Shown here: piece by piece, positions 1 to 27,198 of the stretch
Layout of the letters: each line of letters begins with the position of its first letter
Numbering within the stretch: position 1 is the first letter of the stretch
Virus record (IMG/VR): IMGVR_UViG_3300028025_005271
Span: 1 to 27,198 of that record
From: a virus
DNA: 27,198 nt
Reading direction: 5' to 3' (one strand)
Notes under the pieces: model-generated
What the model was told of the DNA's origin: nothing
The model's input: only the letters and a program-made list of their open reading frames with translations
Databases searched by the model: none
Program-made: the position numbers and the translations under genes

Positions 1-17
1 TGCTTTAATTTAGCGTT

Positions 18-1040
18 TTACAACGCCCAAAACGCCTTAGCCTCATTTTGCCTCACTCCCCTGGCGTAGCGATCCTCCACCATGCGGGGGGATGAGTGAC
101 CAAGGAAATAAGCCGTTTTCGCGCTGTCTTGCCACATGGCGCGGTGCATCGAGGCCGCTGTGTGTCTAAGGCAATTCTGCGGCCATTCCTGCCAGCCCAT
201 GGCGTGCGCCAGCTCCGTGCGCTCGCGTTTGATGATGTCCTCCCCTAACTCATCCCACTTTTTTGGCAGGTTCCTTGTTAGCGCCGGGAGAATCGGCACA
301 AAGCGAGGGCGCGGTTTTGGGTCGGTGGACTTTCGGAATGGCACGAAAATCTCTGTCTGCTCGATATGCTCCGGGCGGCAGCGCCACACCTCCGAGATGC
401 GCATTCCGCCGAAAAGACCCAGCACGATCCATGCGCGGAGCCGAGTCTTTTTTTTCGTAAGGCTCAAAAGCTTCTTCACCTCCGGCACGGTCAGCAAATG
501 ATGCTCTGGTGCAGCCTTCGGCGTGTCGATCTTGAGCGCCGGATTTGCTGCTGCGAGTTCGTAGCGGACCAGCCAGTTAAATACGAGACGCAGGTAAACA
601 AAGCCCTGATTTGCCGTAGTCCCGCTCCACTCCGGGCGAGTTAGGAAAGCCTCGATGTGGACGGGCTTGATGTCATTCAAATCGAGAGCGCCGTATTTCT
701 GCACGAAATGCCCCCACCACCATTTGAGGAGGCGAGTGTGGTTTCCTTCTTTCAGCTTCGGCATCCGCACCAGTTGAAATTCCTGCCAGCCCTTTTCCAC
801 GGTCATGCCAGCGGACTTCTTGAAAGCATCTGTTCCTCCGGTCTCCAGCTTTTCAACAAGCGCATCATGAGCCATGCGAGCCTCCAACCGGGTCTTAAAA
901 AAAGTGCGATTCTCCACCCCGGCAATCCGTGAAAAAACCACATGCCTTTGTTCTCCCCGCACCGTAGCCGTGCGAAGTGTGATGACCGGCTTACTCCTGC
1001 CTGTTGCGTCCGTTGCGTCCATAATGGCATTTTCACCCAT
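18..1040 (-). CDS. int: Tyrosine recombinase (phage integrase)
   Basis: Site-specific recombinase expected to integrate and excise the phage at the adjacent tRNA-type att site. Numbered from a TTG at 1049, the C-terminal catalytic domain shows Arg217 in GGMRISEV, Lys240 in the beta-hairpin (FRKSTD), the box II segment NCLRHTAAS with Arg295 and His296, GHSS with His318, and the nucleophile Tyr328 in EDRYAR. The first His of the usual HxxRH box is Asn292, a tolerated variant. An N-terminal SAM-like core-binding domain spans about residues 80-175. Length is normal for the family. ATG at 1040 is preferred; TTG 1049 and ATG 1022 are alternatives, and none has a clear ribosome site. A terminator lies only about 30 bases upstream, so the promoter must be very close or lie within the att region. 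Confidence 0.95.
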   Translation of the reverse strand: MGENAIMDATDATGRSKPVITLRTATVRGEQRHVVFSRIAGVENRTFFKTRLEARMAHDALVEKLETGGTDAFKKSAGMTVEKGWQEFQLVRMPKLKEGNHTRLLKWWWGHFVQKYGALDLNDIKPVHIEAFLTRPEWSGTTANQGFVYLRLVFNWLVRYELAAANPALKIDTPKAAPEHHLLTVPEVKKLLSLTKKKTRLRAWIVLGLFGGMRISEVWRCRPEHIEQTEIFVPFRKSTDPKPRPRFVPILPALTRNLPKKWDELGEDIIKRERTELAHAMGWQEWPQNCLRHTAASMHRAMWQDSAKTAYFLGHSSPRMVEDRYARGVRQNEAKAFWAL

Positions 1041-1070
1041 TTGGAGCAACTTTCAACCAATTTTGCCCAG

Positions 1071-1120
1071 CCAAAGAAAAAGCCCGCAGAGCCAATCCAT
1101 ATGGGCATCTGCGGGCTTTT
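1071..1120. terminator. Bidirectional intrinsic terminator
   Basis: A perfect 10-bp stem (1081-1090 with 1108-1117) encloses a 17-base loop. The plus strand continues with TTT. On the minus strand the stem is followed by TTTTTCTTT (1080-1072). It would stop minus-strand transcripts before int. After integration it would sit directly behind the rebuilt tRNA-Thr as its terminator. Confidence 0.85.
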
Positions 1121-1128
1121 AGAAGGAG

Positions 1129-1173
1129 AGCCGACGACGAGACTCGAACTCGTGACCTATCGATTACGAATCA
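1129..1173 (-). other. attP: attP core: 3' half of tRNA-Thr(CGT)
   Basis: On the minus strand this reads as the 3' half of a tRNA: anticodon loop TTCGTAA (1170-1164, anticodon CGT), 3' anticodon stem, variable loop, a perfect 5-bp T stem ACGAG/CTCGT around loop TTCGAGT (1153-1137), the acceptor strand CGTCGGC (1136-1130) and discriminator T. No matching 5' half (a GCCGACG acceptor strand plus D arm) exists upstream. Only part of the 5' anticodon stem can pair. This is the usual form of an attP core for phages that enter the 3' end of a tRNA gene. P22 uses tRNA-Thr(CGU), thrW, in the same way. Confidence 0.85.
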
Positions 1174-1235
1174 AAGAATGGTATCTAATAATCAACAACT
1201 TACAAAAGCGTTGCGCCGTTGTTGCGTTGCAAGTC
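1174..1235. other. att-flanking region with possible integrase arm sites
   Basis: This non-coding stretch between the attP core and the next gene holds the CAACAACT word at 1193-1200. The same word recurs at 1254-1261 inside the end of the neighbouring gene, and both copies are followed closely by TTAC. GTTGCG repeats also occur at about 1209-1227. Direct repeats flanking an attP core are typical of integrase arm-binding sites, but none can be confirmed from sequence alone. Confidence 0.3.
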
Positions 1236-1508
1236 TCACACGGGCCGAAAAAACAACAACTGTCTTACCTGAGTTTTGCGGACAACCCTGGCGCTTTTGC
1301 GCTCAAATCTTCCGGCTTGAACTTCAGATTCGAGCTTCCGTTGCATATACTGGCGGTCGCGTCCGCAGGACTCGGCAAGTTCGTAGACATGCCGCCAGCC
1401 TTGGCGCTTCAGGTCTTCGATGTTTTCGACTTTTGAGTCTTCAAAAACCTTCGCCCAGGCGTCGGTTATATTGGCAGAAGCCACGGTTGTCCGGATTTTC
1501 TTTCGCAT
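1236..1508 (-). CDS. Small basic protein, possible helix-turn-helix
   Basis: A 90-residue basic protein. The segment VYELAESCGRDRQYMQRKL (about 41-59) resembles a helix-turn-helix in a winged-helix setting: a helix, a short turn at SCGRD, then a second helix, followed by a basic strand-like tail (KSARVVRKTQVRQLLFF). It is the last phage gene before attP. The position would suit an excisionase or small regulator, but that is inference from place and size. Its start overlaps the end of the upstream gene by 43 bases; no later ATG leaves a plausible protein, and the ribosome site is weak. Confidence 0.6.
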   Translation of the reverse strand: MRKKIRTTVASANITDAWAKVFEDSKVENIEDLKRQGWRHVYELAESCGRDRQYMQRKLESEVQAGRFERKSARVVRKTQVRQLLFFRPV

Positions 1509-2203
1509 AAATTAACGGTGAGGGAGGTGTCGCAGTAGTGCCCGTAGGCGAATCCTTGGGACCATGCGAGCGTCGCGCGGCGGGCGGACGCATACTCCAT
1601 ATCAAATCGGGCGAGCATGCCGGTGCAGTGGCCGGTGGCTCCGTCGAGCGTGCGGGCGCGTTCGCTGCCGACTCGGTGCAGATGGGCTAGGATACAGTTG
1701 CCGTAGGTCTCGGCGTGGTCCCTGATCGCTTGGACGTTGAACATGTAGCCATGCAGGAATTTCGTTCCTCCGAGTTGGGCATAGCTTCGGATGTGATAAG
1801 GATAAACTTTCGCCTTGAGCTTTTTTGCGGCGTCTTCGATGGCTTGGATGGTGAGCGTGCTGGCGTGCGCTGCAAGCGCGTTTGGCGAGGCGGCGAGCTT
1901 GTAGAGGCGGGCTTCGTGGTTGCCAAATAGGATGTGCTGCGGTCGGAGTTCGTGGAGGAAGTCAATTCCCGCGCTGAGATCGTCACTCACGCTGGCGGCT
2001 CGGTCGGAAGAGTTGGGGTCGTTGACGGCTCCGGTGCGGAACGCTGCTAAGTCCAAAAAATCACCCAAGTGAAATGTGGCAGAGGGGTCAGGCTTCCAGC
2101 GTTCCTTAAATGTTAGAACGGCCTTGCGGGCTTCTTCGTCGATCTGATCGCCGTGCGAGCATCCGACGGCCATCCATCGCTTCCATTTTTTAATCGGTGT
2201 CAT
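1466..2203 (-). CDS. Calcineurin-like metallophosphoesterase
   Basis: Predicted metal-dependent phosphoesterase of 245 residues. Motifs in order: CSHGD (15-19) where the family normally has DxH, HLGDFLD (45-51; GDxxD), FGNHEARL (93-100; GNHE), LHGY with His151, and AHLH (173-176, the GHxH position). The first metal-ligand Asp is replaced by Cys15, while the other ligands remain. It may still bind metals, with Asp19 or Cys15 compensating, or have altered activity. The substrate is unknown; phage members of the fold include nucleic-acid and nucleotide phosphatases. The gene overlaps its upstream neighbour by ATGA, which implies coupled translation. Confidence 0.85.
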   Translation of the reverse strand: MTPIKKWKRWMAVGCSHGDQIDEEARKAVLTFKERWKPDPSATFHLGDFLDLAAFRTGAVNDPNSSDRAASVSDDLSAGIDFLHELRPQHILFGNHEARLYKLAASPNALAAHASTLTIQAIEDAAKKLKAKVYPYHIRSYAQLGGTKFLHGYMFNVQAIRDHAETYGNCILAHLHRVGSERARTLDGATGHCTGMLARFDMEYASARRATLAWSQGFAYGHYCDTSLTVNLCERKSGQPWLLPI

Positions 2204-2457
2204 GGTAGGTCAGGGATTTCGCGGGCTTGGCGCATTTCCCAAATGAGGCTTCGGACTTTTTCGAGGGTCTCCGGGCATGCGGTGCATTCGACGCCTTCTT
2301 CGTTGCGCCAAGATTTAAATTGGCCGCATTCGTGTTTGAGGAATGAGCGGATTTCGTTAATGAGATCGTCCAGCAGCAGGATGGTATCGAGTCCTTTCAC
2401 AGCGGCCATGTGCTCGGGCGCTTCTTGAGGGAGGTTGAATGTGATGCTTGCTGTCAT
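2200..2457 (-). CDS. Small phage protein of unknown function
   Basis: An 85-residue protein beginning MTASITFNLPQEAPEH. The start at 2457 is chosen because it gives an ATGA overlap with the gene upstream; longer in-frame extensions would run through that gene. It has a helical middle (DTILLLDDLINEIRSFLKH) and three cysteines in the second half (CGQFKSW, VECTAC). Short proteins with an IRSFLKHE-like helix are common in phage accessory blocks, but I do not recognise a named family. It is coupled by ATGA to the metallophosphoesterase. Confidence 0.75.
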   Translation of the reverse strand: MTASITFNLPQEAPEHMAAVKGLDTILLLDDLINEIRSFLKHECGQFKSWRNEEGVECTACPETLEKVRSLIWEMRQAREIPDLP

Positions 2458-2696
2458 GCTTCGGCTTCTTCGTCCTCTTCGTCCTCGAATGGGAAGAGGA
2501 GTTCCGTGGTTTTTTCGGAGAGGGATTCGACGGCGTAGCGGTTGCCGAAGTGGGTTTCCATGTGGAAGGTCTCGCCGCCTTCCTCCCATGAAAAAACGAC
2601 AAGCCCGCAATCGAAATGGTCGGCGGCGAGTTGTCGGATTTTGTCGACGATTGCAGCGCGGTCTGCCGGTGCGGTGGCTTTGGGCTTGCGGCTCAC
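2454..2696 (-). CDS. Small acidic hypothetical protein
   Basis: An 80-residue protein starting at GTG (2696) with a basic N-terminus (MSRKPKATAPADR) and a strongly acidic C-terminus (FEDEEDEEAEA). No known domain is recognised. A TTTGACA box lies 14 bases upstream of the start. The stop overlaps the next start by ATGA, so this is the first of three coupled genes after the lysis cassette. Confidence 0.7.
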   Translation of the reverse strand: MSRKPKATAPADRAAIVDKIRQLAADHFDCGLVVFSWEEGGETFHMETHFGNRYAVESLSEKTTELLFPFEDEEDEEAEA

Positions 2697-2710
2697 AGCC
2701 TTGGCTGTTT

Positions 2711-2717
2711 TGTCAAA
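2711..2717 (-). promoter_or_regulatory. TTTGACA box
   Basis: A TTTTGACAA word just after the endolysin stop codon, 14 bases before the GTG start at 2696. One of ten copies on this strand. Confidence 0.4.
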
Positions 2718-2720
2718 AGA

Positions 2721-3200
2721 TTAGGCTAGGATGTCGATGCGGTCGGCCACGCGCTGGCGCAGACTGGCGAGGAGTTCGCGTTCGGTCATGTTGGTGGACC
2801 ATGGCGGCCGGAATTGGTAGTGCGGCTCGTCGTTGAATTTCCAGCGGCCTCCCCACTCGAAGCCGAGGCTTTCGCCGAGGGGGCCGAGTTCGCGGTATAA
2901 AGGATGGTCGCCGTGGTAGGTTTTGCCGTCCTTTGAAAAGACGCCGAGATCGATTGCGAGGCCGAAATTGTGCATGCTGTGGCCTGCTGGAGCCTTGGTG
3001 ACGATCTTGCCGGGAACTGTGCGGCCCTTGGCGTAGAGTGCGGCCTGCTCGTCGAAGGAGCGTAGGCCGCATATGCACTTAACATCGAGGCCGCGCTGGG
3101 CGGCGAGGCTCTTGGCGGCGGCGACGAATGTGACCGCGCGGTGGTGCAGGTCCGGGTGGAGAGTAGCGAGGTTGCGTTCGCTGCGTTCGTCGAGGGTCAT
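2721..3200 (-). CDS. Endolysin: M15 family peptidase (VanY-like)
   Basis: Predicted zinc peptidase of 159 residues that cuts the peptide stems of peptidoglycan to release virions. It shows CGLRSFDEQAALYAKGR (44-60), the zinc motif SMHNFGLAID (75-84; SxHxxGxAxD with His77 and Asp84) and DEPHYQ (124-129; third ligand His127). There is no signal peptide, so it needs the adjacent holin for export. Length and motif order match L-alanyl-D-glutamate / D-Ala-D-Ala peptidase endolysins. The start overlaps the holin stop by ATGA. Confidence 0.93.
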   Translation of the reverse strand: MTLDERSERNLATLHPDLHHRAVTFVAAAKSLAAQRGLDVKCICGLRSFDEQAALYAKGRTVPGKIVTKAPAGHSMHNFGLAIDLGVFSKDGKTYHGDHPLYRELGPLGESLGFEWGGRWKFNDEPHYQFRPPWSTNMTERELLASLRQRVADRIDILA

Positions 3201-3604
3201 TTTGCGTTTACTCCCCTGATTTTTTCAAGGGTTCGGAGAGTGCCGAGTCCGAGCATTCCCAAGAGGGTTGTCATCAACATTTCGGTCGGGAGTTCGACAA
3301 CGGGAGCGGGTTGATTGGTTGTCAGAACATAGACCCACGAGAAGAGCGGCTGGCCGAAACAGATCCACGCAAAGGCGAACCCGCAGGCCCATCCCACGAA
3401 AGGACGCCACCCCGAAACGAAGAGGGAGGGATGGTTGGCTTCGGCTGTATTTGTTGCGGATTGCTGAGTGGCTTCTTGGGCTGCTATTTCCAGCACGCGA
3501 AGCTGCCAGGCTTCTTGTGCCTTTCGCTTGGCTTCGGTGTCCGGCACGACTTTATCGAGTATCTCGAGGCCGGTTTTGACCATGGCTGGAATGTCCCAGG
3601 TCAT
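3197..3604 (-). CDS. Holin, three-TM GTA type
   Basis: A 135-residue membrane protein. An N-terminal helical region (1-58) is followed by the motif SLFVSGWRPFVGWACGFAFAW, a second hydrophobic segment (LFSWVYVLTT) and a C-terminal segment LLGMLGLGTLRTLEKIRG. This layout matches the 3-TM holin family first noted in gene transfer agents (GTA_holin_3TM). It is predicted to form lesions in the inner membrane that let the endolysin out. It is coupled by ATGA to genes on both sides. Confidence 0.88.
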   Translation of the reverse strand: MTWDIPAMVKTGLEILDKVVPDTEAKRKAQEAWQLRVLEIAAQEATQQSATNTAEANHPSLFVSGWRPFVGWACGFAFAWICFGQPLFSWVYVLTTNQPAPVVELPTEMLMTTLLGMLGLGTLRTLEKIRGVNAK

Positions 3605-3858
3605 CGGCGCTCGATGGCTCTCAGCCTGCCTTCGTGGTCTGCGAGGAGAATGTCGTGGCGCTTGTCGGTTTCGGCGTTGGCCTCCATCCGAATCAAGACG
3701 GCCTCAATTTTTTCAACGCGCCCGCTGAGTTTTTCGGAGGCTGCTTCAAACTCACTGCGGGACACGAATTGGCTTTGCAAAATTATGACCACAAGTATCC
3801 CGATGGGAGTGACCCACCGGGATGCCATGTCGAGCACTTTGGTGACGCTCTCGCTCAT
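3601..3858 (-). CDS. Single-TM coiled-coil lysis-associated protein
   Basis: An 85-residue protein with one transmembrane segment (about 16-29, VTPIGILVVIILQS) and a long charged helix after it (SEFEAASEKLSGRVEKIEAV onward) with heptad-like spacing. The N-in/C-out layout plus a coiled coil beside holin and endolysin suggests an inner-membrane spanin-like or XhlA-like helper. The family is not recognised from sequence and no o-spanin lipoprotein is seen next to it. The start shares one base with the preceding stop (TAATG). Confidence 0.75.
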   Translation of the reverse strand: MSESVTKVLDMASRWVTPIGILVVIILQSQFVSRSEFEAASEKLSGRVEKIEAVLIRMEANAETDKRHDILLADHEGRLRAIERR

Positions 3859-5621
3859 TAGCTGTTCGCCTGGGCGATGAGATTACCCACGATCGCGGTC
3901 GTCGCTACATTCGCCAATCTTTCCGGGATCAAGGCGTCTGTCTTAGCCTTCACCGCATCGAGCTTCGATGCTTCGCTTGCGGCCATGCGGCTGCTCACGG
4001 AGGCATCCACGCGAGCCAGTTCTGTTGCCAACTCCGTGCGGACTTGGGTGGCAATAGAGGCGGCTGATGGCACGGTTGGCGCGTTGGTCAATGTCGTGAC
4101 GACTGCCAGCGTGCCGGATGGCGCGAGGCGGCTGCTGACCGTGGCGTCGAGGTTGGCGAGCTTCGTGCTGTTGCTATCCATCTCCTGCCGGATCTCGACT
4201 GCTGTTGGGCCGCTTGATGTCGTGAGCGTGCGAGTCGCATAGTCCCAGACATCCGAGGCGCTGATGCCCCCGCCTGCTGTGAGCGTGCGCGTTGCCGCTC
4301 CCCAGACTGCGGTGGCCACGGCTGCGGGATCGAGGACCGCTGTGCCTGTGGTTTGCATGAGAGCGCCTGTGCCTGCAATGGCGCTGTGCGTGTCAGGGAC
4401 GGTAAATGTGACTGATGTTCCGCTCACAACCGATGCGACCGTGTAGCTGCCGTTCCATTCGGCGTTTGATGCGCCGGTCACGGTAAACTCATCGCCGACG
4501 ACAAGCGGGTAGCTGTAAGCCATCGTTGCCGTAGCGGTAGTGCCGCTGCGGGTTGCCGTGAATGGCATCAAGGGGCCGTAGTTGACGCTCAACGCCACCG
4601 AGCCGCGAGCGGGGACGGTAAGGCGGCCGGTGAGGTTGCCGCTGGCGTAGCTCACGCCAGAGCGGACATCAGTCGGATTGGCTTGGCCGAAGTTGTTGTC
4701 GGCTGTGAACATATCCACATAACTTCCGCTACCGTTTGCGGCATATCGTGTGCGAGCGTTGAGCGGAGTTGGTGATACTCGATATTGAGGGCAATAAATT
4801 GCAGCGGTTCCATTTGCACTTGCAATAAAATTTCCAGAAAAAATCGTATTTGCATTACCAGTTGCTAACACGCCATTTGCTGTATTTGTTGCAGTAATAT
4901 TGCCAACGATGTTTATATTCCCCGATCCTGTCGATATTCCATGAGACCCTAATGTATTCCCTGCCGTAACACTTCCAACCACGGATAAATTTCCGTTGCC
5001 GTGTTGTATACCAATTTGTCCTGTGTTTAAAGTTCCACCAGAAACGCTTCCAGTTACATTTATATACCCTAACCCTGTTGATTGAATTCCTCTGGCCCAT
5101 GCGTTGCTCGAATTACCTCCACTACCAGCAGTGACATTTCCTGTTATGTTAATTGTAGCAAGAGAAGCGGTAAATATTCCGGCTGATTGAGCAATATCAC
5201 CCCCCGTTACATTTCCGGTAATATTGACTGTTCCAGATGTGTTAATTTGAAAGCAGCTTGAATTTCCTCCTCCAGAGATTCCAGATTGCGAAGATATATT
5301 TCCAACTATGTTAGCGGAATTTGATGCGCTAATAAGAAGCGTGAACGCATGGGTTACACTGCTTCCTCGAATAACATTTCCAGTAAGTGTTACGCCATTT
5401 GCAAGCTCAAAATATCCTCCCATTGCTGCTGTGCCACCACCAACAAAAGTGCCAGCGAAGGCTGCATTTGTGATAACCGCGACATCGACATTGGTGTCGA
5501 TGGTGACCGTGAAAGTGTTGGAATAGATATTGTGACCTTGCCCATTTGGAGGCACTGCTCCGCCTGCCCAAGTTGCTCCTGCTGACCAGTTGCCAGATGC
5601 GATCGCGCGATAGTTAGCCAT
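3858..5621 (-). CDS. Tail fibre / receptor-binding protein with AT-rich repeat domain
   Basis: A 587-residue secondary tail protein. The N-terminus (NWSAGATWAGGAVPPNGQGH) is followed by repeats of the form xxNITGNVTxG with GI-rich turns (about residues 70-275), as expected of a parallel beta-helix. A linker (about 290-420) leads to a C-terminal helical region with two TRTLT modules (AVWGAATRTLTAG and DVWDYATRTLTTS) and Ala/Ser-rich helices (VSSRLAPSGT, VSSRMAASEA). The gene's high-coordinate half, about 4780-5560, is clearly more AT-rich than the rest of the window. The likely role is host surface binding, by position and composition. Confidence 0.85.
   Translation of the reverse strand: MANYRAIASGNWSAGATWAGGAVPPNGQGHNIYSNTFTVTIDTNVDVAVITNAAFAGTFVGGGTAAMGGYFELANGVTLTGNVIRGSSVTHAFTLLISASNSANIVGNISSQSGISGGGNSSCFQINTSGTVNITGNVTGGDIAQSAGIFTASLATINITGNVTAGSGGNSSNAWARGIQSTGLGYINVTGSVSGGTLNTGQIGIQHGNGNLSVVGSVTAGNTLGSHGISTGSGNINIVGNITATNTANGVLATGNANTIFSGNFIASANGTAAIYCPQYRVSPTPLNARTRYAANGSGSYVDMFTADNNFGQANPTDVRSGVSYASGNLTGRLTVPARGSVALSVNYGPLMPFTATRSGTTATATMAYSYPLVVGDEFTVTGASNAEWNGSYTVASVVSGTSVTFTVPDTHSAIAGTGALMQTTGTAVLDPAAVATAVWGAATRTLTAGGGISASDVWDYATRTLTTSSGPTAVEIRQEMDSNSTKLANLDATVSSRLAPSGTLAVVTTLTNAPTVPSAASIATQVRTELATELARVDASVSSRMAASEASKLDAVKAKTDALIPERLANVATTAIVGNLIAQANS
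4780..5560. other. AT-rich island inside a tail fibre gene
   Basis: The sequence here is full of AT-rich words (AATATTGCC, TTTATATTCC, ATTTGTTGC) while both flanks are GC-rich. It covers roughly residues 20-280 of the fibre protein, which is the repeat domain, so the compositional edges coincide with domain edges. Confidence 0.7.
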
Positions 5622-5623
5622 GA

Positions 5624-5908
5624 TTAGAGACCTTTCGAGATGATGAATTTTTGCAAGGCCGCCGAGATTTCAGCGACGGCGGTGAGAGTGGGTTCGTCGG
5701 AACCGGAGAGGCTACCGAGGGCGAGGTTCACAGACTGCTCTTGCGCCTGCTCTGGCTCGCCGCCCTCGACCAAGCGAGTCGGGATGAAGCGGGCGGCGAT
5801 GCTGGCGTCTGTGCTGCCGTCTGCGTTGTATTTGCCGTTAATGGCGAGGTTGAGCGAGTATTTCGGGTATTGTTTGCCGTCGATTTGAATTGGGTTGGTA
5901 GCTTGCAT
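5624..5908 (-). CDS. Small tail-region protein, unknown
   Basis: A 94-residue protein starting MQATNPIQIDGKQYPKYSLN. The start at 5908 is chosen because it lies one base after the preceding stop codon; a longer frame to 6025 would run through that gene. It appears beta-rich at first (YPKYSLNLAINGKYNADG), with a C-terminal helix (LTAVAEISAALQKFIISKGL). Place and size suggest a fibre accessory or assembly protein. No family is recognised. Confidence 0.7.
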   Translation of the reverse strand: MQATNPIQIDGKQYPKYSLNLAINGKYNADGSTDASIAARFIPTRLVEGGEPEQAQEQSVNLALGSLSGSDEPTLTAVAEISAALQKFIISKGL

Positions 5909-5909
5909 A

Positions 5910-6290
5910 TTATGAGTAAGTAAGAGTTTCTTTGGAAGACCACGCGCCGGTGGCGCTGGCTTCGGTGGAGGTTGTGCCTGCGGAGTTAAAAGTGGTACGG
6001 ACGATCTCCCATCCTTCGGCGTCATAGACGCTGCCGGTGTTGGGGAATTCCGAGTAAAGGAGAAAGCCGAGGTAGGTAGTGGTGCCGTCGCTTGAGAGGT
6101 CGAAGGCCCAGACGCGATCGGGTGCGTCTTTGGTGCCTGCTAGTTTATAGACTTCGCCGGTGGACGGGTTGCGGCTGTAGATGCGGCGGTCGGCGTGGTT
6201 CACGCAGATTTCGCCGAGGGCGAGCTGCGCGGTGGTCGGTATGGCTGAGGCTTGGACCGACTTTTTCGGGATAATGGTTGGATTTGGCAT
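5910..6290 (-). CDS. Short tail fibre protein with shared C-terminal module
   Basis: A 126-residue protein. The N-terminal part (TTAQLALGEICVNHADRRIY) has the LxxGExxxN pattern common at the start of phage fibre and hyaluronidase-like proteins. The C-terminal half (WAFDLSSDGTTTYLGFLLYS, then GWEIVRTTF and WSSKETLTYS) matches the C-terminus of the large fibre encoded at 7550-9274 position by position: AFD, TTY, LL, W.I.R.T, AG, ASA.G.W and ETL.Y are shared. This marks a duplicated module. The gene begins after a GC-rich hairpin gap rather than by overlap. Confidence 0.8.
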   Translation of the reverse strand: MPNPTIIPKKSVQASAIPTTAQLALGEICVNHADRRIYSRNPSTGEVYKLAGTKDAPDRVWAFDLSSDGTTTYLGFLLYSEFPNTGSVYDAEGWEIVRTTFNSAGTTSTEASATGAWSSKETLTYS

Positions 6291-6319
6291 GGGCCTTTTT
6301 TATTCAGCGGAAATTTTAA

Positions 6320-6364
6320 ACTCCCCCGCTTGGCGAGGCGCTATGGAGCGCCCCGCCGGGGAGT
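6320..6364. repeat. Long GC-rich palindrome (copy A)
   Basis: A hairpin of 17 base pairs: ACTCCCC (6320-6326) with GGGGAGT (6358-6364), GGCG with CGCC, and GGCGCT (6337-6342) with AGCGCC (6347-6352) around loop ATGG. It begins 12 bases after the stop of the coiled-coil fibre gene in the reading direction. There is only a weak T-run beyond it. It is clearly similar to the palindrome at 17536-17565. Confidence 0.75.
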
Positions 6365-6375
6365 GGTTGCGGTGC

Positions 6376-7269
6376 TTAGTAGGTGCCGCCGTCGATACTG
6401 GCCTCGAGGCTATCCAGGCGAGCGTCGAGCGCGTCGTCTGCACTGGCGCGGGCTGTTGCCTCGCTTGTGATGTTGGTCTGCAAGCTGGTGTCGGCAGAAG
6501 CGCGGGTGGTGGCTTCAGCGGTGATGTTCGATTGCAGAGTCGTGTCAGCGCTGGAGCGGGCGCTCGCTTCGGCGGTGATGTTCGACTGAAGGGTCGTGTC
6601 GGCGGCTGCGCGGGCAGACTCTTCGGTGTTGATGTCGGCCTCGGCTGCGGTGACTCGGGTGGCAAGGGCTGTCGCGGCGGACTCGACGGTGTCGATGCGG
6701 CCACCGAGGGCGGTGTCGGCACTGGTGCGGTTCGTGACTTCGGCTGCGAGCGCGGCGTTGTTGCTGGTCACATAACCGGCGAAGGCTGTGTCGTTCGTGG
6801 CATCCACGCTGTTGATCAAGCTGACGATCTCGGCGAAGCTGTCTTTGTCGGCCTGGGAAGCAGATAGGATCGCATCGATGCGGCCTTTTTCAGTCGTGAT
6901 CTTGCCGTCAAGGGTCGTGTCTGCCGAGCTACGAGCGGAAGCTTCTGAGCTGATCGCGGCGGCGCGGTCGATGATTTCTTGAGCGAGGTTGGCTGCGATG
7001 ACGCCTTCAGCGGCTGTGGCGCGGCTGATCTCGCTATTGAGGTTTGTCGTGAGGGTGGAATCCGCTGCGGAGCGAAGCGAAGCCTCGGCTGCTACTGCAT
7101 CGCTAACGAAGGTCTTCTTTGCGAAGATGTGCTCGCCCGCGATCGGGAGAACGCCTTCGGCTGTGCCGATGAAAAATGACTTATTTGTGGAGTCGAAGGC
7201 GACTTCCCCGACTTGAAGCGACACCGGAGAACCGGAACCGCGCTTGATGCGAATGATAGGATTAGGCAT
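6376..7269 (-). CDS. Coiled-coil tail fibre protein with 18-residue repeats
   Basis: A 297-residue protein. The N-terminal module (IKRGSGSPVSLQVGEVAFDS, then FFIGTAEG) is the LQxGEvafD fibre head seen in many phages. The remainder is almost all helix with Ala, Ser, Thr and Arg. Near the C-terminus an 18-residue unit, NITAEASARSSADTTLQS, repeats with variation about four times. A period of 18 equals one heptad plus one hendecad, which suits a trimeric coiled-coil shaft. It is likely a structural stalk. The stop is followed by the palindrome at 6320-6364. Confidence 0.85.
   Translation of the reverse strand: MPNPIIRIKRGSGSPVSLQVGEVAFDSTNKSFFIGTAEGVLPIAGEHIFAKKTFVSDAVAAEASLRSAADSTLTTNLNSEISRATAAEGVIAANLAQEIIDRAAAISSEASARSSADTTLDGKITTEKGRIDAILSASQADKDSFAEIVSLINSVDATNDTAFAGYVTSNNAALAAEVTNRTSADTALGGRIDTVESAATALATRVTAAEADINTEESARAAADTTLQSNITAEASARSSADTTLQSNITAEATTRASADTSLQTNITSEATARASADDALDARLDSLEASIDGGTY
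6395..6625 (-). repeat. 54-bp tandem repeats encoding the fibre shaft
   Basis: About four diverged copies of a 54-base unit encode the 18-residue repeats of the coiled-coil fibre. The words GTGATGTT and GTGTC (plus strand) recur at 54-base spacing between about 6450 and 6620. Confidence 0.7.
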
Positions 7270-7323
7270 GACTAATTAGGTGGTGTTGGTGGTTTTGGTT
7301 TTGGCTGTTCGTGGTGGGGTGAG

Positions 7324-7330
7324 TGTCAAA
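7324..7330 (-). promoter_or_regulatory. TTTGACA box
   Basis: A TTTTTGACAC word that contains the TGA stop of the 75-residue gene, 54 bases before the start at 7269. Confidence 0.35.
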
Positions 7331-7553
7331 AATTGCCGGCATCGATGACCGGGATCATGAGGGCGTAGGAGCTCGCGGAGGGCGACCAGCGGTAGGGCAT
7401 GCCTTCGTCCATTGCCATGTAGAGGCGGTCGGCTTTTCCGACGCTCGGGAAGGCGGAGCGTGTTGGGTATTCGACGACGATGCCTGGCAGGGTTAGGTCG
7501 AAGCTCGAGAGATCGAGTTGCTGGCTGAGGTTGCTCTCGGTAATCGTTGTCAT
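7326..7553 (-). CDS. Small tail-region protein, unknown
   Basis: A 75-residue protein (MTTITESNLSQQLDLSSFDL at its start, ending IPVIDAGNF). No domain is recognised. The start overlaps the stop of the large fibre gene by ATGA, so it is translationally coupled and probably a fibre accessory protein or cap. The window's next gene downstream is the coiled-coil fibre. Confidence 0.7.
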   Translation of the reverse strand: MTTITESNLSQQLDLSSFDLTLPGIVVEYPTRSAFPSVGKADRLYMAMDEGMPYRWSPSASSYALMIPVIDAGNF

Positions 7554-9274
7554 TGGTATGCGAGAGTCTCCCGGTTAGTCCACGAGCCGACGGCCGAGGC
7601 GGTTGAAAGCACTCGCCCGGCGGCGGTGAGTGTGCTGCGTTTAATTGTCCAAGTGCTCGCGGTCTCTGGCAGTGCTGGCGCGGCAGGTCGGTTGGCATTG
7701 AGCAGGCGCCCGCTGTAGGTGGTGAGGCCGTTGGTGGACTGGTCGAATGCGTAAATGTAGAGAGTCGGATCGAGTGGACGCTGCACGCTGCGGAGGCCGA
7801 GGGCGGTGAAGACGATCTGTTGTCCGTTTGCTGGATAGTCGTCGAAGATGATTTTCCCCGTTGCCAGATTCACCATGTAGTCGGTGCCGGGTGACTGCGT
7901 AACGCCGTTCAGCGAGACAAGGACATGAGATGGGTTGGCGCTAGAGAGGCCGCTCACGGAGTAGGTGTCGGTGAGGCCGTTCGCAATGTGAGTGGTCGTG
8001 GTGATCGAAAGGCCGGGGGCATTGTCTGCAACAAAAGTTGAGAGACCTGTAATTGTATTTGCTGGGTGCTGGTGATTGACCGTGGCAAAGGTCGCGCGCA
8101 GGTCATCGGTCAGCTCACCTACATTGCAAAGGTCTAGATCGAACCCCCACGGAACGAGGTGCGGCATGAGACCATTAGCTTCGTCGCTCGATTGCACGAC
8201 GTTCTGCGTGAATGGTTGGCCGTTACTGATATTCCAGCACGCCGTGCCGGAGTCATACCAAAGTGTAAAGTCTGGCTCTGCTCGAAAAAACGGTTGTCCG
8301 TTGTGGATTACAAATGGCTCGCGGTAAAAAACTGCCGTTTCACCTTCCCAAAAATTGCGAGCGATCAGGGCTGTGGTAGTTACGTCGTTTGCGCTGTGCT
8401 TGTGGCCCGGCTGAGACGCGGTGTCGGCCTTGGCACCTTGCGCGGCGGTTGCGTAGCTACCGAGAGGCTGCTTGCCTGCAAGCGCGGTTTGGAGGCCAGT
8501 GGTGTCCGCAATGGTGTGGGTGTGGACGCTTGCAGCCTTGCCGTTAATCTGGGTCTGCAAGCTGCCGATGCTGGCGGCTGCTTCGGCGATAGAGTCGAGC
8601 GCGGCAGGGTCCAGATTCGCGGCGAGGAAATCGATTCGCTGGCCGAGCGAGGTGTCGGCGGTTGCAAGAGTGGCGAGGTCGGCATCGAGGCCGGTGATCT
8701 CGCTCTTAAGGTGCGTGTGGGCAGTCGCCGGAAAAGTGGCAGGCTTGTTCAGCACGCTGGCCCAAGTCGGCGGAGGGGCGAGTTGCGCGATGGCTTGCGC
8801 GGTCCGCAGGGGGGTCATCCATTTTTCATTCGAGGTGCCTGCGGTGGCTTCGGCTTGCGTAGCTTTTCCGTCTGGCACTACGGCAGGCGTGGCCTCGTTG
8901 CCCAAGATAACGCTGTTTTGAATTTCCACCTGGAGCGTGGCCGTGCGAGTAGCCTCGCCCGTGCGTGCGTAGCGCACCTCGAGCAGCGCATCCGCGCTGG
9001 CGGTGCTGCCGGGAAAGAGGTCTTCCACGGCCGTGGTGTAGAGATCAAGCGTGCCGCTGTCGGCGAGTGCCAAGAAATTAGCGTCAGAAAATTTGCTCTT
9101 GAGCGCCACGCGGATGCTGGTCCCTGCTGGCGTGGCGACTGCTGCTCCGCGCTGCACGAAGATGACCTCCACCGGCATGACATCTCGGCGCTTGAGCACG
9201 AGCGCGGGCAAGGCCACAGAGGACGCTGCGCTGCGGACGAACCGCCGGGTGGTGAGGTCGATGAAGAGTTTCAT
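7550..9274 (-). CDS. Large modular tail fibre protein
   Basis: A 574-residue fibre. Residues about 1-170 match the N-terminus of the protein at 10643-11782, with the shared block KATQAEATAGTSNEKWMTPL followed by RTAQAI. HxH motifs follow (TAHTHLKSEITG, HTHTIAD, GHKHSAND, NHQHPANTITG), of the type that bind metal in trimeric phage fibres. Next come a segment of mixed composition (about 300-400), a beta domain (SVSGLSSANPSHVLVSLNG) and a C-terminal module shared with the 126-residue protein at 5910-6290. It is likely part of the adsorption apparatus. The start sits in a hairpin with a six-codon leader upstream. Confidence 0.88.
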   Translation of the reverse strand: MKLFIDLTTRRFVRSAASSVALPALVLKRRDVMPVEVIFVQRGAAVATPAGTSIRVALKSKFSDANFLALADSGTLDLYTTAVEDLFPGSTASADALLEVRYARTGEATRTATLQVEIQNSVILGNEATPAVVPDGKATQAEATAGTSNEKWMTPLRTAQAIAQLAPPPTWASVLNKPATFPATAHTHLKSEITGLDADLATLATADTSLGQRIDFLAANLDPAALDSIAEAAASIGSLQTQINGKAASVHTHTIADTTGLQTALAGKQPLGSYATAAQGAKADTASQPGHKHSANDVTTTALIARNFWEGETAVFYREPFVIHNGQPFFRAEPDFTLWYDSGTACWNISNGQPFTQNVVQSSDEANGLMPHLVPWGFDLDLCNVGELTDDLRATFATVNHQHPANTITGLSTFVADNAPGLSITTTTHIANGLTDTYSVSGLSSANPSHVLVSLNGVTQSPGTDYMVNLATGKIIFDDYPANGQQIVFTALGLRSVQRPLDPTLYIYAFDQSTNGLTTYSGRLLNANRPAAPALPETASTWTIKRSTLTAAGRVLSTASAVGSWTNRETLAYQ

Positions 9275-9291
9275 GCCGCTGCCTGCGGCAT
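9272..9291 (-). promoter_or_regulatory. Start-site hairpin and six-codon leader
   Basis: ATGCCGC (9291-9285) can pair with GCGGCAT (9279-9273), a 7-bp stem that includes two bases of the fibre start codon. The same bases encode a mini-frame, ATG to TGA (MPQAAA), whose stop overlaps the fibre ATG as ATGA. It could tune translation initiation; this is inference. Confidence 0.35.
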
Positions 9292-9293
9292 GT

Positions 9294-9300
9294 TGTCAAA
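9294..9300 (-). promoter_or_regulatory. TTTGACA box
   Basis: An ATTTGACAA word 19 bases before the large fibre start, directly before the start-site hairpin. Confidence 0.35.
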
Positions 9301-9347
9301 TCACCGCACTAGGAGCGGGACGGAAGGGGAGGGAAGTAGGCGGAATG

Positions 9348-10646
9348 CTAAAACTCAAATCCTGTTCCAGACTTATAAAGTTTCGCGATTTCGGCAGTGG
9401 TGAGGGCGCGGTTCCAGACACCAAGGGCGTCTATTCTGCCTGAAAATTCAAAGCCCCCCATGTGCCTGACATTACCGATATCAACCTGCGTTATTGGGCT
9501 GTAGTTCGTCGAGCCTGTGGCTGATTTTACAAGTGTTCCGTTTTTGTAGATGCTCATCGCGTTTGCACTGCCGCGCAAAAAGACGCAATGAATCCATTGG
9601 TTTGCAGTGAAAAAAGCAGACTGCGAAAAATCTCCAGACGCGCCGTTGTTCCACGACAGGCCGCCAGATGAGTCGCCGTGGATGTTCAGCGTCCCAGCCG
9701 CAGAGCCAGCAAAAAGTGAAAAGTAATTTCTCAAAGTGGCGACATTTACCCACATGGAAATAGTGTATGGCTGCGCGGGATTAAATGATATTGATGCACT
9801 TAAATAATGGCCGGTGCCAGCAAACAATGCTGCGCCTTGAATAGCTCCGGTGCTCAATGACACCGAATTTGAATTAGTAAGAGTGCAGTTGTTTCCGCTG
9901 CTGTCTGAAAGTGAAAGCCCACCGGTTCCGTCATCGTTCAGTTTGTAAAATGCCAGGATGTTATTTAGCAGGGTTGACGGATCAGCCGCATTCCAAAGTA
10001 AACGGCTGCCGTAATAGAGAGCCTTGGCTTGGGTCGCCCCGGCATAGATGGAAATAGCTCGAATGGCTCCGGCAAAGATCGGTGGACTCACAGCGATCGC
10101 AATCGTCACCTCCTTCGTATCAGTGCCGCCAGGCCCCGTGGCGCGAAGTGTGAGAATTATGGATCCTATATCTTGCGGCGTGCCTGTGATCGCTCCCGTG
10201 CTCGGATCGATCGTAGCCCAGCTTGGCAGCCCAAGAATGAATATATCACCCTCAATCAAATGGCTCAACGCCTCCCAGCTTGTGACTGGACGATTCGTGC
10301 TATCGGTGAGAGAAAATGTCGTATTAAACGCTGTGCCTGGGGATCCTGATGCACTCTGACCCGCGGTAATTATCGGCACTCCATCCGCGATCGAGAAAGC
10401 GATACTCGTCGGCGCGCTTGTTCCGCTGCTGTTGGTAGCAGTGAATGATGCAGTGAATGAACCTTTTGCGGTAGGAAAGCCCGAAATCGCGCCCGTGCTG
10501 GGATTTTGACTTAACCCTTGCGGCAAACCCGTAGCACTCCACGAGGTGACTTGCGCTGAGCCATCCAGAGCCGGAGTGGTCGCAGTAAAAAAACCGCCCA
10601 CCTTACCCGAAAAGCTCTGACCGGCCGTGATGATCGGCAAGCTCAT
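9348..10646 (-). CDS. Tail protein with two Ig-like domains and a LamG-like domain
   Basis: A 432-residue protein. Two Ig-like repeats of the He_PIG/cadherin-like type (about 1-88 and 89-185) carry the signatures LPQGLSQNPSTGAISGFPTA and LPSWATIDPSTGAITGTPQD. A concanavalin A-like LamG_3 domain follows (about 225-432), with AFYKLNDDGTGGLSLSDSSG, YTISMWVN and the ending FSGRIDALGVWNRALTTAEI. LamG-like folds bind glycans, so this is a good candidate for carbohydrate recognition at the host surface. It is coupled by ATGA to the fibre upstream. Confidence 0.88.
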   Translation of the reverse strand: MSLPIITAGQSFSGKVGGFFTATTPALDGSAQVTSWSATGLPQGLSQNPSTGAISGFPTAKGSFTASFTATNSSGTSAPTSIAFSIADGVPIITAGQSASGSPGTAFNTTFSLTDSTNRPVTSWEALSHLIEGDIFILGLPSWATIDPSTGAITGTPQDIGSIILTLRATGPGGTDTKEVTIAIAVSPPIFAGAIRAISIYAGATQAKALYYGSRLLWNAADPSTLLNNILAFYKLNDDGTGGLSLSDSSGNNCTLTNSNSVSLSTGAIQGAALFAGTGHYLSASISFNPAQPYTISMWVNVATLRNYFSLFAGSAAGTLNIHGDSSGGLSWNNGASGDFSQSAFFTANQWIHCVFLRGSANAMSIYKNGTLVKSATGSTNYSPITQVDIGNVRHMGGFEFSGRIDALGVWNRALTTAEIAKLYKSGTGFEF

Positions 10647-11782
10647 GCTGTGACGATATAGAGCGTGCTTGCGTTTGGCGTTGCTGGCATCGCTGAAACC
10701 ACCGCGATTGCCGTGATTCCGCCAGTGAGTGTCAGCAGGCGCGAGTCGTTGCCTTGGCAGAATGTCCCGGCAGTTGTGCCGAATGAGCCTGCTTGAAGCA
10801 CACCACTTGCGCCTGTTATGACGGGAAGGCTAGCAGTGGTTCCGATGGCCCCGGCGTTGGTTATGTTCCCGTGGACGTGCGTGGTCGGTGTGCGGGCATC
10901 AGAAAAGCGAGAGTCGTTGCCTAAAGCCACTGTGATACTCGTCGTGCCTGTCGGGATACGAGCAAGATCCAGCGTGCCGCTCGTGATTTCGGCGGCAGAA
11001 TGGTTGTGTGAAGCGGGCGGAAATGTGCTGGGAACATTCGTGAGGTTGGCGTAGCTCGTGACTCCTGCGCTGGCAGTCTGCGGCACCCATGCCGTGCCGT
11101 TCCAAGTGGCGACTTGGCCGGTCGTCGCGCTCGATTGTGTGAGTTGCGAGAGAGGATGCGTGTGCGTGCTAGGCGCAAAAGTGCTAGGTTTGTCAGTGAG
11201 GTCGTTCCACGAGGACACGCCGCCGCCACCCAGAGCCTCGATGGCCTGCGCGGTGCGGAGAGGCGTCATCCATGTCAAGTTGTCCGTGCCTGCCTCTGCC
11301 TGAGCCTGAGTCGCTTTAAAGTCGCTGGTTGCGGCCGAGTAGAAGATCGGCAGCGAGACCGGCTGGCCCTCATCGCCTCGGATGACATCGTTGTGCAGTG
11401 TGGTCGGCAGCGTCTTGGAGGAAGACACGACATCACCCGTCACCCACTCGACTTCGAGCATTGCCGGGAGGGTAACCGGCTCGCCAGCGAATGCCGTGGC
11501 CATTGCTGTGGTGTGGAGGTTTAGCTCGCCGCTGTAGACCGTGGCCGTGCCGGTGCCGGATTGCGTGAGCGTCGTGACTGCCAAGAAAGGCGCGTTGTAA
11601 TTGCCATCCGGCTTGATTCCGACGCGGGCTGTCGTGCCTGCGGGGAGTTGCTGAACAACGGCATCGCGGAGGAATTGAAGCTCGATGCTGTCGTTGTCGC
11701 GGCGCTTGAATTCCAGCAGTGAGAGCGGCCGCGTGGGCGTGGTGAGCAGTCGGCGAGAGTCGAGATCGAGGTAAATACGCAT
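10643..11782 (-). CDS. Modular tail fibre protein
   Basis: A 379-residue fibre. It has the same N-terminal platform as the protein at 7550-9274 (MRIYLDLDSRRLL, FKRRDNDSIELQFLRD, TWMTPLRTAQAIEAL). HxH-type motifs follow (STHTHPLSQLTQ, ASHNHSAAEITSG, TTHVHGNITNAGAIG), then the very widespread phage fibre cassette GNDSRFSDARTP and GSFGTTAGTFCQGNDSRLL. The ending, TPNASTLYIVTA, is short. It is probably trimeric and metal-binding. The start at 11782 follows the Cys-rich gene after a gap with a TTTGACA box. Confidence 0.87.
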   Translation of the reverse strand: MRIYLDLDSRRLLTTPTRPLSLLEFKRRDNDSIELQFLRDAVVQQLPAGTTARVGIKPDGNYNAPFLAVTTLTQSGTGTATVYSGELNLHTTAMATAFAGEPVTLPAMLEVEWVTGDVVSSSKTLPTTLHNDVIRGDEGQPVSLPIFYSAATSDFKATQAQAEAGTDNLTWMTPLRTAQAIEALGGGGVSSWNDLTDKPSTFAPSTHTHPLSQLTQSSATTGQVATWNGTAWVPQTASAGVTSYANLTNVPSTFPPASHNHSAAEITSGTLDLARIPTGTTSITVALGNDSRFSDARTPTTHVHGNITNAGAIGTTASLPVITGASGVLQAGSFGTTAGTFCQGNDSRLLTLTGGITAIAVVSAMPATPNASTLYIVTA

Positions 11783-11803
11783 GGCGGGCTACTGCTGGCG
11801 GGG

Positions 11804-11810
11804 TGTCAAA
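11804..11810 (-). promoter_or_regulatory. TTTGACA box
   Basis: A GTTTGACAC word directly after the TAG stop of the Cys-rich gene, 21 bases before the fibre start at 11782. Confidence 0.35.
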
Positions 11811-12041
11811 CTATTCGACTTGGTAGTTTTTTGCCGAGTCACAGCAACCACTCACTCGACGCGCTGCTGCCGGGTGCGCGCGCTCTGCGCGAGCGGCAAG
11901 CTCGGCGGAATGTTCCGGCGTATTCTCCCCTGCGTTTATACATGCGCGACAGTTCCCTGCGTGAGGTTGCCCGCCATGATAACCAAGATCACATTTTGAA
12001 TTTGTGGAAAAATTACAGGATTTCAAAATATGAACCGTCAT
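11811..12041 (-). CDS. Small Cys-rich protein
   Basis: A 76-residue protein with cysteines in CDLGYHGGQPHAGNCRACIN, plus an N-terminal Cys and a C-terminal CC. The pattern C..G.HGG.P..G.C..C resembles short Cys-rich phage proteins encoded near tail genes and could bind zinc. The start at ATG 12041 overlaps the preceding gene by 29 bases; longer in-frame extensions run through that gene and are unlikely. The function is unknown. Confidence 0.65.
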   Translation of the reverse strand: MTVHILKSCNFSTNSKCDLGYHGGQPHAGNCRACINAGENTPEHSAELAARAERAHPAAARRVSGCCDSAKNYQVE

Positions 12042-12513
12042 CTTGCCTTGTTGAATAAACGGTGATGGTGGCGACCTGCGTAGAAGCGCAGCCGCTCTGT
12101 TGCCCTGGCGAAATAGACTTGGTCTTGGTGCTGCCTTTAAAATCGACAATAAGTAGAGCGTTACCGCTCCCACCTGCTGGCTCATACCAACCAGCAAAAG
12201 CATCGATATTGTAGCTCGAGGACCAAAGCCCATCGCGACGGGCATCCTCCACGCGGATATCCACCTGCTCCACTGCATCCTGTCCGGTGTTGTCCCCGCC
12301 TATCCATTGCACATAGGTGCCGCTCCCACCGCAGCCAAAGCCCACGGATTCACCGAATGCCGCTGTCTGCGTGTCCAAATCCCTCTGCCCTGTCCCTTCC
12401 CATGAGTATTTCACAGTCAACTGCACCGTCTCGCAGCACCCACACGACACCGCCCGGAGAACGGCATCGGTCTTGACCTTAATCGCGCCAGAGGTGGAGC
12501 GCCCGAGCGTCAT
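12013..12513 (-). CDS. Distal tail protein, Cys-containing, unknown
   Basis: A 166-residue protein beginning MTLGRSTSGAIKVKTDAVLR. The start at 12513 lies one base after the stop of the gene upstream; an extension to 12552 would overlap that gene. Cysteines cluster early (SCGCCETVQL) and later (GFGCGGSG, QSGCAST). The protein appears beta-rich, with acidic turns. It belongs to the run of small proteins after the tape measure, so a baseplate or tail-tip role is likely by position only. Confidence 0.78.
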   Translation of the reverse strand: MTLGRSTSGAIKVKTDAVLRAVSCGCCETVQLTVKYSWEGTGQRDLDTQTAAFGESVGFGCGGSGTYVQWIGGDNTGQDAVEQVDIRVEDARRDGLWSSSYNIDAFAGWYEPAGGSGNALLIVDFKGSTKTKSISPGQQSGCASTQVATITVYSTRQDDGSYFEIL

Positions 12514-12514
12514 A

Positions 12515-12871
12515 TCAGCACTCCTCCGTTGCCACCCATGCAAGCGCGCCATCTACCGCACCGAGCACATAAGTTCCCGAGTCTGGCACTTGCAGCCAAG
12601 CAAGAGCACCGCCGACTACGGCAAAGACGGCATCCTTCGACGGTGCGGCTGGCTGAAAAATAAGCCGCCGCTGCGTGTGGCCGCCTGGGCCTGTGAATTC
12701 ATCCACCGAAAACGGCTGTTGATCACCTTGTGGCGAGGTGTCGGAAACATCGAGAGTGGCGTAGGTGAAGTTTGCATCGAGATCCTTTGCCGAAATCTGG
12801 ATCGGGTAGCCTCCCGCACCACTCTTCGAAGCGCTGGCCTTTTCTGAGAAGCTGACGGGTGGCTGCGTCAT
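12515..12871 (-). CDS. Distal tail protein, unknown
   Basis: A 118-residue protein. Two similar C-terminal segments, VVGGALAWLQVPDSGTYVLG and AVDGALAWVATEEC, form a small internal repeat (GALAW.xVP). The N-terminus is polar (PVSFSEKASASKSGAGGYP). No named family is recognised. It is coupled by ATGA to the 199-residue gene upstream and lies in the tail-tip region. Confidence 0.75.
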   Translation of the reverse strand: MTQPPVSFSEKASASKSGAGGYPIQISAKDLDANFTYATLDVSDTSPQGDQQPFSVDEFTGPGGHTQRRLIFQPAAPSKDAVFAVVGGALAWLQVPDSGTYVLGAVDGALAWVATEEC

Positions 12872-13467
12872 ACTATTTCTGCTTTGAGAGAACTCACGAT
12901 ATCGACCTCATCAAAACTGCCGAAATTCCGGCGCGTCACGCTGGAGACTTGCGTCGCCCAAGTGATAGACAGGCTGCTCGCTCCGCCGCTTGGCCTCTTG
13001 CCAGTGGTGATGCGCTTGAGCATGCGTCTGTTCAGTGAATTTTGCGACACGGTTAAAAACACACTGCCGAGAGTTGCCGCCAGCACCTTGCGCTCGGTGA
13101 AAGAATCCGCGATCCAGATTTCCGTCACGGTCCAGTTGTAGGTGATCGGCGCTGGCGGGTTGTTGCCCACAGCCTGCGTGATCGTGGACTCAAAAGATTT
13201 AGAAAGATTCAGCACCTCAGTGCCGAAGACGCCCGATGTCGCTCCGGTGTCCGTGTAGGCGTCGAAGCTCATTTCCAGCAGGCCCATATCTGTCGTGCGC
13301 ACCTGCGGGTCTGGGAAAACCGATCCACTTTCTTCGGCTAAAGTAAGCGCAGCGGCTTCCTCTCCAGCTTTGAATAAAATCGTGCCGCTTATTTTTTTCA
13401 AACCGTAGACCGATTGGGATTCCGTGGAGCCGGGAACGAGGAGAGGGAATGTGCCGTAGAGTGTCAT
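12868..13467 (-). CDS. Distal tail protein after tape measure, unknown
   Basis: A 199-residue protein directly behind the tape measure gene, the place usually held by a distal tail or first baseplate gene. It starts MTLYGTFPLLVPGSTESQSV and is predicted to be beta-rich (TYNWTVTEIWIADSF; SSLSITWATQVSSVTRRNF). Position suggests a distal tail-like role, but no diagnostic motif is visible. The stop overlaps the next start by ATGA. Confidence 0.78.
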   Translation of the reverse strand: MTLYGTFPLLVPGSTESQSVYGLKKISGTILFKAGEEAAALTLAEESGSVFPDPQVRTTDMGLLEMSFDAYTDTGATSGVFGTEVLNLSKSFESTITQAVGNNPPAPITYNWTVTEIWIADSFTERKVLAATLGSVFLTVSQNSLNRRMLKRITTGKRPSGGASSLSITWATQVSSVTRRNFGSFDEVDIVSSLKAEIV

Positions 13468-13470
13468 GGG

Positions 13471-15630
13471 TTATGCGGTGAGGGCTGCGACCGGCAGACG
13501 AGGTTCGATTTTTTCGAGGAGTTTTTTTATTTCGCCCACGAGGGAATCCAGCGTGTTTTTTGGGCTATCTTTGTCATTTTTATCAGGCGTCTTCGACCCG
13601 TCTTGGCCAGGTTTGTCGACGGATTTCGTGTCTGGCAGTGGCTTGGAGCCGCCAAATTTATCAGCAATCGCACGGCCTTCGCGCACATCTTTTACGCGAG
13701 CGGTGAAATCCCTAGAGTTTTCGCCGAGTTGCTGGCGCAGTCCGAAATCCTTGCCGATGTCGGCCATGCTTCGGCGGTCCATGTTTTTACCTGTGCCGCG
13801 AATGCTTTGCTCGATCTCGTTCTGCGCGATCTTGTTGGCTGTAACTCGTGCACCGCCAAAGTCTTTTTTTGAAATCTGGTCTTGCACTTGCTTTTCCAAC
13901 TTTCCGCCTTTATCCACCGAGTTTTTGGACTCGGCATCGGTTATGTCCTTGAGGAGCTTGGCTGAAGTTGAAAGATCATCTTTCATTTTCTTTGCCGAAC
14001 CTTCGGCCTTGTTGAATGAGGTGGCCACGCTGTCGGCTTCGTCGGCTGCCGCGCTGGTGTTCTTTGCCGCCCCGCCGGCCGCTTCTGCTGACTTCTCAAA
14101 ATCTTCGCGGAGCTTAGATCCGATACTTTCGACTTCTTTGAATTTATCAGCCGCTTGGGAAAAACTCTCCTTCGCTCCAAAGATATCTCGGTCGCTCTTT
14201 TCAAAGCCGCCGACCACCTTTTCAAATTCGCCTTGGATTGCCGCTGTGCCGTCTTTCAACCGCTCACCATACATGTCGCTCGTTGCGCCAAGCCCAGCGC
14301 TGATCTTGTCCAGCACGCTGCCTCCTGCTGCATCAAATGAGGTTTTAAATGTAAGCCCGCCGTTTTTATTTACGGCGGCTAGGGCGGAATCAAATTTCCC
14401 TGTGACAAAACCGATAGGATCCGACATCGCATTCTGGAAATCTGCCGCGAAGGCATTGACGATGCGATTGAAGCTGGATGAGAAAAAGCCGACAACGCTC
14501 TCAATCGCAGTGCCAAAGAATTTCTCGAAACCTTTCACTACTGAATTGATGCTATCGACAAAGAACTTGGAAAAATCGACTACCATCTTTATGAGCGAAT
14601 TGCCCAGTTGTCCGGCGATGAGTCCTGGTAAGTCGGATGAAAAGAAGGCGCGCAAGAAATTACCCGCGTCGATAAGCGAGTTCAGATAGTTGTTACCGGC
14701 CGTCTTCACGCCAGCGATGAGCGCCAGCCCGATAGCCTCAATCGCTGGCATGGGCGCTTTAAAGGCTCCTATGAGGAAATCTGCCACACTCATGACTTGC
14801 TTCATGAGTGCCTGACCCCATCCGGCGGCATCGATACCGCTCAAGGCTGAGGTAAATGAGTTGAGCGCGGGAAGAGCTGCCTCGATAAATCCCGCTGCAA
14901 ACTCAGTCGTCTTGGAGGCTATGGCAGAAAGATTGTCGCCTAGGTCGTCAAGGGTTCGCGCGCTGCGATTCATGACATCCGGCAGGCTGCCGAGTTGATC
15001 GCGGGCGCCGTCCAGTTCGCCGCTGAAATTATTGAGGAGCGGCAGGAGTTCGCCGCCGCTTTTGCCGAAGACTTCCATCGCTGCGCGGGCGCGTTCGGCA
15101 GGGTCGGAAATGCCAGCGATTTTTTTAGCCAGCACTTGCATCTGCTCGCTTGGCGTCTTGCCTGCGAGGTCGGTCATGGAAAGGCCGAGAGCGGTGAGCG
15201 TGGCGGATTGTTCTGCTCCACCTGCGGCTGCCTCTGCCATGAATTTTTGGAGCTTGTTGATGCTTGGCCCGACCTTGTCGGCACCGACGCCTGTATTTTC
15301 AAAAGCCCGTTGCAGCACGAGAAGGTTACCCGATGTCTCGCCTGTCCGCGATGAGAGATCCGTTAGCTCACCGCCCAAGTCAATCGCTTGGCCGAACCCT
15401 GCCACCACTGCGGCGGCGGAAGCTGTCGCTGCCTCCACGGCCATCATGCCGACTTTTACGGCGGCACCTGCCACGCCGGCGGCAAGGCCGATCTTGCCGA
15501 AAGACATATCGAAGCCTTTGGAGGCGTCTTTGGCGGCGGCTTGGGTGGATCCGAGTTCCTTCTTGAGCTTGTCGATCGTGGACCCGAGGTTCAAGTCTTT
15601 TGCGGCGAATGTTACTGTTGCGTCGGCCAT
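13471..15630 (-). CDS. Tail tape measure protein
   Basis: A 719-residue, helix-rich protein that sets tail length. It opens with VTFAAKDLNLGSTIDKLKKE and a hydrophobic Ala/Gly stretch (IGLAAGVAGAAVKVGMMAVE). It then has the tape measure core LSSRTGETSGNLLVLQRAFE, AGISDPAERARAAMEVFGKS and GELLPLLNN, and a second hydrophobic zone (about 240-320). A long charged coiled-coil tail follows (KKMKDDLSTSAKLLKDITDA; LEKQVQDQISKKDFGGARVT). At about 1.5 angstrom per residue, 719 residues imply a tail a little over 100 nm long. Confidence 0.95.
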   Translation of the reverse strand: MADATVTFAAKDLNLGSTIDKLKKELGSTQAAAKDASKGFDMSFGKIGLAAGVAGAAVKVGMMAVEAATASAAAVVAGFGQAIDLGGELTDLSSRTGETSGNLLVLQRAFENTGVGADKVGPSINKLQKFMAEAAAGGAEQSATLTALGLSMTDLAGKTPSEQMQVLAKKIAGISDPAERARAAMEVFGKSGGELLPLLNNFSGELDGARDQLGSLPDVMNRSARTLDDLGDNLSAIASKTTEFAAGFIEAALPALNSFTSALSGIDAAGWGQALMKQVMSVADFLIGAFKAPMPAIEAIGLALIAGVKTAGNNYLNSLIDAGNFLRAFFSSDLPGLIAGQLGNSLIKMVVDFSKFFVDSINSVVKGFEKFFGTAIESVVGFFSSSFNRIVNAFAADFQNAMSDPIGFVTGKFDSALAAVNKNGGLTFKTSFDAAGGSVLDKISAGLGATSDMYGERLKDGTAAIQGEFEKVVGGFEKSDRDIFGAKESFSQAADKFKEVESIGSKLREDFEKSAEAAGGAAKNTSAAADEADSVATSFNKAEGSAKKMKDDLSTSAKLLKDITDAESKNSVDKGGKLEKQVQDQISKKDFGGARVTANKIAQNEIEQSIRGTGKNMDRRSMADIGKDFGLRQQLGENSRDFTARVKDVREGRAIADKFGGSKPLPDTKSVDKPGQDGSKTPDKNDKDSPKNTLDSLVGEIKKLLEKIEPRLPVAALTA

Positions 15631-15633
15631 AGA

Positions 15634-16452
15634 TTAAGCGGCTTTCTGAAGTTGTTTGCGCTCGTAGCGCATGATGTTGGCCAGTTGCTTGATCATTTTG
15701 TTTACGACGATAAGCACAGCCACATCCCGTTCACTCTCACGGCATACCTTGTCGGCATACCGGCAGGTGTTGGTGAGAGTAATGCGAGGGTTCTTTTGGT
15801 CATCGGCCATGTCTTCGACGCGACCAAAGCCATAATCGCTTAGGTGCCGAGTAACCCACTTTGGGATGCCGCGAGTGGCACTGCCTTTTACTGGGGATTT
15901 CAGCTTTTTCGCGCAATCCGCCCAGCCGGATTTTGCCAAGCCTGTCTTTTCCTGCTGCGACTTCACATAGTCATCGAGCGTGCTTCCCGGCACAAAATAC
16001 TTGTCGATAAATTTCCACCGCCCGATGTCTCGCGTCGATGAGCCAGCCGAAGACATTGCCCCGTTTTGAAATGCTTTTTTATGGATTGCCCGCATTGATC
16101 CTGCCGTGGCGAATTGTCGAAAATGGGCATTGTCTGATCCGTAAATAGTCCCATCTTTTTTTACAAAAAGCCGGATGTTTCCGCTCGGGTATCGCTCCGC
16201 ATTTTTGGCCATGAAATCAGTGATCGGAGCAAAGATGCCGTATCGCTTTTTGCCTCCAAGCAAATCGCGGGCGATTGCCTTTTCGCCCACCTTCTGGTCG
16301 TTCCCGAAAGGCTGAGTGCGCCTGGCTAACTCCACGCAGAGGAGACGCGCGTGGATGCGTAGAGTTTCTGGAAGGGTCTTTTGCTTCACCTCGCCATAGA
16401 AGCGAAACATATCTTCCAGTCCGGTGGTCTCAATCTCTACGGATAAGCTCAT
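15634..16452 (-). CDS. Minor tail protein, unknown, between chaperone and tape measure
   Basis: A 272-residue basic protein. The N-terminal part (LEDMFRFYGEVKQKTLPETL then ARLLCVELARRTQPFG) recalls HK97 gp10-like or minor tail proteins, and GEKAIARDLLGG is a distinctive element. The C-terminus is basic and helical (VVNKMIKQLANIMRYERKQL). It lies where lambda has nothing, between the frameshifted chaperone and the tape measure. It is coupled by ATGA to the frameshifted chaperone frame. The function is not recognised. Confidence 0.78.
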   Translation of the reverse strand: MSLSVEIETTGLEDMFRFYGEVKQKTLPETLRIHARLLCVELARRTQPFGNDQKVGEKAIARDLLGGKKRYGIFAPITDFMAKNAERYPSGNIRLFVKKDGTIYGSDNAHFRQFATAGSMRAIHKKAFQNGAMSSAGSSTRDIGRWKFIDKYFVPGSTLDDYVKSQQEKTGLAKSGWADCAKKLKSPVKGSATRGIPKWVTRHLSDYGFGRVEDMADDQKNPRITLTNTCRYADKVCRESERDVAVLIVVNKMIKQLANIMRYERKQLQKAA

Positions 16453-16673
16453 TTTATTTTTTCAAGCACGGCGTCTATTGCAGCGACCGAGTCAAAATCC
16501 GCCTGCGGATTGTCGCGCAGGTAAACGCGAGGAATGCCGCGACTGAATGAATCGGCGTCCAAGATTTGCAACCCGGCAGCATACGGGACTTCCCACATGC
16601 AGGCGTGGAACCCCCAACCGGTGACACTGGCGAGTCTGTAAACATAGGAGGCGAGCCAGTTGGGGGATGCTAC
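16449..16673 (-). CDS. Tail assembly chaperone, T-like extension by -1 frameshift
   Basis: Seventy-four residues (VASPNWLASYVYRLASVTGW onward, ending AIDAVLEKIK) in the -1 frame relative to the chaperone gene. The frame has no ATG, GTG or TTG start before its conserved-looking core (only an internal Met after GFHAC) and is open through the slippery site. It can be made only as a fusion to the upstream chaperone, as lambda gpGT is. Its stop overlaps the next gene by ATGA. The SPNWLASYVYRL...GWGF pattern resembles second-frame tail chaperone domains. This frame was read directly from the bases. Confidence 0.88.
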   Translation of the reverse strand, partial: VASPNWLASYVYRLASVTGWGFHACMWEVPYAAGLQILDADSFSRGIPRVYLRDNPQADFDSVAAIDAVLEKIK

Positions 16674-16679
16674 TTTCCC
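16611..16679 (-). promoter_or_regulatory. Programmed -1 frameshift signal (GGGAAAG plus stem)
   Basis: The minus strand carries G GGA AAG (16679-16673), the same heptamer lambda uses in gene G, just before the TAG stop. After six bases (TAGCAT) comes CCCCCAAC (16666-16659), which pairs perfectly with GTTGGGGG (16618-16611). TGGC/GCCA can extend the stem inside the loop. Heptamer, spacer and stem match the requirements of a stimulated -1 frameshift. Confidence 0.9.
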
Positions 16680-17116
16680 GACTCGGTGCTTCCGGTGGAT
16701 GCGTGCTTGGCCTTCGTCTCAGCGGCGTTCACGCGTTCCCAGGCTGCGGAGACGAGTGCGGAGAGTTCGTTCTGCTCCTCGAGCGTGGTGAGGTTCTCGA
16801 GCTGCCAGCGGCGCACGGCTTTATTGAAAGCGATAGGGTCGTTATCCACCGAGATGACATCATCGATCGGTGCGATGTGCACGAAAGCAAATGCGCCGAC
16901 AAACCAGAACTCGTCACGCTTCTCGAGCATGTTGGAGCGAATAATGCTGATCGTTGCGGGAACGCACGGGCGGAGTTTCCATTTCCCAGCATTGCGTGGG
17001 CCGTCGCGGAATGCGGCTTCGCGGAGGGCTTCGTCGTCGGTTTCGTATTCGGTGGATTCGGGTGTTTTTTTCATTGGGTCTTTCGTTGGGTTTTTCGTTG
17101 GCGATCTGGGGATCAC
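16670..17116 (-). CDS. Tail assembly chaperone (lambda gpG-like)
   Basis: A 148-residue protein beginning at GTG 17116 with a GTGA overlap; ATG at 17074 (MKKTPESTEYETDDE) is an equally good start. An acidic N-terminus is followed by DDVISVDNDPIAFNKAVRRW and TTLEEQNELSALVSAAWERV. It sits between the tail tube and tape measure genes, the classic place for the chaperone that loads the tape measure. It ends STESGK at a lambda-type slippery heptamer, and part of the product should continue into the second frame ending at 16449. Confidence 0.88.
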   Translation of the reverse strand: MIPRSPTKNPTKDPMKKTPESTEYETDDEALREAAFRDGPRNAGKWKLRPCVPATISIIRSNMLEKRDEFWFVGAFAFVHIAPIDDVISVDNDPIAFNKAVRRWQLENLTTLEEQNELSALVSAAWERVNAAETKAKHASTGSTESGK

Positions 17117-17505
17117 ATGAATTTTGCAAAGCGCTTCTTGTCCGCTTCTGTCGCGTTCTCGCTGATGGAAATGATTTTGCCGTTTCGCTCGAAGACGACT
17201 TGGCGAGGCGTCTGCTTAACCACGGAGACGAGTTCATCGCGGTTGCGTAGCACGGCGAGCATGTAGGCGAGTGGCTCGTCCTGATGCGCGGCGATGTAGT
17301 CCTCACCGGCAGCAAAGGCGCGCATGACCTCATCGGCGGCCTGTCCGTTCGTGGGATGATTCGCCAGGAAGTGGAAGACGGTGGACTCCTCACCGGATTC
17401 GCGCTTGATGCGGGTGGCAGGAGTGGCGGCGTTCTCGAACTCAAAACCGAGGGTGGTGAGTATCGACGCGAGCTTGAGGTCGCGGGTAGAAAAAATAGCT
17501 GTCAT
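17113..17505 (-). CDS. Small tail-region protein (DUF5659-like N-terminus)
   Basis: A 130-residue protein. The N-terminus FSTRDLKLASILTTLGFEFE has the pattern of small phage proteins in which F/T-x-D-L is followed by a helix and a beta hairpin (DUF5659-like; tentative). The C-terminal half is helical and charged (VSVVKQTPRQVVFERNGKII). It lies between the tail tube and the chaperone and overlaps the latter by GTGA. The start follows the palindrome at 17536-17565 rather than an overlap. Confidence 0.75.
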   Translation of the reverse strand: MTAIFSTRDLKLASILTTLGFEFENAATPATRIKRESGEESTVFHFLANHPTNGQAADEVMRAFAAGEDYIAAHQDEPLAYMLAVLRNRDELVSVVKQTPRQVVFERNGKIISISENATEADKKRFAKFM

Positions 17506-17535
17506 GGATTTGTCGTAATTTGTCGTGGTGGGCCT

Positions 17536-17565
17536 GCCGGGGAGCCGCTACGCAGCCGCCCCGGC
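17536..17565. repeat. GC-rich palindrome (copy B)
   Basis: GCCGGGG (17536-17542) pairs with CCCCGGC (17559-17565), with a small inner GCT/AGC stem. It lies 14 bases after the tail tube stop in the reading direction. On the minus strand its core GGGGCGGCTGCGTAGCGGCT aligns with GGGGCGCTCCATAGCGCCT of the copy at 6320-6364. There is no T-run, so an mRNA-stabilising or processing role is as likely as termination. Confidence 0.7.
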
Positions 17566-17579
17566 GAGGAGGTGGAGAA

Positions 17580-17957
17580 TTAAGTTGCTACTCCAGCGGT
17601 CATCGTGGTCTTGTAGGAGCGGGCGGCTACGGAGATTTTTTCGAACTGCTCGGAGGCAAAATTCCTTGTCATGCCGGTCACAATAGTCGTCGCTCCGAGG
17701 GTGACTCCCGCTGGCATGGTGACTGAGAGCAGGCCGCCAACGGTCTGTGAGAAAGTGCCGGTGCGGAGACCTTCGATACTGATTTCCATGATCGGATCAG
17801 GCACCGCCACTGCGATGATATTTCCAAGGTCGTCTTTTTGTTCAGTTGGTGATGTCGTTTCTGACACCGAGAAGGATTCGACGATGAGGCCAGAGACATC
17901 CGGCGTGCCGTAGAAGGCATTAGCGACGGGAGTGGAGCGGTAAAGTGAGAGTGCCAT
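17580..17957 (-). CDS. Major tail tube protein
   Basis: A 125-residue beta-rich protein (LSLYRSTPVANAFYGTPDV; VSGLIVESFSVSETTSPTEQ; TFSQTVGGLLSVTMPAGVTL; KISVAARSYKTTMTAGVAT). Size, composition and place between the connector genes and the chaperone fit a tail tube subunit. The segment VSETTSPTEQKDDLGNIIAV would form the exposed or lock loop. A single tube gene with no sheath gene beside it supports a siphovirus. The call rests mainly on position and fold-like pattern. Confidence 0.75.
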   Translation of the reverse strand: MALSLYRSTPVANAFYGTPDVSGLIVESFSVSETTSPTEQKDDLGNIIAVAVPDPIMEISIEGLRTGTFSQTVGGLLSVTMPAGVTLGATTIVTGMTRNFASEQFEKISVAARSYKTTMTAGVAT

Positions 17958-17986
17958 GGTTTTTTCGGGTTACGCAAAAAGTGGCG

Positions 17987-17993
17987 TGTCAAA
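17987..17993 (-). promoter_or_regulatory. TTTGACA box
   Basis: An ATTTGACAC word that contains the TGA stop of the upstream connector gene, 29 bases before the tail tube start. Confidence 0.35.
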
Positions 17994-18390
17994 TTTCTAT
18001 GACCCCGAGGACGATCTCGGCCGTCGTGAGCCAGCGCTCACTGGCCTGAGATTGGCCAAAGGCATTCAGCGTCACCCCGGCGAGGTGCATGGATGCGGGC
18101 AGGAAATCCACGAGCGGCGCGATGTCGTAGAGTTCGGCCTTGAGCGCATCCGAAAGCGCCAGATGCGTCGGCAAGGACTCCTCGATCACGCACGGCGTGC
18201 TGATGATGAGCTGTGCCGTAAACTTGAAATAGCCCATGGCGACCGGCTCGACGGTCTCGCAGGCGCAAAAGACAACGGGCTGGTCTCCGGGGATGGTCTC
18301 GGCGGATTGGCCGGTGTGGATCGAGGAGTCGGCGAATGGGACGGTTGAGAGGAGCCACTCGCGGAGGGATGTTTCGATCGCAGCGTTCAT
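17989..18390 (-). CDS. Probable tail terminator / connector protein
   Basis: A 133-residue protein: an N-terminal helix (MNAAIETSLREWLLSTVPFA), then alternating strands (GDQPVVFCACETVEPVAMGY; FKFTAQLIISTPC) and a final strand TTAEIVLGVIEI. This layout matches gpU/neck-type tail completion proteins, which sit between the head-tail connector and tube genes. The call is from gene order and fold pattern, not from a unique motif. It is coupled by ATGA to the connector upstream. Confidence 0.65.
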   Translation of the reverse strand: MNAAIETSLREWLLSTVPFADSSIHTGQSAETIPGDQPVVFCACETVEPVAMGYFKFTAQLIISTPCVIEESLPTHLALSDALKAELYDIAPLVDFLPASMHLAGVTLNAFGQSQASERWLTTAEIVLGVIEI

Positions 18391-18710
18391 AAAGCGGAGC
18401 CGGGGACGATGGTGGCGACATGCTCAAACGGCGTGCCGGTCTGCTCGCGCACGGAGTGGATCGTGTAGGTCTTGCCATCCACCAATATCTGCTCGCCACG
18501 GCGCGGAGCGGATTGCAGGGCCGATGCAAGAAAGCGCGCGGTGAACTCGCCGCCTTGGCGCAGGCCGCCGGTTTCGAGATCAAGCCCGATGGCGATGGCA
18601 GACAGGCCGACCTTGATCGACTGCCCGCGAAATGTGGCAGGCTTGCCGAGGAGCGTATTGCGCGCAGTGGCGGCGAGGTTTTCCAGATGGTCTTTTTGCG
18701 CGGGCGACAT
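18387..18710 (-). CDS. Head-tail joining protein (gpFII-like)
   Basis: A 107-residue protein with an N-terminal helix (QKDHLENLAATARNTLLGKP), beta strands, and the motif RRGEQILVDGKTYTIHSVRE near the end, as in head-tail attachment proteins of the lambda FII or gp16 type (an 'xxxxVDGxxYxI' strand pair). It follows the capsid genes and precedes the probable terminator protein, the usual connector position. A TTTGACA box lies 13 bases before the ATG, and a strong terminator lies just upstream. Confidence 0.7.
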   Translation of the reverse strand: MSPAQKDHLENLAATARNTLLGKPATFRGQSIKVGLSAIAIGLDLETGGLRQGGEFTARFLASALQSAPRRGEQILVDGKTYTIHSVREQTGTPFEHVATIVPGSAL

Positions 18711-18723
18711 GCCAGAGCGGATG

Positions 18724-18730
18724 TGTCAAA
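18724..18730 (-). promoter_or_regulatory. TTTGACA box
   Basis: A TTTTGACAC word between the terminator at 18735-18765 and the connector ATG, 13 bases from the start. Confidence 0.4.
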
Positions 18731-18765
18731 AGAAAACGCCCACCGGATTAGGTCCGGCGGGCGTT
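18729..18765 (-). terminator. Intrinsic terminator after the capsid gene block
   Basis: A 13-bp stem with one mismatch (18735-18747 with 18753-18765) has loop TTAGG (plus-strand reading). On the minus strand it is followed by TTTTCTTTT. It lies 31 bases downstream of the small lysine-tailed gene and would lower transcription of the connector and tail genes relative to capsid. Confidence 0.85.
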
Positions 18766-18795
18766 GATGCCAGGAGGCGCAGAGAGCGCAGCGGG

Positions 18796-19032
18796 TTATT
18801 TTTTCTTTTTGGGTGACTGTTCGACTTCGACTGGAGCAGGTGCGGCGGATGGCTTCTTCGCGTGGCGCTTAAGAGTATCGTTAAGCGATACAACGAGCGT
18901 TTCCTCTGCGGTGAATTCGCCGGCCACTTGCTTGGCCTTGAAGTCTGCAAGCTGCTCGCCGAGCGGGACACTTGGCAGGTGCTTGACCTGCCAAGTGTCG
19001 CCGGTGCGATTTAGCGTGATTGCGAGGCGCAT
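18796..19032 (-). CDS. Small Lys-tailed protein after the capsid gene
   Basis: A 78-residue protein (MRLAITLNRTGDTWQVKHLP) with a helix (LGEQLADFKAKQVAGE) and a Pro/Lys-rich end (PAPVEVEQSPKKKK). It lies five bases after the major capsid gene, where many phages encode a head decoration or minor head protein. No family is recognised. The basic, disordered C-terminus could contact DNA or the capsid surface. Confidence 0.7.
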   Translation of the reverse strand: MRLAITLNRTGDTWQVKHLPSVPLGEQLADFKAKQVAGEFTAEETLVVSLNDTLKRHAKKPSAAPAPVEVEQSPKKKK

Positions 19033-19037
19033 GTGGC

Positions 19038-19943
19038 TTAGGCCGAGACGATGCGCTTGAGGGCGGCGGCGTGGCCCAGGGCGAAGCCGTAGTTGACTTC
19101 GAGCACTTGCTTCTCGGTGTCGGTGTCAGGGTCGCCCCATGCGCGGTATTCGATGGTGAGGCCGGTCTCTGGATCGACTGCCACTTCGTAGGCGGTGAGG
19201 TTTGCGCGGACACCTGGGGATGGCTGAACAGGTGAGAAGGCAACCAAGATTGCCTCTGGGAGTGCGACCATGCCGACGAGGTTTTGGCTGTTGCCGGGGA
19301 TGAGGTTCGTGCCGATGACATCGAAGCCAGCGATCTGTGGCAGGCGGCCGCTTTGGATGGCGCTCGCTGTGCCGACTGCGGCTGCGTTCTTGATGCCAGC
19401 GTCCTTGAGGAGTGCGCCCTCGTAGGCGTTGTCGAGGATCATCACGCGGCTGGATTTGGACCATTTGGCCTGGTCAAGCGCGGTCTTGATGTTAACCATG
19501 TCTTCGCTGTCGAAGGCAGAAGCTGCGCCCGTGTGAATCGCTGCGCCGTAGTTGGCGAGGGTCACGACGGAGAGGATGTCCTTTAGGATATCTTCGGCGA
19601 GTTTGCGGCCTTTCAAGAAGCCGAGCTGCTCAGGGTTGAAGTAAGGCTGGCGGGCGAGTTCGCTCGATGTGAAGGAGAGCGCTTGGTATTTGCGCTTGTT
19701 CACAGTAACTTCGCGGCTGTTGATCGCGTTTGTGTCGCCGAAAGAATAGGTTCCGTTGAAGTCGCTCGTCGCGTCAGTGGCGAGAGGGAAGAAGGGAACG
19801 GCGATCTTGTCGGTGCCTTGGAGTGGGACCGAGTTGAAGACGGTCGAGAAGGCGTTAATAGGAAGAAGAGATTCGCGCAGGGCGACGAGCGCGCTGTCGA
19901 GAACCACATTCAGTTTCAGTTCGGATGAGATGGTGGTGGCCAT
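19038..19943 (-). CDS. Major capsid protein (HK97 fold)
   Basis: A 301-residue capsid subunit. It shows an N-terminal arm (SELKLNVVLDSALVALRESL), a capsid-like E-loop and strands (VPLQGTDKIAVPFFPLA; VNKRKYQALSFTSSELARQP), the helix region KGRKLAEDILKDILSVVTLA and the P-domain to A-domain passage VMILDNAYEGALLKDAGIKN and IQSGRLPQIAGFDVIGTNLI. Near the end are ANLTAYEVAVDPETGLTIEY and WGDPDTDTEKQVLEVNYGFA. It comes directly after the protease gene, as expected. It shows no delta-domain cleavage signal that I can see. Confidence 0.93.
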   Translation of the reverse strand: MATTISSELKLNVVLDSALVALRESLLPINAFSTVFNSVPLQGTDKIAVPFFPLATDATSDFNGTYSFGDTNAINSREVTVNKRKYQALSFTSSELARQPYFNPEQLGFLKGRKLAEDILKDILSVVTLANYGAAIHTGAASAFDSEDMVNIKTALDQAKWSKSSRVMILDNAYEGALLKDAGIKNAAAVGTASAIQSGRLPQIAGFDVIGTNLIPGNSQNLVGMVALPEAILVAFSPVQPSPGVRANLTAYEVAVDPETGLTIEYRAWGDPDTDTEKQVLEVNYGFALGHAAALKRIVSA

Positions 19944-19975
19944 GATGTTTTAGGTGGTGGTTGGGTTTTCGTGAA

Positions 19976-20497
19976 TTATTGCGGTGTCAAATTTTTGGCC
20001 GCGATTTCGAGCGCCTTTCGGTTCGCGCGGAAGATGCGGGTCTTCTCGGCGCCGGTGGCGTTCTTCCACTGGTCGTAAATGTTTTCTGCGTTCTGAGTCG
20101 GCAGGACTTCGGGGATTTCGCGGGCGGCTGAGAGGCCGAGGCTGCGCTCCAGGCGGGCGAGGGATTCACGCTCGGTGGCGATTTCGCTGCGGAGAAATTC
20201 AATATTTGCGCTGGCTTCTTTCAGTGATGCAACGGCTGCGTCGCGCTCGGCGATGACGGCGTTGTATTTGGCGAGGATCTGGTCAGCGGCGGCGAGTTTT
20301 GCCTGTGGCTCGGCGGGAGCTTCGACAACTTCGGGCGCGGGAGCTTCGACGGTCTCGGTTTCGACGACCTCTGTTTCGTTTGTCGTTTCGACCATTGTCT
20401 CGGCAGGAGCGGATTCGCTCACGACGGTGGCGGTGATGATCTCGGCGGCTTCTTCAGCGACTTCGGCTGAGTAGGTGATGACTTCTGTTGGATTCAT
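19976..20497 (-). CDS. Possible internal scaffold protein (in-frame start)
   Basis: An in-frame ATG (Met205 of the protease) would give a 173-residue acidic coiled-coil product, the size and character of a scaffold. AAAGG lies upstream at rather long spacing (11 bases). A TTTGACA box is 23 bases before the ATG, although those bases also encode FDK. The arrangement is known for lambda C/Nu3; here it is inference. Confidence 0.4.
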   Translation of the reverse strand: MNPTEVITYSAEVAEEAAEIITATVVSESAPAETMVETTNETEVVETETVEAPAPEVVEAPAEPQAKLAAADQILAKYNAVIAERDAAVASLKEASANIEFLRSEIATERESLARLERSLGLSAAREIPEVLPTQNAENIYDQWKNATGAEKTRIFRANRKALEIAAKNLTPQ

Positions 20498-21109
20498 AGA
20501 GCTTGATGCCTTTGCGAATTTGTCAAAACGAGCGCGGAGCATTTCGGGTGTGGCTGTTGCCGCTGCGGCAACGCCTTCCTCGATTGCATCGGCGAATCCG
20601 AGAGCCACGGCTTCGACGGCGTCGAGCCAGGTTTCTTCGTCCATCATTTTGGCGATCTCTTCGGCATCCATGCCGGTCTTGCGCACGTAGGCGTTGCGGA
20701 GGTTGACTTTTAACTTGTCGAGAAGGTCGGCTTCTTTGCGGAGGTCTTTGCTCTCACCCATGCTGACGGTCCAAGGATTATGGATCATCAAGAGTGCGTT
20801 ATCGGCCATAAAGACCGGTGAACCGGCCATTGCGATAACCGAGGCCATGGATGCGGCCATGGCGTCGATGTGAACGGTCAGACCGCCTTCGTGCCTGCGG
20901 AGAGCGTTGTAAATGGCCGTTCCCTCAACCACGGACCCACCGGGCGAGTTAATACGGAGGTGGATGTGCTGGCCTGAGAGCTTGCCGAGGTCGGCGAGGA
21001 ATTCTTTGCTGCCTGCGCCAAAAGCACCGATCTCGTCGTAGAGAGTAACGGTGGTTTCATTGTTGCCGGTTTGTTCCAGTGCATAGAATTTTGGGGTGGG
21101 TGTGGTCAT
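19976..21109 (-). CDS. ClpP/S49-like prohead protease with scaffold domain
   Basis: A 377-residue protein. The N-terminal ClpP-fold protease (1-185) shows NSPGGSVVEGTAIYNAL (54-70), the nucleophile Ser87 in DAMAASMASVIAMAG, His110 in MIHNPW and a probable Asp157 in MDEETWLDAV. It is followed by an acidic Glu/Val/Thr-rich linker (about 210-265) and a coiled-coil scaffold-like C-terminus (AVIAERDAAVASLKEASANI). In lambda the equivalent gene C contains Nu3, made from an internal start; here Met205 (SSMNPTEV, 20497) could serve. It is coupled by ATGA to the portal gene. Confidence 0.93.
   Translation of the reverse strand: MTTPTPKFYALEQTGNNETTVTLYDEIGAFGAGSKEFLADLGKLSGQHIHLRINSPGGSVVEGTAIYNALRRHEGGLTVHIDAMAASMASVIAMAGSPVFMADNALLMIHNPWTVSMGESKDLRKEADLLDKLKVNLRNAYVRKTGMDAEEIAKMMDEETWLDAVEAVALGFADAIEEGVAAAATATPEMLRARFDKFAKASSSMNPTEVITYSAEVAEEAAEIITATVVSESAPAETMVETTNETEVVETETVEAPAPEVVEAPAEPQAKLAAADQILAKYNAVIAERDAAVASLKEASANIEFLRSEIATERESLARLERSLGLSAAREIPEVLPTQNAENIYDQWKNATGAEKTRIFRANRKALEIAAKNLTPQ
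19985..19991 (-). promoter_or_regulatory. TTTGACA box
   Basis: An ATTTGACAC word inside the last codons of the protease gene, 41 bases before the capsid start. Confidence 0.35.
20521..20527 (-). promoter_or_regulatory. TTTGACA box (inside protease gene)
   Basis: A TTTTGACAA word 23 bases before the candidate internal scaffold start at 20497. It also encodes protein, so it could be chance. Confidence 0.25.
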
Positions 21110-22593
21110 GGTTGTGCGGGTGGTTGAGGTGGTTCCTCGTCGTCATCCGGCTCGGCGGGTTGTTGCGCGGCAATGCCACGGCTGACGGAGTTCGGGAAGA
21201 CTTCGGAAATGTTGAGACCGAGCGCGTCGCACTTGGCTTTGCGACGGAGGAAGGTGTCAATGACATCGTCCTCTTCCTCGGTGGCGCGGAGGCCGAGCAT
21301 GTTGAAATATCGGGTCGGCGAGAGGTGGCCCTTGTCGAGTTGCTCGCTGTAGGCGCGGGCGTCGCGGCCGCTGTCCACGGTGATCTTGCGCGGGGCAAGC
21401 CATTCGTGCCGCCACCAGTCGTCACCCGGATATTCCAAGCGACCGGCCTGCATTTCGTGCCACAACCAGTATTTGTAAAAAGGTCGGCAAAACTGATCGA
21501 TGACTTGCTGCTGAAGGCGCTCGAGGAAGTTTTGGGTAACTTCCAAAACGGCGCGCTGCTCTGTTCCTGCGAGGCCGACATTGACCATCATGGCTTCCGG
21601 TGGCAGTCCGATGGCGAAGGCGACATCCGACCGGAGGGCGCGCATCACGGCTTCGTAGGTCTGGCCTGGGATGTCGTTCTTGAAGGCTTCGAGCTTTTCG
21701 CCTGGCTTGAGGCGCGGGAGGAGGATTCCGTTCGGGAGGTCGGTGGTTTGAAGGTCGCCGACTTCGTTGGTGGTGGATTTCAGTCCAGCGCCGAGGCCGA
21801 TCTTGGCGACTTCGGTGGATGTCACCATGTAGCCGATTTGCGCGCCCGCTTTGTATGCGCCTTTCACGAAGCCATTTATTTCGGAAATGTCGCGGAGGTT
21901 GGAGACTGCGGAGTGCAACCACGAGACTCCGCGCGGTTGGCCGTGCCTGCGGATGTGGCGCATGTGGAGGACTTGATCGGCTGAGATTTCTTTGCCTCCG
22001 ATCGTGTAGGCTGCGGGCGCGCCGAATTGGTCGAGGCGCACGCCGTCGTGCGTCATGTCATCCGTGTTGCCGAAGCTGGCAGAGCCTCCGATAGCTTCGC
22101 CGCCGATGAAGCGGACGCGGGCAGCGCCTTCTCTGGTCTTGAGGAATTGCGCGAAGAAATCGCCGTCGATGGCGACCTGGCGCAAGATGAGAGATTGCGC
22201 GGTGTAGAAATTCACCTGTGCCGATGCGTCGAATGCCCATGCCTCAGCGCAGACGCGATCCTCAAAATACTGATCGACCTTTTTGTTCCAAGCAGTGTTC
22301 GATGTTTTCGGTTGAACCACGATGCCGGTCCCGATGGCTCTCTGTGCCAGATGCTCGACGATATACGTTGCCTGCGGTGCGTTGTTGTAGAGCCAGCGCG
22401 CGAGGCGCAGGATTTCCATGCGCGTGTAGGCCGTTAACTCCCTCTTCGGGTCTGTCGTCGGCACCCATACGAGGCCGCGATTCAGCGAAGGTTGCGCGGC
22501 TTCAAATGCCGCTGCTTTTGCGTCGAGCTTGCGCGGGCGACCAGCACCAGAGCGAGTTCCTCCCCAACTTGATTTTTTTGATTTTGACGGCAC
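21106..22593 (-). CDS. Portal protein (lambda gpB family)
   Basis: A 495-residue portal. The N-terminus is basic (SKKSSWGGTRSGAGRPRKLD). Characteristic lambda-type portal segments are RMEILRLARWLYNNAPQATY, AQRAIGTGIVVQPKTSNTAW, LILRQVAIDGDFFAQF, VLHMRHIRRHGQPRGVSWLH and GLPPEAMMVNVGLAGTEQRA. The C-terminal tail is acidic and Pro-rich (EPDDDEEPPQPPAQP). It forms the dodecameric DNA channel. The start is GTG 22593, 13 bases after a TTTGACA box. The stop overlaps the protease ATG. Confidence 0.93.
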   Translation of the reverse strand: MPSKSKKSSWGGTRSGAGRPRKLDAKAAAFEAAQPSLNRGLVWVPTTDPKRELTAYTRMEILRLARWLYNNAPQATYIVEHLAQRAIGTGIVVQPKTSNTAWNKKVDQYFEDRVCAEAWAFDASAQVNFYTAQSLILRQVAIDGDFFAQFLKTREGAARVRFIGGEAIGGSASFGNTDDMTHDGVRLDQFGAPAAYTIGGKEISADQVLHMRHIRRHGQPRGVSWLHSAVSNLRDISEINGFVKGAYKAGAQIGYMVTSTEVAKIGLGAGLKSTTNEVGDLQTTDLPNGILLPRLKPGEKLEAFKNDIPGQTYEAVMRALRSDVAFAIGLPPEAMMVNVGLAGTEQRAVLEVTQNFLERLQQQVIDQFCRPFYKYWLWHEMQAGRLEYPGDDWWRHEWLAPRKITVDSGRDARAYSEQLDKGHLSPTRYFNMLGLRATEEEDDVIDTFLRRKAKCDALGLNISEVFPNSVSRGIAAQQPAEPDDDEEPPQPPAQP

Positions 22594-22606
22594 GCCACGG
22601 GCGGCT

Positions 22607-22613
22607 TGTCAAA
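22607..22613 (-). promoter_or_regulatory. TTTGACA box
   Basis: A GTTTGACAA word containing the TGA stop of the 91-residue gene, 13 bases before the portal GTG. Confidence 0.4.
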
Positions 22614-22884
22614 CGGCGGTGCCGTATCGGGAGCGGTCGGCGATGGCGAAAAGTTGGCGACCGTTCGGGCCTTCAGCCAGGAGTTCTTCGACGGCTTGGA
22701 GCAAGAGCCACTTCGGGAAACTGACCTGCCCGCCTGTGCCAGTGCCGTCGCTGGAAAGCGATGTGATGACGACTTCCTCGGTGGCCGACGCGAAGGTGGC
22801 GAGCGCGAGGGCTTCGAGTTCCTGCGTTGTCTTGGTGCGGCGCAGGAAGGATTTAACGCCGGAGATTTTGTCGAGGTCGGTCAC
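22609..22884 (-). CDS. Small protein between terminase and portal, unknown
   Basis: A 91-residue protein starting at GTG 22884 (MTDLDKISGVKSFLRRTKTT) with a helix-rich middle (ELEALALATFASATEEVVIT) and a second helix (FPKWLLLQAVEELLAEG). The position equals that of the gpW connector in lambda and the size is close, but the sequence is not recognisably gpW. It is the first gene after the regulatory gap at 22885-23195 and has a TTTGACA box 13 bases upstream. Confidence 0.7.
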   Translation of the reverse strand: MTDLDKISGVKSFLRRTKTTQELEALALATFASATEEVVITSLSSDGTGTGGQVSFPKWLLLQAVEELLAEGPNGRQLFAIADRSRYGTAV

Positions 22885-22897
22885 GCCTCGGCGGGCG

Positions 22898-22904
22898 TGT
22901 CAAA
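22898..22904 (-). promoter_or_regulatory. TTTGACA box
   Basis: A TTTTGACAC word 13 bases before the GTG start at 22884, followed by CGAGG close to the start. Confidence 0.4.
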
Positions 22905-22913
22905 ATGGGTTTG

Positions 22914-22942
22914 ACCACAGAGGACACCGAGAGCACGGAGAG
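22914..22942. repeat. CACAGAG/CGGAGAG-type intergenic repeat
   Basis: A purine-rich stretch (ACCACAGAGGACACCGAGAG then CACGGAGAG) made of degenerate (C)ACNGAGAG units. Similar short tracts are common between genes in some Verrucomicrobia and Planctomycetes genomes (from general knowledge). Only one full copy is in the window; a weaker echo, GCGCAGAGAGCGCAG, occurs at about 18777-18791. Confidence 0.4.
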
Positions 22943-23030
22943 ATTAGAAATTGCGCGGCAGTTCAAGTGTGACTTGAGTTCTACGGTCACTTTCTAAACA
23001 TGTTGAAAAAACAGGTCTGTATTTTCAACG

Positions 23031-23048
23031 ATACCCGATGAGATATAC
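23031..23048. promoter_or_regulatory. Operator-like repeat, copy 1
   Basis: ATACCCGATGAGATATAC matches copy 2 at 15 of 18 positions. It lies downstream of the predicted minus-strand start point, 41 bases (about four helical turns) from copy 2. Confidence 0.5.
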
Positions 23049-23061
23049 GGCAAGAATGATA

Positions 23062-23097
23062 TACTTTGATTATACCGGATGAGGTATAAGTCATAAA
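23062..23097 (-). promoter_or_regulatory. Candidate promoter for the head gene block
   Basis: A perfect minus-strand -10 box TATAAT (23074-23069) with only a weak -35 (TTTATG or TTATGA at 16-17 base spacing). The weak -35 and the palindrome across the -10 suggest control by a phage regulator. Transcription would run into the gene starting at 22884. Confidence 0.5.
23071..23089. promoter_or_regulatory. Operator-like repeat, copy 2 (palindromic)
   Basis: TATACC (23071-23076) and GGTATA (23083-23088) form a perfect inverted repeat around six bases. It overlaps the -10 box, so a bound repressor would block the promoter. Confidence 0.5.
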
Positions 23098-23141
23098 AAT
23101 TGTGTTCGAAAAATGTAGTCGTTTTTCTGACGAAACATCAA

Positions 23142-23159
23142 TTTCGTGAAGCCACGAAA
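23142..23159. terminator. Hairpin after the gene ending at 23196 (weak terminator)
   Basis: TTTCGTG (23142-23148) pairs with CACGAAA (23153-23159) around a four-base loop. It lies 37 bases past the stop codon in the reading direction. No clean T-run follows directly; a T-rich stretch comes later. It may be a weak or Rho-assisted stop. Confidence 0.35.
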
Positions 23160-23195
23160 ATGGTCGGGATCATATCGGTGACTCCACCGAATTGC

Positions 23196-23408
23196 TCAGA
23201 ACATGCCGAAGATTTTGCGAAGATCGTCCACGGATTTTGAGTTGTTAACCGGCGCGTTTTCGATCTCGTCTTCGCCTTCGTGAAAGGCGTAGTCCCATGT
23301 TTGGTCGAAGAGTTTCCGAAGGCCGCGCGTTGACAAAGTAACATTTCCATCTCGCTCGAAAGCGGGATTTTTTGCGACATATATTTTCCAGAGTTGTGAT
23401 TTTTTCAT
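23196..23408 (-). CDS. Small protein downstream of terminase, unknown
   Basis: A 70-residue protein beginning MKKSQLWKIYVAKNPAFERD, with TLSTRGLRKLFDQTWDYAFH and an acidic end. The KxYVxKNPxF...GLRKLFDxTWxxG pattern is that of a short protein often seen beside phage terminase genes, but its role is not known to me. It lies three bases after the terminase stop. It is the last gene before the 311-base gap. Confidence 0.75.
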   Translation of the reverse strand: MKKSQLWKIYVAKNPAFERDGNVTLSTRGLRKLFDQTWDYAFHEGEDEIENAPVNNSKSVDDLRKIFGMF

Positions 23409-23411
23409 GCG

Positions 23412-25115
23412 TCAGTTTTTCAAGACGTGCCAGGCGACATGGCAGAGTTTTACGGCGTCCATGTAGTGATCTTGCGCCACGGATTTCCAAACGAACTCTT
23501 GCCCGGTGGCGGTCTTGCGGGGCACGAGGCGCTGGCCGCTCATGCCGCGAAGGAAGTCTTCGGTGGTGTCGCGCGGGATGGCGAGCGGGGGCTTGCCGTT
23601 GCGGATGCGGTCGATGAAGAGTTCCGTCTTTATGGCATGGTCGACGAAGGTGTAGAGCACGACGCCGGGGAAGTCGTCGATGACGGTGCGCCCGATGCGG
23701 CTGCCGAAGGTGGCGCCGGAGCCTTTGGCGGCGTGCCAGAATCCGGCGCTGACTTGGCAAGCGGTGTAAACGCGGAAGGTGGCAAAGCCGGAATCCATGA
23801 GGCCGCACTCGGGGCGGACTTCCTGCCCGCTGGGTGTGCGGTAGATGCGGCGGGGCGAGTCGGCGAGGAGGTCTTCGATGGTGAGCGTGGTGCCGTAGTC
23901 GAGGACATAGCTCTGGCCGTTGGCGTCGAAGGCGACCGTGGTCCAGTGCTGTTTGTCCTGGCCGATGTCGGCGCAGGTCACGATGTGCGCTGGCTCGATC
24001 GGGCAGGTGCCGCGCGTGTAGTCGCCGCGCAGGCTGAGAATGTTGGCGTCGCCGATTGATGTTTCAACCTGTTCCCACGGCATGGCCATCGTGCTGTTGG
24101 TGAAATCTTGGAGGCCGTTGAGCGTGTCTTTGTCGCGGAGGAATTTCACGGCAAGCGCGCCGAATGTGCAGGAGCGCCACGGCGCGTAGAGGGAATTAAG
24201 GTGGAAGCTGCGAAACCCACGCTGGGCGCTGGGGTTTGTGGCTTGCCACTTGCCGTCTTGCAGGGCTTCGATTTTCTGGCCGTCGTTCCATTCGCCTCCG
24301 CACCGCTGGCAAATGTAGCGCGCGGATTCTTCGACTCGGGCCATGTTCCACTTGCCTGCCACTTTTGCGTCGGTGTCCCACTTGACCTGTTCCCAAAGTA
24401 GCTCGATGCGCTCGTGGCAGTGCGGGCAGGCGAGCATGAATTTCTCCTGTGTGCCTTTCTGGTATTCCTGCCAGATCGCGCCGTCCGGCGTGGTGGGTGT
24501 GCTGGTCTTGACGCGAAGCGCGCCGACGAAGGACTTCGTGCGGTTCTCTGCGAGGAAAAGCGCGGAGGTTTCTTGGTCGGTCTCGCGGGCGAATTTGTCC
24601 ACCTCGTCCATCAGCAGGAGTCCGGCGGGACGGCTGGCGAGGTTCGCTGGGGAGTTGCTGCCGACGAAGACGAGCGAGCACCGCGAAAAATGCTGCTCGA
24701 GGTTTTTGAATTTGTGCCGGTCCGCTGGCTTCTGAGCGGCGAGCGTGGCGCTGTCGTCGAATAGCGGTAGCCAGCGCGTCTCGGAGAAGGATCGGGCGAG
24801 GCCTTCGGTTGGCATGACCCACACGACGGGCTGCGGTTTGTTCACGATCCGCCATGCCGTGCCTGCTTGGACCATCGTCGTCTTGCCGGTCTGCGTTCCA
24901 AAGACGAGCACGAGGTCGGAAACATCGACATCGCCGAAGCACCCGAGCGGCTCGCGGAGGTAGGGCGTGAGGCGTGTGCTGAAGTTGCCGGGCATCTGCG
25001 TCTGCCGCTCGCTCAATATCACCTCGTCAGCGCACCACTCGGTGACGGTGCGCCGGTCGATGGGCGCGTAGATCGAGCGCAGGTGTTCGCGTAGGGCTTC
25101 GGCGGCGGGGGTCAT
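23412..25115 (-). CDS. Terminase large subunit (GpA family)
   Basis: A 567-residue DNA packaging motor and nuclease. The ATPase part has Walker A GTQTGKTT (73-80) and Walker B LLLMDEVD (166-173). A zinc-finger-like insert holds Cys230, Cys233, Cys269 and Cys272. The nuclease part has candidate metal ligands Asp383 (CADIGQD), Asp441 (LMDSG) and Asp549/Asp553 (DHYMDAVKL). This matches phage lambda gpA-type terminases, suggesting cos-type packaging. The start overlaps the formyltransferase stop by ATGA. No small terminase subunit is recognisable in the window. Confidence 0.95.
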   Translation of the reverse strand: MTPAAEALREHLRSIYAPIDRRTVTEWCADEVILSERQTQMPGNFSTRLTPYLREPLGCFGDVDVSDLVLVFGTQTGKTTMVQAGTAWRIVNKPQPVVWVMPTEGLARSFSETRWLPLFDDSATLAAQKPADRHKFKNLEQHFSRCSLVFVGSNSPANLASRPAGLLLMDEVDKFARETDQETSALFLAENRTKSFVGALRVKTSTPTTPDGAIWQEYQKGTQEKFMLACPHCHERIELLWEQVKWDTDAKVAGKWNMARVEESARYICQRCGGEWNDGQKIEALQDGKWQATNPSAQRGFRSFHLNSLYAPWRSCTFGALAVKFLRDKDTLNGLQDFTNSTMAMPWEQVETSIGDANILSLRGDYTRGTCPIEPAHIVTCADIGQDKQHWTTVAFDANGQSYVLDYGTTLTIEDLLADSPRRIYRTPSGQEVRPECGLMDSGFATFRVYTACQVSAGFWHAAKGSGATFGSRIGRTVIDDFPGVVLYTFVDHAIKTELFIDRIRNGKPPLAIPRDTTEDFLRGMSGQRLVPRKTATGQEFVWKSVAQDHYMDAVKLCHVAWHVLKN

Positions 25116-25750
25116 TTGGAATATGGCAGCATGATGAGGTCGGGCCTAAACGCTGGCGGCCTGTCTATGGAAGGTTCCCAAGTCGCAACGGCCTCGTCCT
25201 GTGGTTCGCCGTTTATGAATCCTTCGCGGGCGTAGCGCAGAACGGAATGCGTGAGAAGTTCCACGCCTAGCGGTCCAAGTAAATCGCGCCAGAGCGTTTG
25301 TGCGGTATCGCCGGTGCGAACAAAAACATGTCTTTGCACGATGATGTTTCCGCCGTCCATTCGGTTTGATAGCCGGTAAACGCTCCCTCCCGTGATTTTG
25401 TCGCCCATGCGAATCGTCCACCGCACGGCGTCGCGGCCGCGATGAACCGGGAGCATCGAGGGGTGGTAGCCAACGCCGCCGTGGGTTGCGCGGAGTCTTG
25501 TTTTTTCGCTGATAAAATCGTGGCTATGAGCGGCAACGATCAAATCAACGCCGTCCGGCATTGTTGCGGCTTTCAGCGTTCCCGATGGGATGACCGGGAC
25601 GCGCCAGAGTTTTGCTTGCGCGGTGAGCTTGTCCTCGCGTTCCCCGCTAACCGGGGAGCATACGGCGGCGATTGAAACCTCCGGGTGTTTCCTAAGTTCA
25701 CGGAAAACCTCCGCGCCAAACCACTTTTGACCTGCAAGAAGAATTTTCAT
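25112..25750 (-). CDS. Formyltransferase-fold enzyme
   Basis: A 212-residue protein with the formyl_trans_N fold of methionyl-tRNA or GAR formyltransferases. It has a Rossmann start MKILLAGQKWFGAEVF, the catalytic region VGYHPSMLPVHRGRDAVRW (93-111) and TGGSVYRLSNRMDGGNI (120-136). Of the Asn-His-Asp triad, His96 and Asp132 are present, but the Asn position is Gly94. No C-terminal tRNA-binding domain is present. In MTF the one-carbon donor is a folate; here the substrate is unknown. The enzyme is ATGA-coupled both to GNAT and to terminase, which suggests action on phage DNA or on a packaging step. Confidence 0.85.
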   Translation of the reverse strand: MKILLAGQKWFGAEVFRELRKHPEVSIAAVCSPVSGEREDKLTAQAKLWRVPVIPSGTLKAATMPDGVDLIVAAHSHDFISEKTRLRATHGGVGYHPSMLPVHRGRDAVRWTIRMGDKITGGSVYRLSNRMDGGNIIVQRHVFVRTGDTAQTLWRDLLGPLGVELLTHSVLRYAREGFINGEPQDEAVATWEPSIDRPPAFRPDLIMLPYSK

Positions 25751-26268
25751 TTTCCTATGTATTTGAATCCTTGGACGGCGCGGAAGTGACCGCCGTAGCC
25801 GGAGTCTGCTTTTGCCGTTCCGCTTTTTTTAATACTTGCTGCGCTTTTCTTTTTATTGCCCCCGTTAAGAACCGCAGAAACCTGCAGCCAGTCTTTCGAC
25901 CGCTTGAGAAAAGCGCATAGCTGCGGGTGAGACGTGTGAAAGTATGTCGGAAGTTTTAAGCCCTTCCTGCCGCCTCCGCCTTTGTGAAAGGAGCAAACCC
26001 AATTTAGAAACTTAGTTCCTACGCCAGCGCCTTGCCATTCCGGCATGACTACAAGCCGTGTCGCCCGGTATGCTGGTATTTCAAATCTTGGTGTGACAGC
26101 CAAGTGCGCAACCGGCTCGCCGTCAACCATACCAACGAAATACTCGGCCGCAACTGGCATCGGCAGGTCTAAATAGTAATGCGGCTTAAAGAGATGCCAG
26201 TAACTGGAATTGACCTTCCTAATTTCCAGCTCGATTCTTGGGCGTTTATAAGGGCCGCCGCCCTCGCT
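25747..26268 (-). CDS. GNAT acyltransferase domain (frameshifted partner of the ABC ATPase)
   Basis: The second half of a predicted ABC-GNAT fusion: 173 residues from SEGGGPYKRPRIELEI to QGFKYIGK. GNAT signs are FVGMVDGEPVAHLAV (strands), TRLVVMPEWQGAGVG (motif A, acyl-CoA binding) and a conserved-looking LFKPHYYLDL. There is no ATG, GTG or TTG between the slippery A-run and the PHYY core, so translation should enter by -1 frameshift from the ABC frame. Mu Mom, a DNA-modifying enzyme, is also a GNAT-fold protein, but no Mom-specific motif can be claimed. The stop overlaps the formyltransferase start by ATGA. Confidence 0.8.
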   Translation of the reverse strand, partial: SEGGGPYKRPRIELEIRKVNSSYWHLFKPHYYLDLPMPVAAEYFVGMVDGEPVAHLAVTPRFEIPAYRATRLVVMPEWQGAGVGTKFLNWVCSFHKGGGGRKGLKLPTYFHTSHPQLCAFLKRSKDWLQVSAVLNGGNKKKSAASIKKSGTAKADSGYGGHFRAVQGFKYIGK

Positions 26269-26867
26269 TTTTTTATTATTTGTCCAGTTGATGTGTCGAA
26301 AACCCAGTCGGGTTCTAACCAGTCGAGAATGTCGTAGTGGCAGGAAAGCAGAACGGCCTTCTTGCCATTCGTTCTGCGCCACGCTTTCGCAAACGCAAGC
26401 GCTCCGATCTTTGCAATCTGCCTGTCGATCACGGAAGTGAACTCATCGACCACCAAAATATCCGGCGGGTCGCACAGGCAACGCGCAAGCCCGGCTCGAA
26501 ATTGCTGTCCGTTACTCAAAGCCTTGAACGGCCTGAGCCATGCCGGGACATCGCCAAGCCCCACGGCGGCGAGCGCGCCGGTGACTTCGTTAAAGTCTCC
26601 GTCTGGCGCTATGGCGTCAACAATAGGCGCGTCATCCGGCCAGCCGTGGTAAAGGTCTGTGATGCCGCCGCCGATGGATCGCCCGATGCTTGACTTACCG
26701 GTTCCTGACGGTCCGACCACAACGCCAATCTGCCAATCGTCATCGGGGCCGGGGATTTCCGCGTCGAGCTGGAAGGTGTCTCCGCGCTCCGGGTTAAACA
26801 AAGATTTAACTCGGGCGGCTCGGTAGGAGTTAAAATCTCGGCAGGAGTTTCTGATTTCGATTTTCAT
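26169..26867 (-). CDS. ABC-type ATPase (N-terminal part of an ABC-GNAT protein)
   Basis: A cytosolic ABC ATPase without membrane partners. Start 26867 is set by an ATGA overlap with the ParB-like gene. It shows RAARVKSLFN (17-26), Walker A GPSGTGKSS (52-60), signature LSNGQQ (117-122), Walker B ILVVDEFTS (137-145) and H-loop SCHYDI (175-180). In-frame reading passes the A-run at codon 200 and ends after a poorly structured tail at 26169. COG2401 is described as an ABC-type ATPase fused to a predicted acetyltransferase, so the expected product is the 373-residue fusion made by -1 frameshift. The role may be DNA modification or defence evasion, but that is unproven. Confidence 0.85.
   Translation of the reverse strand: MKIEIRNSCRDFNSYRAARVKSLFNPERGDTFQLDAEIPGPDDDWQIGVVVGPSGTGKSSIGRSIGGGITDLYHGWPDDAPIVDAIAPDGDFNEVTGALAAVGLGDVPAWLRPFKALSNGQQFRAGLARCLCDPPDILVVDEFTSVIDRQIAKIGALAFAKAWRRTNGKKAVLLSCHYDILDWLEPDWVFDTSTGQIIKKARAAALINAQESSWKLGRSIPVTGISLSRITI
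26251..26274 (-). promoter_or_regulatory. Candidate -1 frameshift site, A AAA AAA plus hairpin
   Basis: Seven A on the minus strand (26274-26268) are read in the ABC frame as ATA AAA AAA. A tandem slip by -1 puts ribosomes into the GNAT frame (next codon AGC). A short hairpin AGGGC-GGCG-GCCCT (26264-26251) follows after three bases. Both parts suit frameshifting or transcript slippage; a plain indel or sequencing error is the alternative. Confidence 0.6.
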
Positions 26868-27198
26868 ACGCAAACAACTTTGCACTCCAAGCCGTCGGCG
26901 GTGAGCTTGTCGTATATTTTTCTCTGGTGCGCTTCGTCTTTGCAGATAACCGTGACCGCGTATTGCTCCGCAAAGTTTTCGTCCGTGCTTTTCTCTTCTT
27001 CTTCCTCCGGGACTTCGGCGAGGTCTTCAGCGCCGAACCCAATCTCGGTGGCATCGATGTCCAAGGCCGCGAGATCCGCCAGCTCGAGCTTGAGCATTTC
27101 CTCATCCCACCCGCCGCCGATCTCGGCGAGACGGTTGTCGGCGAGGATGTAGGCTCGGCGCTGCGTGTCGGTGAGGTGGCCGAGGCGGATGCAGGGGA
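26864..27198 (-). CDS. ParB-like protein, C-terminal part (cut by window edge)
   Basis: The frame stays open to the window edge, so the N-terminus is missing. The visible start of the read, IRLGHLTDTQRRAYILADNR followed by LAEIGGGWDEEMLKLEL, is the second half of a ParB/Srx nuclease-like domain. IGFGAEDL and an acidic stretch follow. The C-terminal domain (EQYAVTVICKDEAHQRKIYD, LTADGLECKVV) is often found in phage ParB-like proteins with or without a DNA methylase. A short internal ATG (27097) would not be the true start. The stop overlaps the ABC start by ATGA. Confidence 0.85.
   Translation of the reverse strand, partial: PCIRLGHLTDTQRRAYILADNRLAEIGGGWDEEMLKLELADLAALDIDATEIGFGAEDLAEVPEEEEEKSTDENFAEQYAVTVICKDEAHQRKIYDKLTADGLECKVVCV

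Follow-up and report, generated by a model that had tools for sequence, protein, structure and literature searches.

A phage ABC-GNAT gene predicted to be recoded into two products, within a cassette that probably modifies DNA

The virus record IMGVR_UViG_3300028025_005271 is a 27,198-base virus fragment, which we refer to in its full length as the window. Its minus strand carries a cassette in which an ABC ATPase and a GNAT acyltransferase lie in different reading frames, between a ParB-like gene on one side and a formyltransferase-fold gene and the terminase gene on the other. The locus raises two questions: how the two frames relate to each other, and what the cassette as a whole does. Its features, in window coordinates, are as follows.

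26864..27198, minus strand: ParB-like protein, C-terminal part (PHROG ParB, E 1.5e-17); its N-terminus lies beyond the record end
26867..26968, minus strand: conserved small domain phrog_28816, 34 residues, forming the ParB C-terminus in the window
26169..26867, minus strand: ABC ATPase, zero-frame product (PF00005, E 2e-8)
26268..26274, minus strand: A7 slippery run, codons ATA AAA AAA GCG, with a -1 shift into the GNAT frame
26169..26171, minus strand: zero-frame stop TAG, within the GNAT-frame codon for L of HYYL
25747..26267, minus strand: GNAT acyltransferase domain, -1 frame (PF00583, E 2e-5)
25112..25750, minus strand: formyltransferase fold (PF00551, E 2e-17)
23412..25115, minus strand: terminase large subunit, GpA type (PF05876, E 6e-59)

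The ParB gene is interrupted by the record end (27,198), and contig L091 (95% identical) contains a whole ParB homologue with a GHGR motif; the helix-turn-helix protein encoded ahead of it is a candidate small terminase. In Com-type and Bacteroidota relatives, the phrog_28816 small domain is encoded by an ORF of its own. Within the window, the ABC motifs are Walker A GPSGTGKS, signature LSNGQ, Walker B VVDEF, and H-loop CHYD. The original prediction described four units chained by ATGA overlaps into the terminase gene. The units are real, as are three overlaps (ParB/ABC at 26867-26864, GNAT/formyltransferase at 25750-25747, and formyltransferase/terminase at 25115-25112); however, no ATGA junction is present at the ABC/GNAT border in the window, where the two supposed neighbors are halves of one protein (phrog_11143) with a -1 frame switch between them.

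In phrog_11143, ABC and GNAT form a single 357-aa protein; the ABC matches cover residues 1-194 and the GNAT matches cover residues 192-351, in different frames in the window. The frame change is -1 and occurs exactly at A7 (26268-26274), and the heptamer A AAA AAA G lies at the frame junction, in the -1 direction, in the window and in relatives. ABC and GNAT are joined in one polypeptide by the -1 shift in the window and by a single frame in most relatives. The shifted ABC-GNAT product has a predicted length of ~373 aa, and the zero-frame ABC-only product carries a 32-aa tail beyond the slip site. The possibility that GNAT is translated as a separate gene was rejected: no start codon occurs in its frame from A7 to the domain, and the sole start codons further upstream yield a different N-terminus. 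The arrangement resembles dnaX-type -1 sites (A AAA AAG), in which a poly-A heptamer likewise gives a short and a long product sharing the ATPase part; the gene is a different one, however, and in the window phage it is the shift that gives the long form.

Although one homopolymer alone divides the two frames and the majority of relatives are in frame, an error in sequencing or decay of the gene is an extremely improbable cause of the split, and is refuted as far as sequence allows. The same split and the same A7 occur in three further metagenome contigs (L091, L092, and L093; 89-95% nt identity), and purifying selection acts on the GNAT half (omega 0.06-0.12, window versus close relatives). 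Many lineages are split at A6-A11, and in every case the shift is -1 and the stop is the same; the cultured phages P335, Javan141, MismyG, and Vinitor-27 likewise have a -1 split with that stop. The ABC-GNAT gene is very probably recoded to two products, ABC and ABC-GNAT.

A scan of relatives near the window based on ABC alone identified a -1 split in 22 of 77 distinct junctions, and 21 of these 22 occurred at an A6-A11 run; among the 55 in-frame junctions, one had a run of at least seven A. A scan based on the formyltransferase found runs of at least seven A in all nine split junctions versus none of 41 in-frame junctions. Most relatives at 60% identity lack an A run. The ABC-only product terminates at one fixed codon in 64/64 split junctions, and a stop in the alternative frame, inside the same conserved Leu codon (HYYL), is kept in 184/184 in-frame members (~95 expected; after clustering, 168/168 versus 87 expected). 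At control Leu codons, alternative-frame stops occurred at expectation (15 versus 16.3 and 38 versus 38.3). That this alternative-frame stop has been conserved favors the production of both proteins.

The in-frame members carry an RF2-like +1 site, AGG GGG NNN CTT TGG/CGG. The slip Leu codon is CTT in 149 of 150 in-frame members (32 expected), the GGG codon is present in 69 of 71 (16 expected), and the codon after CTT is TGG in 64, CGG in 54, and CGA in 17. A Shine-Dalgarno-like run at about the prfB spacing precedes CTT in 121 of 184 in-frame members, with the exact form [AC]GG GGG in 62 of 184. This layout matches that of the prfB +1 site (PMC12421855), with AGGGGG, three bases, CTT, and a slow next codon at the same spacing. 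Unlike in prfB, where the stop TGA follows CTT, the slow codon of the in-frame relatives encodes an amino acid (TGG or CGG); the shift also shortens the protein, with the conserved stop ~30 codons further. Internal initiation at AGGGGG was considered for the in-frame relatives and rejected, as CTT is not a start codon and initiation there would leave the conservation of the +1-frame stop unexplained. Based on the fixed end of the ABC-only product and the RF2-like site of the in-frame members, two opposite recoding signals (-1 poly-A and RF2-like +1) are predicted to yield the same pair, ABC and ABC-GNAT.

The ABC-GNAT frameshift is the most unusual feature of the locus. If the prediction is correct, opposite-direction signals that preserve one product pair in one gene family would constitute a rare natural experiment, in which selection would act on the product ratio and not on the mechanism. 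The family would also be a large one with an RF2-like +1 site outside prfB; in one survey, every CUU-stop site in the RECODE set was prfB (PMC10274946).

With regard to the place of the cassette, the original prediction interpreted the coupling to terminase as modification timed to packaging. The ATGA overlap into terminase in the window is consistent with such timing, the gene order is repeated in Gordonia NHagos, and L091 suggests a cassette inserted between the small- and large-terminase genes; the gene set does lie near terminase in many relatives. However, terminase is not a neighbor of the cassette in all of them: several genes separate the two in some relatives, and the cassette follows tail genes in Porphyromonas relatives and tail-fibre genes in Mu-like relatives. 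Timing to packaging does not hold as a general explanation, and we consider it highly unlikely.

A role in DNA modification is the part of the original prediction that is best supported, by a prior prediction for ABC-GNAT proteins and by the Com slot in relatives. In the description by Iyer et al. 2021 (PMC7824862), the ABC-GNAT system likewise has two domains in one phage protein, ParB-like genes are often upstream, as in the window, and the system is predicted to acyl-modify DNA bases. We identified a Com ORF directly upstream of the cassette in 42 relatives, usually overlapping the next ORF; the window has no Com, and ParB stands there instead. Com precedes Mom in Mu and precedes Dam or another methyltransferase in seven further phages, such that Com lies before a DNA-modification gene in 8/9 phages inspected. 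The remaining Com locus of the nine is a bacteriocin locus, in which the next gene encodes an unidentified protein.

The cassette shares with Com-Mom of Mu the GNAT fold, in the 42 relatives this position of Com, and in Mu-like relatives the location after tail-fibre genes; it differs in adding an ABC ATPase and a formyltransferase and in having no sequence match to Mom. With Mu Mom as the query, phmmer gave no match in the loci other than Mu itself, and homology to Mom was rejected. A search for a close Mu-like relative of Komp_PAO1_1 that has com-mom at the same site was negative. A link between the ABC-GNAT fold and a DNA-bound structure was also rejected, as transporter-type ABC ATPases made up nearly all of the 50 best Foldseek matches and TM-scores across the whole chain were low.

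The target might instead be host RNA polymerase, tRNA, or a surface glycan or lipid. GNAT and formyltransferase folds are known from sugar-amine and tRNA pathways, the profile matches of the formyltransferase include ArnA, WbkC, and Fmt, and PMC7824862 describes RNA polymerase acetylation by a GNAT of phiKMV-like phages. We regard a target other than DNA as unlikely: the cassette occupies the Com slot and has a ParB-like partner, the annotated neighbors of the named relatives include no glycan or lipid genes, and the catalytic Asn of sugar and tRNA formyltransferases is missing in 72/72 members read. The cassette is likely to modify phage DNA, a function carried over from relatives that are ~55-65% identical. 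We assign a probability of about 0.72 to recoding and DNA modification together, excluding any formyl-thioester step.

In the mechanism that we propose, most ribosomes of the window phage would keep frame and produce the ABC-only protein, and a fraction would slip one base back at A AAA AAA and produce ABC-GNAT. Alternatively, RNA polymerase could slip on the A run and thereby give both products. Bacterial RNA polymerase slips at lengths of A9-A11, and such runs occur in many relatives; a divergent clade also retains an A10 that is read in frame, with TAG after it in the shifted frame. The run in the window is just A7, however, and the A6G of L293 and L294 is too short for slippage. Downstream of the A7 of a sister clade lies a hairpin (z -3.15 and -2.79) in which 96% of cells are paired and both partners have changed in two of the pairs, as is typical of ribosomal -1 signals, and polymerase slippage does not account for the CTT-type sites found in the in-frame members. 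Transcriptional slippage is thus a less probable source of the two products than ribosomal frameshifting. In the window, the hairpin 3' of A7 did not exceed those of shuffled sequences in strength (z 0.31); a single shared downstream stem for the window clade was rejected, as the stems occupy different registers.

We infer that both products are made in vivo and would assemble into an ABC dimer with fewer acyltransferase domains than ATPase subunits. The dimer would spend ATP to clamp or remodel DNA, GNAT would acylate a base amine, and the ParB-like/small-domain protein may target or regulate ABC-GNAT, with regulation by Com in Mu-like relatives. Such a mark would shield the phage genome from restriction, which is the role of Mom in Mu.

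The formyltransferase gene lies directly downstream of ABC-GNAT in 143 of 165 loci, and its product is a conserved third part of the ABC-GNAT system; the available portions of PMC7824862 do not mention a formyltransferase partner, the small domain, a Com link, or two-product recoding. In the window protein, His96 and Asp132 are kept and the Asn of N-x-H is Gly94; across the family, Gly, Ile, or Val takes the place of this Asn in 72/72 members read. The active-site His, Ser, and Asp of FDH are kept in the family (H-P-S and D-x-G). FDH, which likewise has no Asn at N-x-H, is the best sequence match (E 1.8e-41) and Foldseek rank 1. The protein shares the HPSLLP motif with the hydrolase domain of ALDH1L1 (10-formyl-THF dehydrogenase) and the N-terminal domain of HypX; unlike these, it stands alone beside GNAT, without a carrier domain or dehydrogenase.

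In the proposed mechanism, this protein would most likely transfer formyl from 10-formyl-tetrahydrofolate to a phosphopantetheine thiol (CoA) to form the acyl donor; alternatively, it would formylate the newly added group. The missing catalytic Asn, together with FDH as the nearest domain, suggests formyl-CoA for GNAT, although we know of no precedent for formyl-CoA as a GNAT donor. Action after GNAT, in which the enzyme would add a formyl or other one-carbon group to a GNAT-installed amine or hydrolyse formyl-folate, is a realistic possibility. His and Asp, sufficient for formyl removal in FDH, are kept, and the relatives Fmt, ArnA, and GART formylate amines; however, the replaced Asn is crucial for formylation by enzymes of the Fmt/ArnA/GART type (PMC4388273), the nearest solved relatives hand formyl to a thiol, and HypX has been proposed as a formyl-CoA maker (PMC6802093). 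Supply of a formyl thioester (formyl-CoA) to GNAT is tentative. It is doubtful that the full scheme holds, in which GNAT on an ABC clamp would formylate DNA bases with formyl-CoA from 10-formyl-tetrahydrofolate and recoding would fix the ratio of clamp to acyltransferase subunits, swapped in evolution between -1 poly-A and RF2-like +1 sense-codon sites with both products kept.

If these readings are correct, the earlier prediction of acyl modification by ABC-GNAT would become a system of three parts, for which there is a concrete hypothesis on the donor and which is present in cultured phages such as Pseudomonas Komp_PAO1_1 and Gordonia NHagos. Automatic annotation has split or misnamed such genes, as siderophore transporter or tRNA-methyltransferase.

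The cassette lies on the minus strand, and its features are ordered as follows.

Rightmost, minus strand: ParB-like protein, C-terminal part
Next leftward after ParB, minus strand: ABC ATPase
26268-26274, minus strand: A7 run (ATA AAA AAA GCG), frame change from ABC to GNAT, -1
Next leftward after ABC, minus strand: GNAT domain
Next leftward after GNAT, minus strand: formyltransferase-fold protein
Leftmost of the set, minus strand: terminase, GpA-type

The original prediction described four units coupled by ATGA overlaps into the terminase gene. ATGA overlaps do occur at three junctions (ParB/ABC, GNAT/formyltransferase, and formyltransferase/terminase); however, ABC and GNAT differ by frame and correspond to one protein. 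PHROG family 11143 is a single 357-residue protein; the ABC ORF aligns with its positions 1-194 and the GNAT ORF with its positions 192-351. In L091, one of the contigs with the same split, a helix-turn-helix protein (1359-2012) immediately upstream of the ParB gene was read as a small-terminase candidate; based on this adjacency, the cassette may be located between the genes for the small and large terminase.

Sequencing error was ruled out as the source of the split, as three further metagenome contigs, at 95, 94.6, and 89% identity to the window, share the A7 run and the split, and omega of the GNAT frame is low (0.06-0.12, window vs. these contigs). Across all split pairs with computable dS, GNAT-frame omega was 0.06-0.24. 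A total of 294 distinct ABC/GNAT junctions were compared, taken from viral contigs, genomes, and phage records. A scan with the ABC part alone, and hence without bias toward fusions, identified a -1 split in 22 of 77 junctions near the window, 19 with a run of at least seven A and two with A6; just 1 of the 55 in-frame junctions had at least seven. In the formyltransferase scan, such runs were present at all 9 split junctions and at 0/41 in-frame junctions. A search for the A7 pattern is biased and was excluded from rate estimates. Within a divergent clade, 9 split junctions carry A9-A10, and 41 in-frame junctions have an A10 run, mostly CAAAAAAAAAATAG, where a -1 slip hits TAG immediately.

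The -1 split also occurs, with slip sequences other than poly-A, in cultured Streptococcus Javan141 and MismyG, Lactococcus P335, and Oenococcus Vinitor-27. These genes (L450, L449, L008, and L455, respectively) bear the family stop described below; existing annotation labels their ABC part an ABC, siderophore, or oligopeptide transporter and their GNAT part a separate or hypothetical gene. Tenacibaculum phage pT24 (L448, 1877-3049) has two successive CDS, each labelled ABC transporter ATP-binding, which probably represent a further split ABC-GNAT gene. QAX98348.1, cited beside pT24 in PMC7824862, comes from Aeromonas phage AsFcp_2 (L457) according to its record.

In split members, the ABC frame extends 24-32 codons beyond the A run and then stops; in all 64 cases, this stop lies within the codon for the Leu in GNAT motif H-Y/H-(Y)-L. 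An out-of-frame stop is present at the same Leu codon in 184/184 in-frame members lacking an A run, where ~95 were expected from the Leu codon usage of each gene itself; after similar sequences were clustered, the count was 168/168 vs. 87 expected. At this codon, CTC and CTT are never used, and CTG and TTG appear solely where the following base is A. Control leucines of the same genes match expectation (15 vs. 16.3 and 38 vs. 38.3). Because the sequences are related, multiplied probabilities for the conserved stop are not a true p-value, but relatedness does not account for the contrast between the stop-bearing and control leucines. The stop was absent in the more distant AsFcp_2.

The linker of in-frame members reads (A/C)GG GGG NNN CTT followed by TGG, CGG, or CGA, or is a close variant. 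The slip-site Leu is CTT in 149/150 members (32 expected), and GGG is used in 69/71 (16 expected). An SD-like run lies upstream of CTT at about the right spacing in 121 of 184 members; it is absent chiefly in Bacteroidota relatives, which retain CTT CGG, and in some others with CCC, GTT, or CAT replacing CTT. The prfB +1 frameshift site has this layout (AGGGGG, then three nucleotides, then CTTT; PMC12421855), with TGA where the in-frame members have a slow sense codon. A +1 slip at CTT leads into the frame holding the fixed stop, so both arrangements would be expected from sequence to yield ABC-only and ABC-GNAT products by opposite shifts: -1 members would acquire GNAT through the shift, whereas in-frame members would drop it. 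The family is without mention in the frameshifting literature searched.

The hairpin downstream of the slip site in the window was no stronger than those of shuffled sequences (z 0.31). In a sister clade with A7, a downstream stem is paired in 96% of cells, with two pairs altered on both sides, and pairing drops to about 50% or less in slid versions; two members gave z of -3.15 and -2.79.

Iyer and colleagues (PMC7824862) have predicted ABC-coupled GNATs to acylate DNA bases, and the position of the cassette behind Com in relatives adds support for such modification. Com, a zinc-finger protein that activates translation of mom in Mu (PMC6483171), is encoded immediately upstream in 42 relatives, mostly overlapping a small ORF ahead of ABC-GNAT. 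In 8 of 9 phages inspected, Com is followed by Mom, Dam, or a different DNA methyltransferase; at the ninth locus (L461, 1884-2857; Pseudomonas DVM-2008, bacteriocin locus), the next protein matches no known DNA-modification enzyme. In Mu-like Komp_PAO1_1, com follows the tail-fibre assembly gene and precedes, in turn, the small domain, ABC-GNAT, and the formyltransferase. This small domain (phrog_28816) forms the ParB C-terminus in the window and its own ORF in Com-type loci, and ParB and Com thus look like alternative front ends of the cassette. The ABC-GNAT structure model was of moderate quality (pLDDT 77).

The formyltransferase is immediately downstream of ABC-GNAT in 143/165 loci; 11 of the 22 loci without it stop at a contig edge. 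The Asn of N-x-H is absent and the His retained in 72/72 sequences, and the Asp is invariant across the aligned sets. In PMC4388273, this Asn is described as crucial for Fmt, ArnA, and GART, and the 10-formyl-THF dehydrogenase (FDH) hydrolase domain has Ile at its position. That domain is also the best match by sequence (E 1.8e-41) and by fold (TM 0.82; AlphaFold2 model, pLDDT 87). The formyl acceptor of FDH is a 4'-phosphopantetheine arm (PMC8748788), and CoA has been proposed as that of HypX (PMC6802093). Based on the likeness to FDH and these thiol transfers, we favor formyl-CoA, as yet unproven, as the putative acyl donor for GNAT. Several Gordonia phages (L004, Gordonia phages H1-H8) have the formyltransferase-fold protein labelled as a tRNA-methyltransferase. 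In Rhodococcus/Gordonia phage Jace (L009, 5074-5499), ABC-GNAT is followed by a gene bearing the annotation aspartate decarboxylase, possibly a different donor enzyme occupying the formyltransferase slot.
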